Positions 1 through 64,000 of a stretch of 64,000 nucleotides of DNA are shown here, piece by piece (the first letter of the stretch is position 1; the number at the start of each line of letters is the position of its first letter). Both the position numbers and the translations under genes were made by a program. A model generated the notes under the pieces. That model ran no database searches, was not told where the DNA came from, and saw only the letters and a program-made list of their open reading frames with translations. Source of the DNA: Rhodopirellula europaea 6C (GTDB lineage Bacteria > Planctomycetota > Planctomycetia > Pirellulales > Pirellulaceae); NCBI RefSeq assembly GCF_000338295.1, contig NZ_ANMO01000257.1, forward strand, positions 1 through 64,000. The letters are read 5' to 3'.

Positions 1-886
1 TCAGGATGGAATGCCGGATGTACCAATCGAAATGGAACGCCGCTGGCATCAGGTGATGTGAGATTCGGAAATACGCGTAAATTCTGGCGGCAGAAATTTG
101 TTCCGCATCGGTCGCTCCCCAGGACATCGCCGCGGCTGGAATCAGTCCGAATAGCGACAAGGCTCCTCCGAGGAACAAACCTCGGCTGAAGAATGCCGGA
201 CGAACGTCATCACCTGTCGCAGTTTCCTGTCCAGACGACCGATCGTCGGCAATCGATTGGGAAACTCGCCAACGTTTCGGACCTCGCTCGGTCAGCCAAA
301 ATGCAATTGCGGCAGCGACAACGGACCAGCCTCCGGTCAGCACGTGAAATCCCGCTGCCGCTCCCAGCCAAACCCAACCTCTCGACCATCGGCGTTGGAC
401 GATTTCGGCCAAGCCAAATAGCACCAGTCCATAGGCGGGAACCTTGGCCTCAATCCCACCGATGACCCACTCACCCGCCAAGTTGCCGTGCTGGATTCCA
501 AGAATCCAAAGGACCATGACCCAGACGCTGCTCATCGGCGGCATCCGCATCGCTTGCGTCAGTCGAAGCAGCCCCGCAGCCAACAACGACCAGCCAACCA
601 GCCTTCCAATCCAAGCGGTCACGTTCAGCGAGAGAAAGCGGGTCGGCCATCCGAACCACCAGTAGTAAGTTGCATGTGCCTTTCCCGACGAGGCAAAGAG
701 ATCGTTCGCGCACCAGTCCGGTTGCCAAAAGTTTTTGGCTTTGACGAAGTAGTGTGCTTCATTGACGCCGGGCGCCGCATCGCCAGCATAAAGAAAGCAA
801 ACGCCCATCAACGCCAGCCAGCTCCACGCCAAGGCCGATCGAGAGGGATTGTCCGTGGCTTCCAGTTGCGACGCCGGCGACGTCAC
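1..886 (-). CDS. Multi-pass membrane protein, possibly DUF6798-like (partial, C-terminus off the window)
   Basis: An open frame runs on the minus strand from a GTG at 886 to the window edge with no stop, giving about 295 residues. It begins [14 protein letters not shown] and has several hydrophobic stretches rich in Trp and aromatic residues (for example around [17 protein letters not shown] and [13 protein letters not shown]), so it is an integral membrane protein. The GTG overlaps the pdxA stop as GTGA, which suggests translational coupling in a mutL-pdxA-membrane protein operon. The motif NEAHYF near residue 44 and the Trp-rich layout recall planctomycete DUF6798 membrane proteins, but that is a recollection and was not checked. 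No catalytic motif was recognised. The stop codon and the rest of the protein lie beyond position 1. Confidence 0.7.
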
Positions 887-1938
887 GGCACCGCCCACCG
901 AATTGCCGCCAACATGCTATTGATGCTGGCTTTGCCTTGCCAAGCCAGGTCCATGGCCGTCCCGTGGTCGACGCTGGTTCGGATGATGGGCAGTCCAAGC
1001 GTCACGTTGACTGCGTCGTCAAACGACAACGCTTTCAATGGAATCAATCCTTGGTCGTGATACATGCAAACGTAAATGTCGATTCGTTCTCGCATCGCGG
1101 GCGTGAATGCGGTGTCGGGCGACAGTGGTCCTTCGATCGTCCATCCTGATTGCCTGGCAGCCTCAATCGCCGGCAGGATAATCTGTTCTTCTTCTTGGTG
1201 GCTGAACAAGCCGTTTTCACCCGCATGCGGATTCAAACCACAAACAGCAATGCGAGGCGGCAGCAAACTGCCGCGATTTTGGTTGCGACGTTGCACCGTT
1301 TCGCCGGCCAAGTTGATCGTGCGAACCAGCGATTCGGTCTCGAGCTGCGAGGCGACATCGGCCAGCGGAATGTGGATCGTTTCAAGAACGCAGGCGATCG
1401 TGTCGCTGGCCAGCATCATGCGAACGTCTGCTGGTTTGCCGTGCACTGCCCTGCCCGCTCGATCGGCCAACAACTCGGTGTGACCGGGGAAGTCGATCCC
1501 GGCTTGATGCCAGGCTTCCTTCTGGATGGGCCCCGTTACAATCGCGTCGATGTGACCCGACACCGCGGCGTCAATTGCGTCGGTGACGGATTGATAGGAG
1601 GCTCGCCCGGTCGCGGCACTGAATTTTCCTGGGGTGAAGTCATCGAGTTCTTCTGCGGTGAGTTTCCCGCAATCGACAATCACCCCGTGCGGTGCGTCAC
1701 GCGGTATTGATTGCTTTGGCATGACCAGAAACTCGGCCAGAGAGATTGTGCCGGGGCAGTCACAACCGAGTTCTTTCGCGGCCCGTTGGTAGATGGCCGC
1801 GTCGCCAAACAGCAGCGGGTAACCCAGTGACTGAACCTCCGGTGAATTCCAGACTCGAAGAGCGATTTCGGGGCCGATTCCGGCGGCGTCCCCCATCGTG
1901 ATCGCCAGCTTGGGGCGCGAGCGATTCGCGTCCGTCAT
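883..1938 (-). CDS. pdxA: 4-hydroxythreonine-4-phosphate dehydrogenase PdxA
   Basis: 351 residues, close to the usual ~330. PdxA oxidises and decarboxylates 4-phosphohydroxy-L-threonine in the DXP-dependent route to pyridoxal phosphate; it is a cytosolic, metal-dependent, NAD(P)-linked enzyme. The N-terminus [15 protein letters not shown] is the typical family start. Metal-binding histidines appear in GHTELLADR, in [12 protein letters not shown] and in [11 protein letters not shown], followed by [10 protein letters not shown] near the C-terminus. The ATG at 1938 overlaps the mutL stop as ATGA, and the pdxA stop overlaps the next GTG as GTGA, so three genes are tightly packed. The neighbours do not suggest a vitamin B6 operon; the grouping with mutL seems incidental. 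Confidence 0.95.
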
Positions 1939-4052
1939 GGCGACACCGAGGCTTTGCCACGCGGGCCCAGTCGACCAAACATGCGATCGAGTTCATCGCG
2001 GCTGAAGAACAACGCGGTTGGCCGACCGTGTGGGCAATGGTGCGTTTCTTGGTACAAGTCCTTCTGTTCCAGCAGGCTGGTGATCTCTTCCGGAGACAGT
2101 GGATCGCCCGCTTTGACGGCGGCTTTGCAAGCGACGGTGCTGAGCAAGTGATTCAGCAAATCCTTCGGGTTGGGATCTCGGCCGGCGCCCATTACCGATT
2201 CCAAAACGGTTCGCAACATGTCGGCAGGCGGCTTGTTCGGCAGCATCGCTGGGTACGACTGAATCAGAATCGTTTCGCCACCGAAGTCCTCGATTTCCAA
2301 ACCGATTCGGCTGAGCGTGTCCTTCACCTCGAGAGCCGCAGCTCGCTCGGCCGGAGTCAGCGAAACAGGTTCAGGAACCAACAACTGTTGGGCTTCCAAT
2401 GAAGCGTCTTCGTGAAGCACTTTTTGGCAAACACGTTCGTAGAGCACACGTTCGTGTAGCGCGTGTTGATCGATCACGACCATGCCTTTCTCGTCTTGCG
2501 TGACGAGATAGCGCTGGTGCACTTGGAACCCAAGGTGACTCACGCTCGGTGTGGGAACGCCGGCGGCCAGAGCTGCGTCGTGCGACGAGCCGGCTGTTCC
2601 CGGATCATTCGCGTTGGAGCTACCTGAGTTGTCGCCATCCCACGGCGTCATCTCAATGCCTTCGGCGGCTGTCGATGGGCGAGGCGAATCGACACCGGCG
2701 ACGGATCCCGGTGACCAAGTGTTGGGCGAAGCGAGCGGCGCGGACGGGGCTGCCATGCCTGTGGAGGCGTGCGAGCCATGGCCAATGGAGTTGGAATCGC
2801 CGAACGGTCGAAAGTCCGGCGTGCCGCTTGTTCCGCCCAGCATCTGAGTATTGGACGTCGCGGATGATCCCGATGGAGGTCCACCGGTTCGGGCCCATTC
2901 GATCACCGATTGGCGTTGCTGGTCGACTTCGTTGGGACGCATGCCCATGACCGATTCAGGCACCGTTTGGCGTTGTTCCTCTTCGCTCATGGGAGCCGGG
3001 ACCGGGTTGGATCCCACGCGGTGAGTCATGTCGGTCGAAAGGAATCGCTGGCGAAGCGTTTGCAACAACCGGCTGTACACGCGTCCGCTGTCGGTGAAGC
3101 GAACCTCCAGTTTCGCGGGGTGCACGTTGACATCGATCATGTCCGCTGGCATTCGCATTCGCAGGAAGCAAACCGGATGGCGGCCGACCATCAGCATGCC
3201 TCGGTAGGCTTCTCCAAGAGCATGTTGCAGCGCGCGGTCGCGGATGTGTCGACCGTTGAGAAACAGGTACTGCATTCGGTTGTTGCCACGGCTGACCGAT
3301 GGGTCGCAGGCATAACCGGTGATCTGAACGGTTTCGTCTTGGTTTTCGATCGGAATCAACGCTTCGGAGATTTCAGTTCCAAAGAAAGACTCAATGCGGT
3401 CTGCCCAACGAGGCGTCGGCAACAGGTCGAACATCTCCTTGTCGCCGTTGCGAAGGACAAAGTGAACCTTCGGGTTGGCAAGGGCCAAACGCGTGAAGGC
3501 TTCGACGATGTGCCCGCGTTCGGTTTGCGGGGTCTTCAAGAACTTGCGACGAACAGGTGTGTTGAAGAACAGGTTCCGGACTTCGATCACGGTGCCGACC
3601 GGGCATCCGCACGGACCGGGTGTTTCGATCACTCCGCCGCGAATATCGATTTGGCAGCCACCGTCTTGGCCTTCGGCGCGGCTGCGGATGGTCATTTGAG
3701 AAACGCTAGCGATCGATGCCAGGGCTTCGCCGCGAAAACCGAGGGTGCCGACGTGGAACAGCGATTCGTCGTCGGGCAGTTTGCTGGTCGCGTGGCTGGT
3801 CACGGCCAGCGGCAATTGCTCCGCCGTCATCCCGCAGCCATCGTCGCTGATCCGGATCAGCTCGACGCCGCCACCCTCGAGGCTCAGTTCAATCCTCGTC
3901 GAACCCGCATCGATGCTGTTTTCGAGCAGTTCTTTAACCACCGAAGCGGGCCGTTCAATCACCTCGCCAGCGGCGATTTGATTGACCAGATGGGCCGGCA
4001 ATTGGCGGATGATGCGAGGTGGCTGGGCGGTCGTGGCGGTGGGCGTGTTCAT
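1935..4052 (-). CDS. mutL: DNA mismatch repair protein MutL
   Basis: About 705 residues. MutL couples MutS mismatch recognition to strand removal. The N-terminal GHKL ATPase motifs are clear: [25 protein letters not shown] and [10 protein letters not shown], followed by a transducer domain. A Ser/Gly/Pro-rich linker (roughly residues 340-500) leads to the C-terminal dimerisation and endonuclease domain. There [12 protein letters not shown] fits the metal-binding pattern DQHA(X)2E(X)4E and CPHGRP is also present, so this is an endonuclease-type MutL, as expected in bacteria without MutH. The ATG at 4052 is preferred; a GTG six bases upstream (4058) is also open. A 17-bp inverted repeat lies just upstream at 4217-4271. 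Confidence 0.96.
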
Positions 4053-4216
4053 GGCCACAACTTACCGCGCGAGCCCTGCATCGCACCAGGATCATCGTTC
4101 GGCGAAGCGGCAGATTGACCGGTTCTCGCCATGGAGGAAACGATTCGCCGAAACGGCCGGGAAATCCCTCGCAATCGGCAGCGTTGCCAAAATCGCGGCG
4201 TTTTGACTGCCCGTTT

Positions 4217-4271
4217 GTGGCATGGGCTTCCAGTCTGTGGTCGAGCAGCACGGTCTGGAAGCCTATGCCAC
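4217..4271. repeat. Palindromic intergenic repeat, GGGCTTCCA type, copy 1
   Basis: The arms 4217-4233 (GTGGCATGGGCTTCCAG) and 4255-4271 (CTGGAAGCCTATGCCAC) are reverse complements with one mismatch across 17 bases, with a 21-base spacer. It lies between the sulfatase stop at 4293 and the mutL start, so it could end the sulfatase transcript, but no T-run follows. Its core GGGCTTCCA matches the palindrome at 31946-32008. The rest of 4059-4292 holds no gene I can support. Confidence 0.7.
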
Positions 4272-4292
4272 ATTGGTGGGCTAGGAGAGCCG

Positions 4293-5747
4293 TCAGTCTG
4301 TCGACGGTTTCCATCCTGGTCTGCCTCGGCGGTTGTTTCTTACCGCTTGTTCCCAGGCAAGGTACTTGCCTCTCAGACGGTCCAGCTCACCAGGGTTTTG
4401 CGAGGCCAAATCATTCTGTTCGCCGATGTCATCGGTCAGATGGAAGAGCCATTCCTGGATCGTTGTTCGGCCGTCGGTGGTGGCTTTTTCTTGCCGGACA
4501 TACTTCAGCTTCCCGTCCCGTATGCCGCCCCAGACTTGAGGGTCGCGAGGTTTCCGCCAGTGCAGCGTGCGGGGTTCAGGCGGTTCACCCGAAGCGGCCA
4601 GCGACAGGACGTCGATCCCTTCCATCGCGTCTTCTTGGGCGGGAGTGATCCCAGCGGCGGCCAGCATCGATGCGGTCAGATCGAATGTGATCGTGACTTG
4701 CTGGCTGACTGTGTCTTCTGGCAAATGGCCGGGCCAACGAGCGATCAACGGAACGCGAATGCCGCCCTCGAAAGTCTGGCCTTTGAATCCTCGCAGCGGT
4801 TCGTTGCGACTCGCCGACGTGCCACCATTGTCGCTGGCGAAAATCACCAGCGTGCGATCGGTCATCCCAGATTCCTCGATCGCGTGAAGCACCTTCCCGA
4901 TGCCTTCGTCCATGTGACGCACCATCGATCGGTAGACACCGGGCGGATCGTCGCTCTGTTTCCAAAGTGGTGAATCCAGCGGCAGCGGATCGACGGGAGA
5001 CTGACCCGGCGGTTGATAAGGCGTGTGCGGTGCGGTGTAGGGCAAGTACAGGAAGAAAGGCTGCTCACTGTCGTTCCGGTCGCGAACATATTGCACGGCG
5101 TGATCGGTGATCGTGTCCGTGAAGTAGCCTTCGCCGCTGATCGGCCGGCCGTTGCGGAACAGGTTGTACGTGGCGACCGAATCGAGGTAGTGGTAGTAAT
5201 CCATCGCACCGCCGATGCAGTACAACGCTTCCTCAAATCCATGTTGCATCGGTGAGAATTGGGCTTCGTAACCCAGGTGCCATTTTCCGAACAATGCCGT
5301 TTCATAACCGACGTCGGACAGACGCTTCGCCAACGTTGGCCTGTCGGCGGGCAAACCCAGTTCGCTGACTAAGTGCAAACGAATCGCATCGTCATAGCGT
5401 CCAACATTGCCGACTCCAATTGCACATTCCAAACCGCCCACATGTTGTTGATAGCGACCTGTTAAGAGCGCCGCTCGAGTGGGCGAGCATTCGGGGCCGT
5501 TGGCATAGGCCTGCGTCCAGCGAACACCTTGCCTGGCCAGCCGATCCAAGGTCGGCGTTGCTTGCGCGTCGTTGCCATAGCAACCCAGGTCTCCGTAGCC
5601 GAGGTCGTCCGCGAGGATCAACACAATGTTCGGGCGGTCGTTGGGATCGGCTCTCAGCGAAGTGGGGACGCAGGCATGAAAGTACAGAGCAGCCATTACC
5701 CAAACGGTGAGTGAGACGACCCGTGGATTGATATGAATGGGAGACAT
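4293..5747 (-). CDS. Secreted sulfatase (formylglycine-dependent, CSPTR type)
   Basis: 484 residues. A hydrophobic N-terminus (residues 8-28) looks like a signal peptide. It is followed by RPNIVLILADDLGYGD, the metal-binding DD of the alkaline-phosphatase-fold sulfatases, and GPECSPTRAALLTGRY, where Cys87 in CSPTR would be converted to formylglycine. Further family signs are LFGKWHLGY, FLYLPYTAPHTPY, IFASDNGGTS and the C-terminal WGGIRDGKLKYVRQ. The protein probably cleaves sulfate esters from polysaccharide in the periplasm or outside; the substrate cannot be read from sequence. An AAGG sits just before the ATG. It is the 3' member of a row of minus-strand genes with another sulfatase and a ceramidase-like protein, 136 bp from its neighbour. 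No sulfatase-maturing enzyme is in the window. Confidence 0.92.
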   Translation of the reverse strand: MSPIHINPRVVSLTVWVMAALYFHACVPTSLRADPNDRPNIVLILADDLGYGDLGCYGNDAQATPTLDRLARQGVRWTQAYANGPECSPTRAALLTGRYQQHVGGLECAIGVGNVGRYDDAIRLHLVSELGLPADRPTLAKRLSDVGYETALFGKWHLGYEAQFSPMQHGFEEALYCIGGAMDYYHYLDSVATYNLFRNGRPISGEGYFTDTITDHAVQYVRDRNDSEQPFFLYLPYTAPHTPYQPPGQSPVDPLPLDSPLWKQSDDPPGVYRSMVRHMDEGIGKVLHAIEESGMTDRTLVIFASDNGGTSASRNEPLRGFKGQTFEGGIRVPLIARWPGHLPEDTVSQQVTITFDLTASMLAAAGITPAQEDAMEGIDVLSLAASGEPPEPRTLHWRKPRDPQVWGGIRDGKLKYVRQEKATTDGRTTIQEWLFHLTDDIGEQNDLASQNPGELDRLRGKYLAWEQAVRNNRRGRPGWKPSTD

Positions 5748-5797
5748 GTTGGAGCCTTAATGGAGTCAAACAGGTACGCAGGTGTCATCGGGTATCT

Positions 5798-5857
5798 GAG
5801 CCGTTTGGCGTTAGCCACAGTTTCCACGTACAACCGGGGTTAACGTCCAAACGGCTC
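5798..5857. repeat. Palindromic intergenic repeat, GAGCCGTTTGG type
   Basis: The arm GAGCCGTTTGGCGTTA at 5798-5813 faces TAACGTCCAAACGGCTC at 5841-5857. The two pair over 16 positions with a one-base bulge, around a 27-base loop. It lies in the 136-bp gap between two sulfatase genes. I recall GAGCCGTTTGGCGTTAGC palindromes as common intergenic elements in Rhodopirellula genomes; no other copy was seen in this window. Confidence 0.6.
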
Positions 5858-5883
5858 ACGAGACGGAACCCGATCGTTCGAGA

Positions 5884-7362
5884 TCACGAACCCGGTTGGA
5901 CGGATTCGCTCGGCAGCATTTCCAATCTTCGAGGCGAAACGTCCGTGGATTTGCCGGCTGGTCGTTGGCCCCGGCCGGGGCGATCTTTGTCACCCAGATC
6001 CTGACGAGCTTGTTCGGCCAATGCAGTCAGTTGAGCAACGATCTCAGGACGCGTCTCGGCAATGTTGTGCTGGCAAGCAATGTCATCCACCACGTTGAAC
6101 AAGAGCGTTGTTGGTTTCTGCGAAGCGTTGAAGTGCGGGTGTCCGGGCGATGCGTCGACGGGCAGGAACATTTTCCAGGGACCGGAACGGATGGCTTGCA
6201 GTTGATCTTGATGGTAGTAGTAGAACGCTTCGTACGGCGTCTTGGCGTTGGGTTCACCAAACAGCAGCGGAGCGATGTCGTGGCCATCGAGTTTGCGATC
6301 CGACGGCAGTTCACATCCGGCTAGATTTGCAAACGTAGGCAATAAATCCATCGTGGTTGTCAGTTCGTCACACTGAGTTCCGGCGGGCACTTTACCGGGT
6401 TGCCAGACGATCGTGGGAACACGAAAGGCACCTTCGCTGGTCGTGTACCCGCGACCGTGAAGCGGCAAGTTGGAACCTCGGCTCAAGTCATCAGGATCGC
6501 GGTTGATGGGAGCACCGTTGTCGGAGGTCCAGATCACGAAGGTGTTTTCCGCGATGCCTAGTTCAACGAGCTGGTTCAGTATCTGACCGATCGACCAATC
6601 CAATTCTTCGACCGCGTCTCCCCAGGGACCGTTCTGGCTTTTGCCGCGAAAAGCGTCGCTGGAAAACGGTGTCTTGGTGCTGCCAGGCATCGCTTGTGGA
6701 AAGTACAGGAAGAACGGTTCCTCCTTGTGCTCGGCAATCCATTGCATCGCTCGTTCGGTGTAACGCTTGGTTAATCCGTCTCGGTTGCACGGGGCTTCGA
6801 TGACGGTCTCGTTTTCCATGAGAGGCAGAGGTGGCCAGTACGATCCATCTCGCTCCCAAACCCGCTCGGTCATGTCGTCGGAGTATGGCACTCCGAAGAA
6901 CCAATCAAACCCCTGACGGGTCGGCAGGAATTCCGGTTGATCACCCAGATGCCATTTTCCAACCAATGCGGTGGCGTAGTTCTGTTGTTTGAGAATCTCC
7001 GCGATTGTGAATTCGTCGGGATGCAAGCCATAGGGAGAGACAGGACGCAAGACCGCGCCATCGCGATCGTTCAGATGCATTCCAACTCGTTGGGCATAGC
7101 ATCCGGTCACGATGCTGGCACGCGATGGGGTGCAGACGCCTGCGGTGACGCAGAAGTGAGTGAACGTTCGCCCTTCCCTTGCCATGCGGTTCAGGTTGGG
7201 CGTTCGATGCAACGTCGATCCGAAGGGCTCGATGTCGCCGTAACCGAGGTTGTCACAGTAGACGATGATGAAATTCGGTTTGGTCGGCTCGGCTGCCGTT
7301 CCGATGCCGAGCAACGGTGACGTTGTAAGCAGCGTCACGATCCATCCAACAAGCCAACGCAT
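5884..7362 (-). CDS. Secreted sulfatase (CTPSR type)
   Basis: The ATG at 7362 gives about 492 residues starting MRWLVGWIVTLLTTSPLLG, a good signal peptide, and overlaps the upstream ceramidase-like stop by one base (TGATG); a longer frame open to 7455 would lie inside that gene. The metal motif is FIIVYCDNLGYGD, with Asn replacing the second Asp of the usual DD. Cys77 in GVCTPSRASIVTG is the formylglycine site. ALVGKWHLGD, FFLYFPQAMPGS, IWTSDNGAP and the C-terminal IRSGPWKMFLP complete the sulfatase pattern. The CDNLGYGD form recalls the N-acetylgalactosamine-6-sulfatase/arylsulfatase A group, but the substrate is unknown. The coupling suggests it is made together with the ceramidase-like protein. 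Confidence 0.92.
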   Translation of the reverse strand: MRWLVGWIVTLLTTSPLLGIGTAAEPTKPNFIIVYCDNLGYGDIEPFGSTLHRTPNLNRMAREGRTFTHFCVTAGVCTPSRASIVTGCYAQRVGMHLNDRDGAVLRPVSPYGLHPDEFTIAEILKQQNYATALVGKWHLGDQPEFLPTRQGFDWFFGVPYSDDMTERVWERDGSYWPPLPLMENETVIEAPCNRDGLTKRYTERAMQWIAEHKEEPFFLYFPQAMPGSTKTPFSSDAFRGKSQNGPWGDAVEELDWSIGQILNQLVELGIAENTFVIWTSDNGAPINRDPDDLSRGSNLPLHGRGYTTSEGAFRVPTIVWQPGKVPAGTQCDELTTTMDLLPTFANLAGCELPSDRKLDGHDIAPLLFGEPNAKTPYEAFYYYHQDQLQAIRSGPWKMFLPVDASPGHPHFNASQKPTTLLFNVVDDIACQHNIAETRPEIVAQLTALAEQARQDLGDKDRPGRGQRPAGKSTDVSPRRLEMLPSESVQPGS

Positions 7363-8828
7363 CAGTTGTCCTCTAGTTGGCTTTGAAACATCTCCAGCAA
7401 CGCTGCGACGATTTTGGTGGTTGCTTCCTTCTCGACGTAGTTGGTTCCCAACCAAGTCTCATAGCCGCCCAAGCGATGTTGCTGCGGAGTCGGCAAGTAC
7501 CCGAAGGAGCCGTTGGCGAGCTCGATTGTGAAGGTGTTTTGAAAGGGGCTGCGGTCTTTCAGTTCCAATCCCGTTTCGGTGAACGTTTCAAACGGGATCG
7601 CGGCGATTCCCAAATCGCCAATGCGAAGAGCCTGCAGTTGAATCTCCACTTCCTTGGGCCCCGCCAAAATTTTCGCGATTCGATCGGCATAGATCTCTTC
7701 GCGGCGATGGCCGCTTCTTGGATTGTCGTCGTCGCCACGTTTGATTTGCTCAAAGTGCGAGATCATCTCCGAGGTCGGTTGTCTGGTCTTCAGCGTCAAC
7801 GTCGTGTGCTCGGCGGAAAGTGGCACCCAATCGCGGAAATCGATCTGCTGGTGGGCTTCGAACACGCGGCTGGCGACCTTCTCCGCAACCTCCTGCATCT
7901 TCTCGTAGGGATCGTACTTTCGCGGCGATTTGTCAGCGAAGTTGATGTTGTTCACATCGCCGCTGGTGCCATTGGAAAAGATGCCGACAAACGGTGGCGA
8001 TTGATTGGTTGCCCCAAGTTTCTGTTCGATGAATTTCGCGAAGTAGCCAAAGTAGTCCGCCGAGACTTCTCCGGATCGAACGCCGCCGACGTAGTGCAGC
8101 GAATAATTTGCCAGCAGGGCGATCGGCCGGCCGTCGGGGCTCTGCACTGAGACGAAGCTGATTTCGGGATCGGTCGGACCCGCGGGGCGATCCAGTTTGG
8201 AGCTGCCGCGAGGTGGATTCATCCGGACTTGATCGGTGCCGCCAAAAGGATTGGCCAACAAGCTGGCGTCGGTGACAAACCAGCGACGGTTGAAGACTTC
8301 CGACGGTTCATCCACGCTTCCCCAACCAATTTTGGCCGGTTCCAGATTCGCCATCGCACGACGGATGCCGTCCGAAATCCGATGGGCAACGAAGGTTTGG
8401 TAATCCGTCAGTTTGTATTCGTTGGCGGTTTTCAGGTCTCCGCGAGCGGTGGTTGCCGAATGGGTGTGCGTGGATGCCAACAGCATGTTGGAGACTGGCA
8501 ACCCGGTCGCATCAGACGCTTGCTGTTTGGCGAGATCGAAGACTTCCACGGGGATGCCGACATTGTCGCAAAGGACGATGGCAAGCTTGGTCGTGCCGTC
8601 ATCCAACACCAGGCAGCGAGCGTGAAGTTCATCATGCACATTGGTGGCCGGGATCGGTTTCCATCCGCCGACAATCATCTCACCCAGTGGCGGCGTGATG
8701 TTGCTGGTGGCAGCTCCAGCCCGAAAGACCGGGTTGGAATCCTCGGCATTGAGAATCAATCCGCCGCTGAAAAGAAGACCGGCGACACATAGTGAGAGAA
8801 GGACTCTGTAAAAGGCAGGCCGTGGCAT
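7362..8828 (-). CDS. Neutral/alkaline ceramidase N-terminal-domain protein, secreted
   Basis: 488 residues from the ATG at 8828, chosen because AAGGATC lies just upstream and a signal peptide (MPRPAFYRVLLSLCVAGLLF) begins there; the frame is open to 8945. Motifs fit the neutral ceramidase N-terminal family: FRAGAATSNITPP after the signal, LASTHTHSAT (metal-binding histidines), YSLHYVGG and NGTSGDVNNINF, where the Ser/Gly/Asp region corresponds to the catalytic loop of neutral ceramidases. Such enzymes hydrolyse the amide of ceramide, but many bacterial relatives lack the C-terminal immunoglobulin-like domain, as here, and have no tested substrate. Its TGA overlaps the start of the sulfatase gene downstream, so the two are probably co-translated, perhaps acting on sulfated lipid or glycan; that last point is inference. 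Confidence 0.8.
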   Translation of the reverse strand: MPRPAFYRVLLSLCVAGLLFSGGLILNAEDSNPVFRAGAATSNITPPLGEMIVGGWKPIPATNVHDELHARCLVLDDGTTKLAIVLCDNVGIPVEVFDLAKQQASDATGLPVSNMLLASTHTHSATTARGDLKTANEYKLTDYQTFVAHRISDGIRRAMANLEPAKIGWGSVDEPSEVFNRRWFVTDASLLANPFGGTDQVRMNPPRGSSKLDRPAGPTDPEISFVSVQSPDGRPIALLANYSLHYVGGVRSGEVSADYFGYFAKFIEQKLGATNQSPPFVGIFSNGTSGDVNNINFADKSPRKYDPYEKMQEVAEKVASRVFEAHQQIDFRDWVPLSAEHTTLTLKTRQPTSEMISHFEQIKRGDDDNPRSGHRREEIYADRIAKILAGPKEVEIQLQALRIGDLGIAAIPFETFTETGLELKDRSPFQNTFTIELANGSFGYLPTPQQHRLGGYETWLGTNYVEKEATTKIVAALLEMFQSQLEDN

Positions 8829-8946
8829 GCTTTGATCCTTTTGGTTCAGGGGATGAATTGGGAGGGAAGGATCGATGAACGGGCGGCAATCGATGTGGTT
8901 ATAATCGAGCAGGCTGCAGGATGAACAAAATGGAGGCGGGGCCAAC

Positions 8947-9969
8947 TTGAGCGACGTGAACTGCTCGATTCAGAGCGACGAGACAAATCCGAAACCTACC
9001 AAGCGACAGAAGACGTCGTTCGCTGGGATTCTGAAAGTCTTTTGTATTGGCAGCATCCTGGCCGTTTCTTTATTAGCGTTTCCGAGTGTGCTCCCGTTCG
9101 TTGTCGCCGTCTGGATTGTTTGGCATCTCGTTCTAGTTCGATATGATCGCCCAGCCTATTTGCCGCTTGTCGCTGGACTCGTCATCTTGCTCGTGAAGTT
9201 TCTGCCTCGCACCCCGGCATCCATAACACTTAGCGGTCTGATGTTGGCGATGGTCGTCATTCGGATGCGTATGAGCATGACGTTGCCAAGGCGTGTAACT
9301 CTCTGTACTTCACTTGCACTGATCGCGACTTGGACATGGTTTTGCGTCGAATGGCAAGTCATTCAAAATTGTGGTCGCGAGTTGACCTTTGACCCGTCTC
9401 GCTCGATCGTTTGTCTGGGAGACAGCTTAACGGACGGGATGCTACCGGATCACGGTTTCCCTGATCCGCTAAGCAAAATGCTTGAGGTTGAAGTCATCAA
9501 TCTTGGAACATCCGGGATCGCAACATCCCAAGGACTCGGTCAGATGCAGCGGGTTTTTTCTCACGATCCTCAGCTCGTAATCGTTGAGCTGGGAGGTCAT
9601 GATTTTTTGCAAGGAAAGAGTCGCGATCAGACCAAGGCAAATCTTTTGCAAATGATCGACCAATGCCGCCTGCAAAATGCTGAGGTGGTTCTAATGGAGA
9701 TCCCCCGCGGATTTATGTTCGATCCTTTCTGGGCCCTGGAAAGAGAGATCGCCTATGAAACCGATGTTCAATTGGTTTCCGACACTTGGCTGCGGAAAAT
9801 CGTGCTCATGAGCCCCTACGCTCCGCCCGGTCGATGGATGCCAAATTCTCGACTCAGCGATGATGGTATCCATAGCAATGCTCGTGGAAGCGAGATGATT
9901 GCACGACATGTCGCAAGATCGATTCGCCAGATGTACGGTGATTCCATTTTTCAAACTAGCTACCAATGA
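8947..9969 (+). CDS. Membrane-anchored SGNH/GDSL hydrolase
   Basis: 340 residues. The N-terminal ~130 residues carry three or four hydrophobic segments (residues 24-62, 68-85, 90-110). The C-terminal half is an SGNH hydrolase: block I CLGDSLTDG (nucleophile Ser), the Gly block LGTSGIAT, block III ELGGHDF in place of GxND, and block V SDDGIHSNARG with the catalytic Asp-x-x-His. Such enzymes remove acyl or acetyl groups from lipids or sugars. The start is a TTG at 8947 with GGAGG at 8932-8936 and about 10 bases of spacing; no in-frame ATG exists before the membrane region, which supports it. It diverges from the ceramidase-like gene and its TGA overlaps an ATG of the next frame. Confidence 0.85.
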   Translation: MSDVNCSIQSDETNPKPTKRQKTSFAGILKVFCIGSILAVSLLAFPSVLPFVVAVWIVWHLVLVRYDRPAYLPLVAGLVILLVKFLPRTPASITLSGLMLAMVVIRMRMSMTLPRRVTLCTSLALIATWTWFCVEWQVIQNCGRELTFDPSRSIVCLGDSLTDGMLPDHGFPDPLSKMLEVEVINLGTSGIATSQGLGQMQRVFSHDPQLVIVELGGHDFLQGKSRDQTKANLLQMIDQCRLQNAEVVLMEIPRGFMFDPFWALEREIAYETDVQLVSDTWLRKIVLMSPYAPPGRWMPNSRLSDDGIHSNARGSEMIARHVARSIRQMYGDSIFQTSYQ

Positions 9970-10028
9970 AGGTGGTTCAGCTAAACTCATTGATCGTTGG
10001 TGTCTTCGCCTCTTCCGAGAGAGTCTCG

Positions 10029-10667
10029 ATGAAATTTAATTGCTGCGTTCTGGTCGGTCTCCTGACGACTTGCTGCTGGATCCATTTGGCTGGCCACGCT
10101 GTTGCTGGTGAATTCAACACCGTTCTGGACGTCGGCGATCCGGCACCTGAATGGAGTGATTTGCCGACCACGGAAGGCACGAATTCATCCCTGAAGGATC
10201 TGTCGGATTCGAAAGTCGTGGTTCTGGCATTCACCTGCAACAGTTGCCCTTACGCGATCGACGCGGAAGAACGCTTGATCGCACTGAGCAAGGACTACGC
10301 AGAGAAATCCGTCACGGTGATCGCGGTCAACGTCAACACGATCGAAGAGGACGCGATGCCGGCGATGAAAGAGAAGGCGAAAGAAAAGGGATTCCCATTC
10401 GCTTACCTCTACGACGAATCACAACAGATCGCTCGCGACTATGGTGCGAAGTACACGCCGCAGTTCTTTGTGCTCGATGCCGACCAAAAGATCGCTTACA
10501 TGGGCGCGATGGACGACAGTCCAGATGGCCGCAATGTCACCAAGCCATACCTGCGGAATGCAATCGATGAAATCCTGGCTGGCAAACCAGTGACCGTTTC
10601 AGAGACGGTTCCGGTTGGATGCCGGATCCGGATGGAACGTCAACGCCGTTCTCGACGAGGACGCTGA
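10029..10667 (+). CDS. Secreted thioredoxin-fold protein (redoxin/AhpC-TSA type)
   Basis: 212 residues from the ATG at 10029, chosen because MKFNCCVLVGLLTTCCWIHL is a clear signal peptide. An ATG at 9966 overlaps the SGNH stop and would add 21 residues that spoil the signal. The domain reads VGDPAPEW, then VVVLAFTCNSCPYA with a CNSC redox pair, then VIAVNVNT, YGAKYTPQFFVLD (cis-Pro) and AYMGAMDD. This is the layout of periplasmic TlpA/redoxin-like proteins. The C-terminus after the fold is strongly basic (CRIRMERQRRSRRGR) and includes another Cys. It converges with adk, with a long hairpin between their stops. The partner and substrate are unknown. Confidence 0.85.
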   Translation: MKFNCCVLVGLLTTCCWIHLAGHAVAGEFNTVLDVGDPAPEWSDLPTTEGTNSSLKDLSDSKVVVLAFTCNSCPYAIDAEERLIALSKDYAEKSVTVIAVNVNTIEEDAMPAMKEKAKEKGFPFAYLYDESQQIARDYGAKYTPQFFVLDADQKIAYMGAMDDSPDGRNVTKPYLRNAIDEILAGKPVTVSETVPVGCRIRMERQRRSRRGR

Positions 10668-10691
10668 GAGCGTTATTCGCAATAGGGCGTA

Positions 10692-10726
10692 ACTGCCTCG
10701 GTTCGAGCTGCTCTCGACGAGGCAGT
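10692..10726. terminator. Bidirectional hairpin terminator between redoxin gene and adk
   Basis: The arms ACTGCCTCG (10692-10700) and CGAGGCAGT (10718-10726) pair perfectly. An inner stem TCGAG (10703-10707) / CTCGA (10713-10717) extends the helix. It fills the 62-bp gap between two convergent stops, so it fits a shared transcription end. Confidence 0.65.
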
Positions 10727-10729
10727 CGC

Positions 10730-11308
10730 TCAAGCCTGTGTCGGCGAAGTGAGCGTGAAGTTCAGGCAATCGCAAATGGATGCGTGAACCAGCGACTCCG
10801 AGTCGGACGCATCGATGTCTCGAACCAGCCCCTGACACCGATAGTGATCTAGCAACGGTGCGGTGCGATCTTCGTAGATGCGAAAACGCTCTCGAATGAA
10901 CTCTTCGGCGTCGTCAGCACGCTTCTCGGTCTCGCCCCGTTTGCGGAGACGTTCGATCAGAACATCGGCCGAAACTTGAAGGTGCAACACGTGATCGAGT
11001 TTCAATGACGCGGCCACCAGTTGCTTGTCGAATGCACTCGCCTGCACCTGTGTCCGTGGAAATCCGTCGAGCAGATAACCAGTGCGGCTATCCGGTTGAG
11101 CAAGTCGTTCCGCAACCATCTGCAGCACGAACTCGTCCGGTGCAAAGTGGCCCCGATCGATTCGAAGATGAATCGCCTCGCCACTATCAGACTCCAAAGC
11201 TCTCAACATTCCGCCGGTGCCAATGTGAGGCACCTTGAGAGCTTTGCTTAGCAGTTCACACTGAGTGCCCTTGCCCGCGCCAGGCGGGCCGATAAAGACA
11301 ATTCGCAC
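10730..11308 (-). CDS. adk: Adenylate kinase, short form without the LID insert
   Basis: 192 residues from a GTG at 11308, which gives the usual N-terminus MRIVFIGPPGAGKGTQC; a GTG at 11353 inside secY is also open. The enzyme interconverts ATP + AMP and 2 ADP. The P-loop GPPGAGKGT, the AMP-site GTGGMLRA and GYLLDGFPRT are present. The region that normally carries the LID (with HPxSGRxYH) is reduced to RLRKRGETEKRADDAEEF, so this is a short-form nucleoside monophosphate kinase, below the ~214 residues of long bacterial Adk. The gene follows secY by 14 bases, the normal position for adk at the end of the spc operon. Specificity for AMP is inferred from position and motifs. Confidence 0.88.
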   Translation of the reverse strand: MRIVFIGPPGAGKGTQCELLSKALKVPHIGTGGMLRALESDSGEAIHLRIDRGHFAPDEFVLQMVAERLAQPDSRTGYLLDGFPRTQVQASAFDKQLVAASLKLDHVLHLQVSADVLIERLRKRGETEKRADDAEEFIRERFRIYEDRTAPLLDHYRCQGLVRDIDASDSESLVHASICDCLNFTLTSPTQA

Positions 11309-11321
11309 AAAACTGCCAGGA

Positions 11322-12716
11322 TCAAACGACGGGTGAAGTGCCGCCGCCGGCACCTTCCAGCAATCCTCGGTAGTTTCGCATCACCAAGTGACTGTCGATC
11401 TTTTGCACCAAGTCGAACGCGACGCTCACGGCGATGAGCAGACCCGTGCCACCGTAAAAACCAGCGATCGAGTAAGGAACACCCAGCGAACCGTAAACGA
11501 TCGTTGGAACAATCGCGATCAAACCCAAGAAAGCAGCACCAACATAGGTGATCCGGACCATTACTTTTTCAAGGTAATCTGTTGTGCGACGACCGGGACG
11601 GTAACCGGGAATGAAGGTTCCCGAGTCACGGAGGTTGTCGCTCATTTCTTTCGGGTTGAACGTGATGGCCGTCCAGAAGTAGCAGAAGAAGAAGATCAAG
11701 CCGACGTACAACAGGTTGAAGAAGTACGAGGTCTGATCACTCATCGTCAAGCTAATCAAATTGAATCCGCGGAACAGAGCACCATCGGATGCGAACTGGC
11801 CGGCCAAGAAGCCGAACAGGACGCCAGGAATCATCAACAGCGAGCTGGCAAAAATGATGGGCATCACGCCGGCTTGGTTGATTCGCAGTGGCAAGTGTTG
11901 ACGGGTGCCACCGTAGACGCGTCGACCGCGAGTGAACTTGGCGGATTGAGTGGGGATCTTGCGTTGTCCCAAGGTGATGAACACCACACCGAAGACGACA
12001 ACAACAAACAGCACGACCAAGATGATCAGTGTCTCGATCCCGACCTGTCCTTTGGCCAGACCAGTCAGTTCGGTCTTCATGCCCAGCACCAATTCGTAGA
12101 GTGCCTTTGGCATCTGAGCCAGAATGCCGGCCATGATCAGCAAGCTGATCCCGTTGCCGATACCGTACTCATCAATTTGTTCACCCAGCCACATCAGGAA
12201 CACGGTTCCTGTTGTCATGACCAGAACAGCCACAATCTGCCAGCCGAAGAACAATTGTTCGTTCGCATTCATGAAGTTCGGGTTGATGCTGCTTTGACCA
12301 TTGGAGCCAGCCATCAGCATGAACTTCAGATACATGTAGCTCTGCACCAAGCAGATTACCACTGTCAAATAACGTGTGTATTCGTTGAGCTTCTTCCGAC
12401 CAGCTTCACCTTCCTTCTTCAGCTCTTCCAGCGGTTTGTAAACGCTACCAAGCAATTGGAAGATGATCGACGCCGAAATGTACGGCATGATTCCGAGGCC
12501 GAAGATCGTCGCTTGACGAAGATCGCTGGCCGCGAAAACGCTGACCTTTTCGAAGAAGTCGGCTGCTCCGCCGCCGGCACCACTGTCCAGGTTGGTAGCG
12601 ATCATCGGCAACGGGATGTGAAACCCGATCCGGTAGATGGCAAGCAGCCCGATCGTCAGCATGACCTTCTTGCGAAGTTCAGGGATCGAGAAAATGATTC
12701 GCAGCTTTTCAAACAT
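11322..12716 (-). CDS. secY: Protein translocase subunit SecY
   Basis: 464 residues with about ten transmembrane segments, beginning MFEKLRIIFSIPELRKKVML. It is the central pore of the SecYEG translocon in the inner membrane. Recognisable parts are IYRIGFHIPLP in the first segment, ATIFGLGIMPYISASIIFQLL (TM2), GGTRQHLPLRINQAGVMPIIFA and the cytosolic loop FIPGYRPGRRTTDYLEKV. It sits after rplO as in most bacteria, but with a 277-bp gap holding a terminator-like hairpin, so a separate promoter is possible. The downstream adk start is 14 bases from its stop, or overlaps it if the longer adk is used. Confidence 0.97.
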   Translation of the reverse strand: MFEKLRIIFSIPELRKKVMLTIGLLAIYRIGFHIPLPMIATNLDSGAGGGAADFFEKVSVFAASDLRQATIFGLGIMPYISASIIFQLLGSVYKPLEELKKEGEAGRKKLNEYTRYLTVVICLVQSYMYLKFMLMAGSNGQSSINPNFMNANEQLFFGWQIVAVLVMTTGTVFLMWLGEQIDEYGIGNGISLLIMAGILAQMPKALYELVLGMKTELTGLAKGQVGIETLIILVVLFVVVVFGVVFITLGQRKIPTQSAKFTRGRRVYGGTRQHLPLRINQAGVMPIIFASSLLMIPGVLFGFLAGQFASDGALFRGFNLISLTMSDQTSYFFNLLYVGLIFFFCYFWTAITFNPKEMSDNLRDSGTFIPGYRPGRRTTDYLEKVMVRITYVGAAFLGLIAIVPTIVYGSLGVPYSIAGFYGGTGLLIAVSVAFDLVQKIDSHLVMRNYRGLLEGAGGGTSPVV

Positions 12717-12908
12717 CGATCCGTCCGTCGTCGATCGTGCAGGGTGAATTCATGTCGTCCCGCCAAGCAAAAATGGCGAGCACGCAAAGGTTGTTCTGGG
12801 CTTGGCGAAGGAAATTACCATCGCCAAGGCAATCAAACTAGCAACCAAAGCCAAATCACGGAAGAACGATTGCCGCGAAGCTTTTTCAACTGGTGCCAAT
12901 TCAAAGAA

Positions 12909-12939
12909 AACAGGCCCGACGAAATCGCCAAGGCCTGTT
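12909..12939 (-). terminator. Possible rho-independent terminator between rplO and secY
   Basis: AACAGGCC (12909-12916) and GGCCTGTT (12932-12939) are perfect arms. Read on the minus strand the second arm is followed by TTCTTTG, a short T-rich tract. It could reduce read-through from the ribosomal genes into secY. The rest of 12717-12993 shows a second small hairpin (GCCACA/TGTGGC near 12967-12984) and no gene I support. Confidence 0.4.
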
Positions 12940-12993
12940 GTTTTGTCGGTTAGGTGGATAGTCACAGCCACAATCGGCTGTGGCCTCTCCGGC

Positions 12994-13488
12994 TTACTTT
13001 TCGCTTTTGAGGGCTTCGACGCGCTCATCGGGAGTACGTTTTGGAGCCAGCTTCTCTGCTGTTCCGCCGGCAGCCGAGATCTTTTCTTCGGCTGACTTGC
13101 TGAAGCGGTGAGCTTGAATGGTCAGCTTCTTTGTCAACTCACCGTCGCCGAGAACCTTCAATTCGTCAAAGTTGCCCTTGGCGAGGTTCTTAGCAGCGAG
13201 TGCTTCGAGGGTGACGGTTTCGCCATCGTTGAAAGCATCGTTTAGCTTGCCAACGTTGACAGCGAAGATGGTCAACGCCCAGCGGTTGTTGAAACCACGC
13301 TTTGGCACGCGACGGAACATTGGCATCGCACCGCCCTGGAAGTTGGGCTTGCGGCTGTAACCGCTGCGGCTCTTGTGTCCCTTGTGCCCACGACCCGACG
13401 TTTTGCCGGTGCCGCTACCAGGACCACGACCGATGCGTTTTCGAGGGCGGTGTTTCGTAATACCGCGATGAACGTCGTTGAGTTGCAT
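12994..13488 (-). CDS. rplO: 50S ribosomal protein L15
   Basis: 164 residues, slightly longer than the usual ~145. L15 is a late-assembly protein of the large subunit. The Gly/Arg-rich start ([21 protein letters not shown]) and [17 protein letters not shown] are diagnostic. The C-terminus has an extra charged tail ending [15 protein letters not shown]. It follows rpsE across 163 bp, the place where rpmD (L30) is found in many bacteria; that gap is too short for a full L30 gene. Confidence 0.97.
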
Positions 13489-13651
13489 AGTAGTGATGGA
13501 ATGGCTGGGGGCGGGAAACTGATCTCTAACCGTCAGTCATGCTGCCCGAGTGTTTGAATGAGTGTCTTTGCCAAAGGTATCCAAAGTCAGTCGCTTCAAA
13601 GCGATGGGATCCAAGCAATGTCTTCTTGGCGGAGGCTTTCCGCCGGCCTTG

Positions 13652-14185
13652 TTAGGCTTCGATCAAATCGTCTGGGTTCAAACCACGCAACGCAGCGATT
13701 TGCTCGCGAGTTCGCAGTTTGCTCATCGCGTCGAGGGTCGCTTTGACCAGCGTGACGGGATTATTGGTTCCGTAGGATTTGGTCAAAATGTCGTGGATCC
13801 CGCAGGCTTCGCAAACAGCACGAACGGCTTGTCCGGCGATGATACCCGTACCAGCACCGGCTGGAATCAAGACAACGCGAGCGGCACCGTAGCGGCCCCA
13901 AACTTGGTGAGGAATGCTGCCCTCAACCAACGGGACGTGGATCATGCTGCGTGAAGCTTGCTTTTGTGCTTTTTGCACACTTGGTGGAACTTCGTTGGCT
14001 TTGCCATAGCCCCAACCAACCTGCCCGCTGCCGTTTCCGACGACGACCATCGCAGCAAAGCTGAAACGGCGACCGCCCTTAACGACAGCCGCACAACGTT
14101 TGATTTTGACGACACGGTCCAGAAGACCGGCTTCCAAACCTTGCTCTTCGTTCTTGTTGTTGCGTTTGTTTCGTGCGTTGCTCAT
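13652..14185 (-). CDS. rpsE: 30S ribosomal protein S5
   Basis: 177 residues. S5 helps decoding fidelity and mRNA unwinding at the entry channel. The double-stranded RNA-binding part has [19 protein letters not shown] and [19 protein letters not shown]; the C-terminal part has [17 protein letters not shown] and [18 protein letters not shown]. It is 47 bases after rplR. The C-terminus extends with [18 protein letters not shown]. Confidence 0.97.
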
Positions 14186-14232
14186 GGCGGACTATGTTGA
14201 TTCGTTGCGATGAATGTCGCGGGATGGGAAAA

Positions 14233-14601
14233 TTAAAACTGCAAACCAGCTTCGCGAGCGGCGTCTGCGAATGCTTTGACTCGGCCGTGGTACTTGTTGT
14301 GACCACGATCAAGCTTGACGGTTTTCACACCCGCCTCAGCAGCCTTTTCTGCGACCAGCTTACCAACCAACGCCGCGGCGTCACAGTTGCCACCAGCCTT
14401 CACTTGGTCGCGGACGCTCTTGTCACGCGTACTCGCACTGAAAATGGTCTTGCCAGCTTGGTCATCAACGACCTGGCAAGCGAAGTGCTTCAGCGTACGC
14501 TGAATGCACAAACGCGGTTGGTCGGCACTGCCTCGCAACTTGTTGCGAACATGGCGCCGGCGACGCAGGCGTTTGCTTTGGAGTTTTTTGTTCTTGTCCA
14601 T
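14233..14601 (-). CDS. rplR: 50S ribosomal protein L18
   Basis: 122 residues from the ATG at 14601, giving MDKNKKLQSKRLRRRRHVRN; the frame is open to 14682 but the extra 27 residues are unlike the family. L18 binds 5S rRNA together with L5. KLRGSADQPRLCIQRTLKHF, GGNCDAAALVGKLVAEKA and the end FDRGHNKYHGRV-like segment (KLDRGHNKYHGRVKAFADAAREAGLQF in two parts) fit the family. Confidence 0.95.
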   Translation of the reverse strand: MDKNKKLQSKRLRRRRHVRNKLRGSADQPRLCIQRTLKHFACQVVDDQAGKTIFSASTRDKSVRDQVKAGGNCDAAALVGKLVAEKAAEAGVKTVKLDRGHNKYHGRVKAFADAAREAGLQF

Positions 14602-14684
14602 AGTGACGACCCACGATGATCGTTGTGAACGGATGAAATGAATGGAAACAGCGGAGCGACGCCCCGCCAACTGCGACGGCAAAC

Positions 14685-15230
14685 CTACTTGGTGGCCGAC
14701 TTACCTGGTTTGATCTTGACCTGTTCGCCTTGGTATCGAATCCCTTTGCCCTTGTAAGGCTCAGGTTTACGAAGCGAGCGAATCTCAGCAGCGAATTGTC
14801 CGACGCTTTGCTTGTCGCAGCCCTGGATCACAACGTGAGTCTGGTCGGGGCAAGTGACCGTCAGGTCAGTTGGGATTTTGCGGTGCAGTTCGTTGGCGTA
14901 GCCGACGCGAAGTTGCAATGTGTCACCGCTGATCGATGCCAAGTAGCCGACGCCGACGATTTCCAACTTCTTTTCGTATCCGTCTTTCACACCAACAATC
15001 ATGTTGGCGATGATCGCACGGGTCAGACCATGAAATTCACGCGAGGGACGATCGTCACCATCACGCGAGATGATCACTTGGTTGGTGTCACTGTCAACGG
15101 CGACCTTCACTTCAGGACGATGTTTGAACGACAGTTTGCCCTTGGGACCTTCCACATCAATGTTGCGGTCAGCAATGCTGACTTTCACACCGGAGGGGAT
15201 CGCGACTGGCTTGTTACCAATGCGGCTCAT
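14685..15230 (-). CDS. rplF: 50S ribosomal protein L6
   Basis: 181 residues. It binds 23S rRNA near the GTPase-associated centre. The start MSRIGNKPVAIPSGVKV, the segment HGLTRAIIANMIVGV and the C-terminal motif EPYKGKGIRYQGE are characteristic. It lies 64 bases after rpsH and 83 before rplR. Confidence 0.97.
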   Translation of the reverse strand: MSRIGNKPVAIPSGVKVSIADRNIDVEGPKGKLSFKHRPEVKVAVDSDTNQVIISRDGDDRPSREFHGLTRAIIANMIVGVKDGYEKKLEIVGVGYLASISGDTLQLRVGYANELHRKIPTDLTVTCPDQTHVVIQGCDKQSVGQFAAEIRSLRKPEPYKGKGIRYQGEQVKIKPGKSATK

Positions 15231-15294
15231 GGCTGATTACAAATGTACGGGGGAATATAAATGGTTTGGCAATTGGGGCGTCAGCGACGGTCGA

Positions 15295-15696
15295 TCACGA
15301 AACTTCGCAGAGGACTTCGCCGCCGATTTTGTCACGGCGTGCTTCGCGATCGCTGATCACACCCTTGCTGGTGCTGATGATTCGGATTCCCAAACCGCCC
15401 AACACAGGCTTGAGTTCTTTGCTGCGGCTGTACAAACGACGGCCTGGTTTACTGATTCGTCGGATGGACTGAATCACTCGTTCTCCGTTGGGACCGTATT
15501 TCAGTTCCAAACGAAGGTAGCCGACTGGTTCTTCTTCCAGCTTCTCTTCTTTCCAGTCCCAGATGAATCCTTCTCGCTTGAGAACATCGGCCAAGCCACG
15601 TTTTACGCGGCTGGCGGGGATGTCAACGAACGGACGCTCGACGCGTACGGCGTTGCGGATTCGGGTGAGCATGTCGGCAATGGGGTCGGTCATCAT
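15295..15696 (-). CDS. rpsH: 30S ribosomal protein S8
   Basis: 133 residues, starting MMTDPIADMLTRIRNA; the second Met at 15693 is equally possible. S8 binds helix 21 of 16S rRNA and in Escherichia coli represses the spc operon. The C-terminal GLGIRIISTSKGVISDREARR is a clear family signature. AAGGGAAA lies upstream of the start. The distal part near KEEKLEEEPVGYLRLELKYG matches longer planctomycete forms, to my recollection. Confidence 0.97.
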   Translation of the reverse strand: MMTDPIADMLTRIRNAVRVERPFVDIPASRVKRGLADVLKREGFIWDWKEEKLEEEPVGYLRLELKYGPNGERVIQSIRRISKPGRRLYSRSKELKPVLGGLGIRIISTSKGVISDREARRDKIGGEVLCEVS

Positions 15697-15725
15697 GGCT
15701 GTGGTTTCCCTTTAATTATCCAAGC

Positions 15726-15911
15726 TCACCAGCTGCTCTTACGAACGCCTGGGATCAATCCCGCATTGGCATTCTCACGGAAGCAAATTCGGCACAAGCC
15801 AAACTTGCGATACACCGAACGTGGACGACCGCAAAACTTGCAACGGTTTTCTTTTCGAGTTGAAAATTTAGGCGTGCGAAGCGCCTTGGCGACCTTGGAT
15901 TTGCTTGCCAC
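15726..15911 (-). CDS. rpsN: 30S ribosomal protein S14, zinc-binding type (S14Z)
   Basis: 61 residues, the length of the zinc-containing short form. The pairs CKFC and CRIC ([20 protein letters not shown], then ICFREN) are the zinc ligands. The end [10 protein letters not shown] is the standard S14 terminus. It sits between rplE and rpsH as in most bacteria. The zinc type in the main operon contrasts with organisms that carry only the long zinc-free form there. Confidence 0.97.
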
Positions 15912-16009
15912 GAAAGGACCTGCGGTGTACGGATCGGGGAGCGTCTCAAGCGAGAGACATGTGACGAATTGAAATATAACGATTGGTTGGTTCCGGGAGG
16001 GGAACCGAA

Positions 16010-16591
16010 TCAGGCCGCGCCGGCCTGCTCTTTTTCTTTGGGTTGCTTGAACGGCATGCCGAACAACCGCAACATCTCACGAGCTTCGTCGTCGGTTTTG
16101 GCCGAGGTGACGAACGTGATGTTCATCCCTTGGGGACGAACGAATTTGTCTGGGTTGAGTTCTGGAAAAACCAGTTGCTCGTTCAAGCCAAGTGTGTAGT
16201 TGCCGTTGCCATCGAAGGCTTTTCGGCTGATACCGCGAAAGTCACGGACACGAGGAAGAACGATCGAAACCAAACGGTCCAGGAACTCATACATCCGTTG
16301 GCGACGCATGGTGACCATGCAGCCGATTGGCATGCCTTCACGCAAACGGAAGCCTGCGATCGACTTGCGAGCGATGGTAGTGACTGGTTTTTGGCCAGTG
16401 ATTTGGGTCATCGAATCGATGGCCAAGTCAAGGACCTTCTTGTCGCCAACAGCGGCTCCAACACCCATGTTCATGCTGATCTTCAGCAGACGTGGCACTT
16501 GGTGCACGTTCTTGTAGCCGTAAGTTTCTGTCAGAGCGGCACGAACGGATTCGTCGTAACGCTGTTGCATTCGTGGAATGTTGCTGGACAT
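16010..16591 (-). CDS. rplE: 50S ribosomal protein L5
   Basis: 193 residues from the ATG at 16591 ([16 protein letters not shown]); a GTG at 16600 is also open. L5 binds 5S rRNA and contacts the P-site t[57 protein letters not shown] and [19 protein letters not shown] are family motifs. The C-terminus has a short extension [12 protein letters not shown]. Confidence 0.96.
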
Positions 16592-16658
16592 GTTAGGCAC
16601 TGTGCCGCCGAGGAAGTAACGGCCAATAGGGTAAGGTGTGTGTGGTGGTAGTCGTCAA

Positions 16659-17006
16659 TCAGCTAGCTGCTTTGGACGCCTTCGCCGGTGCGATTTGGCC
16701 GAGGCTTTCGCCGCTTGCCTTCGCGAATCGTTCTTTGCTTCCATCATCCAGGTAGCGAACGCCGATGCGAGTTGGTTTGCCGGTCGATGGATCGACCAAC
16801 ATCACGTTGCTCGCACTCATGGGCATCTCTTTGTTCAAGCGACCGCCCTGAGGGTTTTTTTGGCTCTGGCGAACGTGCTTCCACACGCGTGCAGCACCTT
16901 CGACGACAACCTTGTCTTTGTCGCGATCGACTTTCAGAATTTTGCCACGGTGACCTTTGTCAGCTCCGGCAATCACAATGACTTCATCGTCAACGCGAAA
17001 TTTCAT
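16659..17006 (-). CDS. rplX: 50S ribosomal protein L24
   Basis: 115 residues, starting MKFRVDDEVIVIAGADKGHR, which is the KOW motif of L24, an assembly initiator of the large subunit. NPQGGRLNKEMPMSASNVML follows. The C-terminus is extended by an Ala/Ser/Lys-rich tail (ESLGQIAPAKASKAAS). Confidence 0.95.
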   Translation of the reverse strand: MKFRVDDEVIVIAGADKGHRGKILKVDRDKDKVVVEGAARVWKHVRQSQKNPQGGRLNKEMPMSASNVMLVDPSTGKPTRIGVRYLDDGSKERFAKASGESLGQIAPAKASKAAS

Positions 17007-17085
17007 GGTAGTAACTTTGATCGGTAATTTGTTTGCAAATGGTGGTTGGGTTCGACGTCTCGGTGGGTGTCACCGAGCAACCGAA

Positions 17086-17454
17086 TCAGACCACTTCGTT
17101 GGCCAGGCTGACGATTTTCATGAAGTTGTTTTCACGCAACTCACGAGCGACCGCACCGAAGATGCGAGTGCCGCGTGGGTTACGGTCTTTGTCAACCAAC
17201 ACAACCGCGTTGGAATCGAATCGGATGTAGCTTCCGTCAGGACGACGGGTTGGTTGCTTCACCCGAACGATGACAGCACGCACAACGGCCTTCTTCTTCA
17301 CTTCGCTGCCAGGAATCACACTCTTGACGCTGCATACGATCACGTCGCCAACGGTGGCGAAACGACGCCGACTGCCGCCGAGCACCTTGATGCACATGAC
17401 TTCTCGAGCACCGGTGTTGTCGGCGACATCGAGGCGGGATTCTTGTTGGATCAT
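17086..17454 (-). CDS. rplN: 50S ribosomal protein L14
   Basis: 122 residues, the standard length. [20 protein letters not shown], the segment [20 protein letters not shown], then [20 protein letters not shown] and [20 protein letters not shown] identify it. L14 forms an inter-subunit bridge. It is 54 bases after rpsQ. Confidence 0.98.
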
Positions 17455-17508
17455 ATCTGTTTACTTCAACGACAAAAACGTTGGACGATTGTGTGGAGGA
17501 GGTTGCGA

Positions 17509-17862
17509 TTAAGCGTCCGTGGCGGCCGATTCAGATTCGGGTTCACCAGCGTGAGCTGCGGCCAAGCCTTCAGCCTCGGCATTCTTGCGAGCGGCACGCA
17601 AAGCAACAACGTCGACTGCGGTGCTCTTTTCAAGCACGCGGACCAAACGCCAACGTTTGAGTTTGCTCAATGGTTCCGATTCAATGATCTCGACCTTGTC
17701 GCCTACGCCCGATTCATTGTTCTCGTCGTGAACGTGACACACCGTGCGGCGGCGAATGTACTTCTTGTATTTTGGATGCTTGACCAAACGAGCGATCTCG
17801 ACGCGACGCGTCTTGCTCATTTTGTCGCTGGTCACAATTCCGGCTACGACGCGTTTGGGCAT
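17509..17862 (-). CDS. rpsQ: 30S ribosomal protein S17 with a C-terminal extension
   Basis: 117 residues compared with about 85 in Escherichia coli. The core [35 protein letters not shown] and [20 protein letters not shown] is clear. About 30 extra residues follow the core, first Ala/Arg-rich and then acidic, ending [12 protein letters not shown]. The role of the tail is unknown. Confidence 0.95.
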
Positions 17863-17911
17863 GGTGCTAGTTGGACGTGCAGTGAATGAATGGGTGAGGT
17901 TGAGTCGTCAA

Positions 17912-18118
17912 TTAAGCTTGCGGTTGTGCAAGCTGACGTTCTGTTTGGATCGTCTTGACACGAGCGATCGTTTTTCGGTTCTTCTTGATCTCGCTGGGCG
18001 TATTCAAACGCTCGGACTGAGATTGGAAACGCAAGCGAAACAATGTTTCGGCGGCTTCCTTCGCAGTCGCATCGAGCTGTTCGTCGCTCATTTCGCGAAG
18101 TTCGGTCAGTTTGGTCAT
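17912..18118 (-). CDS. rpmC: 50S ribosomal protein L29
   Basis: 68 residues from the ATG at 18118 (MTKLTELREMSDEQL); a TTG at 18130 would add four. L29 lies at the polypeptide exit tunnel and helps bind trigger factor and SRP. The FRLRFQSQSERLNTPSEIKK part matches the family pattern, followed by KNRKTIARVKTI. It is small but in its canonical place between rplP and rpsQ. Confidence 0.92.
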   Translation of the reverse strand: MTKLTELREMSDEQLDATAKEAAETLFRLRFQSQSERLNTPSEIKKNRKTIARVKTIQTERQLAQPQA

Positions 18119-18208
18119 CGAATTAGACAAAGGTCAAAGGGGATGAATCGTACATAGGGTCAGAATGGTTTGGATTGTTTACCAGTCGACTTCTCAACCC
18201 CAACGAAC

Positions 18209-18234
18209 GGAACAATCGATGTTTCGATCGTTCC
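18209..18234. repeat. Small inverted repeat between rplP and rpmC
   Basis: GGAACAATCGA (18209-18219) faces TCGATCGTTCC (18224-18234) with one mismatch and a four-base loop. It is in the unusually long 190-bp gap between rplP and rpmC and could be a leader or attenuator hairpin. No small gene was found in the gap. Confidence 0.4.
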
Positions 18235-18308
18235 CGTTGTTGACGTATGTTGAAGTGTCGCGGGCAATCCTTCTCATCGACCCGCCAATCAGTCGGACCG
18301 CTAAGCGA

Positions 18309-18725
18309 TCACGCAGAGCGGCGTTCGACAAATCGGACTTTGACCGGCATCTTGCTCGCCAGACGTGCAAAGCACACCTTGGCTTGTTGTTCGGTCACGC
18401 CACTGAGTTCGTATAAAATGGTTCCCGGCTTCACAACCGCGGCCCAAAAGTCAGGCTCCCCTTTACCTTTACCCATCCGTGTTTCCAGCGGTGTGCTAGT
18501 CACAGACTTGTCGGGAAAGATTCGGATATAGAGCTTGCCTTGGCCGCGAACGTATTGCTGGGCAGCGATCCGTCCGGCTTCGATCGTCGTAGCTTTGATC
18601 CAGCCAGCATCCAGTGATTGGATACCGTAGTCACCAAAGACGACCGTATTGCCGCGAGTCGCGTTACCTTTTATACGACCTCTTTGGCTTTTTCGATGCT
18701 TGACCCGTTTGGGCATCAGCGCCAT
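18309..18725 (-). CDS. rplP: 50S ribosomal protein L16
   Basis: 138 residues starting MALMPKRVKHRKSQRGRIKG; the second Met at 18716 is possible. L16 organises the A-site region of the large subunit. GDYGIQSLDAGWIKATTIEA, PDKSVTSTPLETRMGKGKG and ELSGVTEQQAKVCFARLA are diagnostic. Its first ~60 bases overlap the 3' end of rpsC in another frame, so the two are likely translationally coupled. Confidence 0.97.
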   Translation of the reverse strand: MALMPKRVKHRKSQRGRIKGNATRGNTVVFGDYGIQSLDAGWIKATTIEAGRIAAQQYVRGQGKLYIRIFPDKSVTSTPLETRMGKGKGEPDFWAAVVKPGTILYELSGVTEQQAKVCFARLASKMPVKVRFVERRSA

Positions 18726-19374
18726 CGTTGTCGTCTCCGTAAGTACCTTGGTTAATCCACACTTGAATCCCGATGTGCCCCTGTGGCGTCATCGCTTCGG
18801 TGAATCCGTAATCAATCTTGGCTTGTAGCGTGCTCAATGGAATCGAGCCAGCACTTTGCTTTTCGCGACGGGCCATTTCGGCACCGCCCAGTCGACCGGC
18901 CATTTGGATTTTGATGCCCTTTGCACCAGCGTCCATCGTCTGTTCGAGCATTCGTTTCATTGTGCGGCGGAAGCTGGATCGCTTTGCCAATTGCTGCGAG
19001 ATGTCCTCAGCAACCAGTTGAGCTTGCAGTTCAGGGCGTCCAACTTCTTCCACTTTCAGGTTGATGCGACGTCCGACCAGGTTCTGCAGTTCGGCTTGCA
19101 GGATCTCAATTTCCTGTCCCTTCTTGCCGATGATCAGACCTGGGCGAGCAACGTAAAGCATCACCCGAACTTCATCGCGAGTACGTTCGATCTCGATACG
19201 ATCGATTCCCGCGCTCTTGTATTGTGACTTCTTGGGGTGCTTGGTGATGAATTCGCGAATCTTGCGATCTTCCACCAGCAGGTCCGCAAAATCCTGCTTC
19301 GAGGCATACCAACGACTTCCCCAACCACGGGTGACGCCGGTACGAAACGCAATCGGATTGACTTTTTGACCCAT
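18664..19374 (-). CDS. rpsC: 30S ribosomal protein S3
   Basis: 236 residues. S3 forms part of the mRNA entry channel. The start MGQKVNPIAFRTGVTRGWGS, the KH domain with YVARPGLIIGKKGQEIEIL and the C-terminal domain GAKGIKIQMAGRLGGAEMAR, EAMTPQGHIGIQVWI are clear. After the fold the protein has a polar tail (DDNDGADAQTGQASKKPKRS) encoded across the rplP start, giving a 62-base overlap (53 if rplP uses its second Met). Confidence 0.97.
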   Translation of the reverse strand: MGQKVNPIAFRTGVTRGWGSRWYASKQDFADLLVEDRKIREFITKHPKKSQYKSAGIDRIEIERTRDEVRVMLYVARPGLIIGKKGQEIEILQAELQNLVGRRINLKVEEVGRPELQAQLVAEDISQQLAKRSSFRRTMKRMLEQTMDAGAKGIKIQMAGRLGGAEMARREKQSAGSIPLSTLQAKIDYGFTEAMTPQGHIGIQVWINQGTYGDDNDGADAQTGQASKKPKRSYKR

Positions 19375-19469
19375 GGGAGAGTGCTGAGTGCTGAAGGCAG
19401 GGAGTTAAATAAACGGTGTTGTGTTTGGTGTCGTTTGGATGCTTGAGGATTCCCTCAGGCGATCATCAA

Positions 19470-19829
19470 CTAAACATTTTCGATGTGTGTCAGGCCCACA
19501 CGAATGTGGCTGGAACGTTTTTTGATCATGAACGCCATGCCACGAGCACGAGGCTGAATGCGTTTGAACATGGGGCCGCCGTCGACGCGAACGTCGGTGA
19601 TGACCAGTTCTTCGATGCGATGGCTGCGTCCGCTGTTTTGATCAGGGTCCTGTGCGTTTCCGACAGCACTTTTGATCACCTTCTCAAGCATGCGAGCACC
19701 ACGTTGGGGCTGATACTTCAGGGTGTCCAATGCTTCGTCGGCAAACATGCCACGAACCAAATCGGCAACCAGACGCACCTTTTGGGCGCTGATGCGGGCG
19801 TTCTTATGATATGCGTTGAATTGAGACAT
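19470..19829 (-). CDS. rplV: 50S ribosomal protein L22
   Basis: 119 residues. L22 lines the exit tunnel. The pattern NARISAQKVRLVADLVRGMF, then EKVIKSAVGNAQD and the end RIQPRARGMAFMIKKRSSHI is typical. It lies 60 bases after rpsS. Confidence 0.97.
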   Translation of the reverse strand: MSQFNAYHKNARISAQKVRLVADLVRGMFADEALDTLKYQPQRGARMLEKVIKSAVGNAQDPDQNSGRSHRIEELVITDVRVDGGPMFKRIQPRARGMAFMIKKRSSHIRVGLTHIENV

Positions 19830-19889
19830 GTCTGTCGCTAAATCGTTTGACTCGTGAAATTCACCAACCGTATGGTGGGACGCTAGTGA

Positions 19890-20159
19890 TTAGCGTTTGC
19901 CCTTGCCGCCGTGACCCTTGAAGGTCCGCGTGGGAGCAAACTCACCGAGTTTGTGACCCACCATGTCTTCGGTCACCAACACTTTGATGTGCTGGCGGCC
20001 GTTGTGAACCATGAACGTGACGTTCACGAATTCTGGGACGATCGTGCATGATCGTGCCCATGTCTTGATCGGTTCTTTCGAGCCTGTTTCGGCTGCCTTC
20101 TGAACTTTGAAAAAGACTTTCGGGTCAACAAAGGGACCCTTCTTACTGCTTCGACTCAT
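19890..20159 (-). CDS. rpsS: 30S ribosomal protein S19
   Basis: 89 residues, starting [60 protein letters not shown] and [17 protein letters not shown] are the standard S19 sequence of the small-subunit head. It is 34 bases after rplB. Confidence 0.97.
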
Positions 20160-20193
20160 GATTTTTTACCGGAGTTGCCGCTGAAAGGGTGGC

Positions 20194-21054
20194 CTACTTG
20201 TGGAGTTTCAACTGACCGTAGCGACGACTCTTGCGTCGGCGAACGATCGACGAGTTGCTTGGTTTACGTTTTTGACGTGTACGGCCGCCCTTAGCACTCT
20301 TGCCCGATGGGCTGACTGGGTGACGTCCACCTTTGGTTCGGCCTTCACCACCACCGTGCGGGTGATCGATTGGGTTCATGGCGGTACCACGAACGTGAGG
20401 TCGACGACCCAACCAACGTGAACGACCAGCTTTACCGAGCACAACATTCATGTGGTCGCTGTTTCCGACCTGTCCGATTGTTGCACGGCAAGCACTTGGA
20501 ACGCGACGAACTTCGCCGGATGGAAGCAACAACTGAGCCCAGTCAGCTTCGCGAGCTTGAAGGGTCGCTTGTGTTCCGGCCGAGCGGCACATCACTGCTC
20601 CGCGGCCAGCACGCATTTCAATGCAGCAAACCGAGGTTCCCAGTGGGATGTTTTTCAGTGGCAAGCAGTTGCCGACCACTGGAGGTGCGTCAGGTCCGTT
20701 TTGTAGTTTGTCGCCCGCGGCAACTCCCGAAGGAGCGATCACGTAGTGCTTTTCGCCATCGGGGTACTTCAGCAGTGCGATACGTGCGGTGCGGTTCGGG
20801 TCGTATTGAACCGAATCGACCGTTGCAACGGCACCGTCTTTGACACGACGGAAGTCGATGACGCGGTATTTCTGTTTGTGTCCGCCACCACGGTGACGCG
20901 AAGTGATTTTGCCCTGGTTGTTCCGTCCGCCGGTCTTGGTCTTTGGACGCAGCAAGGAACGTTCTGGCTTGTAGCCAGGCGTCAGTTCCTTGAAGTCGCT
21001 AACCGACGCGTTGCGTCGGCCGGCGCTGGTCGGCTTGTAGATTCGGATGCCCAT
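20194..21054 (-). CDS. rplB: 50S ribosomal protein L2
   Basis: 286 residues, against ~273 in Escherichia coli. L2 supports the peptidyl-transferase centre and subunit association. [40 protein letters not shown] and the C-terminal [20 protein letters not shown] with its conserved His are clear. It follows rplW by 97 bases. Confidence 0.98.
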
Positions 21055-21151
21055 GAGTATCGCTTTTTCTTGCGAGCTGTTTCTGTGCGGGGAAGTGTTG
21101 CGTTGAGATTGGTGTCAGATCTTTGGCGAACCAAGAGATCTTCACAGTGTC

Positions 21152-21475
21152 CTAGAAGAAGTCGATGCGATGGTCTTCGTGAAGCGAGACGATTGCTTTC
21201 TTCCAGTCGCTGGTTCGTCCAATCTTGTATTTGAACCGGCGGGCTTTCCCTTTGCGGGTCTGGGTGCGGACTTTCAGGACTTTGACGTCGAACAAATGTT
21301 CAACAGCCTTTTTGACATCCAGTTTGGTGGCGTCGCGGTGGATTTGGAACGCGTATTGGTTGTTCCGTGTGGCGCGGTGCACACCTTTTTCGGTGACGAG
21401 CGGTTTCAGCAAGACCTGGTGGGGTTCCAGTTCAATCTTGCGTTCAACAGGTTTGGGTGGTTGGATCGCAGACAT
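21152..21475 (-). CDS. rplW: 50S ribosomal protein L23
   Basis: 107 residues. L23 is the docking site for trigger factor and SRP at the tunnel exit. LLKPLVTEKGVHRATRNNQY, FQIHRDATKLDVKKAVEHLF and TRKGKARRFKYKIGRTSDWK identify it. Its start is 1 base from the rplD stop. Confidence 0.96.
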   Translation of the reverse strand: MSAIQPPKPVERKIELEPHQVLLKPLVTEKGVHRATRNNQYAFQIHRDATKLDVKKAVEHLFDVKVLKVRTQTRKGKARRFKYKIGRTSDWKKAIVSLHEDHRIDFF

Positions 21476-21476
21476 A

Positions 21477-22145
21477 TCAGGCCGCTGCCTCCGCTTCGTT
21501 GGTGTTCTGGGTGGAACCGGCGAATGTGCCGTCTTTGACTCGGTCCAGTGCTTCTTGTGTGAAGAGCACTCGTTTTGGAGTCAGCAGGGTCAGTGCGTTC
21601 AGTTGGCGAACGGGTTCGACCGTTACGCCACTGATGTTGCGTCCGCTCTTGTAGATGATTTGGTCATCGCCAGCGGTTGCGATCAAAGTCGTGGTGTTCG
21701 CCAATCCGAGGTTTTTCAGGATTTGAGCGATTTGGCTGGTCTTAGGGGCGTCCAGCTTCAGTTCGTTGATGACAACGATTTCGCCATCGTCGATTCGCGA
21801 GCGGATTGCCATGCGAGTGGCGATCTTGATCGCTTTCTTGGGCAGGCGATAGCTGTAGTCGCGAGGTTTGACGGTTCGTGCAACACCACCACCACGGCGA
21901 ACGTTGGTTCGCTTGGAGCCGGCACGTGCGTTGCCGGTGCCCTTTTGGCGGTACATCTTCTTGTTGGTGCCGCTGACTTGGCCGCGGGTTCGTGTGTTGT
22001 GCGAACCTTGGCGTTTGTTGGCTTGGTACATAACCACCACGTCGTGCAGCAATTGCTTGCTGACTCGGTTGGCGATTTGTTCGGTATCGATCTCGTACTG
22101 ACCGACTTCTTTGCCGGATGCGTCGAGGATAGGTAGGTTTGCCAT
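21477..22145 (-). CDS. rplD: 50S ribosomal protein L4
   Basis: 222 residues. L4 reaches into the exit tunnel and in Escherichia coli also represses the S10 operon. LLHDVVVMYQANKRQGSHNT, GQVSGTNKKMYRQKGTGNAR and NVRRGGGVARTVKPRDYSYR are family motifs. The C-terminus has an Ala/Glu-rich tail ending NTNEAEAAA. Confidence 0.97.
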   Translation of the reverse strand: MANLPILDASGKEVGQYEIDTEQIANRVSKQLLHDVVVMYQANKRQGSHNTRTRGQVSGTNKKMYRQKGTGNARAGSKRTNVRRGGGVARTVKPRDYSYRLPKKAIKIATRMAIRSRIDDGEIVVINELKLDAPKTSQIAQILKNLGLANTTTLIATAGDDQIIYKSGRNISGVTVEPVRQLNALTLLTPKRVLFTQEALDRVKDGTFAGSTQNTNEAEAAA

Positions 22146-22156
22146 GATTGTATTCC

Positions 22157-22843
22157 TCAGCCGACTTTGTTGGTTTGACGAATCGAGACAAAGCCGCCGT
22201 TAGGCCCAGGAACCGCACCGCGAATCATCAGCAGGTTGTTTTCTGCGTCGACGCGAACGACTTCAAGATTACGGGTGGTGACTTTGGCGTTGCCGTGCTG
22301 GCCAGCCATTCGCTTGCCTTTGAACGTGCGGCTCGGCGATGCACTCATCCCGGTACCACCGGCGTGACGGTGACACTTCTTGACGCCGTGGGTGGCACGT
22401 TGTCCAGCGAAGTTGTGTCGTTTCATGACACCGGCGAAGCCGCGTCCCTTGCTGGTGCCGGTGACGTCAACCTTTTTGACATCGTTGAATTGCTCAACGG
22501 TGAGGGTGTCGCCGACGTTTGCTTCGGATGGTCCGCGGAATTCGCGAACGAATCGTTGTGGTTCGCAATCTGCCTTGGCGGGGGCTTCGATGCCTGCGGC
22601 CGAGCGTTTCTTTGAACGCTTGCTTTCGATGGTTGCAACTTGACCACGCTCACTGCGTTTTGCCAAGCGGCGTGGTTTGTCTTCGAAACCCATTTGAACG
22701 GCTTCATAGCCGTCGCGGTCTTTGCTGCGTACTTGGAGCACGTGGCAAGGGCCAGCTTGCACGACCGTGACGGGAACAGCGGTTCCGTCTTCCAGGAAGA
22801 TCTGAGTCATCCCGATTTTACGGCCAAGGATAGATGGTGACAT
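22157..22843 (-). CDS. rplC: 50S ribosomal protein L3
   Basis: 228 residues. L3 starts large-subunit assembly and approaches the catalytic centre. ILGRKIGMTQIFLEDGTAVP, the central loop FAGVMKRHNFAGQRATHGVK and MAGQHGNAKVTTRNLEVVRV are diagnostic. About 40 residues in the middle (ATIESKRSKKRSAAGIEAPA and onward) are extra relative to short forms. A 334-bp gap separates it from rpsJ. Confidence 0.97.
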   Translation of the reverse strand: MSPSILGRKIGMTQIFLEDGTAVPVTVVQAGPCHVLQVRSKDRDGYEAVQMGFEDKPRRLAKRSERGQVATIESKRSKKRSAAGIEAPAKADCEPQRFVREFRGPSEANVGDTLTVEQFNDVKKVDVTGTSKGRGFAGVMKRHNFAGQRATHGVKKCHRHAGGTGMSASPSRTFKGKRMAGQHGNAKVTTRNLEVVRVDAENNLLMIRGAVPGPNGGFVSIRQTNKVG

Positions 22844-22853
22844 AACAGTTCCT

Positions 22854-22870
22854 GCTCGCGGTTAGCGAGC
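22854..22870 (-). promoter_or_regulatory. Hairpin just upstream of rplC
   Basis: GCTCGC (22854-22859) and GCGAGC (22865-22870) form a perfect six-base stem with a five-base loop, ending 11 bases before the rplC start codon on the minus strand. It lies at the ribosome-binding region and could affect initiation. The rest of the 334-bp gap 22844-23177 contains no gene or other motif I recognise. Confidence 0.35.
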
Positions 22871-23177
22871 GATGTGCGATTCGTTAGGAGTTCCGAGACC
22901 TTCGAGGCGATCTGTTCAAGTGATCGGCGGACGCCGAGCCTGAGTGATTTCGCCGCGACATCCGACCATGCGGAAAACCGTGACCAATTCGTGTGTGTGA
23001 TGGGGTAACTTGAGTCGGTCCCCGGTGAGGTGGCGTTTTGCCGTGGGGTCCGATCTTGTTCTGACTGGGAGGCCGGTTGAAGACTGGTTTTGCTAGCGAA
23101 GTGATTCGCCGTCGCTCAATCAGTGAAGGCTCTTTGTCAGTTGAGTGCCGGGGTTGCGAAGTGCGATTGTCGACCGG

Positions 23178-23504
23178 TCAGCGGGCGGACGCCTTGATCT
23201 TGATATCGACACCAGCCGGCAGGCTTAGCTTGTTGAGTGCTTCAATCGTCTTGGCAGATGCCTGAACGATGTCCACCAAACGCTTGTGCGTTCGGATTTC
23301 ATATTGTTGACGAGCCTTCTTGTTGACAAAGGGGCTCGACAGAACCGTGTATCGTTCGATTCGGGTCGGCAAAGGAATTGGGCCATGCACAATGCTGGCG
23401 GTTGCTTTGACGGTGTCGACAATGTCGCGGGCACTCTGGTCCAGCACGGCATGGTCGTACGCTTCCATTCGAATGCGGATGACTTCGCTGGGGCCGGTTG
23501 ACAC
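23178..23504 (-). CDS. rpsJ: 30S ribosomal protein S10
   Basis: 108 residues, first gene of the S10 operon. S10 is part of the small-subunit head and, in some bacteria, works with NusB in antitermination. [40 protein letters not shown] and [20 protein letters not shown] are standard. The start is a GTG at 23504 with GGAAG about 8 bases upstream. A promoter lies about 70 bases before it. Confidence 0.96.
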
Positions 23505-23574
23505 TGCTTACTTCCAAGTCGGGAACGAGAAAACGAGTCCATTCCTCACAACAACTTTGCTGTGGGGAGGCGAG

Positions 23575-23603
23575 AATGTACGGTTGACGTCATTGAGCGT
23601 CAA
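23575..23603 (-). promoter_or_regulatory. Predicted sigma-70-type promoter of the S10 operon
   Basis: On the minus strand TTGACG (23603-23598) and TACATT (23580-23575) are separated by exactly 17 bases. Transcription would begin near 23568, leaving a leader of about 65 bases before rpsJ. The -35 lies inside a small palindrome, GTTGACG (23583-23589) / CGTCAAC (23598-23604), and next to the longer inverted repeat at 23600-23638. Confidence 0.6.
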
Positions 23604-23638
23604 CGGCTTTTGAACAATTGATGAAAAAAAGCCGTTGA
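23600..23638. repeat. Perfect 12-bp inverted repeat overlapping the S10 promoter
   Basis: TCAACGGCTTTT (23600-23611) and AAAAGCCGTTGA (23627-23638) are exact reverse complements with a 15-base spacer. On the plus strand the second arm is followed by TTTT. It may be a protein-binding site controlling ribosomal genes or the remains of a terminator. The stretch from 23639 to 23881 shows no other structure and no gene I support. Confidence 0.5.
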
Positions 23639-23881
23639 TTTTGCCGGGATTGATCTTGGCAGCGACTTGTCGCGACCCAATCCGTGCTAGGAAGCTTGGA
23701 ATCGCGTCTTTTGCGCTCTCTGTCTTTTGTGTTTTCGATTCGCCAAGGCAATGGTCATCGACGCGATTGATCGATCCCTTGAGTCGGTGTTGGTTGACTT
23801 GCTTTGAATAGGCAAGGCAAATTGGGTGGAGCGGGTTTGTTGGTTTGCGTTCGTTGGTCTTGTTTCGGGGTGGGTGGTTGA

Positions 23882-24397
23882 TTGGGCGTTGATTTTGAAG
23901 GCGATTCGCCTTCTTCGTCGGCCGGCGGTGGAGCCAGTTGTATTGGTAGGAGCGAGCCGCGGGCGATCGTCGGGTTGTCCAGTGATTCTTGCGGTTTGGG
24001 TGTTCGTGTGATCGTGGCCGCCTGGGTGTTGGTCGGCGGTGGTTTGCTGGGTGTTGCCCGTTCTTTGTCGCCCGCATCGGCCGGGCTCGGGACGCATCAG
24101 CAGTTGGGTTTGCCGCCGTGTTCGATGCGGATGTTGTTTGGCCTTCGCTGTCCCGCTTGCGGCATGACGACTTCTTGGAGTTGGTTGACGCGAGGGGATC
24201 TGGTTGCCTCCGCCTCAGCAAATTTGTCCGGGATGTTGCTGGGTTTGTTTGTTGTGTTGTTGCTTGTGTTGGGGTTCAGGTTGGTTTGGTATGGCCGCAG
24301 TTTGTCTTGCCGGGTGAACTGGTGGGTGGGTTTTGGTGTCGTATTCATCGGTGTTCTCAGCGTCGCTGAATGGCTGGTTCGGTTGCAGTTCGATTGA
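23882..24397 (+). CDS. DUF2752 membrane protein
   Basis: Up to 171 residues from a TTG at 23882; a GTG at 24008 would give 129 residues, nearer the usual length, so the start is uncertain. The motif FGLRCPACGMTTSWSWLTRG is the DUF2752 signature (a Cys-x-x-Cys-Gly-Met-Thr before a transmembrane stretch). Three hydrophobic segments follow the pattern of the family: VIVAAWVLVGGGLLGV, then LSGMLLGLFVVLLLVLGF and WVGFGVVFIGVLSVAEWL. The function of DUF2752 proteins is unknown. The first 40 residues of the long form are low in complexity and may not be translated. It precedes the aminotransferase by 129 bp. Confidence 0.7.
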   Translation: MGVDFEGDSPSSSAGGGASCIGRSEPRAIVGLSSDSCGLGVRVIVAAWVLVGGGLLGVARSLSPASAGLGTHQQLGLPPCSMRMLFGLRCPACGMTTSWSWLTRGDLVASASANLSGMLLGLFVVLLLVLGFRLVWYGRSLSCRVNWWVGFGVVFIGVLSVAEWLVRLQFD

Positions 24398-24526
24398 ATT
24401 TCGAGCCAAAAGTTTGATTCCCCCTACACGAATGTGGCGGATGCGTGTGAGAATGCGGCCCGCGTTGGTCTTTAGAAGGCCGGCGGTTTTCGTTTATTTC
24501 CTGGCAATTTCCACCTTGGCGTCAAA

Positions 24527-25831
24527 ATGAGTGACACCTTCAATCCCGACACGCCCAATATCGACGCGCCCGCAATCGATTCGCCCACGACGGATCCTGA
24601 GCCAGCAGAATTCGAAGTGAAGATGGCGTCGCGGGTCGACCGTTTGCCTCCATACATGTTTGGTCGCATCAACAACCTGCTGTATCAAAAACGGCGTGCT
24701 GGGGATGACGTGATCGATCTCGGGATGGGCAATCCATCGGATCCGCCTGATCCCGTTGTTGTTCAGAAGCTGAATGATGCAGCGGCTGATATCGGTAACC
24801 ACGGTTACAGCAAATCAAACGGGATCACGAATCTTCGTCGCGAGGTGGCTAGCAAATACCATCGCAAATATGGCGTGCGATTGGATCCGGAAGGCGAGAT
24901 CATCGCTTGTCTGGGAAGCAAGGAAGGTTTCTCGCACATGTGTTTGGCTCTGATGGGGCCTGGCGATACAGCGATCATTCCATCGCCCTACTTCCCGGTT
25001 CACATGTATGGCGTGATTTTGGCGTCGGGCAATGTGGTGGCGTTGGATGTGGCGGATCCGGACAAGTTTCTGCGGAACGTTGCCTACACGTGTGAGAATC
25101 TGACGCCTCGGCCAAAGGTTTTGATCGTCAATTACCCGCACAACCCATCGTCGGCCGTGATCGAAGCGGACTTCTTTGTTGAAGTCGTTCGTCTGGCGAA
25201 AAAGTACGGCCTGATGGTGATTCATGACTTCGCTTACGCCGATGTCGCGTTCGACGGTTATGTGCCGCCGAGTTTTCTTTCCGCTCCCGGTGCCAAGGAC
25301 GTGGGCGTTGAGTTCACGACGATGAGCAAGGGATACAACATGGCCGGTTGGCGTGTTGGTTTCTGCGCTGGCAACGCGGATATGGTTCGCGGTCTGGGCA
25401 CGATCAAGGGCTATTACGACTACGGCATGTTCCAGGCGATTCAAATCGCTGCGATCGTGGCTCTTCGGGAAACGGAAGCGACCGTTGCGAAGCAATCTGA
25501 GGTCTATCAAAGCCGGCGCGATGTGCTGGTCAGCGGTCTGCGTCGGCTCGGTTGGAATGTCAATCCTCCGAAGGCGGGCATGTTCGTTTGGGCCGAGGTT
25601 CCCGAGCCTTGGAAGAGCCAAATGAGCACGATGGATTTCGCGATGATGTTGCTGGAAGAAGGCAATGTGGCGGTCAGTCCAGGCAGTGGTTTCGGTGCCG
25701 CGGGGGAGGGCTATCTGCGGATGTCTTTGGTTGAAAACGAGCACCGGTTGCGTCAAGCGGTTCGTCAGATCGGAAAGTGTCTTGCAGCCGGAAAAGCGGA
25801 CGCGGGGCCTGTCGCTTCGTCGGCTTCGTAG
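24527..25831 (+). CDS. alaC: Aminotransferase class I/II, AlaC-like (glutamate-pyruvate type)
   Basis: 434 residues. PLP-dependent fold type I enzyme; [29 protein letters not shown] and [13 protein letters not shown] closely follow Escherichia coli AlaC as I remember it, and [16 protein letters not shown] carries the PLP lysine. The likely reaction is alanine/2-oxoglutarate to pyruvate/glutamate, though the LL-diaminopimelate aminotransferase family is related. The first 32 residues are rich in Asp, Pro and Thr and lie outside the fold; a Met at 24623 (MASRVDRL) would give the usual N-terminus and has GAAGTGAAG before it. It stands alone between two proteins of unknown function. Confidence 0.85.
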
Positions 25832-25939
25832 TTCAGTCGACGGTTCGTGTTCATTAGGCTTGTTAGTCAGCTGAGTTTGACGGTCAGCCGTGTTTGTCGG
25901 CGTTTTCTGGTCGTGATTGGTTCTTGAGGTAGCATCGAG

Positions 25940-26494
25940 ATGCGTTTGGGTTTGGCTCTGAGAGCGTTTTGGAAGGCAATGTTTGATCGGCAGGTCGCTG
26001 AGCGTGTCGCGTTGGCTCTGGATGGCGTCGATTTGACGCCTGATTCGTCGGCGCAGTCCACGCCGGCTGCCTTGGAACAAGCAACCGCGACCGCGAAACC
26101 GGTTCGGCAGGAGCCGGTGCAGAGCGACGCGATTGCGCTTCTGGGGGCGCTTCAGAGAGACGGTCGGCTGGTGGATTTGATCCACGAGAACCTGGATCAA
26201 TATGGTGATGATCAGGTCGGTGCCGCGGCGCGACCATGTTTGAAGCAGTGCCGCCAAACGCTGGATCGGTTGTTGGCGATCAAGCCGCTGGCTGATGCTG
26301 AGAACGGCGGGTTGATCCCGGTCGAAGAAAATGCGTCGTCTGCTCGTTTGCGCTGGGTGGGAGAGGCGTCCGGGGCTTCGCAGGGGAAGGTCGTGCACAG
26401 CGGATGGGTCGCTACGCAAGTTCAGTTGCCCGCCTGGTCAGGCCGTTCCGAGGATGCGTTGGTGATCGCTCCGACTCAGGTTGAAGCTCCCTAG
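25940..26494 (+). CDS. DUF2760 domain protein
   Basis: 184 residues. The part from residue 62 on (DAIALLGALQRDGRLVDLIH, then DDQVGAAARPCLKQCRQTLD and the C-terminal GKVVHSGWVATQVQLPAWSG) matches my recollection of DUF2760, a cytosolic family of unknown role often placed near chaperone-like genes. The N-terminus MRLGLALRAFWKAMFDRQVA is moderately hydrophobic and the region at residues 35-60 is a linker rich in Ala, Thr and Gln. GAGGTAGC lies 8-15 bases before the ATG. It converges with fusA. Confidence 0.75.
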   Translation: MRLGLALRAFWKAMFDRQVAERVALALDGVDLTPDSSAQSTPAALEQATATAKPVRQEPVQSDAIALLGALQRDGRLVDLIHENLDQYGDDQVGAAARPCLKQCRQTLDRLLAIKPLADAENGGLIPVEENASSARLRWVGEASGASQGKVVHSGWVATQVQLPAWSGRSEDALVIAPTQVEAP

Positions 26495-26502
26495 TTGTCC
26501 GG

Positions 26503-26526
26503 CCTGTCAAGCTTCGGCTTGGCGGG
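26503..26526 (+). terminator. Hairpin with UUCG loop after the DUF2760 gene
   Basis: CCTGTCAAGC (26503-26512) and GCTTGGCGGG (26517-26526) pair over ten positions, two of them G-U, closing a TTCG tetraloop. It begins 9 bases after the stop. No strong T-run follows. Confidence 0.45.
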
Positions 26527-26620
26527 AGTTCGGTTATTGCCGGTCGCCGTCCGCATCGCGCTTGCGGAAGGCCCGCAAAGGCTTGGGCTCGTGTGAATGC
26601 CGGTGTGCTCCGTAGTGGCC

Positions 26621-26644
26621 CCAGGCGGTCGCTCTGCCGCCTGG
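26621..26644 (-). terminator. Hairpin downstream of fusA
   Basis: CCAGGCGG (26621-26628) and CCGCCTGG (26637-26644) are exact arms with an eight-base loop, 16 bases beyond the fusA stop on the minus strand. It may end the rpsL-rpsG-fusA transcript. Confidence 0.4.
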
Positions 26645-26659
26645 TCGCCAATCGTCGTT

Positions 26660-28753
26660 CTAGTACTGGAAGCTGTCGGCGTCTTCTTTGGGGGCTGCCT
26701 GGTAGCCGTAAGGTTCCATGCTGCTTCCCGCTCGGCCTTGGCTGAGGCTTCGCACGGCTCCGGAGTAGCCGAACATCTCTTTCAGTGGAGCGTGTGCCGT
26801 GATCACGGTCATGGCTCCGCGGCTTTCCGTTGATGCGATGATGGCGCGTCGTTGTTGCAGGTCGCCAACGATCTCGCCCATGTAGTCTTCCGGCGTGGTG
26901 ACCTCGACTCGCATGATGGGTTCGAGAAGCACGGGGCCGGCGGCTTGCAGGCCGCTTTCGAATGCATCGCCAGCGGCAATTCGAAATGCGACTTCATCGC
27001 TGCCTTCTTCAGCCATTTCCGCGTCCAGGACATCGATTCGGACGCCCGACAGCGGGAATCCGGCGATCATGCCACCGCCTTCCGCTCGGTCGCGAATTTC
27101 GTCGATCGCGGCGCTGCGGACTGCGTTGGGCAAGCCGACGTCTGGTGGAAGTCGGTCAAAGACGATCACTGGATCGGACGGGTTGTCGGTCGGGCTGATC
27201 TTCACTTTCAGCCGAGCAAACATCTGCGTCGAGCCAACCACGCGGTTGCATTGGCCGACCAGTTCGGCGTTGCCGCCGATGGTTTCGCGGTAGTTCACGC
27301 GAGGCTTGTAGAACTTCACGTTCAGGCCAAAGTCGCGAGTCAGGCGGTGCTGGATGACTTCGAGGTGCAGTTCGCCCATGCCGCTAATGATCGTCTGGCC
27401 GATCTCTTCGTTGTCGACCGCCCGGAAGGTTGGGTCTTGGCGGCGGAGCATGTCGAGGGTTTCTTCCAGCTTCTTTCGGTCCGCCGTGCTTTCTGGTTCG
27501 ATCGCCATCGAGAGCACTGTTTCGGCGAATTTGATGCTGGGCAGTTCGATTGTTTCTTTGGTGTCGCAAACCGTGTCGCCGGTGATGGCGAATCGGGGGC
27601 CAATCACACAGCAGATATCGCCGGCGCCGACGGAATCGACTTGCCCGTCGCGTTCCTTTTTCGAGGCGTGGATTTGCCAAATTTGGGCGACGTTTTCCTT
27701 TTTATCTCGGTTGGGGCACTGCACGCGGGAGTTTTGTTTTAGCTCGCCGCTGTAGATCCGAATCCAATAATTGTCGCCCGTTTTCGCGGGCAAAATCTTG
27801 AAAACGAGGCCGCAGAATGGCTCTTTCGGGTCTGGGTTTCGAGAGAGTGTTTTGTCGGGTTTCTTTGGGTCGTGGCCTTCGACCGCTGGGCGATCCAGCG
27901 GGCTGGGGAGAAAGTTTCCGACGCCGGTCATCAGTGGCTGCACGCCAATTCCGTGGAGAGCGGAGCCACAGAACACGGGCTGGATGGTTCGGTCAAGGCA
28001 GCCTTTTCGCAGAGCTGCCAGGATCACATCGCGAGGGACTTCTTTGTCTTCCATCGCCAGTCCCATGGCTTCTTCGCTGAGTTCGTAGACCGCTTCCAGC
28101 ATCTGCTCTCGCCAGATCGCAGCGTCGTCGGCCAGTTCTTCCGGCAGATCAGTTTCGGTGATTTGCTTGCCTTCGGTCTCCGGGTCGAACTGCAGGAGTT
28201 TCATGTCGACCAGGTCGATGACGCCGCGGAACGGATTGTCGACGTGGGCTGGGCCTTCTCCGACGGGCAGTTCGACGGCAACGGGTCGGCCGCCCAGTCG
28301 AGGGCCGATGTCGTTGAAGACGGTCTCGAAGCTCGCGCCTTCGCGATCCATCTTGTTGATGAACACGATACGAGGGACCTCGTAGCGATCAGCTTGTCGC
28401 CACACGGTTTCGCTTTGGGCCTCAACGCCTTCGCGGGCGGAGAACACCACGACGGCCCCGTCGAGGACACGCAGGCAGCGTTCGACTTCGGCGGTGAAGT
28501 CAACGTGGCCGGGGGTGTCCAGCAGGTTGATGTTGTAGTCGCCCCAGGCGTACTTCACGCAGGCGCTGAAGATCGTGATGCCGCGTTCTTGTTCTTCGGG
28601 GTCATCGTCGGTGTCGGTGGTGCCGTGGTCAACTCGTCCAACTCGGTGTTTTGCGCCGCTGAGGTAGAGCATTCGCTCGGTGACGGTGGTTTTGCCAGCG
28701 TCGATGTGGGCGATGATCCCGATGTTGCGAATCTTGGATATGTCGGCGGCCAT
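26660..28753 (-). CDS. fusA: Translation elongation factor G
   Basis: 697 residues from the ATG at 28753 (MAADISKIRNIGIIAHIDAG); the frame is open to 28834 but the extra residues do not belong to the family. EF-G drives translocation on the ribosome with GTP hydrolysis. The GTPase motifs are AHIDAGKTT, EQERGITI, DTPGHVDF and NKMD. Domain IV is recognisable by HRLTRDFGLNVKFYKPRVNY and the C-terminal region by EPIMRVEVTTPEDYMGEIVG and SRGAMTVITAHAPL. It follows rpsG in a str-type operon, but no tuf gene follows it. As R. baltica-type genomes can have more than one EF-G, this position marks it as the housekeeping copy by inference. Confidence 0.95.
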   Translation of the reverse strand: MAADISKIRNIGIIAHIDAGKTTVTERMLYLSGAKHRVGRVDHGTTDTDDDPEEQERGITIFSACVKYAWGDYNINLLDTPGHVDFTAEVERCLRVLDGAVVVFSAREGVEAQSETVWRQADRYEVPRIVFINKMDREGASFETVFNDIGPRLGGRPVAVELPVGEGPAHVDNPFRGVIDLVDMKLLQFDPETEGKQITETDLPEELADDAAIWREQMLEAVYELSEEAMGLAMEDKEVPRDVILAALRKGCLDRTIQPVFCGSALHGIGVQPLMTGVGNFLPSPLDRPAVEGHDPKKPDKTLSRNPDPKEPFCGLVFKILPAKTGDNYWIRIYSGELKQNSRVQCPNRDKKENVAQIWQIHASKKERDGQVDSVGAGDICCVIGPRFAITGDTVCDTKETIELPSIKFAETVLSMAIEPESTADRKKLEETLDMLRRQDPTFRAVDNEEIGQTIISGMGELHLEVIQHRLTRDFGLNVKFYKPRVNYRETIGGNAELVGQCNRVVGSTQMFARLKVKISPTDNPSDPVIVFDRLPPDVGLPNAVRSAAIDEIRDRAEGGGMIAGFPLSGVRIDVLDAEMAEEGSDEVAFRIAAGDAFESGLQAAGPVLLEPIMRVEVTTPEDYMGEIVGDLQQRRAIIASTESRGAMTVITAHAPLKEMFGYSGAVRSLSQGRAGSSMEPYGYQAAPKEDADSFQY

Positions 28754-28896
28754 GGCGGGTCGGTGCGTTGGGAAGCGTTTTGGGGCGGGTGCGCAAAGAA
28801 AAATCGCGATCCGGCAGAACCGAATCGCGACCAATTGTGAACGTTAGAGGGCATCGCGCGTAGCGGCTGAAAATCAATTCAGTCGTTCGCGGCGGA

Positions 28897-29370
28897 TCAC
28901 CATGCGAAGTGAGCGAATGCCTTGTTGGCGTCAGCCATGCGGTGCGTGTTTTCGCGCTTGGTGTAGGCGGCGCCTTCCTTCTTGAAGCCAGCAAGCAATT
29001 CGTCGGCCAGTTTCAAGGCCATTGGGCGGCCCTTTTTGTCGCGAACAGCAGCCAGGATCCAGCGGATCGCGAGGCTTTGTTGGCGAGCCTTGTTGACCTG
29101 CATTGGAACTTGGTAGCTGGCACCACCGACTCGCTTGCTGCGAACTTCGATGTATGGCTTGATGTTTTCCAAGGCCGCTTCGAAGACTTCGATAGGAGTC
29201 TCTTCACCTTCGTGGCGTTTGCCGATCTCTTCCAGGGCATCGTAGAAGACTCGCTGTGCGGTGGTCTTCTTTCCGTCCAGCATCAAGCAGTTGATGAATT
29301 TGCTAGCCAGCAACGAGTGGTGCCGCGGGTCGCCGATGAGTTGCGAGCGGCTGGAAGTGATGCGTCCCAT
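28897..29370 (-). CDS. rpsG: 30S ribosomal protein S7
   Basis: 157 residues. S7 initiates assembly of the small-subunit head. [20 protein letters not shown] differs from the usual MPRR start, but [40 protein letters not shown] and the end [16 protein letters not shown] are clear S7 sequence. It is 74 bases after rpsL. Confidence 0.97.
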
Positions 29371-29444
29371 GAATGTCTGATCGAGCTACGAAGGGAAGTG
29401 AATGATTTGGAAACGACAGATGCCGAGAAGTGAAGGGCTGGGCC

Positions 29445-29810
29445 TTACTTCTTGGCTCCGTAACGGCTGCGGGATTGCTTACGGCCGTCAACACCCAATG
29501 CGTCGCGTGAACCGCGGACAACTTGGTATCGAACACCGGGCAAATCGCGAACACGACCACCGCGAACGAGCACGATCGAGTGCTCCTGCAGGTTGTGGCC
29601 TTCGCCGGGGATGTAAACGGTGACTTCTTTGCCGTTGCTCAATCGAACCCGGGTGATCTTCCGCAAAGCCGAGTTTGGCTTCTTGGGGGTCATGGTCCGG
29701 ACTTGCAGGCAAACACCCTGTTTTTGAGGGCATTTCTCGAGAACCGGCGACTTGCTCTGGCTCTTTTTCTGCTTCCGGTTTTTACGGACGAGTTGATTGA
29801 TCGTTGGCAT
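29445..29810 (-). CDS. rpsL: 30S ribosomal protein S12
   Basis: 121 residues starting [21 protein letters not shown]12 is the accuracy-centre protein and the usual site of streptomycin-resistance mutations; the key region [20 protein letters not shown] and [20 protein letters not shown] is of the ordinary sensitive type as far as can be seen. It heads the str operon behind a candidate promoter. Confidence 0.98.
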
Positions 29811-29879
29811 GAAAACAATGCAATTGGACGGTGATGTGTCGCGGCACGCAACTTGGGCCGAGATTTTTGCAAGCGGCGA

Positions 29880-29907
29880 AGTATGGCGGCTGTGCCATTC
29901 CTGTCAA
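29880..29907 (-). promoter_or_regulatory. Predicted promoter of the rpsL-rpsG-fusA operon
   Basis: On the minus strand a full-consensus TTGACA (29907-29902) is followed after 16 bases by CATACT (29885-29880). Transcription would begin about 63 bases before rpsL, much like the S10 promoter. The stretch 29908-30014 shows nothing else. Confidence 0.5.
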
Positions 29908-30080
29908 GGCCGAATTGCGGGTGAAATGCATTCGTGTGGCATTCTGGGGTGTCTGTCGACACTTCCCATGTCCCAAATGCGGCGCCAGAGTTTCGTCAGT
30001 CGCGTGGCTTCTGAATGATCTCTTTTCGTCTGGCGATGAAATGTTCCCCAGTTTTCTTCGTCATGGCAAGCGGATTTCAC

Positions 30081-31079
30081 ATGGAAAACGCCCTGCTTGT
30101 CGGACGATTGCTCTACTCTGGTTCTGATGATTTTCTTTCCACTGCCTCCTCAACCGTGACGCCTGTATCTCGCCGCGTGAAACAGCCCAACGAAACATTT
30201 TCGTCACCGTCTTGGCCGATTTCGATCGGTGCTCCGGTTTGGTCCTGCGACGGATGGGGCGACTTGGTCTATCCCAAAAAGACGCCTCGGACGGAGTGGC
30301 TTTCGTGGTATACGCGAACGTTCAATACGGTCGAAGGAAACAGCACGTTTTATGCTGTCCCAGGTGAGCAAACTTTTCGCGGCTGGGCCGAGCAAGCGGC
30401 CGATGGTTTTGAGTTCTGCTTCAAGTTTCCCAAGCGGATCTCGCATGACAGCATGCTGCAGCACTGCGACGACGAGGTGCGAGAATTTCTGGCTCGGTTG
30501 CGAGTGATTGCAAAAGCCAATCGGTTGGGACCGACGTTTTTGCAACTCGGGCCAAACTTTGGCCCTGATCGATTGCCCATCCTGGCGAAGTTTCTTCGCC
30601 GTTTGCCGCGTGAATTGCAGTGGGCGGTGGAGCTTCGGCATCACGATTGGTTTGATTCGGCGGACAACGAGGCACGCGTGAACGATTTGCTGCGTGACCT
30701 TCAGATCGACAAGGTCACATTTGATAGCCGGCCTCTGTTCCAATCACCGCCTGAAGATGTGATCGAAGAAAAGTCACAGGCGAGAAAGCCGCGAACGCCA
30801 GTCCGACAAACGGTCACGGCCCAGCGGCCAATGTTGCGAATCGTGGGACGCAATCGCGTCGAGCTTGCCGATACATTCTTGGATCAGTGGCTGCCGATCT
30901 TGGTCGGCTGGCTGAAGGCGGGTTTGCGACCGATCGTGTTCACGCACACGCCTGATGATCGCTTGGCACCGCAGTTTGCTGAGTCGTTGCTAGCGAAATT
31001 GGCCGATGCGATGCCGGGTGTGGACTTCACCCTGCCCCGCCCTCCACAATCTCCCGAACAATTGTCGTTGCTGGATTGA
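30081..31079 (+). CDS. DUF72 domain protein
   Basis: 332 residues from the ATG at 30081; an ATG at 30015 adds 22 residues and is also possible. The DUF72 TIM-barrel-like fold is shown by ISIGAPVWSCDGW, WLSWYTRTFNTVEGNSTFYA, FEFCFKFPKRISHD, FLQLGPNFGPDRL and AVELRHHDWF. The strictly kept Glu and Tyr/Phe pattern (NTVEGNSTFY) is present. The biochemical role of the family is unknown. The 65 residues before the domain are Ser/Thr-rich. The gene is followed closely, 51 bases on, by a crotonase-fold gene on the same strand. Confidence 0.8.
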   Translation: MENALLVGRLLYSGSDDFLSTASSTVTPVSRRVKQPNETFSSPSWPISIGAPVWSCDGWGDLVYPKKTPRTEWLSWYTRTFNTVEGNSTFYAVPGEQTFRGWAEQAADGFEFCFKFPKRISHDSMLQHCDDEVREFLARLRVIAKANRLGPTFLQLGPNFGPDRLPILAKFLRRLPRELQWAVELRHHDWFDSADNEARVNDLLRDLQIDKVTFDSRPLFQSPPEDVIEEKSQARKPRTPVRQTVTAQRPMLRIVGRNRVELADTFLDQWLPILVGWLKAGLRPIVFTHTPDDRLAPQFAESLLAKLADAMPGVDFTLPRPPQSPEQLSLLD

Positions 31080-31130
31080 ATCGATCCGTACGACGTTTCC
31101 CCAACTGGCTTCTCCCCGCAGGCTTTTCCC

Positions 31131-31919
31131 ATGCAACATCTGGATGTTCGAATTCACGACAACGTGGCGACCGTTTTGATTGACCGGCCGGAAAAGCATG
31201 GTGCTCTCAGTCCCGGATTGTTGTTTGATCTCAACGAAGCTCTCGGCGATGTGCACCAAGAAAAACGGGCACGGGCGGTCGTTCTGTCATCGCGAGGCGA
31301 TCATTTTTGCTCGGGAGTCGACCTGCAAGTTTTTCAACAGATCGCCGACTTGCCAGAATCGGAACGGATGCAGCAATGGTTCGAATATTGGCGAGCGGTT
31401 TCGGAAACCTGCGAGAAGATGCTGCGGTTCCCAAAGCCAATCATCGCGGCGGTGGATGGAGCGGCGATCGGGGCGGGGTTCGCGTTGATGTTGGCATCCG
31501 ATTTGTGTGTGGCCAGCAATCGAGCCACCTTTGCCGCCGATGCCGCTCGACGGGGGCTGGTCGGTGGAGTGACGACCGCGTTGTTGTCGTTCCGAGTCGG
31601 TGCGGCGGCCGCTGCCAGGCTGACTTTGGCTGGTGAAACGATCGATGCGAACGAAGCCCAGCGATTGAATTTGCTGTGCCAATCGCCGGTGGCGTCGGAT
31701 CAAGTTTGGGTGGCGGCCAGCCAGTGGGCGGCTCGTTGCAGTGAAGGACCCGCCGAAGCGGTGCAAGCGTCCAAGCGATTGCTCAATGAAAGCGTCGGTG
31801 AAGCCTTGCTGACTCAGATTTCCGCGGCGGCTGCGGACAGTGCGTCGGCATGCACGACGGAATCCGCCGCCGAAGGTGTTTCCGCTTTCCTCGAAAAACG
31901 CAAGCCGAGCTGGCCGTAA
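31131..31919 (+). CDS. Enoyl-CoA hydratase/isomerase (crotonase) family protein
   Basis: 262 residues of crotonase fold: VATVLIDRPEKHGALSPGLL, FCSGVDLQVF and the oxyanion-hole segment AAVDGAAIGAGFALMLASDL. The place where hydratases have the first catalytic Glu (pattern F-G-x-P-E) reads FAADAARRGLVGG, and the second Glu region reads RVGAAAAARLTLAG, so both acidic residues of enoyl-CoA hydratase are missing. It may be an isomerase, hydrolase or other crotonase activity; naming it a hydratase would be unsafe. A palindrome at 31946-32008 separates its stop from the convergent trmB. Confidence 0.8.
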   Translation: MQHLDVRIHDNVATVLIDRPEKHGALSPGLLFDLNEALGDVHQEKRARAVVLSSRGDHFCSGVDLQVFQQIADLPESERMQQWFEYWRAVSETCEKMLRFPKPIIAAVDGAAIGAGFALMLASDLCVASNRATFAADAARRGLVGGVTTALLSFRVGAAAAARLTLAGETIDANEAQRLNLLCQSPVASDQVWVAASQWAARCSEGPAEAVQASKRLLNESVGEALLTQISAAAADSASACTTESAAEGVSAFLEKRKPSWP

Positions 31920-31945
31920 GTTGGCTGGAGTCGTGTCGGCTAACC

Positions 31946-32008
31946 GTACCTTGGGCTTCCAAGCCCGGCGAAACCATCTCTTCCGTCGGGCTTGGAAGCC
32001 CAACGTAC
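31946..32008. repeat. Palindromic intergenic repeat, GGGCTTCCA type, copy 2
   Basis: The arm at 31946-31967 (core TTGGGCTTCCAAGCCCG) and the arm at 31987-32008 (core CGGGCTTGGAAGCCCAA) pair over 22 bases with one mismatch and a 19-base loop. Each arm also contains a small palindrome of its own (GGGCTTCCAAGCCC). It sits between convergent genes and may also end their transcripts. Confidence 0.7.
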
Positions 32009-32024
32009 AAATTCAGCCTGCAAA

Positions 32025-32687
32025 CTACGAACGTTTGCGGTAGCAAACTCGGTAGACCGGGATGCCCATCTTGCGACTGCGTCGTTCGAAGTGGGTGTGA
32101 AAGTCCAAATCGTGCGTGGATTCCCGCTGGGTTTCGGGCAATGGCACGCCGAGTTCCGGTGCGATTTCCGCGATCAATTCCACGGTCAATTCAAAGTAAT
32201 CCAGCACGTCCGTCCAGAAGTGCAATCGGCCGCCGACGCGAAGGCAGCGGCTGAAGTTGAGGATGTTGTCATGGCTGAGAACGCGGCGTTTGCGATGTCG
32301 CTTTTTCCACCAAGGATCGGGGAAGTAGACGTGCACCCCGTCGAGCGATCCATCCTCGATTCGTTTGCCTTCGTCGGTGACCGCGAACAGCGGCGTGGCG
32401 TCGCCCGCCAGCATTTTCGCGTTGGCTCGTTCGCGTTTGGCCAACCTGGCGGCAGCGTGAGCGGCGTATTTGCGAGCGATTTCGATCCCGAAGTAGTTGT
32501 GTTCGGGACGACGATCGGATTCGGTTTGAATGAATAACCCTTTGCCGCTTCCGACCTCAATTTCTAGCGGCTGGTCGTTGCCGAACAGCGTTTGGCTGTT
32601 GATTGTCGCTGGTAAATCCTCGGGCGTTTTCAGCCAAGAATCCAGGTCCAATGCGGGGTTGGGTTTTCGGAGGGCGGCGCGAGGCAT
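32025..32687 (-). CDS. trmB: tRNA (guanine-N7-)-methyltransferase TrmB
   Basis: 220 residues from the ATG at 32687 (MPRAALRKPNPALDLDSWLK); an ATG at 32732 and a frame open to 32966 also exist, but the latter overlaps the divergent hemDE start. TrmB forms m7G46 in the tRNA variable loop using S-adenosylmethionine. PLEIEVGSGKGLFI is the SAM loop, YFGIEIARKYA follows, and VYFPDPWWKKRHRKRR is the TrmB signature. FHTHFERRSRKMGIPVYRV near the end is also typical. The gene diverges from the heme fusion gene. Confidence 0.93.
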   Translation of the reverse strand: MPRAALRKPNPALDLDSWLKTPEDLPATINSQTLFGNDQPLEIEVGSGKGLFIQTESDRRPEHNYFGIEIARKYAAHAAARLAKRERANAKMLAGDATPLFAVTDEGKRIEDGSLDGVHVYFPDPWWKKRHRKRRVLSHDNILNFSRCLRVGGRLHFWTDVLDYFELTVELIAEIAPELGVPLPETQRESTHDLDFHTHFERRSRKMGIPVYRVCYRKRS

Positions 32688-32820
32688 GCAAAGAAGCTGT
32701 TGAGGGAAAGGCGAAAGACGGTGTGCCGTCATCGTAACGCGACGCAAAATCTCTACAATCTTCCCTTCCCGCTTTCCGCCGACTCGATTTGCCCCACCCC
32801 CTTTCGGATTCCAAGCCCGC

Positions 32821-34833
32821 ATGGCTGCGACAACTAACAATTTTGACGGCCTTCGCGTGGCCGCTCTCGAGAGCCGACGGGCCGACGACATGACGCGGCT
32901 GATCTGCAAATTCGGTGGCGAAGCTTTCGTTAGCCCATCGATGCGAGAGGTGCCGATTGAGCCCAACCGGGCAGCAATTGACTTCGCCTATCGCATCATC
33001 ACCGGTGACATCGGCATCGTGATCTTGATGACCGGCGTTGGGTTTCGGTATCTGCTGAAAGCCACCGAGAAGCATGTCGAACAGCAACGACTGCTCGATG
33101 CTCTCAGCGATATCACGACGATCTGTCGCGGTCCGAAACCGGTGGCGGTGATGCGAGAGTTTGGGCTGAAGCCGACTCACCGTGTGCCCGAACCAAACAC
33201 TTGGCGTGAGTTGCTGCAAACGATCGACGCAGGGATTCCCGTTGCGAACCAGACAATCGGCATTCAGGAGTACGGCGTCAGCAACAAACAACTGATCGCC
33301 GGTTTGGAAGCTCGCGGCGCGATCGCCGAATCAGTCAAAGTCTACGGCTGGGAATTCCCCGAAGACACTCAGCCGCTGAAGGCGAACACGCTGGCGCTGG
33401 CCGCAGGCGAACGAGACATCTTGCTGGTTACCAGTGCTCATCAAGTCGTCAACATGCTCCGCATGGCCGAGGAGCTTGGTGTCAGCGATTCGCTTCGCGA
33501 CGGATTGTCCAAGACCGCGATCGTGTCGATCGGTCCCACGACCAGCGACATGTTGCGAGAACATGATCTGGCTATCGCGATGGAGCCATCGCACCCAAAG
33601 ATGGGGCACCTCGTCAGCGAGTCAGCTCGCGATGCCAAACGTTTGGTCGACGAAGTCCGTTCCAAATCGCCCACTTCTGGATCGTCTGCCTCTGTCACGG
33701 TGCGGGCGGATGATTCCAATCTCATTTCTGCTAGCAAGACACCTATGCCCGCCATCGACAATCACCCCTCCCAGTCCAGTTTGTTCATGCGTGCTTGTCG
33801 CGGTGAGCCCACGCCCCGCACACCGGTTTGGATGATGCGGCAGGCCGGTCGCTACATGCAGGAGTACCGCGAAGTTCGTTCGCAGCAAACGTTTTTGGAA
33901 CTTTGCGCCAATCCCAAGTTGTGCAGCGAAGTGATGTGCACCGCGGTCGAAAAGCTGGACGTCGACGCGGCGATCATCTTTTCGGACTTGTTGCCAATTT
34001 TGGTCCCGATGGGATTCGATTTGGAATTCGTCAAAGGTGACGGCCCAGTCATCCACAACCCGGTTCGTTCGGCGGCGGACGTGGATCGAGTCAAAGGCCT
34101 CGACAACCCGCAGGACCTTGGCTTCGTCTATGAGACGGTCAAGCAAACGCGAGCGGACCTGCCCGAAGGCATCCCGTTGATCGGATTCGCCGGTGCTCCG
34201 TTCACGTTGGCCAGTTACGCGATCGAAGGCGGTGGCAGCCGACAATACAGCAGCACGAAAGCTTTGATGCGTGCCGCCGATGGTGGCTGGGCCGCGCTGA
34301 TGGATCGTTTGACCGACGCGATCATCGTCTACTTGAACGAGCAGATCTCCGCGGGAGCCCAGTGTGTGCAATTGTTTGACAGTTGGGCTGGTTGTTTGTC
34401 GCCAGGCGACTACCGCGAATTCGTGTTGCCATGGATGAAACGCATCTTGGAAGGCGTGACTCCCGGCGTGCCCTTGATCAACTTTGCAACCGGCAATCCG
34501 GAGTTGCTTCCTCTGCTGCGAGGCGATCGCCGCACGGTGGTGGGAGTCGATTGGCGGATCGAACTGGATGTGGCTTGGAAACGCGTCGGGCATGACATCT
34601 CCGTTCAAGGCAACTTGGACCCGTCGGTGTTGCTGACCGATGCCAAGACCATCCGCGCGGCTGTGCAAGATGTTTTGGACAAGGCCGGCGGTCGACCCGG
34701 ACACATCTTCAATCTCGGTCATGGCGTGCTGCAACAAACTCCGGTTGAAAATGCCATTGAGTTGGTCAAAGCCGTGAAAGAACTTTCGGTGCGAGATGAT
34801 TTCTCAGCCGAGGATGGTGGAATGGATTCGTGA
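32821..34833 (+). CDS. hemE: Fused uroporphyrinogen-III synthase (HemD) - uroporphyrinogen decarboxylase (HemE)
   Basis: 670 residues. Residues ~1-290 look like HemD: FDGLRVAALESRRADDMTRL, FAYRIITGDIGIVILMTGVG, and the late SIGPTTSDMLREHDLAIAME. A Ser/Ala-rich linker (~295-320) leads to a complete HemE: PVWMMRQAGRYMQEYREVRS with the conserved Arg and Asp-binding loop, DAAIIFSDLLPILVPMGFDL, GFAGAPFTLASYAIEGGGSR, LFDSWAGCLSPGDYREFVLP and GHIFNLGHGVLQQTP. The two activities are successive steps from hydroxymethylbilane to coproporphyrinogen III. The frame is continuous with no internal stop. Its TGA overlaps the GTG of the next gene (GTGA). HemE is certain; the HemD part rests on weaker motifs, as is normal for that fast-changing family. 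Confidence 0.88.
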   Translation: MAATTNNFDGLRVAALESRRADDMTRLICKFGGEAFVSPSMREVPIEPNRAAIDFAYRIITGDIGIVILMTGVGFRYLLKATEKHVEQQRLLDALSDITTICRGPKPVAVMREFGLKPTHRVPEPNTWRELLQTIDAGIPVANQTIGIQEYGVSNKQLIAGLEARGAIAESVKVYGWEFPEDTQPLKANTLALAAGERDILLVTSAHQVVNMLRMAEELGVSDSLRDGLSKTAIVSIGPTTSDMLREHDLAIAMEPSHPKMGHLVSESARDAKRLVDEVRSKSPTSGSSASVTVRADDSNLISASKTPMPAIDNHPSQSSLFMRACRGEPTPRTPVWMMRQAGRYMQEYREVRSQQTFLELCANPKLCSEVMCTAVEKLDVDAAIIFSDLLPILVPMGFDLEFVKGDGPVIHNPVRSAADVDRVKGLDNPQDLGFVYETVKQTRADLPEGIPLIGFAGAPFTLASYAIEGGGSRQYSSTKALMRAADGGWAALMDRLTDAIIVYLNEQISAGAQCVQLFDSWAGCLSPGDYREFVLPWMKRILEGVTPGVPLINFATGNPELLPLLRGDRRTVVGVDWRIELDVAWKRVGHDISVQGNLDPSVLLTDAKTIRAAVQDVLDKAGGRPGHIFNLGHGVLQQTPVENAIELVKAVKELSVRDDFSAEDGGMDS

Positions 34834-35879
34834 GCGAACCCTCTCGTGTTGTTTGCCCGTTGTGCCCGCTGCACTGCGACGATGTCGTGGTGAACACGGA
34901 CGGATCGGTTCAAGCAAACGGGTGCGAGATCGCTGAGTCCGCCGGTTCGTTGATGAACCAAGTGGCTCGCGCAGACGAGGCGACGTTGGCCCAGATCGCT
35001 GCCTGTGAGCAACCCATTCGCGTGATCACTTCGGGCGTGGATCTGGTTGCGGCCCGCCAATTGGTCCAGTGGCAATCCGACGGTGCGATCGAAGTTGAAA
35101 TCGAAACGGATCCTTCGGTCCAGGCCATTGGAACGGTCACACGTCGTGATGGAATTGTTGCGGCGACGCTGTCCGAAGTCGTCACGCATGCCGATTTGGT
35201 TTGGTTGATCGGCGAAGTCGATCCGGCTTGGCCTCGTTTGGAAGAGAAGCTGCGTCTGGAGTCCGCGGGTTCCGGTGCAACGATTGGCAAACGACAGTTG
35301 AAGCGTTGGGAGCGATGGACCGCCGATTTCGCTGGTCGGATGCATCACGCGATCGAGCACCCGGAGGCGAACGAAGAAGGTTCCGAGTTTCAAGCGCGGG
35401 CCAACCATTTTCGTGATAGCCAGTACGCGGCGATCGTGATCGGTCCCGGAGCGTTTGACGCGGACGAAGCGGAGATGACCGCCGCGATGGTGGCGCGAAT
35501 CATCCGCCGCCGCAACGAGTTGGCTCGGTGTGTTGGCGTGACCTTGGATCCCGCCGCGACGCTGCGAAGCGTTCATGCATGGCGGACTAATGAATCGCTT
35601 GTGCCGATGATGTCTGATTCAGAGATCGATTCCGCTCCGGTGATTCGTTTGGTGGGGATTGGCCATCGAACGTCCGGCGATCGTTCGGTCGATTTGCAAA
35701 TTGGCGGGCATGACCCTGGGGTGGAACTTGCCAAAGCGTTCTTGCCCGCGAGTCCTTGGACAAACTCCATGGTCATCCGAGGCGACGGATCCGTGACCTT
35801 GCCACTTCAAGAGCCAGTCGCTCTGTCTGTCGAGTCCCCCACCGCCATCGAGCAACTCAAAAAGGTGCTTCGAGAGTAG
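34830..35879 (+). CDS. Formylmethanofuran dehydrogenase subunit B-like protein (FhcB-like)
   Basis: 349 residues from a GTG overlapping the hemDE stop. The N-terminal VCPLCPLHCDDVVVNTDG resembles the CxxCxxxC-DD start of FwdB/FmdB and of FhcB, the formyltransferase/hydrolase subunit of the tetrahydromethanopterin C1 pathway known in planctomycetes and methylotrophs. Later ADLVWLIGEVDPAWPRLEEK and the end MVIRGDGSVTLPLQEPV also fit a molybdopterin-oxidoreductase-like fold shortened relative to FwdB. In FhcB the fold is not thought to carry molybdenum. No other C1 gene is nearby. The last codons are CGA GAG TAG, where GAGTAG is part of the flanking repeat. Confidence 0.55.
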   Translation: MSEPSRVVCPLCPLHCDDVVVNTDGSVQANGCEIAESAGSLMNQVARADEATLAQIAACEQPIRVITSGVDLVAARQLVQWQSDGAIEVEIETDPSVQAIGTVTRRDGIVAATLSEVVTHADLVWLIGEVDPAWPRLEEKLRLESAGSGATIGKRQLKRWERWTADFAGRMHHAIEHPEANEEGSEFQARANHFRDSQYAAIVIGPGAFDADEAEMTAAMVARIIRRRNELARCVGVTLDPAATLRSVHAWRTNESLVPMMSDSEIDSAPVIRLVGIGHRTSGDRSVDLQIGGHDPGVELAKAFLPASPWTNSMVIRGDGSVTLPLQEPVALSVESPTAIEQLKKVLRE

Positions 35880-36018
35880 AACAGTTGTCCCCAACTGTTC
35901 CGCCTCGCAAGGTTCACTACGAGGTTTGTTTCGAACTGTTTGGGCTTGGAATGGGTGGGCCGGACGCTGGGATGTTGGGCCTCGCACACGGAACATTTGG
36001 GGACAAATGTTCTACTCT
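35873..36018 (+). repeat. RAYT-associated repeat, copy A
   Basis: 146 bp. It begins AGAGTAGAACAGTTGTCC and ends GGGGACAAATGTTCTACTCT. Each end is a hairpin: GAACAGTTG / CAACTGTTC around a short loop on the left and GAACATTTG / CAAATGTTC around GGGGA on the right. The two termini are inverted repeats of each other (AGAGTAGAAC / GTTCTACTCT). The middle, with CGGACGCTGG, is shared with copies B and C. The left edge supplies the TAG of the FhcB-like gene. Confidence 0.9.
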
Positions 36019-36024
36019 GAGTTG

Positions 36025-36167
36025 GTAGAACAGTTGTCCTCAACTGTTCCGCCTCGCAAGGTTCACTGCGAGGTTTGATTCGAACTGTTTGAGTTTGGAA
36101 TGGGTGGGCCGGACGCTGGAGTGTTGGGCTTCGCACACGGAACATTTGGGGACAAATGTTCTACTCT
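36025..36167 (+). repeat. RAYT-associated repeat, copy B
   Basis: 143 bp in the same orientation as copy A, separated from it by six bases (GAGTTG). It starts GTAGAACAGTTGTCC and ends TGTTCTACTCT. It differs from A at scattered positions only. Its right edge contains the stop codon of the RAYT gene read on the minus strand. Confidence 0.9.
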
Positions 36168-36880
36168 GGGGGATTCGAATTCGTACGCTCCCAGTACAAA
36201 AACTCGCCTGGACGCAGGTTGGCTTTGGCTGGGTTGTCGAAAATGTATTGCTGCAAATAGCGGAACTGTTCGGGACTGCGGATGATGTGATCGAATGGCT
36301 CCGGTTGCCAGAATGGTCCGGAGGTTCCCAAGGCTTGGTTGATTTGGCGGGCTGAGTAACGCATCCAGCTTTGGCTGACGACACTGAGGTTTGATTCTGG
36401 ATCGAACTGCACGATGGCATGGACGTGATTGGGCATCACCACCAATCGATCCAGTTCATACTTGGTTCCCCTATGGAATAGCAAAGTTTCTCCCACGATC
36501 TTGGCGATCTCAGGATCGCGAAGCACGCAAGCTCCATGGCACGCGTCGAGTGATCGATGGAAGAGTTGGTCGGATCGTTTTTGGAACTCGCTGCGTTGAT
36601 TGGGAGCAAGTTGCTCCATCATTCTGTCGTGAGTCATCAGATGACGAGAGACGGTTGATTGAGCGAGGCCAATCGGCAGGTCACGTATGCGCAACCAGTC
36701 TTCGAGTTCACGCTGCCAGCGTTGAACCACTTCGGCTGGCATCGAATCCGCCGTCCGGAATGTGACGAAGATCGCAGCCCCCGGTTGAAACCAGTGAGGG
36801 AGGTTCCGCTCGCTCACGAGAAGCTCTGCACAGGGATCAAAGCTTTGAAAAACCGGCTGTGGCTCATCTTGGTTCATCAA
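36161..36880 (-). CDS. REP-associated tyrosine transposase (RAYT, IS200/IS605-like Y1 family)
   Basis: 239 residues. The Y1 HUH signature is VVMPNHVHAIVQF (His152 and His154) and the catalytic Tyr is probably Tyr212 in RYLQQYIFDNPAKA, the normal RAYT spacing. PGAAIFVTFRTADS near residue 35 is the usual N-terminal strand. Such enzymes cut and join single-stranded REP/BIME hairpins and are usually single-copy and vertically kept. Here the gene is bracketed by direct copies B (at its 3' end) and C (70 bp before its 5' end) of a two-hairpin repeat, the expected substrate. Its last codons are CCA GAG TAG, the TAG lying in the copy B terminus. The gene is intact. Confidence 0.9.
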   Translation of the reverse strand: MMNQDEPQPVFQSFDPCAELLVSERNLPHWFQPGAAIFVTFRTADSMPAEVVQRWQRELEDWLRIRDLPIGLAQSTVSRHLMTHDRMMEQLAPNQRSEFQKRSDQLFHRSLDACHGACVLRDPEIAKIVGETLLFHRGTKYELDRLVVMPNHVHAIVQFDPESNLSVVSQSWMRYSARQINQALGTSGPFWQPEPFDHIIRSPEQFRYLQQYIFDNPAKANLRPGEFLYWERTNSNPPE

Positions 36881-36949
36881 CGCAGTTTAGCGAACGAGGC
36901 GTTCGCCAAGGTGGATTCGGGAACGCATTCTCTGAAAAACGAGTTCCCC

Positions 36950-37095
36950 AGAGTAGAATAGTTGTCCTCAACTGTTCCGCCTCGCAAGGTTTGCTGCGAG
37001 GTTGGTTTCGAACTGTTTGAGTTTGGAATGGGTGGGCCGGACGCTGGAATGTTGGGCCTCGCACACGGAACATTTGGGGACAAATGTTCTACTCT
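36950..37095 (+). repeat. RAYT-associated repeat, copy C
   Basis: 146 bp, same orientation as A and B, with the left hairpin slightly changed (GAATAGTTG instead of GAACAGTTG). Its right terminus holds the TAG of the kinase gene on the minus strand. It lies between the kinase stop and the RAYT start. Confidence 0.9.
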
Positions 37096-39878
37096 GGTGC
37101 CGCGCCGCTTTCGGATCGCTGTTTGAGGTCGTTTAGCATGGCGTGCCAGAAGTCTTTGTTGTCGTCGGTTGATTGTTGGTACATCGACAGATTTGGCAAT
37201 GACTTGACCAGACGCTCGAGTCGATCGTGGGCCTGTTTGGGTTGTTCGACGTGAGTGGTGTAGACGGATGCCAGTCCTTCCTGGAGACGTTGGCGAAGAA
37301 ACGTCAGCGGACGAAGCCATTCGGCGTTCTGGCTGGCTTGGTATTGGCGATCCATTTCTTGGAAGCTTCGGTCGAGATGAAAGGCGATCAGGGAAGGAGC
37401 CTCCGGATCGATCGTCGCTAAGCCTTGGACCACGTCGTTGAAAGACGAACCGTCCATCGAGTACCAATTGAAGCGAGGATGGGCCAGCGTTTCCGCTGCG
37501 AACTCAATCGGGAACTGAACACGCCCTTCCCTTCGCATCTCGGTGGCGGCGAGATAGAGCTCGGTGGGCAAAATCCAATCCGGTGGATTGGGGTTGGTGT
37601 GGGCCTGGGGGCCACCACCGAAACCGCCCATTGAAAACCCGTAAACCGCGTTGGGATCGGAGTAGTCCCATTTGGTCTGCCCTGTCGCGGGATCGACCTC
37701 TCTTCGTTCGTATTTGGCGACGGCATCATTGACCTGCTCTTCGACATAGTCGGCAATCCAATCTGGAGCGGCAATATGCGGGCCGCTGTCCTGAAGGATC
37801 CGAAGGGCTGTTGCCCAAGCCATTTCCCGACTGGCACTCGCTTCTTTGGCGGCATTCCAGGTCTCATCGCTGACCTGAGAGGACAGCTTCCGCAGTTCTT
37901 CGGACGCTGTGCCGAGTCGGATGAGAAGTCGTTCAACCTTGGCTCTGTCTTCCTGTCTTTCAGCGGATTTTGCGAAGTACGTCGGGGCGGTCTCTCGTTG
38001 CTTGAGATAGTCGGTGTTGGCATCCATTCCGGATACGTACTGGCCCGTCACGTATTGGTTCAGAAGCAAAATGGTGGCGGATTTTGATCTCTCGTTTCCG
38101 TGGGCCAGGTATTCTCCAAGCGGCTCCAGCCCGGGAGTTGGTAGGAAGTGGGGGTAGACTTCCGTGAGATAGCCCATGAATCGCGGGTCGGAGGGGCCTG
38201 TCACGTTGAACACATCGCTGTGTTGATTCGGAGGTCGTTCAACCAGGATCGTTCCGTGTTCACTCGCACGCGCGAGTGTTAGCTTCGCAACTTCAGCTCG
38301 ACGGGGAGAGTTGCGAGAGAGTCGTTCCGCAGCGCGCATTGCCTGTCCAACCGAATCAATTTGCTGCTCGTTTTGAAGGATTCCAAGCCAAGCATCCAGA
38401 TTCTTGCCGTGGTAGACGATTCCGTTTGTTGGGTCCGCTACAACTGGTTCGGATTGTTCTGCAACACTTTGTGCAAGAGCCACTGACCTTGGCTCACCGT
38501 CGTCCTCCTCCACCGCAACCTTGGTGTCTTTGCCGTCTGTGGTCACCGTCACCAGACCCTTGTCGGTTTTGATTTGAATCACGACCGTTGCGAGCAAGAC
38601 GGCTGCCGCGAACCATCCCAGCGGACCCATCCATGCGGTCCAGGTGTGTTTGCCGTTGCCCGGTGGCGGCGAAGCGGGATTCGTTGCCAGTGGGAGCGAT
38701 GGTGTGATTGGTGCATCGGATGCAGGTGTCGATTCCGCTCGCTTGAGCAACGCTTTTAAGTTGGCTTCGCCGGACCAGGTCGCAAGTCGCTCGGCAACGA
38801 TTGATCCGCTGGGACGCTGGTCGGGTTGCCGGTGCATCATTTGACCGACGAACGATTCCAATTCTGTTTCGACCGACGGTTGAAAACTGCTCAGCGGAAG
38901 CGGAGTCGATCGATTGGACTCGCCCGTGATCGCCAACACTCGTGCCGCCAGGCCGCCTTCGTTTGCATGCGGCCAACGGCCTGAGATCAGACGGTACAGG
39001 GTCGCGCCGAGCGAATAGATGTCCGACGCCGGTTGGACTTTTCGGCTGTCGAGCAACTGTTCGGGCGACATCGCAGGCAACGTACCCATCAGGTGTCCCA
39101 CCGTTGTGAGTCGGTCGTCCGTTGCTAGCGGATCGTCGCCCGCCAGGACCAAACCCAGGTCCAATAGTTTGACGGTTCCGTCTCGCGTGAGCATCAAGTT
39201 CGACGGCTTCACATCGCGGTGGATCAATCCCGTTTCATGCACGTGCATCAATGCCACGGCGGACTGGCGAGCGATCTCGCAGGCGTCCGCGACCGGCAAT
39301 GATCCCAGTCGATGAGCGATCTTGCCGACGTCCATGCCGTCCAAGTATTCCATCACCAAGTAGTGCCAACCAGAATGAGTTCCCGCATCGGTCGCACGGA
39401 CGATTCCTGGATGTTCCAACGACGCGACGGTTGTCATTTCTCGATCGAAACGATCCAACCAACCTGGTTCCATCACTCGGTGAGGCGGCAGCAACTTGAT
39501 CGCACATTGCCGTTTCAGTCGGTTGTGGCGAGCCAAGCACACCATCCCCATGCCGCCCTGCCCGAGCTGCCCCAGAATCTCGTACGGACCGATTTGGTCG
39601 ATGGGAAGATCTGCGGCAGCATGGGGAACCGGCACGTTTGCGGTCATCAATTGAGCGACCGCGAATTGGCAGGCGGACTCAGCCAGCACGGAATCTTCCT
39701 CTGAGTCCGCATTGGCAATTGGAGACAACGCGTCCCACTTTTCCGGGATGCGTGACTGGCATTGCTCGCACTGATCAACATGCTTGGATGCTGAATCGAA
39801 CTCGTTACTGGAGAGTTGTCCGTCGAGCAAGCGGTTCAATTCTTCGATGCTCAGACAATCGGTGCTGGTGGCAATCAT
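37089..39878 (-). CDS. Membrane Ser/Thr protein kinase with N-terminal zinc-finger-like segment
   Basis: 929 residues from the ATG at 39878; a GTG at 39947, one base after the sigma factor stop, is also possible. Near residue 33 HVDQCEQCQ has the H-x3-C-x2-C spacing of anti-sigma zinc fingers. The kinase domain spans roughly 97-365: GQGGMGMV glycine loop, Lys128 in CAIKLL, HRDVKPSNLM (catalytic Asp222), DLGL in place of DFG, and SPEQ. A transmembrane segment follows near 410-435 (GWFAAAVLLATVVIQI), so the ~490-residue C-terminal part, of unknown fold, is probably outside the cytoplasm. It is co-transcribed with an ECF sigma factor, a known planctomycete pairing. The final codons CCA GAG TAG are supplied by repeat C. 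Confidence 0.88.
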   Translation of the reverse strand: MIATSTDCLSIEELNRLLDGQLSSNEFDSASKHVDQCEQCQSRIPEKWDALSPIANADSEEDSVLAESACQFAVAQLMTANVPVPHAAADLPIDQIGPYEILGQLGQGGMGMVCLARHNRLKRQCAIKLLPPHRVMEPGWLDRFDREMTTVASLEHPGIVRATDAGTHSGWHYLVMEYLDGMDVGKIAHRLGSLPVADACEIARQSAVALMHVHETGLIHRDVKPSNLMLTRDGTVKLLDLGLVLAGDDPLATDDRLTTVGHLMGTLPAMSPEQLLDSRKVQPASDIYSLGATLYRLISGRWPHANEGGLAARVLAITGESNRSTPLPLSSFQPSVETELESFVGQMMHRQPDQRPSGSIVAERLATWSGEANLKALLKRAESTPASDAPITPSLPLATNPASPPPGNGKHTWTAWMGPLGWFAAAVLLATVVIQIKTDKGLVTVTTDGKDTKVAVEEDDGEPRSVALAQSVAEQSEPVVADPTNGIVYHGKNLDAWLGILQNEQQIDSVGQAMRAAERLSRNSPRRAEVAKLTLARASEHGTILVERPPNQHSDVFNVTGPSDPRFMGYLTEVYPHFLPTPGLEPLGEYLAHGNERSKSATILLLNQYVTGQYVSGMDANTDYLKQRETAPTYFAKSAERQEDRAKVERLLIRLGTASEELRKLSSQVSDETWNAAKEASASREMAWATALRILQDSGPHIAAPDWIADYVEEQVNDAVAKYERREVDPATGQTKWDYSDPNAVYGFSMGGFGGGPQAHTNPNPPDWILPTELYLAATEMRREGRVQFPIEFAAETLAHPRFNWYSMDGSSFNDVVQGLATIDPEAPSLIAFHLDRSFQEMDRQYQASQNAEWLRPLTFLRQRLQEGLASVYTTHVEQPKQAHDRLERLVKSLPNLSMYQQSTDDNKDFWHAMLNDLKQRSESGAAPE

Positions 39879-39948
39879 GACGGGCTTTCGGTGCGAGGGA
39901 TCGATTGGTTGACCACACAACGCTTGGATTGGGCGGCGATTGGACACC

Positions 39949-40536
39949 TCAGCGATGAAAATCTTCCAATTCTTTTCGCAATCGTTGCAGCACCCGTGAG
40001 CGAGCCTTGTAGACCGTCCATCGACTGACGTTCAGTTCGCCTGCCACCGTCGCGGGATCGCAGCCTTCGACGGCGGTCCGCCAAAACATCTGCCAGGTTT
40101 TGGGATCGGTCGATTGCCTCAGGACTTGCAGCATGCGGTTCTGAATCGACTGCACATCATCGGCGAGTTCGCTGGGCGGATCAGAGCTTTCTCGCTCGGC
40201 CCACTGCAGCGCTTCGCCATCGAGCACGATCGGAGAACGTTGGTTGGCACGTTGGCGATCGCGAAGTTTGTTGCGAGCGATCGTCCACAGCCATCCGCGA
40301 AAAGTGGCGCCGGTTTGGTCCAGGTTGAACCGCGGGAGAGCCTTGGCGACCGCGAGAAACGTTTCTTGCATCACGTCCGCAGCGTCGGCCGACTGGGCCC
40401 CGCATCGGCGGATCCATCGGTAGACGATCGGACCGTAGACCTGGACCAGCATCTGCCAGCCCTCATCGTCGCCGTACCGGGCCCGTTCGAGCAAGGATGG
40501 ATGAGTCGATGGTTCCTCGACGGCGTCGAGTTTCAT
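39949..40536 (-). CDS. ECF-type RNA polymerase sigma factor
   Basis: 195 residues from the ATG at 40536 (MKLDAVEEPSTHPSLLERAR); the frame is open to 40587. Region 2 contains YGPIVYRWIRRCGAQSADAA and DVMQETFLAVAKALPRFNLD, then FRGWLWTIARNKLRDRQRAN. Region 4 holds DPATVAGELNVSRWTVYKAR. This is the sigma type found with Ser/Thr kinases in planctomycetes. No separate anti-sigma gene is present; the kinase downstream carries a zinc-finger-like N-terminus and could play that part. The stop lies one base from the earliest kinase start. Confidence 0.92.
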   Translation of the reverse strand: MKLDAVEEPSTHPSLLERARYGDDEGWQMLVQVYGPIVYRWIRRCGAQSADAADVMQETFLAVAKALPRFNLDQTGATFRGWLWTIARNKLRDRQRANQRSPIVLDGEALQWAERESSDPPSELADDVQSIQNRMLQVLRQSTDPKTWQMFWRTAVEGCDPATVAGELNVSRWTVYKARSRVLQRLRKELEDFHR

Positions 40537-40646
40537 GAGGTGGCCTGATGCATGGGACGAACGAGTTTGCGAGAGCCGAACCGGCATCCCGCAAGCGTTT
40601 CTCCCAAGATAGCAGCCAGATCACTCGGCAAGTGGTGGAGGCCTTC

Positions 40647-42209
40647 TCACCCTCCGCATCCACCACAACCTCCGCACCCGCCTCCACATCCCGCATCGCC
40701 CCCGCCACCGCTGAAGTCGAAACTGCTGCTGCCGTCTCCGCTGCTCCAATCAATCCATCCGGTCGAGTTCGATGCTTTTTGGGCAGCCTGGATTTCTTCC
40801 CCGTACAACATGTCGTTGGCGAAAAGTTCCGAGGCATCGGTGAGCACGTAGGCCGCGACCGCGGGACCCCAACACGCCAGGGAGGGCAACTCATCCACAT
40901 CGCCACCGTCGCTTTGGTGAGCTGACTTCAACCCCGTTTCGGGATAGCTTCGCTGCGATCGTTCTTGGACCGATTTGCCCAGGGAAGTCAAACGCTCACG
41001 ACCCGCCATGTGAAACGCGACCGCGAACCCGACGGTCGCGATGACCATTTCTAAAATGAGAAACCCAATCGGGCGATCGTTTTGGATTCCCTGCATGCAC
41101 CTGAGCCCACCAACGACCAACAAAATACCAGCCACCCCCAACGCACCCACGTGAAAACGCTTGCGTTGTTCGGATGATCTCAGCAACCCCGATTCACGCA
41201 TTTGCGATTCGGCATTGGTTGCGGTGGAATGGATTGCCACCAGCAATCGTTGGAACGATTGCGGAGCGTTGCTGGAAGCCAGGTAGTCAGTGGTCACCTT
41301 CATCGCGCTGGCAGCAACCGGATCATCGTCATGCTGGGCCTGCAATGCACCACGATCAAGGATCGTGAATCCATGTTGATCGCACTGGACGATGCCGCGC
41401 TTTTGCAATGCTACCAAGGTTGTTTGCAGCAATCGTTTCTTGCCTCCCGCTAGGATCGACAGTTGTCCCCAGCCAACTTTGGGAAGAGCGGAAGGATTGT
41501 ATGACCAGCCGTTGCTGATGTGAAACCAAACCAACAGGTAGACAAAGCCGACGACGATTGCCGCACCATACAACGCCAAGAACGTTGGTCCGTCCAAGTT
41601 GAACGGGAACAGCGCCGCGAAAGGTGTCGCTGCCAATCCTGCGATCGCGAGGTGCGACCCTTGCAATGATTTGCCGGTCAAGTTCGGCTTTGGAATCAGC
41701 CAGAACTTGCGTCTGTCAATGCGAAGCGACGCGATCGATTGAGCGAAGCGTTCTTCCGTTGGCGGCCAAATCTCCACCGGGGCTTTGCCAAATGCCCGCT
41801 CATAAGATGCAAGCGTTTGTTCGTATTGATCTTGGTATCGAGCACGTTCTTGGGAGCCACCTTTGGTTGGGCCGTGGTGAAGCGGTGATGGCAGGACTGC
41901 TTGGCACAGGTCCACCCAATAGTTCTCGGTGTAGACCAAGTGTTGATGCCAAACTTGATCGACCGCGTCCGATGGAGTCACACTGTGACCCGCGGTGGCT
42001 GCCAGATACAGAAACCTTCGGTACTCGTCGATGCAGTGACGGGCGTGTTGGATGCTCCAATCGTTTTCCCGGGCCAATCGTTGCGAAAACGAGAGACCGC
42101 GAGTGGGCGGATCGGCGGTCCAATCCGCTGATTCGCCTCCAATCGGAAAATGAAGAATTTTCTGCCACAACGCGTCATTCGTGACGTTTTCATGCATTGT
42201 TTTCATCAT
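40647..42209 (-). CDS. TIGR04222-like membrane protein with Gly-Cys-rich C-terminus
   Basis: 520 residues from the ATG at 42209, supported by GGAGG six bases upstream; the frame is open to 42290. The N-terminal soluble part has DAVDQVWHQHLVYTENYW, as in the glycine-rich-domain-like (GRDP/DUF1399) motif. The middle has about five hydrophobic segments in two groups (around HLAIAGLAATPFAALFPF, FLALYGAAIVVGFVYLLVWF and VGALGVAGILLVVGGL, FLILEMVIATVGFAVAFHM). The end is a run of Gly and Cys, GDAGCGGGCGGCGGCGG, typical of TIGR04222 proteins. Function unknown; a metal-binding or modified tail is possible. Transcribed in the same direction as the sigma factor, 110 bp upstream. Confidence 0.75.
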   Translation of the reverse strand: MMKTMHENVTNDALWQKILHFPIGGESADWTADPPTRGLSFSQRLARENDWSIQHARHCIDEYRRFLYLAATAGHSVTPSDAVDQVWHQHLVYTENYWVDLCQAVLPSPLHHGPTKGGSQERARYQDQYEQTLASYERAFGKAPVEIWPPTEERFAQSIASLRIDRRKFWLIPKPNLTGKSLQGSHLAIAGLAATPFAALFPFNLDGPTFLALYGAAIVVGFVYLLVWFHISNGWSYNPSALPKVGWGQLSILAGGKKRLLQTTLVALQKRGIVQCDQHGFTILDRGALQAQHDDDPVAASAMKVTTDYLASSNAPQSFQRLLVAIHSTATNAESQMRESGLLRSSEQRKRFHVGALGVAGILLVVGGLRCMQGIQNDRPIGFLILEMVIATVGFAVAFHMAGRERLTSLGKSVQERSQRSYPETGLKSAHQSDGGDVDELPSLACWGPAVAAYVLTDASELFANDMLYGEEIQAAQKASNSTGWIDWSSGDGSSSFDFSGGGGDAGCGGGCGGCGGCGG

Positions 42210-42403
42210 TGAGTTCCTCCAACACAGAAGGGCACGTGCCCAACCCAAACGAGGCGCTGCCGAACCGATTTTTGCAGATTGGGAATGCACGGTGAACGCT
42301 CACCGACATGGGAAACACCGGCTAAGATGTCCGCAAAAGGATTGCGATTGACAGGTGTTTTTGGTGCCGGTCGCAAGTTGCCCCGCCGAATCGAGGAAGT
42401 TCC

Positions 42404-43570
42404 ATGTTTGCCTGGAAAGATCCATTCTTTCGCCGATTGTTCGCCGCTTGGTTGCTTGGTTCGCTCATGACAACGTCAGCGTGGACGCAGTCGCCAAGCG
42501 AGGAATTATCAGTTGGACAGGACTCGACCGCCACGGTTGCGTTGACCTCTGATATGGCGGATCAGTGGGCGAATTTGGTGCTGCATGGCGTCGACACGGA
42601 GTTTCCAAACAAACTGTCGCTGGTCTATTCCAACCCCGATCAAATCGGCACGCCCAAAGAACACTTTCCGGCGTTCTATGGATGTTTTGATTGGCACAGC
42701 AGTGTGCACGGTCACTGGGTGCTGGTGCGTTTGCTGAAGCAACATCCCGAGATGCCCGCGGCCACCAAAATTCGCGAAACGTTGTCTCGGCATTTGACAG
42801 CTGAGAACTTGAAACGCGAAGCGGAGTTCTTTGCTCGCGACGAGAACAAGTCCTTCGAACGCATGTATGGCTGGGCTTGGTTTCTGCGTTTGGCGATGGA
42901 GTTGGATTCGTTCGACGATGAAGATGCGGTTCGGTGGCGTGGGGCACTTGAACCGCTCGAGGAATTATTGGTTGAAAGGATCACCGCTTACCTGCCGCTG
43001 TTGACGTTCCCGATTCGAACGGGCCAGCATCCCGACACCGGGTTTGCGCTGGGGCAAGTGTTGGACTACGCGAGGTCTCGTGACCTGGACGACTTGGAAC
43101 AGTTGGTGATCTCGCGGGCTCGCGATTTCTATTTGACCGACATCGATTACCCGGTTCAGTACGAACCGTCCGGTCACGACTTCTTCTCGTCGGCGTGGAA
43201 CGAGGCGGACTTGATGCGGCGAGTGCTAACGCCGGAGGAGTTTTCAGACTGGCTGGACAAATTTGTTCCGAAGCTGAGACAGCAACTCACCGATGGGACG
43301 ATCTCACCGGTCAGCGTCAGCGATGTCACCGACGGCAAACTGGTTCACCTCGCCGGGCTGAACCTCAATCGAGCTTGGTGTTTGCAATCAGTCGCGAATC
43401 ATTTGCCGGAGCAGCATCCTTTGGTAGCCGCCATTCGAACCAACGCGAGAGAACATTTGGTCGCGGGATTGGCTTACATCAACAGCGGTCACTACGAAGG
43501 CGACCATTGGTTGGCCACGTTTGGGTTGTATGCGATCAGTGGCGTCGGCCAATTGGGACCGAACCAATGA
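42404..43570 (+). CDS. DUF2891 protein, secreted
   Basis: 388 residues with a signal peptide (RLFAAWLLGSLMTTSAWTQS). FYGCFDWHSSVHGHWVLVRL is the central DUF2891 motif; FERMYGWAWFLRLAMEL, FPIRTGQHPDTGFALGQVLD, GHDFFSSAWNEADLMRRVL and LVHLAGLNLNRAWCL follow. The all-helical pattern resembles (alpha/alpha) toroid proteins, but the activity is not known. The TGA overlaps the ATG of the cyclase gene (ATGA), implying joint translation. Confidence 0.85.
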   Translation: MFAWKDPFFRRLFAAWLLGSLMTTSAWTQSPSEELSVGQDSTATVALTSDMADQWANLVLHGVDTEFPNKLSLVYSNPDQIGTPKEHFPAFYGCFDWHSSVHGHWVLVRLLKQHPEMPAATKIRETLSRHLTAENLKREAEFFARDENKSFERMYGWAWFLRLAMELDSFDDEDAVRWRGALEPLEELLVERITAYLPLLTFPIRTGQHPDTGFALGQVLDYARSRDLDDLEQLVISRARDFYLTDIDYPVQYEPSGHDFFSSAWNEADLMRRVLTPEEFSDWLDKFVPKLRQQLTDGTISPVSVSDVTDGKLVHLAGLNLNRAWCLQSVANHLPEQHPLVAAIRTNAREHLVAGLAYINSGHYEGDHWLATFGLYAISGVGQLGPNQ

Positions 43571-45537
43571 AAACGATCTCCAAGTCCAATCGTCGTTGGT
43601 GGCGACCATTGGTCTCGATTGGTAGCGGAGTGCTGTGTTCGTTGTTCTTTTTCGCAGCGATGTATTTAGGGGGGCAGACCGCATTCGAATTTTCTCGGAT
43701 GGTCAGCGATGCGATGATGTTGCGTGAGGGTGGCCCGCGTTTGGGGGCACGCAAACTTTCAGGCAACGTGGTGTTGGTGTCCTTCGGGACTTCGAGTGCG
43801 GAGCGATTGGGGAAGAAGCCCGACCTCGAGACCGACCGGAAACTCTACGAGAACCTGATGAACGCCGACGCGAAAGTGGTGGCGGATTTGCGAAATTTGG
43901 TCTGCACAGATCCGGATGATTTCGAAGCGAGTGTGCGGCCGACTTTGGATTTGATTCAACAGGTTGCTCCAAAACGCAATTTGGTTCGCGATGTTTATCT
44001 GACATTGGATGTCGATTACAAAGTTGTGGAGAGCTACAACGATTGCATCGTACATCACGGGATGAGTTTCAAGTCACCAACGATGGTCAGTCGTCATTCG
44101 CGAATCTTTCCGATCGCGATGCATGACTACTTCGCACTTCGCGAAACGACTCCGTTTTGGGTCGTGCAACGGTTAACAGACCAGCCCAACGGTGGCCAAA
44201 CGGGTTTCTTCAAGCGACTTGATGAGGCTGGATTGGTTCAGCACTGGTTGAACATCTTTCCCGAGATGAGCAATCTGCTGCAGCTGGCAAGCGGAGAGGA
44301 GACGATCACACCCAATCCACAATTGGCCGACTACCAGGTTGGGCTCAATAAGGTCAATTGGATCGGTTTTGGAAGCGAATTTCCAACCGTCTCACCGGCG
44401 GGTATTTGGGTCGATTATGGGTTCAATCCAAGCGACCTGACTCGGTTGGAATACGGCGATCTGGCTGAAGGCGATTTCGATCCGGAATTGGTTCGCGGCA
44501 AGGCGGTGCTGATCGATTTGGAAATGTCTTTTGTGCCTTCGTCGGATCGATACGACATTCCCATTCGCGATCGTCAGGCGGACGCACTGGATGTCACCGG
44601 CGTCGCGATTGAAACGCTACTCAATGGCATCACCATGCAAATGGCAGCATGGTACGTGACTCCTGCCCTGTTGATCGGATTCAGCGTCTTAGCTTGCGTG
44701 ATCGCGGCCATTTTTCGGGCGCGTTGGGCGTTGCTGTGCGTGGCGTTGTTGTTATTCGCATACCTTGCAATCTGCACGTTCGCCTTTCGCGGCGGATGGT
44801 TTCTCGACATGGCCTTCACGCCCGTTTCGATTTTGGTGGCGGGAGTGCTGGGGGTCGGCATTCGATACTTCGAAGAGATCCGATGGCGACAACGAATTAC
44901 CGATTTGTTTGGTCGTTATGTGCCGCGGGCGGTGGTTAATCAATTGGTCCAGCAGTCCGAGTTGCAATCGATCGTGGTCGGAGGTGTGACTCGCGAAGTG
45001 ACTGTCATGTTTGCCGACATTCGCGGATTCACGCAGTTTTCTGAACGACTGCAACCGGAAGACGTTCTGGAAGAACTCAATGGGTTGCTGGAGGTGATGG
45101 TTCGTTGCACTTTTGCGGAGGAAGGCACGGTCGACAAGTTCATCGGGGATGCAATCTTGGTGCTGTTCAACGCACCGCTGGACCAAAACGATCATGCGGA
45201 GCGTGCGTCCCGTGTTGCTTGGCGAATTCAAGAAGCATTGCGTTCACACAAGAGTGGTTTGTCGATCGGCATCGGTATCCACACCGGGCAGGCTGTCGTC
45301 GGTAACGTCGGCACGCCGCAGCGGATGGAATACACCGCGATCGGGAACACGGTGAACGTTGCGTCCCGGTTGTGCGATCGAGCCTTGGCGGGCGAAATCG
45401 TGGTTTCCGGCGAAGTCTCGCAACAACTCAGTGATTCGTTTGTGCTGGAAGCGAATGAGCCAATGCAGGTCAAAGGAATCGCCGAGTCATTGGCGACCTC
45501 ACGATTGGTTGGCTTCGAAAGCGTGGCTAACGAATGA
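43567..45537 (+). CDS. Class III adenylate/guanylate cyclase with CHASE2 sensor domain
   Basis: 656 residues from the ATG overlapping the DUF2891 stop; an upstream extension in frame to 43195 lies inside that gene. One transmembrane helix near 18-38 is followed by a periplasmic CHASE2-like sensor (~55-340, including GNVVLVSFGTSSAERLG and RGKAVLIDLEMSF), then a group of helices (~355-420) and the catalytic domain (~475-620). There MFADIRGFTQFSERL and DKFIGDAILVLF give the two metal-binding Asp, and GIHTGQAVVGNVG and YTAIGNTVNVASRL close the site. Which nucleotide is used is not settled by these residues. It converges with the NosR-like gene and overlaps it by 11 bases. Confidence 0.9.
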   Translation: MKTISKSNRRWWRPLVSIGSGVLCSLFFFAAMYLGGQTAFEFSRMVSDAMMLREGGPRLGARKLSGNVVLVSFGTSSAERLGKKPDLETDRKLYENLMNADAKVVADLRNLVCTDPDDFEASVRPTLDLIQQVAPKRNLVRDVYLTLDVDYKVVESYNDCIVHHGMSFKSPTMVSRHSRIFPIAMHDYFALRETTPFWVVQRLTDQPNGGQTGFFKRLDEAGLVQHWLNIFPEMSNLLQLASGEETITPNPQLADYQVGLNKVNWIGFGSEFPTVSPAGIWVDYGFNPSDLTRLEYGDLAEGDFDPELVRGKAVLIDLEMSFVPSSDRYDIPIRDRQADALDVTGVAIETLLNGITMQMAAWYVTPALLIGFSVLACVIAAIFRARWALLCVALLLFAYLAICTFAFRGGWFLDMAFTPVSILVAGVLGVGIRYFEEIRWRQRITDLFGRYVPRAVVNQLVQQSELQSIVVGGVTREVTVMFADIRGFTQFSERLQPEDVLEELNGLLEVMVRCTFAEEGTVDKFIGDAILVLFNAPLDQNDHAERASRVAWRIQEALRSHKSGLSIGIGIHTGQAVVGNVGTPQRMEYTAIGNTVNVASRLCDRALAGEIVVSGEVSQQLSDSFVLEANEPMQVKGIAESLATSRLVGFESVANE

Positions 45538-47221
45538 GAATTCGATAGCTGTACGCAAACAGCAGCAGCCCTGCGACCGCGAGGTCCATTCGCGAAATTT
45601 GTTGGCTGGTTCCTTTCAGTCGCAACCAGTCGAGCAGGCGACCGGTTGGGCATCCTAGTCGGCAGTAGGCCATCGGAACAAAGCAGGCGATCGCGAGCGT
45701 GCTGATCGTCCAGGCGATCGCGGACAATGATGCCAAGTGCCAAAGGTAGCCGTGAAATGGCTCGACAAAGGAAACGTCGGTGGCGGGGCGAATGAGCAAG
45801 GCGAGGTAGACCAACAGCAGAGTTACCGCGGGCAAGAATCCCAACGGCTTGGAAAGCCACGATGGGAGGTTCCACTTGCGACGTGAGTTGCTTTTGGGGC
45901 GGATCAACTGTTGGGCCGCACCATGGGGACAAAGGTGGTTGCAGTAAGGATTGCCCCGCCGCGTTGGCGGGATGATCACGGAGACGATCGCGAGAACGAC
46001 CAAACCCAAGGCGAGTTGCCAGGTGACTCCCGAGGTGGCCCAGCCGGCCAGCAGGGCCAGTGACAGCAAGTTGCCAGCGTACAGGCCGATGACCAACCAG
46101 ACGGCGAAAAGCCACAAGCGACGTAGCCATGTTTGCCGCATCGCTCCGAAGCGAATGAGCAGCGGCAACAGGACCAACGCGACGAGTGTGGCGATGTCCG
46201 CGTCAGACAGTCGAGTCGTTTGGATCGATTCTTGGAGGGTATGCAGTTGCTTTTGAAAAGGCGTTTGCCCGAGCGTTTTCCATTCCTCATCCGCCAGCAA
46301 TTCGGTCGCGAATCTTGGCAGCGTGTAGGCGACGGCCATGCTGGTCATTGTGGCTCCGGAGACGCCTTCGACCTCTTCGGCGGGAGGATCGAAAGCGGCG
46401 AGTTCTTCCAGCGTTAGGCCTTCGAAACGTTTCCAGAACGAACGTTCTTGGCGGACGTAATCGACGTAGGGTTCGTTGTCGAATGAGTGCCGGATCTTGG
46501 GTCGCAAGAGTCGATGTTCCAGATCCAATCCGATCAGCGCGCTGGTCGGACCTTGGTAACCGATCTCGTCATCGACCAACGCGCCGGTTCGAACCAGGTA
46601 TCCAAGCTTCGTTCCGCTTTCGTCCTTCACCACGGCCATGCGATTGCCATGGATTTGGGAGGCAGTGGGAAAGAAGGTTTGGGCCTCGGCCAGTGTCAGA
46701 GGTTCTGGGAAGACGAGCGAACCAGTCGCGACGCCCAGTCGGCTGAGGATGCCACCTGCCATTGCCAAACTGGTCAGCGTTGCACCGGAGACGCCATCGA
46801 TCTCGGGAACGCTTCCGTCTGCCAGTTTGCCGCCCCAGGTCAGGCCTTGGAATTGCTTCAAGAACTCGGGAGAGTCTTTGACGGCGTCGACATGCTCATC
46901 GGTGTCATGGCTCTGCAGGACGGCAATCGAGCGGACGATGTTTTGTTGGTCGAAGAGCAACAACGCTTCCGTCGGTCCGCGATAGCCGACCGATCCGTTG
47001 GCTTCGGGCAAGGTCCTGGCAACGGAACCAAGCGGGATTCGATCGGCATCCAAGATTGCCCATCGACCACGATGGTCCGTCGTGTCGGCGATGGTGCGAG
47101 CGGCGGGTTCCACACGTTGGATTTGATCCAGCGATGGTTGAGACGCCACTTCGATCCGTTGATGCGGCGACGGTAGACAGGCCAGCAACCCGATCAGCAT
47201 TCCAATCCGGATCGCATGCAC
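45527..47221 (-). CDS. NosR/NirI-like membrane protein with two FMN-binding domains and Fe-S clusters
   Basis: 564 residues. After a signal segment come two FMN-binding domains with flavinylation motifs SGATLTS (~145-151) and SGATMTS (~288-294), both preceded by GV. Then follow six or so transmembrane helices (~340-560) and two ferredoxin-like Cys clusters, NPYCNHLCPHGAAQQL and AYCRLGCPTGRLLDWL. This is the layout of NosR, NirI and PceC-type electron carriers, which move electrons between the membrane pool and periplasmic partners. FMN would be attached covalently by an ApbE enzyme, which is not in the window. Nothing for nitrous oxide reduction is nearby, so a role in another extracellular redox system is likely. 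Confidence 0.85.
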   Translation of the reverse strand: MHAIRIGMLIGLLACLPSPHQRIEVASQPSLDQIQRVEPAARTIADTTDHRGRWAILDADRIPLGSVARTLPEANGSVGYRGPTEALLLFDQQNIVRSIAVLQSHDTDEHVDAVKDSPEFLKQFQGLTWGGKLADGSVPEIDGVSGATLTSLAMAGGILSRLGVATGSLVFPEPLTLAEAQTFFPTASQIHGNRMAVVKDESGTKLGYLVRTGALVDDEIGYQGPTSALIGLDLEHRLLRPKIRHSFDNEPYVDYVRQERSFWKRFEGLTLEELAAFDPPAEEVEGVSGATMTSMAVAYTLPRFATELLADEEWKTLGQTPFQKQLHTLQESIQTTRLSDADIATLVALVLLPLLIRFGAMRQTWLRRLWLFAVWLVIGLYAGNLLSLALLAGWATSGVTWQLALGLVVLAIVSVIIPPTRRGNPYCNHLCPHGAAQQLIRPKSNSRRKWNLPSWLSKPLGFLPAVTLLLVYLALLIRPATDVSFVEPFHGYLWHLASLSAIAWTISTLAIACFVPMAYCRLGCPTGRLLDWLRLKGTSQQISRMDLAVAGLLLFAYSYRILIR

Positions 47222-47482
47222 CGCGCGTCCTCGCCAAGCCGTCCGCTGCCCGGGCGTGGTTCGTTCGTGAGAGCCGTCTGCGATGGGCAGGCTTCGCCCG
47301 GACTGTTCGAGTGTTAAGGGGGCAGCGATTTTGATGTCCGCTAATTTCTGGCTTGAATCAACAAGTCACGTTTTCTCAAGTTGGTTTTGGGAAGTGCCGT
47401 TCGCGTGAGGGACTATACGACAAAACATGTGTCTTGAACGCAGCGGGCCCCCTCACCCGGATCTCGCTGGACGCTCGGTCCG

Positions 47483-47513
47483 ACCTCTCCCCCAACTTCG
47501 TCGGGGGAGAGGT
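47483..47513. repeat. Intergenic hairpin, CCTCTCCCCC type
   Basis: ACCTCTCCCCC (47483-47493) and GGGGGAGAGGT (47503-47513) are exact arms with a nine-base loop (AACTTCGTC). The preceding CCCCTCACCCGGATCTCGCT belongs to the same widespread type of short repeat. The 367-bp region 47222-47588 contains no gene I support. Confidence 0.6.
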
Positions 47514-47588
47514 GACAGGCGAGGAATCGGAAACGCAGTAATAGCGTAACGCTGCGTCGGTATCGAGTTTGATCAGCCTCGGATTGGC

Positions 47589-49922
47589 TCAAGGTTGTTT
47601 GACCCATCCGATCGCGTCGAGGTGCACCGTGCCGCCCGAGTCTTTGGCGGAGAAGTCGACGGTCACTTCGGCGCCCGCGGGCAGGAAGTACTTACCGGCC
47701 GGAATCGCACCGCCTTGCGTGTCGCGTTGGTTGATCCGAACGGTTTGCGGTTCTTGGCCGGGCGCGGTCACGGTGATGGCTAGCTTCGTGGCACGATTCT
47801 CATGAGGGGCACTGTAGATCTGCAACTCGTACTGACCGGCTTCCTTCAATTTGGTTTGGAAGGTGGCGGTCGCGTCGGAGTTGGCCGATGCGTAGCGGTA
47901 TTCCCAGCCGACGTAGCCCTTGAGGCCTTGTCCCTTGGCCCATTTGCCTGTCGTCTTGGCTTGTCGATCATCGATCACGATGCCGGGCAATTTCTCGGGA
48001 TCCAAGCCTGACATGGGGCCGTACGGGCCGGCTTTTTCCATCGCGTCATCCGGGATCACGATGGTTGCGGAAGGCGTGCTTCGGCGAGCCTTGCCAGGCA
48101 GTTCGAGCAGTTCCAGCAGGTCGTCCAAGTGTTCTTCGTAGATGTCGCGAGGAGTGCAATCGTTCAGTGTGCAAAGAGAGGCGGCTTTGCCAACGACCTC
48201 GCCCATCATGCCGCACGTCTTCATCACGCGGACGGTGCCGAGGGCTTCGTGGGTGACGCTGATGCAGCGACCGGCCATGAACAAGTTGTCGACGTTGCGG
48301 CTGTAGAAGCAGCGATACGGAACGGGGTATCCGTAAGAACGATCCACGCGGCGGTCGTGCACCGCGATGCTGATGAACGGGTTCTCGGGGAACTTGGTGG
48401 CGTATTCCTTTTTGGGGTAGTGCAAGTCGATCGACCAAGTGCTGGGGACGCAGCCATCCGGAAATTCGCGTTTGCTGACGATGTCCTCTTGGTTCAGGAC
48501 CACGTCGCCGAGCAGTCGGCGACTTTCTCGAGGGCCACCGATGTAAGCCACCCAGGTCAATTGAGCGTTGGGGTGATCGGCGGCACCGTCACCATTCTTC
48601 ATCGCGTTGAACGCACCGTAGACGGCTCGCAGGTTCCAGTCGCGGATCGCTTCGGCGTCGCCGAGTGGATCGATGTCAAAACCACTTTCCCAGAACCATT
48701 GACCATGGTGGTCACGTGGGTACGGGAAGTCGTCCATGTTCAGTGGCAACGCCCAAGGCGTGGCGGGGAATTCAGGAGCCTGCTCGACTTCGTCCCATCG
48801 CCACATGTTGCTCATGCCCATGCGGCCTTTGTCGGTGATGTCCAAATCCGCGTTGGCCCATTCGCCGATCCATCCATGGCCGGTGCAGTCGACGAAACGG
48901 TCGCCGGCAACTCGCAGGTCTTCGCCGGTTTTCGTGTTCAAGGCCAGCACATGTTCGATTTGCTTGGTTTCGCTGTCGGCTTTCATCTTCACCGCATAGG
49001 CGTGATGGTTCAGCAACAGATCGATGTTCGGTTCGGCTGTGACGATCTCTTCTTTTTGCTCGTCACCGAACTCTTCGTAGGTGCCGGGTGACTTGGTGGC
49101 TTTGTCAGAGAACTCTTCCACGATCTCGCCGATGCGAGGGAACTTGCCGCGACGGATGTTGCCCATCGCCCACACTCGCACTTCGCTGGAACCGTTGCCG
49201 CCCAAAACGCCACGGTCTTGAATCAATGCCACGCGGCATCCCATTCGAGCCGCTGAAATCGCCGACGCCATGCCAGCGTAACCGCCACCCACGACGACCA
49301 AGTCATAAGGACCTTTGGTGACAGGTTGCTCGGGAAGGCCCAGTTTGTCACGACGCCACGGCGACAAGACGTCGTCCACGGCAGGCGGTGTTTCGTCCAG
49401 TTCGGTGGTCAGATAGATGCAATCGCAACGACCATCGAAACCGGTTTGATCTTTCAGCGACAGTGTGTGGTCACCCTTGTCCAACGAGACCACGCCACCG
49501 TCTTGCCAGTCCCAGTTGGCATGTTGGGTGCCAAAGGTGGTGTCGAGTTTTTTGCCGTCGACGTGGAGTTCGAATTTTCCCGGGGAAGGCGACGCGTCCC
49601 AGCGACGAACCCAGTCAATCGTGCGAACCCAGACCCGGTACTTGCCGGACTCGGGGATCGCAACGTTGGTGGTCGCATCATCGACCGGTTGCCCCAGTCC
49701 ATGAGCGATCAAGTACGGCGATCCCATTTGCTGGATGAATTGGGTGTCCAACTTCCATCCGCCATGCGTGTCAAAACTCTCAGCTTCGACAAACACATCC
49801 GCCGCTTGCGCGGTTGCGGTCGCGATGGTCACGGAGGCCAACGCCGTCAACGCGATGCGAAGCCAAACGGGGGCGGATTGGCGGTTCGAATACGATGGTC
49901 GGGAGCTCTGGTGGGAATGCAT
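47589..49922 (-). CDS. Secreted FAD-dependent oxidoreductase with flanking carbohydrate-binding-like domains
   Basis: 777 residues from the ATG at 49922; the frame is open to 50057 without a family reason. Signal peptide LRIALTALASVTIATATAQA. Residues ~42-180 (VFVEAESFDTHGGWKLDTQF, KYRVWVRTIDWVRRWD, KFELHVDGKKL) form a carbohydrate-binding-like beta domain. The FAD domain begins at ~215 with YDLVVVGGGYAGMASAISAA and GGNGSSEVRVWAMGNIRRGK, as in the FAD_oxidored family. DCTGHGWIGEWANADLDI and NLFMAGRCISVTHEALGTVR belong to the same fold. A second small beta domain closes the protein. The substrate may be an oxidised sugar or polyphenol; that is inference from its place next to sulfatases. Confidence 0.82.
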   Translation of the reverse strand: MHSHQSSRPSYSNRQSAPVWLRIALTALASVTIATATAQAADVFVEAESFDTHGGWKLDTQFIQQMGSPYLIAHGLGQPVDDATTNVAIPESGKYRVWVRTIDWVRRWDASPSPGKFELHVDGKKLDTTFGTQHANWDWQDGGVVSLDKGDHTLSLKDQTGFDGRCDCIYLTTELDETPPAVDDVLSPWRRDKLGLPEQPVTKGPYDLVVVGGGYAGMASAISAARMGCRVALIQDRGVLGGNGSSEVRVWAMGNIRRGKFPRIGEIVEEFSDKATKSPGTYEEFGDEQKEEIVTAEPNIDLLLNHHAYAVKMKADSETKQIEHVLALNTKTGEDLRVAGDRFVDCTGHGWIGEWANADLDITDKGRMGMSNMWRWDEVEQAPEFPATPWALPLNMDDFPYPRDHHGQWFWESGFDIDPLGDAEAIRDWNLRAVYGAFNAMKNGDGAADHPNAQLTWVAYIGGPRESRRLLGDVVLNQEDIVSKREFPDGCVPSTWSIDLHYPKKEYATKFPENPFISIAVHDRRVDRSYGYPVPYRCFYSRNVDNLFMAGRCISVTHEALGTVRVMKTCGMMGEVVGKAASLCTLNDCTPRDIYEEHLDDLLELLELPGKARRSTPSATIVIPDDAMEKAGPYGPMSGLDPEKLPGIVIDDRQAKTTGKWAKGQGLKGYVGWEYRYASANSDATATFQTKLKEAGQYELQIYSAPHENRATKLAITVTAPGQEPQTVRINQRDTQGGAIPAGKYFLPAGAEVTVDFSAKDSGGTVHLDAIGWVKQP

Positions 49923-50053
49923 TCCAGGGATCGCTTCTCGTTGTGGGGTGGGTTTGCAAGGTGGGATGGGGAACCCGATAGCATAGCCAAAGGTGACATT
50001 TTGTTCGCCCGTCTCGAGACCTGCAAACAAGAATTTTCCGCCCCGAGCGAGGC

Positions 50054-52132
50054 TCACTTCAGAACTTTGGTTCTCGTGATTGGCCAGCGAATTACCGGTT
50101 CGTTTTGGGATGAGAGCAGTCTTAATCCTCGAATTTGAGCCAGCCCTTTTCCTTCACTGACGTCCAATCGCAATCGATAGATTTTGGTGGCTTCACCGAG
50201 GGAGATTGTGTGCGAATGCCATTGTCCATCGGATTCAATTTCGATCGGGATGTGTTGGCCCTTGGGTAGGGACTGGTCAGGCGTGGTTGTGTAGAACACT
50301 TCGCCGTTGCCTTCAGCTTCGCTCAACAGATCGAACGCCAATCGATAGGGTCCCGGTGGAATGTTCTCCGGCAGACGATCAATCGCGATTCCTGGATCGT
50401 CACCAGTGAACGTAAGATGCAATTCGGATTCGCGTCGTTCAAGCTGCGTGTTCTTGCGGGCTCGGATGGGACCGTTTGCCCTTTTCGAGGTGTTGGCTTT
50501 TGACTTGGGTGTCTTCTTGCGGCCGGTGCCGCCTCGAACATTGTTTTGGGGATCAACGGAAAAATCCGTCCACTCAGGGTGAGTGGCTGTCATCGAGACC
50601 GGGTTGTCTGACGGAACTCCGAACTTGGGATCGAAGGTTTGAGTGTGCAGGACCTCCTTCGCTATTTCGTTCCACTTCAGGGCCATTTGCGTCAGGCGAT
50701 CACGATTCTGATGAGCGAGGTTGTGCTGCTCCGTCCGGTCGGTCGCGATGTTGTAAAGCTCCCATGGGCCTTGGCGGAAGCTCACGATCTTCCAGTCGCC
50801 GTCGCGAAGGCCGCGGTCGGACGAAAACAGCAAGTGAATGGGTTGCTCGCGGTTGATGGTTTTGCCTTCGAAAATCGGCAGCAACGATTGGCCCGAAACC
50901 GGTCGCAGATCACGATCGGCAAAAGTCGTTGGGATGGTGCTGCCAGCGGCATCGGCGATGGTCGGCAGAATATCGATCAAGTGAGCCGGGCTGCGCTCGA
51001 TGCTGCCAGCCTTGGTTTTCAGACCCGCTGGCCAATGAACGATGGTCGGCGTGCTGATGCCGCCTTCGGTTTGATTCTGTTTGTACAACCGGAAGGGTGA
51101 ATTGCGAGCCCATGCCCACCCGGTGGAGTCGCTCCAAGAGACATCGCCACTGGTAGGTTCCGCTTCGATCTTCTGGCTGACTCGATCGTACGGGCAAGCA
51201 CCGTTGTCGGAAACGAACCAGATCAACGTGTTGTCAAGTTCGCCGGTCTCATCGAGATGTTCGATCAACCGGCCGACTTCTTGATCCACGCGATCGATCA
51301 TGCCCGCCAACGCAGTCATGCGTTTGTTTTCAAACCCCTGGCGTTTCTCTGATAACGTCTCCCAAGCAGGGATGTGCGCGGGTCGCTCGCTCGGTTGTGA
51401 TGTCTTCGGCAACAGGCCCAGTTCGTGTTGGCGCTGGACACGTTGCTCACGGATTTTGTCCCAGCCTTCGTCGTAGCGGCCTTTGTACTTGGCGTAGTCT
51501 TCCGGCAAGGCTTGCAGTGGGGCGTGCGGCGCATTGAAGGCGAGGTAGAGGAACCACGGATCGGTGGTCTGTTCGGCTTCGTTCAAGAACTGCATCGCAT
51601 AATCGACATCCGCGACGGTGGTGTAGAAGTCCTTGTCTGGAACGATCCACGGTTCGCCGTTCAAACGGAATGTGTTGTCGCCGCGAAAGTAGTTGCAGGC
51701 GCCGCTGAGGTGACCAAAGTAGCGTTGGAATCCAAAGTCAGTGGGCTGTTTGTCGAGGTGCCACTTTCCCGACATGGCGGTGAAGTAGCCATCGGCTTGC
51801 AACACTTCGGCGCTGGTGACGGCATGCGACAAAGAGGTGTCGCCGGCGGCGATGCAGTATTGACCGGTCAGCAACGACACGCGGGAGGAGTGGCATTTGG
51901 CGGTGTTGTAGAACTGCGAGAAACGCAATCCGTTGGCTGCCAAGCCATCCAAGTTGGGTGTTTCGATCTCGCTGCCGTAGCACCCCAGATCGGAATACCC
52001 AAGGTCATCGACCATGATCAACAGCACGTTGGGACGCTGTGGTGGAGTGTCCTCGTCTGCACCGTGGGCGAAATTCGCGACGCTGAAACAGAGCATCAGG
52101 AGTGTGGTGCAGGAGATTCGCCGAGCGTTCAT
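50054..52132 (-). CDS. Secreted sulfatase with CHSSR active site and C-terminal extension
   Basis: 692 residues from the ATG at 52132 (MNARRISCTTLLMLCFSVAN, a signal peptide); ATGs upstream at 52159 and 52174 are possible. RPNVLLIMVDDLGYSDLGCY is the metal motif and YNTAKCHSSRVSLLTGQY carries the formylglycine Cys80 in CHSSR, where Ser stands at the Pro/Ala position. GKWHLDKQPTDFGF, YLAFNAPHAPLQALPEDY and WFVSDNGACPY follow. After the sulfatase domain, from about residue 500, come a Lys/Arg-rich linker and a ~120-residue beta-rich domain (LHLTFTGDDPGIAIDRLPEN onward) that may bind carbohydrate. It is divergent from a second sulfatase. Confidence 0.9.
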   Translation of the reverse strand: MNARRISCTTLLMLCFSVANFAHGADEDTPPQRPNVLLIMVDDLGYSDLGCYGSEIETPNLDGLAANGLRFSQFYNTAKCHSSRVSLLTGQYCIAAGDTSLSHAVTSAEVLQADGYFTAMSGKWHLDKQPTDFGFQRYFGHLSGACNYFRGDNTFRLNGEPWIVPDKDFYTTVADVDYAMQFLNEAEQTTDPWFLYLAFNAPHAPLQALPEDYAKYKGRYDEGWDKIREQRVQRQHELGLLPKTSQPSERPAHIPAWETLSEKRQGFENKRMTALAGMIDRVDQEVGRLIEHLDETGELDNTLIWFVSDNGACPYDRVSQKIEAEPTSGDVSWSDSTGWAWARNSPFRLYKQNQTEGGISTPTIVHWPAGLKTKAGSIERSPAHLIDILPTIADAAGSTIPTTFADRDLRPVSGQSLLPIFEGKTINREQPIHLLFSSDRGLRDGDWKIVSFRQGPWELYNIATDRTEQHNLAHQNRDRLTQMALKWNEIAKEVLHTQTFDPKFGVPSDNPVSMTATHPEWTDFSVDPQNNVRGGTGRKKTPKSKANTSKRANGPIRARKNTQLERRESELHLTFTGDDPGIAIDRLPENIPPGPYRLAFDLLSEAEGNGEVFYTTTPDQSLPKGQHIPIEIESDGQWHSHTISLGEATKIYRLRLDVSEGKGLAQIRGLRLLSSQNEPVIRWPITRTKVLK

Positions 52133-52241
52133 TGCGTGTTTTCCTAGGTCGTCGTTCATTGTCTTCGTCGGCATGTTAATCTGAGAAGGATCGTGGCACC
52201 CCTGCCGAACTCACTTGATGCCCAAAGATTAGAACCGAAAT

Positions 52242-53747
52242 ATGAACCTCGCGAGGCTGGTCCCATCTCAAACATCGTCTCGATTCCTCCGGTCTTTCCC
52301 GCGTTGGGCTGGGGCGTTTTGCTGGATCGTCGTGAGTTGCCAAATCGTCTCAGGGGACGAGTCAAACAACGCCGATTCATCCGTCAGCAGCGAGGCACTC
52401 CGACCCAACATCATTTATGTGATGGCCGATGACCTTGGATACGGCGACCTCGGGTGCTACGGCCAAACTCGGATTCAGACGCCGCATCTGGATCAAATGG
52501 CGGCAGATGGAATTCGATTCACCGATCACTACGCCGGACACACCGTGTGTCGCCCTTCTCGCTTGACGCTGTGGACGGGCAAGCATGTTGGCAGCACTGG
52601 ATTGATTGGCAACGCGGCTCGCAATTTGACGGGGGAGCAACCGACCGTGGCCTCGTTGCTATCTCAGGCTGGTTATGCCACCGGTGGGGTCGGCAAATGG
52701 GCGCTCGGCAATGTGGATGTTCCCGAAGAGATCGAGAACCCAGGCCATCCGCTCGCCAATGGATTTGATGCTTGGACGGGCTACATGAACCAATCCAATG
52801 CCCACAACTATTACCCGCCGTTCCTGTGGAAAAACTACAAGCAGAGTTTCTATCCCGGCAACGTGATCAGCACCGATCCGATCGCTCGCGGTCGCGTTGC
52901 AGTCAAACGAGAAACTTATTCGCACGACGTGGTGACGGATGCTGCGTTTGATTTCATTCGCGAGCATCAGTCCGATTCTTTTCTATTGCACGTTCATTGG
53001 ACGATCCCGCATGCCAACAACGAAGGCGGGCGATTGAATGGCGACGGAATGGAGGTGCCGGACTATGGCATCTACGCCGATGAAGGATGGCCCAACCCAG
53101 AGAAAGGTTTCGCGGCGATGATCACTCGGATGGATCGAGACATGGGCCGCATGATGGCTTTGTTGGCGGAGCTCAATCTGACCGAAAAGACGCTGGTGAT
53201 CTTCACGTCCGACAATGGGCCGCATCATGAGGGAGGCCACAGCGATTTGTTCTTCAACAGCAGCGGTCCGCTTCAAGGCAGCAAGCGTTCGATGCACGAA
53301 GGTGGCATTCGCGTGCCTTTCATCGCGAAATGGCCGGGGACGATCGAACCGAATTCGATCAGCGATCACCCTTCCGCGTTTTGGGACTTTTTGCCGACCG
53401 CGTGCGAGTTGGCTGGTGCGGAACCTCCAGCAGACATCGATGGGATTTCCTACTTGCCCGCTCTGCTGAATCAACCTGAGAAGCAAACCAAGCATCGCTA
53501 TTTGTACTGGGCCAGCAGCGAAGGCCCGACCTCGGTTGGGCTTCGTTCAGAAAAATGGAAAGCGGTGAACTATCCCGGCGGAACCAAGAAGCGACGCAGC
53601 GGAAATGGCAAGCCAGTTGTCAACGAGGATGGTTGGAAACTGTTTGATTTGTCGTCTGATCCGGGGGAGAAAAACGATGTTTCAAAAGAACATCCCGAGG
53701 AGCTGGAACGATTGGTCGAAATGGCTCGCGAAGACGGGCTGTTTTGA
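52242..53747 (+). CDS. Secreted sulfatase (CRPSR type)
   Basis: 501 residues. Hydrophobic segment at 22-37 as a signal. RPNIIYVMADDLGYGDLGCY metal motif; HTVCRPSRLTLWTGKH with Cys103 as the formylglycine site; GVGKWALGN in place of GKWHLG (His replaced by Ala), IFTSDNGPHHEGGHSDLFFN and the C-terminal VGLRSEKWKAVNYP. The GKWHLG change removes a residue that in many sulfatases touches the sulfate, so the pocket may differ. Divergent from the gene ending at 50054 with 109 bp between starts, a likely shared control region. A long hairpin follows its stop. Confidence 0.9.
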   Translation: MNLARLVPSQTSSRFLRSFPRWAGAFCWIVVSCQIVSGDESNNADSSVSSEALRPNIIYVMADDLGYGDLGCYGQTRIQTPHLDQMAADGIRFTDHYAGHTVCRPSRLTLWTGKHVGSTGLIGNAARNLTGEQPTVASLLSQAGYATGGVGKWALGNVDVPEEIENPGHPLANGFDAWTGYMNQSNAHNYYPPFLWKNYKQSFYPGNVISTDPIARGRVAVKRETYSHDVVTDAAFDFIREHQSDSFLLHVHWTIPHANNEGGRLNGDGMEVPDYGIYADEGWPNPEKGFAAMITRMDRDMGRMMALLAELNLTEKTLVIFTSDNGPHHEGGHSDLFFNSSGPLQGSKRSMHEGGIRVPFIAKWPGTIEPNSISDHPSAFWDFLPTACELAGAEPPADIDGISYLPALLNQPEKQTKHRYLYWASSEGPTSVGLRSEKWKAVNYPGGTKKRRSGNGKPVVNEDGWKLFDLSSDPGEKNDVSKEHPEELERLVEMAREDGLF

Positions 53748-53817
53748 GGGGATGCCCTCGTTGAGCCGGGTTTGGTGGATTTTTTGCTGCGCGATCGGCG
53801 GTCGCAATTAGGATGAA

Positions 53818-53854
53818 ATCGGAGACGTCGCGAATAGCAGCGACCTTCTCCGAT
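53818..53854. terminator. Hairpin after the CRPSR sulfatase gene
   Basis: ATCGGAGA (53818-53825) with TCTCCGAT (53847-53854) and an inner GTCGC (53827-53831) / GCGAC (53840-53844) form a 13-pair stem with a small bulge. It is 71 bases after the sulfatase stop and 36 before the next gene. Confidence 0.5.
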
Positions 53855-53890
53855 CCCACCTGTTTTGACCCACCTTAGAAGATCGACACC

Positions 53891-54586
53891 ATGATGAAGA
53901 AGACTTCGACGGCCGCATTCACGCTGGCCCTTTCATTCGCCGCACCCGGTTTCGCGGGCGATTGTTTTCGCAAAACCACCTGTGCCCCCAAGTGCGTGAC
54001 CGCTCCCGCGTGTCCCACCGAGGTGACGAACTGTTCATCAGTCGCCGGTGGCATGACTGCTCACGACATGGGCGGAATGGACAATCCCAGCGAACTGAAC
54101 GTCGCGTTGACGACCGAGCTGGTCGCATTGCGAGCTGAAGTCGCGGCGGCTAATCAATCGTTGGAAGAGAAAGACGCTGCGATCGCGGAAGCAAATGAGA
54201 AGGTCGCTTCATTGGAAGAGCAGATTGCTGCCTTGAAAGCCGATGTCGCAGCCCAAACTGAGCGAGCCAAGAAGGCTGAGAAACAGTCTGACGACGCTCG
54301 GGAGCTAGCCCAGCAAGTTGAGACGATCGCTCAGCAACAACGCAAAAAGCTTCAGCAAGAAGTCGAAACATTGAAGAAGGACATGGAAGCTCAAACGAGC
54401 AAATTGCAACAGCAGCTCACCAGCGCGAAGGCCAGCTTGGACAAAGCCAACGCGGCTTTGGAAGAGGAACGCAAGCAACGTGAAGAAGAGCGTCGCCAGC
54501 AAGAACAGAAAGCTGCAGCGAGTGCGAAGGACGAAGAGGAACCGTCGGACGCATCGGATGAGGAAGCTGCAAAATCAGAAGATTGA
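53891..54586 (+). CDS. Secreted Cys-containing coiled-coil protein, unknown function
   Basis: 231 residues. A signal peptide (MMKKTSTAAFTLALSFAAPG) is followed by a short Cys-rich stretch, DCFRKTTCAPKCVTAPACPT, with five further-spaced Cys up to NCSSV. From residue ~70 to ~210 the protein is a long charged coiled coil with many Glu, Lys, Gln and Ala heptads, and it ends in an acidic tail (KDEEEPSDASDEEAAKSED). Proteins of this shape may span or tether envelope layers; no family was recognised. It converges with the TadE-like gene across a perfect hairpin. Confidence 0.75.
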   Translation: MMKKTSTAAFTLALSFAAPGFAGDCFRKTTCAPKCVTAPACPTEVTNCSSVAGGMTAHDMGGMDNPSELNVALTTELVALRAEVAAANQSLEEKDAAIAEANEKVASLEEQIAALKADVAAQTERAKKAEKQSDDARELAQQVETIAQQQRKKLQQEVETLKKDMEAQTSKLQQQLTSAKASLDKANAALEEERKQREEERRQQEQKAAASAKDEEEPSDASDEEAAKSED

Positions 54587-54602
54587 AGTTTGGGTTTTGA
54601 AG

Positions 54603-54639
54603 GAATGTTCGGCGTTGGTTGACGCAACGCCGAACATTC
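54603..54639. terminator. Perfect bidirectional hairpin terminator
   Basis: GAATGTTCGGCGTTG (54603-54617) and CAACGCCGAACATTC (54625-54639) are exact 15-base arms with a seven-base loop. They lie between the convergent stops of the coiled-coil gene and the TadE-like gene. Confidence 0.75.
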
Positions 54640-54689
54640 ATATTCAAGCGGTAGTCGTGTGAGCGAGTTCCTGGGAATTCAACTCAAAA

Positions 54690-55199
54690 TCAGTTGCTGC
54701 TCTCACGCCGCATGGTCGTGGATCCTTCAATGTTGGTGTGTCCCATCGCGAGAGTGTTTGGTAGCCAGCTGTTTTCGGCGATTGGGATGTAAACGTTGAC
54801 TGTGACCAATTCCACTCCGGTGGAACCGTCGCTCGTGAAATCGACGGTTGAGCTGCCGCCACTGATTCCCATCAAACCAAGTTCTTCCTCCACTCGAGAG
54901 GAAATTTCGCTCGTCGTTGCCGATGGCTTGATTGCAACTCGAGCGCCCTCGCGGGTGGCATGAATCGCACTGTCACGAAGCATGCTGAGTCTTCCGAGTT
55001 CGATCAGCCCGAAGGTCAAGAAGATCATCAACGGAGCAATGAATGCGAATTCGACGGCCGCAGCGCCATGACGCAACAAAGACGGTCGTCGAGATGTGCT
55101 GGCAGTGCATCCCGTCTTCTTGCGAGGGCCTCGTTCCCGAGAGACTTTCGACTCGGCGCGTCTCCGGCGGGCAGGTCTTCCTTTCAATGAACGTTTCAT
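54690..55199 (-). CDS. TadE-like pilus assembly protein
   Basis: 169 residues from the ATG at 55199 (MKRSLKGRPARRRRAESKVS), four bases after the TadG-like stop. The TadE motif RHGAAAVEFAFIAPLMIFLT followed by FGLIELGRLSMLRDSAIHAT is clear: a prepilin-like helix with the conserved Glu. The basic ~45 residues before it are longer than usual. TadE-like pseudopilins belong to Flp/Tad pilus machines. No tad ATPase or secretin is in the window, so it may serve a distant apparatus. Confidence 0.85.
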   Translation of the reverse strand: MKRSLKGRPARRRRAESKVSRERGPRKKTGCTASTSRRPSLLRHGAAAVEFAFIAPLMIFLTFGLIELGRLSMLRDSAIHATREGARVAIKPSATTSEISSRVEEELGLMGISGGSSTVDFTSDGSTGVELVTVNVYIPIAENSWLPNTLAMGHTNIEGSTTMRRESSN

Positions 55200-55203
55200 G
55201 AGA

Positions 55204-56358
55204 TCAGTCCACCAACATTGCAGGAGAGTACAAAAACTCGCTGTGGACATTGCCTGCGACGTCGAATTCGCACCCTCTCGCAATCATCGGGGTGGGCTGA
55301 ATCGTCAGGTGCTTCTTCTTCATCGGGCCGGTTAGCTTCACGCTGAGGATTCTCACGCCTTCCCACCGCACGATCGTGTAATTGGCGTTGTTGCCGTTGC
55401 CTTGCACCTTGCGGAAGATCGGAATGATCCTTTTCTCACCGATGATGGAGCTGAGTTCGGCTTTGATTCCCGCACTGATTCCCGTGTCGCCGTTCAAGGA
55501 CAGTTCGCCGTGTTCATCAAAGACCAATTCACGTCCCAAAGCATCAAAATCATCTTGCGAGATTCCATAGAGAATCTGGCGGCGAAGATCGCTGGTGCTG
55601 TTGTTGGATGATCCAATGTCGACCGTTCCACGATTACCAGGAGCACCGGTTCCCGTTGGATAGAGTGAGCATTCGTGGAAGCCGTCGCTTCCTTCCACGA
55701 CCGATCCGTTGAAGTACATCAAGTCGTCAGAAGTTTGTTTGTCACTGACCAGTTGCCAAGTTTCCTCATCCAGAGCAATGGGCAAGATGTCAATCTTGGT
55801 TCCATTGTTCGGTGGACGCTTGAACCCGCTGATATTGTGTTGGAATGCTGCAGTCACGCTTTGACGAAGAGATTGCGATTTTCGACCAGTCAATCCAGCC
55901 AGCTGCAACGGAAGTTCGCCATGAGCCGAGTTTGTCAGATGTAGATTGACGCGGACCGCGTTGGCAGACGCCCAATCATTCATTGGCTCAAAGACTTGAG
56001 TCGCATGATCGTAAGATCCAATCTCGACCGCGTGATCGACTGAGCCAACATGAGCCTGGATTTGTCCGATGTGATTGGCTGAGCTGATTCGGTCTGCTGA
56101 AGACTTTACCTGGCTGACGCCGTCGTGGTCCCCGTTGACGCGAGCGTCATACAACGCCCAGGCTCCCGCGAGTGCAGCAGAATCGGCGGACCTGGAAAGT
56201 TCTGTTCTCGCGGTGTTGATGTAGGCGAATTCTGAAATGACCGCCAGAACTGTGAACAACGCGACACAGAGAATGAGGCCAAAGATTCCCGCGGCGCCGC
56301 GTCGGGATTCAGGTTCTTGAATGCAATAGCGGAGTTGGATGATCGATTTGGATGACAT
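55204..56358 (-). CDS. TadG-like protein (putative Flp pilus assembly)
   Basis: 384 residues. The N-terminus RRGAAGIFGLILCVALFTVL followed by AVISEFAYINTARTELSRSA and DSAALAGAWALYDARVNGDH is the TadG-like N-terminal pattern (a single hydrophobic helix with small residues). The rest is a large extracytoplasmic part with no recognised von Willebrand motif; it includes VSDKQTSDDLMYFNGSVVEG. Translated just before the TadE-like gene. Confidence 0.8.
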   Translation of the reverse strand: MSSKSIIQLRYCIQEPESRRGAAGIFGLILCVALFTVLAVISEFAYINTARTELSRSADSAALAGAWALYDARVNGDHDGVSQVKSSADRISSANHIGQIQAHVGSVDHAVEIGSYDHATQVFEPMNDWASANAVRVNLHLTNSAHGELPLQLAGLTGRKSQSLRQSVTAAFQHNISGFKRPPNNGTKIDILPIALDEETWQLVSDKQTSDDLMYFNGSVVEGSDGFHECSLYPTGTGAPGNRGTVDIGSSNNSTSDLRRQILYGISQDDFDALGRELVFDEHGELSLNGDTGISAGIKAELSSIIGEKRIIPIFRKVQGNGNNANYTIVRWEGVRILSVKLTGPMKKKHLTIQPTPMIARGCEFDVAGNVHSEFLYSPAMLVD

Positions 56359-56466
56359 TTGATTTCAACTGGATGATGGCAGAACGCGATGGTTGGAGAC
56401 GAACGGATGATCTTCTGAAGATTCGTCCACTGTGCATTGGCACGATACGTTGATCCGATCGTTCGA

Positions 56467-57117
56467 TCACGAATTGATCGATGTCGGTGTCAGATTGACT
56501 GTGATGACTTGGTCACTGCCATCCTCAAAAACGACCCGGATAGTTTTCAATCGAATCGAACGAACACGATTGGCTCCGAATCCGATGTCGACATTCGCGA
56601 GGCTTGTATCGGGGTGATATTTCATCAGGCCATCACCGCTCTCATGTGGCATTTCAACCAAGTAGTCAGGGCCTCCAAAGGCTCCCCAATCAGCCGACTC
56701 ACCATTTTTGATCGCAAAAAGATAGCGAGAGTTCTTGACGGCCATGACGGTTGTCCATCGGATGCAGTCGTTGCTCGCTGACCAGTTTTGAAAGTCTCCA
56801 CCACGTTCGTGGTCGACCGCCTTGTCGTTGACCGCGGCAGTGACGCGGAACCCACCGCTTGAATAGGTTGCATCCGCCGCGTAGTTCAGTTGCAACTCGA
56901 AGTAGCGAGATTCGTCGTCTCGGTTCGGAAAGACGAAAAACGATACTTGTGGCGAATTGATGTCAGGCTCGGGATCGCCCAGAGTCAGTTCCCAGTTTTC
57001 TTCGATGAAGTAGATCGATTTACGATCGTCTGCAGAGACGTCGCTTGGGGTGAGTGAAACCCATAAGCCCAGCAGGCTCGCGAGGAGTAGCTTTAAAAGG
57101 ACAAGTTCGTTCCGCAT
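56467..57117 (-). CDS. Secreted protein of unknown function
   Basis: 216 residues from the ATG at 57117 (MRNELVLLKLLLASLLGLWV, a signal peptide); the frame is open to 57171. The mature part, from DDRKSIYFIEENWELTLGDP to VRSIRLKTIRVVFEDGSDQ, appears beta-rich, with WELTLGDPEPDINSPQVSFF near the start. No family was recognised with certainty. It lies 108 bp upstream of the TadG-like gene in the same direction and could be part of the same unit. Confidence 0.7.
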   Translation of the reverse strand: MRNELVLLKLLLASLLGLWVSLTPSDVSADDRKSIYFIEENWELTLGDPEPDINSPQVSFFVFPNRDDESRYFELQLNYAADATYSSGGFRVTAAVNDKAVDHERGGDFQNWSASNDCIRWTTVMAVKNSRYLFAIKNGESADWGAFGGPDYLVEMPHESGDGLMKYHPDTSLANVDIGFGANRVRSIRLKTIRVVFEDGSDQVITVNLTPTSINS

Positions 57118-57558
57118 GGTGTGCGCCTTCGGTGTGAGCAGGAAATCCCCCCCGCTCGATGTGACAACCACATCTTCTCGCGATGTCGATAAGCATCCAG
57201 GGCGGTCTGGCAGTCCAAGTTTTTCAACATGGATCCATGACTTTGCGTCCCACGTTTACACGCGGTTTGCCGTTTTCTTGAATGTCGAATCGGAAGCCCA
57301 CAACTTCGCTAATAAGAACACTAGGTCACGAATGAGCAGGTGGGCTTTCGTGAGCCATCCCCGGTTGCAAATTGTGCGACTGCGACAGTGGTTCGCCCGC
57401 TCGTGCCGGTTGAAACGATTTTGCGGCGGAATGGGCGGTCTTTGGTGCTCGAGGCCAGCGGGGCAAAGGTGTGATGAATCGTGGGGAACACGGTCATTCG
57501 GAATGGTGTATCCTGTAACGCCCGCCTCTGCCCCCACCTTTTGATCGACGGTTCTGTA
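57118..57558. other. Intergenic region between divergent genes, no gene supported
   Basis: This 441-bp stretch separates the secreted protein gene from the PSC1 gene. Open frames exist on both strands but have no signal, motif or ribosome site that I trust. Promoters for both sides should lie here; TATCCT at 57508-57513 on the plus strand is one weak -10 candidate. Confidence 0.4.
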
Positions 57559-60519
57559 ATGAAGAGTCCGTTCGCCCCGCACTTGTTTGACAACGTCATC
57601 GCTCAATCAAACCGCGATCGATGTTGTTCGATCGCCAATCGTTGGCTGACCGCTCGATGGATGCTGGTTTTTTTTTGGCTAACCATCGGTTGTGCAGCGA
57701 TGGTTTCCGCGGATGAATCGAACGAAGAATCCTTTGACTTCTTCGAAGCTCGCATTCGTCCGGTTCTGATCAAGCATTGCTATGAATGCCATGCGGAGGA
57801 TTCGGAAGACCTCGGCGGTTCGTTGCGTTTGGATGTGAAGGACGGATGGGAAGTTGGCGGTGACAGTGGGCCGGCCATCCGACCTGGCGATCCCGCGGCA
57901 AGCGAACTGATGGCGGCGATTCGTTACGAGTCCTCCGAGATGCCACCCTCGGGAAAGCTGCCCGACCACGTGGTGCGAGATTTTGAAAAATGGATTCGCG
58001 ATGGTGCGGCTGATCCAAGATTGATGGATGAAGAGGAACAGCTCACAAGTTCTCAGCCAAAGTCATTCGACTGGGAACAGGCTCGGCAGTTTTGGGCGTT
58101 TCAGCCTCCACGTGCGAGCGAGTCGCCGGTTGCGTTTGATTCTGATTCCGCGATCGATGCCTACCTGCAACGACGCTTGGACGCGGAAGGTTTGACCGCG
58201 ACTCCGATCGCAAGCCCGAGTGTGCGGTTGCGACGTTTGGCGTTTGATCTGACTGGGTTGCCGCCTGATCCTGAAACGCTTCGGCAATTTCAAGCGGATC
58301 CCAGCGACGCACATTGGCGGCGATTGGTGGATCGCTATCTGGCCAGCACGCAGTTCGCGGAACATTGGGCGAGGCACTGGATGGACGTGGCTCGCTATGC
58401 CGACAGCAACGGCAGCGATTTCAATGCGACCCATCACGACGCTTGGCGGTATCGCGATTACTTGGTGCGGTCGTTTGCCAACGACATGCCGATCGACCGG
58501 ATGATTCGCGAACAGATCGCGGGTGATTTGATGCCGGCGTCTTCCGATGAAGATCGACGTGACAAGTTGGTCGCCACCACATTCTTGATGATCGGCACCA
58601 AGATGCTGAGTGAACGCAACAAGACCAAGTTGCGGATGGATGTGGTCGACGAGCAACTCGACACGGTCGGACGTGCTTTTCTTGGCATGACGTTTGGTTG
58701 TGCTCGCTGTCACGATCACAAGTTTGATCCCATCACCACGCGAGACTACTACGCGATGGCGGGGATCTTTCGCAGCACGCGAACACTGCATGGCGAGTCG
58801 CAGCAATACGTCAGCACTTGGAAGAAAACTCCGCTTCCCATTTCAAAGAAGCACAAGGAGTCCATTCGCGAACACGAAAAATCGCTGCAAGGCCTCGATC
58901 AAGAGATCAAAGCAGTCGAGGCTGAACTGAAGGTTCTGGCAGAGAAGACGGAACTCGAAGGCATCACGATCGATGATGTCGATGCCGTTCGTGAAGGTCA
59001 CTGGGTTGAATCGACGTACAAATCTGGGTTTGTTGGCAAAGGTTATGTGCACGACGAAAACCGAAACAAAGGCGAGGCGTCGATCCGGTTTGCCGCGGTC
59101 TTGCCCAATGCCGGACGGTATGAGCTTCGGGTTCACTACAACTCCAGCGGCAATCGGGCGTCGAATCTGCCTATCGTGGTGCAGTTGAACGACGAGACTC
59201 ACAATCTGGTTTTGAATCAGACGGTTCCTCCGACGACGGGCACTTACAGCGTGCTGAAGGAGTTTGACTGCGAGGCGGAAACCCGGTCGCAGGTCACGCT
59301 TTCGAACCGTGGGACGGATGGTTATGTGATCGCCGATGCCGTGCAGTGGGTTCAGGTCGATGGCGAAAAGGACCAGGGTGAATCAGACGCGGCGATCGAA
59401 CAAAGCATCGCGATGCGAACCACGTTGACTCAGACACTCAAGCAACTGAAGTCACAACGAGCCGATTTGGTCGCCAATGCTCCGCCCCCCGTTCCGACCG
59501 CGATGGCGCTGGCCGATTTACCCATCGATGAGCAGGAGGATTGCCCGATTCATATTCGGGGTGAGGTCAGCAATCTGGGCGACATCGTCCCGAGAGGCAT
59601 TCCGCAGGTCTTCAGCGAATCCACCACCGCTTTTGAACCCTTGGAAGGAAGCGGTCGGTTGGAGTTGGCACAGTGGTTGACCGATCCTGATCACCCGCTG
59701 ACCGCGCGGGTCAGTGTCAACCGAATCTGGATGCACCTGATGGGCGAAGGACTGGTGCGGACCGTCGACAACTTCGGCGTTCGTGGTGAGAAACCAACTC
59801 ATCCCGAGTTGCTGGATGCGTTGACGATCGACTTTGTACGCAACGGTTGGCGTCAGAAGCGTTTGATTCGAAACATCGTTTGCAGCGACGCGTATTCACG
59901 ATCGATGGTTTCGGATGACGACCCGCGAGTCTCACTCGATCCTGAAAACCGACTGCGAGGTCGGGCCGTTCGCAGACGCATTCCCGCGGAAGCGATTCGC
60001 GATGCGATGTTGGTTGCTGCCGGCACGCTCGACCCCAGCGGTCGTGAAAACTTGATGGATAGCTATGCCACCTTGGTCAGTCAAAACAACGCCAACTCCA
60101 AAGCGACCACCAAGTTTGGGCTGGATGATCCAAAGCGAACAATCTACTTGCCATTGATTCGATCCGAAGTGCCACCGTTGCTGGCGAATCTTGACGCGGC
60201 GGATCCGGATTTGTTGGTTGGGAAACGACCGACAACGAACGTGCCGGCGCAAGCGTTGACGTTGATCGGCAGCCCCGAGGTACGTCGATGGGCGATGCAA
60301 ACGACGAAGCGAATGATGAAAGAGACAGCCGACGACACGCAGCGTGTCCGGTGGGCCTGCGCGGTGTTGTTCTCTCGCGACCCTCGACCGGTCGACGAAC
60401 AAATCTTGCACGCTTGGTTGGAAAGCGATGTGGCGAAGGCCATGTCGAGCGACGAAGAACGTTATCGCGAATGGATCGCGGCGATGTTTGCGAGCACCGA
60501 ATTTCGATTTTTGGATTGA
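57559..60519 (+). CDS. PSC1 (cytochrome-C-like) - DUF1549 - golvesin-like - DUF1553 secreted protein
   Basis: 986 residues from the ATG at 57559; a frame open to 57481 and an internal ATG before the signal-like [20 protein letters not shown] are alternatives. The planctomycete-type PSC1 domain starts near 60 with [20 protein letters not shown], where CYECH is a haem-c-like motif. DUF1549 follows ([38 protein letters not shown]). Residues ~480-610 ([51 protein letters not shown]) resemble a golvesin C-terminal/xanthan-lyase-like domain inserted before DUF1553 ([20 protein letters not shown] and [17 protein letters not shown]). The role is unknown; the family is hugely expanded in planctomycetes. 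It is followed 10 bases later by a DUF1501 gene. Confidence 0.88.
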
Positions 60520-60529
60520 GGCGAAACTG

Positions 60530-61900
60530 ATGAAACTGAACCGTCGAGATTGCTTGGTCCAATCGACTTGGACGACTGGAGCGTTGGCTGTCACCGCGTC
60601 GGCGATGCCCGCGTCGAATGTGTGGGCCAATGACTCGGGTGTGCAGACGCCTGTGCAGCATCACGCGGCGAAAGCCAAGCGGGTGATCTTCTTGTTCATG
60701 CATGGCGGACCGTCGCATGTCGACACGTTTGATTACAAGCCGCGGTTGATCGCCGACAACGGAAAAGATTTGCCGTTTGAGTTGCCGCCTCAAATCAGTG
60801 CCAAGCCAACGTTGCTGGCCAGCCCCTGGAAATGGTCGCAACACGGTGAGGCTGGGTTATGGGCAACCGATTTATTGCCGGAGATGAACAAGCATCTGGA
60901 TTCGCTGTGCGTTGTTCGGTCCATGCACACTCGCGGCCAATCACACGGCCAAGCGGTCGGAATGGTCAACACGGGCAGCGACAACTTTGTCCGCCCCAGT
61001 GTTGGTGCATGGATCAGTTATGCATTGGGGGCCGGGCATCCGGATTTGCCGGCTCACGTCGCGATCGCACCCGCGACCGCCCATGGTGGACCTCGCAATT
61101 ATGGGGCCGCGTTCTTGCCGGCCAAGCATCAAGCGACCGTGGTCGGCAAAAACGGTCAGATTGGCGATGGAAAGATCGCCTACTTGGATGCGGCTGAGGG
61201 ATACCAGTTTGACTTGGTCAACCAGATCAATCGAGGCCATGTGCAATCCGCAGGGCGGGACCGAGCGACCGATGGTGCCATCGAGGCGGTCGACTTGGCC
61301 AATCGGATGCGAGGCACCGCGCCGGAGGTAATGGATTTGTCGGAGGAAACCGAAGCGACCAAGAAACTGTACGGGATCGATGAGAAGACGACCGACTCGT
61401 TTGGACGCAGTTGTTTGATGGCGCGTCGGTTGGCGGAATCCGGGGTTCGATTCATCACCGTCAGCAGCGGCCAAGTGTGGGACCAACATGGCAACTTGAA
61501 GAACGGTCACCAGAAAAATGCAGCCAAGACGGACCTGCCGATCGCAGGATTGTTCGCGGATCTGAAGCAACGCGGGCTCTGGGAAGACACATTGGTCGTG
61601 TGGGGCGGCGAATTTGGACGGACGCCCGTTGTTCAGGGAAGCAATGGTCGCGACCACAACCCGCAAGGATTCTCAATGGTGCTGGGCGGTGGCGGGATTC
61701 GCGGCGGAATCACGTACGGAGAGACCGATGACTATGGCTACTACGCGGTTCGCGATCGCGTTCACATGCATGATTTGCACGCGACCATGCTGCATCAACT
61801 TGGAATCGACCACGAGTGTTTGACGTATCCCTACGCTGGTCGCGATTTTCGACTGACGGACGTCCACGGGCGGGTGGTTGGCGAAATTGTTGAGTCCTAA
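60530..61900 (+). CDS. DUF1501 secreted protein
   Basis: 456 residues from the ATG at 60530, ten bases after the previous stop; an earlier frame start at 60344 lies inside that gene. [20 protein letters not shown] is a twin-arginine-like signal. [20 protein letters not shown] is the DUF1501 start, a metal-binding segment of the alkaline-phosphatase/sulfatase superfamily. Later parts are [40 protein letters not shown] and [20 protein letters not shown]. Partner of the PSC1/DUF1549/DUF1553 protein in the usual planctomycete pair; possibly a periplasmic hydrolase on polysaccharide. Activity untested as far as I know. Confidence 0.9.
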
Positions 61901-61997
61901 ACTCGAGTCCTGAGATGGTTGGCTAGTTTTGGGATCGGCTGGTAAGTTGGCGGTCATAGAAGACCGAATTCGAACTTGCTGGCTTGATTGAACCGAA

Positions 61998-62795
61998 ATG
62001 AACGCTTCTGAATCTCGCTCTGGTGCTCATCGGCCCAGTGGCAAAAAAGGCAAAAAGACCACGGTGGCGGGGATCGTTCTCGCGGTCGTCGTAGGGGGCT
62101 ACACGCTGCTGCGGCCATCGATCAACGAGGCAACGGGGTGGAACTTGCCTGCGTTGCCCGGCAAACAGGTCGCCAAGGATTCGGTTGCGGACAATTCACC
62201 TTCACCTGTTTCTGAAAAAAAGAGCAGCTCGCGTTCGGTCCCAAAGCAAACCGAATCGGCGAAACCCTTAACGCCTCGAGTTGAAAGTCCAACTCGATCG
62301 GAACGGGACGAGTCCGCCCAGTCGCCCGGACCGCTTGCGTCCAAGATGACTCGCGGCGATCCACAGTCGGGCACGTCGGCAGTCTCCAATGCGGACAAGT
62401 CGGATTTGGAGTACGGCCTGCTGAGAGAAATCAGCCCGGACCGGTTTCTCTCTCCCGCCGGTGTGCTGTACACGCCTGGAAGTGCCGAAGGCCATCGCCT
62501 CGAACATCTTCGTCGTCACACCGAGGACCAACCCAATCGCTCCGGCAAACACGGCGTGTTTGATGGCGACATGGAAGGTGCCCTGGTAACGATCGATAAG
62601 GCGTACGAGAAGGCACAAGCGAATCAACGGACGACCAAAGAAGTGGATGGCAAGCGAACGATCTACACCGTCGACATGGGAAAACGAGTTGGCTTTGTAG
62701 GTGGACGCGACGGGCAGAGAAGTCGCAACCCAATGGCCCGGCGAGTGCGTTTGGTGCTGGAAGGCAATCGCTTGATCACCGCGTTTCCGCTGTAG
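61998..62795 (+). CDS. Membrane-anchored protein with RNase-toxin-like C-terminal domain
   Basis: 265 residues. A Lys/Gly-rich start and one transmembrane segment (VAGIVLAVVVGGYTLLRPSI, residues 24-43) lead to a long Ser/Pro/Lys-rich linker (60-135). The C-terminal ~130 residues are well structured: FLSPAGVLYTPGSAEGHRLE, then HLRRHTEDQPNRSGKHGVFD, and finally RRVRLVLEGNRLITAFPL. A His-rich start, a KHG/F segment and an end of the form VxLxxxxxLITAFP are seen in RNase-like toxin domains of the barnase/EndoU/RelE and CdiA RNase-A-like groups. I infer a possible nuclease; no catalytic proof and no immunity gene is established. Confidence 0.6.
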   Translation: MNASESRSGAHRPSGKKGKKTTVAGIVLAVVVGGYTLLRPSINEATGWNLPALPGKQVAKDSVADNSPSPVSEKKSSSRSVPKQTESAKPLTPRVESPTRSERDESAQSPGPLASKMTRGDPQSGTSAVSNADKSDLEYGLLREISPDRFLSPAGVLYTPGSAEGHRLEHLRRHTEDQPNRSGKHGVFDGDMEGALVTIDKAYEKAQANQRTTKEVDGKRTIYTVDMGKRVGFVGGRDGQRSRNPMARRVRLVLEGNRLITAFPL

Positions 62796-62853
62796 GTCCC
62801 ATTCCGCATTGTTGAATCAACATGCGAAAATGCCACTTTGAAATCAATCTTCA

Positions 62854-63237
62854 ATGGCACAACCCGAATCATTCCGTTCTTGTTTGGAAGTCAATTCTGT
62901 GACTCACCCCGATTCCAATTCCGATGTTCGACACAGCGTTGGTTCGTGCCCGATTTGCGAACAAGGTTTGTGCTCCATTCGTGCGTGTGGATTGGTCGAC
63001 GACAAACCTTCACACGGTTTGGTGGTCTGCGACGAATGCGAAGCGATCTGGTTGCAACCCAATGTCCAGGGCGTGCACATTTATGCCGATGCGGAAACAC
63101 CCAAGTGCCCGATCGATCAATCGCCGCTGTACCACGGCAACAATCGCTGGGCGACTCTGGATGACATTGACCGATTGGGATGGTCCGATGCCGTGAATCC
63201 CGATCTGACGTATCAACCGGATTCGGATGATTCGTAA
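62854..63237 (+). CDS. Small Cys-rich (zinc-ribbon-like) protein, unknown function
   Basis: 127 residues. CPICEQGLCSIRACG and VVCDECEAIWLQPN contain two C-x2-C pairs, and PKCPID a further Cys, so zinc binding is likely. The start is uncertain: the ATG at 62854, or a GTG at 62899 giving a start at THPDSNSDVRHS. It follows the RNase-like gene by 58 bp in the same direction and could be a partner, even a protective one, but nothing in sequence proves that. Confidence 0.6.
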   Translation: MAQPESFRSCLEVNSVTHPDSNSDVRHSVGSCPICEQGLCSIRACGLVDDKPSHGLVVCDECEAIWLQPNVQGVHIYADAETPKCPIDQSPLYHGNNRWATLDDIDRLGWSDAVNPDLTYQPDSDDS

Positions 63238-63366
63238 GCCGGAATTGCAAACTTCGTTCTGGCAGCCCCCAGTAGTTGCGACCGGATGAACGGCGGTTTG
63301 ACTTTGTACCGCCCTGCTCTGCCCTGCCCTCCCCTGCCCCATTTTACATCTTTCACTTTTGGAAAC
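63238..63366. other. Intergenic stretch with short CCCTG-rich run
   Basis: Around 63311-63342 the plus strand reads a pyrimidine-rich series of CCCTGC and CCCCTGCCC units. It is low complexity, with no clear hairpin. Confidence 0.4.
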
Positions 63367-64000
63367 TTGACCTTGTCGGAAATCTCCTTTGACCCGATTC
63401 TCGCCTCCGGTGCCGACCCGGTTCAGGCTGGTGTGGCACTGAAACAGTTGGCAGACGATCCAAACTTGACCGGCCCCATGTTGGTGGACGCACTCGCGGA
63501 AGACTCATCGCGTTTGATGGATGCGGACCCAGCGATCACGGGTGGCTTGCTTCGATTGATTCACCTGAAAACGTTGAGGGCTGAGGGCGATCCACTGTCG
63601 GAGATTGAACCCGCTGCGTTGGGAAAAATCATCGAATCGCTTTCGCCGGAAGTTTCCAATCGGCACCTGATGCTTCAGTTGTTGGCGATGCGCCGGACAC
63701 CGGAATCGCTGGGCGTCTTGGTCACGCAGCTTGGGCAGTCACCGCCAAAGGGTTGGATGGCGGCGGCGCAGATCCTGAGCCCGTTGATGCAGCACAATGA
63801 TTGGCAGATCAGCGCGGTTTTTCCCGCTCTGTTGGATTCAATTTCGGAGCCTTCTTTGGCGGCACCCATTTTGGATTTGGCGGGTCACATCACTCGAACG
63901 GGTTTGGTCAACGAACATCCTGCCAAGGGACGCATTGCATCGCTGAACGCTTTGCTCGGCCACGTCGCGGGACGTCTGGCCAAGTTCGAAGAAGACCCTC
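63367..64000 (+). CDS. Helical repeat-like protein (partial, C-terminus off the window)
   Basis: A frame starting at TTG 63367 or 63373 (MSEISFDPILASGADPVQAG) is open to the right edge, about 210 residues. It is mostly amphipathic helix, with Leu-rich units such as LLRLIHLKTLRAEGDPLSEI and NRHLMLQLLAMRRTPESLGV, suggesting an alpha-solenoid of HEAT type. No family was recognised. The lack of any ATG in frame near the beginning supports a TTG start. Confidence 0.65.
   Translation, partial: MTLSEISFDPILASGADPVQAGVALKQLADDPNLTGPMLVDALAEDSSRLMDADPAITGGLLRLIHLKTLRAEGDPLSEIEPAALGKIIESLSPEVSNRHLMLQLLAMRRTPESLGVLVTQLGQSPPKGWMAAAQILSPLMQHNDWQISAVFPALLDSISEPSLAAPILDLAGHITRTGLVNEHPAKGRIASLNALLGHVAGRLAKFEEDP

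Follow-up and report, generated by a model that had tools for sequence, protein, structure and literature searches.

The closest described systems are the REPtrons, in which a RAYT (TnpA-REP) gene is flanked by palindromes that carry a GTAG tag and form head-to-head dimers; several families of GTAG REPs have been named for R. baltica (PMC3733652; De Gregorio/Di Nocera group, 2013). Both this arrangement and REP families of R. baltica were therefore already known. In the available text of that paper we found neither the present locus, nor its age, nor its displacement by a nuclease gene, and no open-literature paper was found for Rhodopirellula with REP-associated transposases or repetitive extragenic palindromes, in a search that took in few of the subscription papers. 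According to the available parts of PMC8266576, TnpA-REPs whose REPs are perfect palindromes need certain bases in the loop, with a more variable requirement for GTAG, and the loop of the E. coli REP has a structural role only. The group 3 REPtrons of that study, from S. maltophilia (Sm) and Marinomonas (Mb), have a perfect palindrome after GTAG, as here; their recognition involves loop bases, and cleavage occurs at CT and, in Mb, also at CA. They differ from the present locus in the loop (GCT or TTTA, compared with TCC(Y) here) and in the enzyme, the protein here being 239 aa in length and having an extended N-terminal region. The E. coli REPs are bulged (PMC8266576), whereas those here are perfect palindromes; the E. 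coli TnpA-REP (4er8) has the HUH-Tyr core in common with our protein and is its best match in both sequence and fold.

Two further studies, as far as their available text goes, bear on the repeats. The REPINs of P. fluorescens SBW25 (PMC3116915) are, as here, units of an inverted REP pair and a spacer that form tandem arrays, but SBW25 has 71 bp between its 16-mers where we find 114-120 nt between palindrome starts, and by comparison with SBW25 the genome studied here has only 35 palindromes. RAYTs have been described as single-copy and vertically inherited, with local REPIN amplification probably by host replication (PMC8049555). The old, mostly inherited palindromes described below fit that account and depart from it in one respect: in E. 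coli, RAYT-bearing genomes hold more REPINs, whereas here the numbers are similar or larger in genomes without the RAYT.

The window, by which we mean the whole 64,000-nt stretch of Rhodopirellula europaea 6C DNA that was analysed, comes from a genome of 7.19 Mb in 273 contigs (G000). The locus of interest is, in all likelihood, a REPtron consisting of a domesticated RAYT (TnpA-REP) and its cognate REP palindromes as head-to-head dimers, with the following features:

34830..35879, plus strand: FmdB-like flanking gene (weak TIGR03129 match, no Pfam match), whose divergence was used to date the locus
35873..36019, plus strand: REP dimer A (a REPIN/BIME unit), AGA-GTAG-palindrome, spacer of about 90 nt, palindrome-CTAC-TCT, with GTAG outward on both strands
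35876..35900, plus strand: left palindrome of A, whose TAG at 35877-35879 terminates the upstream FmdB-like ORF
36016..36024, no strand: A/B junction of 9 nt, from the CTAC end of A to the GTAG start of B, tail-to-tail
36025..36168, plus strand: REP dimer B, in tandem with A (147-nt copy at 36022-36168, tag from 36025)
36161..36880, minus strand: RAYT (TnpA-REP) gene, 239 aa, start TTG or an ATG one codon in, NHVH at residues 151-154, catalytic tyrosine Y212, stop codon formed by the TAG of B's right tag
36950..37096, plus strand: REP dimer C, located 5' of the RAYT
37068..37092, minus strand: right palindrome of C, whose TAG at 37089-37091 terminates the protein-kinase ORF
37089..39947, minus strand: flanking Ser/Thr protein kinase gene

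The first-pass annotation had described three repeats of about 145 bp in one orientation, and a repeat search of the window recovered all three to within a few bases of where they had been placed: A, B and C form a single family of 147 nt each, 93-94% identical to the first copy and all oriented the same way. Each contains two mutually inverted palindromes, built as GTAG-AACANTTG-TCCN-CAANTGTT-C, with GTAG outward and about 90 nt between them. The period from A to B is 149 bp, as follows from the 9-nt tail-to-tail junction, and the palindromes alternate along A and B in a BIME-like manner. The terminal hairpins had been read as inverted copies of one another; inverted they are, but they are not exact copies, the two ends of A being 93% and those of C 88% complementary, with B arranged likewise. 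Nor are the repeats larger than classic REPs, as had been thought, since each is a pair of ordinary-size REP palindromes plus the spacer. A, B and C each fold into a single long hairpin (z scores of -7.8, -6.9 and -8.5; 0 of 200 shuffles as good), as does a related copy elsewhere in the genome (C235, see below); one dispersed dimer gave two separate hairpins (z -3.3).

The gene between B and C was annotated from the start as a complete Y1 HUH transposase, and this reading holds: the ORF is intact, with both NHVH and YIFDNP present, and NHVH and Y212 are invariant in all 12 aligned sequences. Pfam Y1_Tnp matches at 25.8 bits (cut-off 23), and the best NCBIfam model, NF047646 (REP-associated transposase), at 63.3 bits, under an 80-bit cut-off that belongs to that one model and does not define the family; we classed the protein as RAYT-like on its anatomy. 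Its motifs (NHVH, WQ and YIFDNP) are near those of TnpA-Y1 subclasses 2.7 ([ND]HVH, WQ and YI[LR][NQ]NP) and 2.4 of PMC6006769 and identical to neither. Searching a 12-sequence profile against the PDB gave E. coli TnpA-REP 4er8 as the best match (E 5.5e-9), followed by an IS200/IS605-type transposase (2.7e-3). The same structure ranked first when the AlphaFold model (mean pLDDT 84) was compared by Foldseek (E 7.4e-6, TM-scores 0.39/0.55), with a high rmsd of 11.7 over a long alignment.

Further copies of the repeat had been sought as a check on the first reading, and they were found. The palindrome GTAGAACANTTGTCCNCAANTGTTC, allowing up to three mismatches, occurs 35 times in G000, with no match to a backward-read control pattern; six copies lie within 1.3 kb at the RAYT locus and 29 elsewhere. 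It is present in 12 of the 25 genomes searched (G000 included), all of one genus, and has 0 copies in each of the 12 genomes outside the genus. The counts for G000 to G012, in order, are 35, 15, 126, 2, 46, 33, 0, 1, 4, 137, 1, 42 and 3, so that some congeneric genomes hold more than G000. The full 147-bp unit has four matches in G000, the three at the RAYT and one at C235:90471 that is 87% identical. What the dispersed copies have in common is the palindrome and, mostly, an AGA ahead of the tag; their spacers, judged by eye, are mostly unlike that of the RAYT locus. CAGA precedes the tag in 22/31 copies in G000, 20/30 in G005 and 27/37 in G004, and the CA step there could be a candidate cleavage site by analogy with the Marinomonas enzyme, as far as that is described in PMC8266576. 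A partner palindrome follows 114-120 nt on for 19/35 copies in G000, 16/33 in G005 and 16/46 in G004, and for 123/3120 random positions. In some relatives, copies lie in the same orientation at gene-like spacing; a reading of these as integron attC sites was set aside, the tag, the dimer form and the link to the RAYT explaining them.

This population is old. Counting one matching flank as enough, 21 of 26 dispersed sites in G000 are common to G004 or G005, which indicates that the palindromes are mostly inherited and that recent copying in G000 is not evident. The C235 copy, which alone among the dispersed copies matches over the full length, was considered as a recent transposition and rejected, since it is also present in G004 and so is not new in G000. 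The comparison of empty sites in relatives that the first-pass annotation had proposed gave no clean junction at the six dispersed sites compared (by BLAST against stretches of G004, G005, G009 and G002, plus G011 for two, with a base-by-base comparison added for five); sites were shared, rearranged or altered over hundreds of bases. We also considered a model of decay after RAYT loss (available text of PMC3686654), from which we expected fewer exact palindromes where the gene has gone, and rejected it: the exact share is similar with the RAYT at the site (15/35 in G000, 37/126 in G002) and without it (12/33 in G005, 20/46 in G004, 42/137 in G009, 9/42 in G011).

The RAYT itself appears to have been inherited in place. 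G002 has an 87%-identical RAYT at the same site, adjoined by twelve palindromes, with five tandem units (149-bp period) and one beyond the gene where G000 has two tandem units. Array units from the same genome are 92% alike, and units from different genomes 84%, which suggests homogenisation. Between G000 and G002, dS is 0.511 for the RAYT, 0.506 for the FmdB-like gene and 0.483 for HemE; the kinase end, at 0.411, is below the RAYT value. A dS equal to that of two flanking genes, together with the shared site, argues for vertical inheritance without mobile copies, and by the time of the common ancestor of G000 and G002 the RAYT was most likely already at this site. From FmdB and HemE distances rather than a species tree, that ancestor would also be the ancestor of G004, G005 and G009. 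At window 32821-34833, a single ORF of 670 aa combines a uroporphyrinogen-III synthase domain (HemD) with a uroporphyrinogen decarboxylase domain (HemE).

The interval between the FmdB-like and kinase genes (window 35880-37090) holds the REPtron in G000 and G002 and a PDDEXK_3 gene in G004, G005, G009 and G011. Genes of this kind go by the nickname GxxExxY. The other seven of the 13 genomes of the genus (G001, G003, G006, G007, G008, G010 and G012) have no match to the kinase within 1.5 kb of FmdB, which confines the comparison of the site to the six above. Between G009 and G011, the PDDEXK_3 gene has a dS of 0.214 and FmdB 1.55, and the kinase end of G011 has a dS to G000 of 0.288 against 1.30 for FmdB; such low values indicate that a tract with the nuclease gene moved between species. 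The simplest reading is that the RAYT was lost in the lineages that now have the nuclease gene, although ancestral polymorphism, or two cassettes that formerly lay side by side, may account for the pattern instead. No RAYT of more than 47% identity was found in G004, G005, G009 or G011, and no relative of this RAYT in G009 at E <= 1e-10. G009 does have 13 matches to a broader REP-transposase model (the surroundings of five were inspected), and it is possible that another RAYT acts there in trans. An inverted-repeat family, GAACACTAATC...GATTAGTGTTC, lies beside the PDDEXK_3 gene in all four genomes (loci L122, L120, L121 and L124 for G004, G005, G009 and G011).

We compared hairpins beside RAYT-like genes more widely. 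In 31 RAYT-like loci from whole genomes (our two and 29 others, from 46 matches), this palindrome lies beside the gene at three: our own, that of G002 (87% protein identity) and that of G008 (64%), where the form is one base shorter. In 14 Y1 gene neighbourhoods from G000, G009, G005, G002 and G004 (one, C113, also among the 31), none lies near the gene; at one locus (L146) the nearest is about 4 kb from it. With 80 of 160 further relatives, the set comprised 111 loci. We searched these for tagged hairpins, defined as a GT[AG]G tag and, directly after it, a perfect stem of at least 7 with a loop of 3-5 nt; the loop sequence was outside the search criteria. There were 207 in 73,260 nt beside the gene (a nominal length of 660 per locus, even where a contig ends) and 32 in 507,555 nt lying over 1 kb from it, a density about 45-fold higher near the gene; the 207 are non-independent, since single loci contribute several, some loci are nearly identical and offset reading counted a few hairpins double. 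At least one tagged perfect hairpin was found at 60/111 loci and at least two at 45/111, with none near the gene at 51/111. That the repeats are the REPs of this enzyme, as first proposed, is thus well supported by these comparisons, GTAG-tagged hairpins adjoining the gene in G002, in G008 and at many distant RAYTs. Neither outcome that the first-pass annotation had named as refuting, an absence of further copies or copies unconnected with the RAYT in every relative, was observed.

Loops starting with TCC make up 138 of the 207 hairpins near the gene and 9 of the 32 far from it. At 32 of the 45 loci with at least two hairpins, the majority class is TCC-like (TCT included), with 51 different inner stems. 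This combination of varied stems and a frequent TCC loop fits the recognition of tag plus loop described in the available parts of PMC8266576. On a tree of 45 proteins, loop class changes 9 times, compared with a shuffle mean of 11.6 (1 of 200 shuffles as low), a modest clustering; GCC is clustered (3 changes, shuffles 4.9) and TCC modestly so (7, shuffles 10.6), and TTC is scattered, its 5 changes for 5 rows being no better than shuffles. The tree took 45 of the 60 hairpin-bearing loci, CATG loci being left out, and the protein set excluded five loci whose alignment is interrupted by a stop. Partial or full duplication of RAYT genes was seen at two loci with tagged hairpins around: G008:C144:253300-254279 (L064) has a partial second copy, and G001:C12:211455-212948 (L086) has two copies 864 bp apart.

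At the RAYT locus, the FmdB-like, RAYT and kinase ORFs each take their stop codon from the TAG within a tag. The principle is already known: GTAG termini often supply TAG stops to flanking ORFs (available text of PMC3733652), and REPs directly follow rayt stop codons or are found very near them (available text of PMC2817692). The RAYT's own TAG stop lies inside the tag of a perfect hairpin in 10/15 RAYTs at least 48% identical to ours, 2/25 at 40-48% and 3/67 below that, a count that needs a perfect stem (and so misses L179) and takes in long read-through frames at some distant loci. Away from the locus, no other tagged palindrome tested in G000 has an open frame of 120 codons running into the tag, and frames 0, 1 and 2 run into it in 8, 4 and 7 of 93 cases (G000, G005 and G004 together). 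On these frame counts we rejected the idea that REP tags serve generally as stop codons; such use is special here to the RAYT locus.

We weighed three other explanations. That the repeats are mere chance neighbours of the gene has next to no probability: 29 of 35 palindromes do lie far from it, but six are packed within 1.3 kb, the G002 orthologue has its twelve, G008 has related shorter ones, and hairpins are some 45 times denser beside RAYT-like genes, so that the orthologous loci refute it. A Y1 transposase between hairpin-bearing repeats looks like an insertion sequence, and the locus might be an autonomous IS200/IS605-like element moving as a gene with its ends; the first-pass annotation had similarly suggested that the gene and repeats could be a movable unit. 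We regard this as very improbable and largely refuted. There is no near-identical second copy, the sole other match to this RAYT in G000 having 35% identity (a broad REP-transposase model gives four other matches there, none close); the gene occupies this site in G002 too, with a dS equal to that of two neighbours; and the protein is closer to 4er8 than to IS200/IS605 transposases.

A more serious alternative, though still an unlikely one, is that this RAYT has ceased to drive the REPs, whose dimers would persist and form arrays by host replication and recombination, or through a RAYT in trans, and act as gene-end elements, with the gene kept for another job or surviving as a relic. Genomes without the RAYT at the site indeed have similar or larger palindrome numbers and similar exact shares, and, in counts uncorrected for chance, a tagged palindrome follows the stop of a frame of 120 or more codons within 60 nt in 15/28 cases in G000, 13/28 in G005 and 7/37 in G004. 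Against it stand the dN/dS of 0.13 for the RAYT (G000 against G002), which denotes purifying selection, the higher density of tagged hairpins next to RAYTs in different phyla, and loop types that modestly track the protein tree.

If the locus is a REPtron, as we favour, its RAYT would bind one REP strand while it is single-stranded, recognising GTAG together with a small loop of TCC(Y), with the stem sequence hardly mattering, and would cleave near the tag via Tyr212. Joining of such ends may occasionally copy or rearrange REP dimers, and the tandem arrays beside the gene would grow, shrink and homogenise, probably largely by host replication and recombination, while the RAYT gene itself is passed on vertically in place. 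Binding, cleavage and copying by this protein are inferred. Excision of the REP whose tag is the RAYT's own stop would alter the protein. We tentatively extend this, at somewhat less than even odds, to a large RAYT clade of the PVC group that reads GTAG and a TCC loop and ignores the stem (stems drift while enzyme and loop stay locked), in whose close members the tag is the RAYT stop, and whose REPtron was displaced in several species by a horizontally moving nuclease cassette, with the REPs persisting and still forming arrays.

The general question on which the locus bears is how REPs spread and whether they need a RAYT. Its value lies in genomes with and without the gene, together with the prediction of tag-plus-loop reading: G000, which has the RAYT, and G005, which lacks it at the site, form a natural comparison (dS about 0.15; 35 and 33 palindromes), and the varied stem and frequent TCC loop make a sharp prediction of what this RAYT clade reads.

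Several side observations concern the dispersed palindromes. G009, which is without this RAYT, has regular palindrome arrays at C15:302431-303444, C26:3843-5019, C23:128621-129647, C51:10094-11374 and C48:48944-50547, with periods of about 247, 288, 334, 157 and 206 bp, respectively. At L132:7205-7345 (G000:C11:42205), a REP dimer marks a rearrangement breakpoint: the two segments that meet there adjoin each other in G000, G004 and G005, and in G009, G002 and G011 they are separated, with their relative orientation reversed. Other repeats adjoin the REPs: one next to a REP dimer, reaching 285 bp (L136:6544-6828), with many matches in G002 and G009 and few in G005 and G004, and another dispersed one of about 137 bp (L134:15352-15488), for which more than 10 matches were listed in each of G005, G009, G004 and G002.
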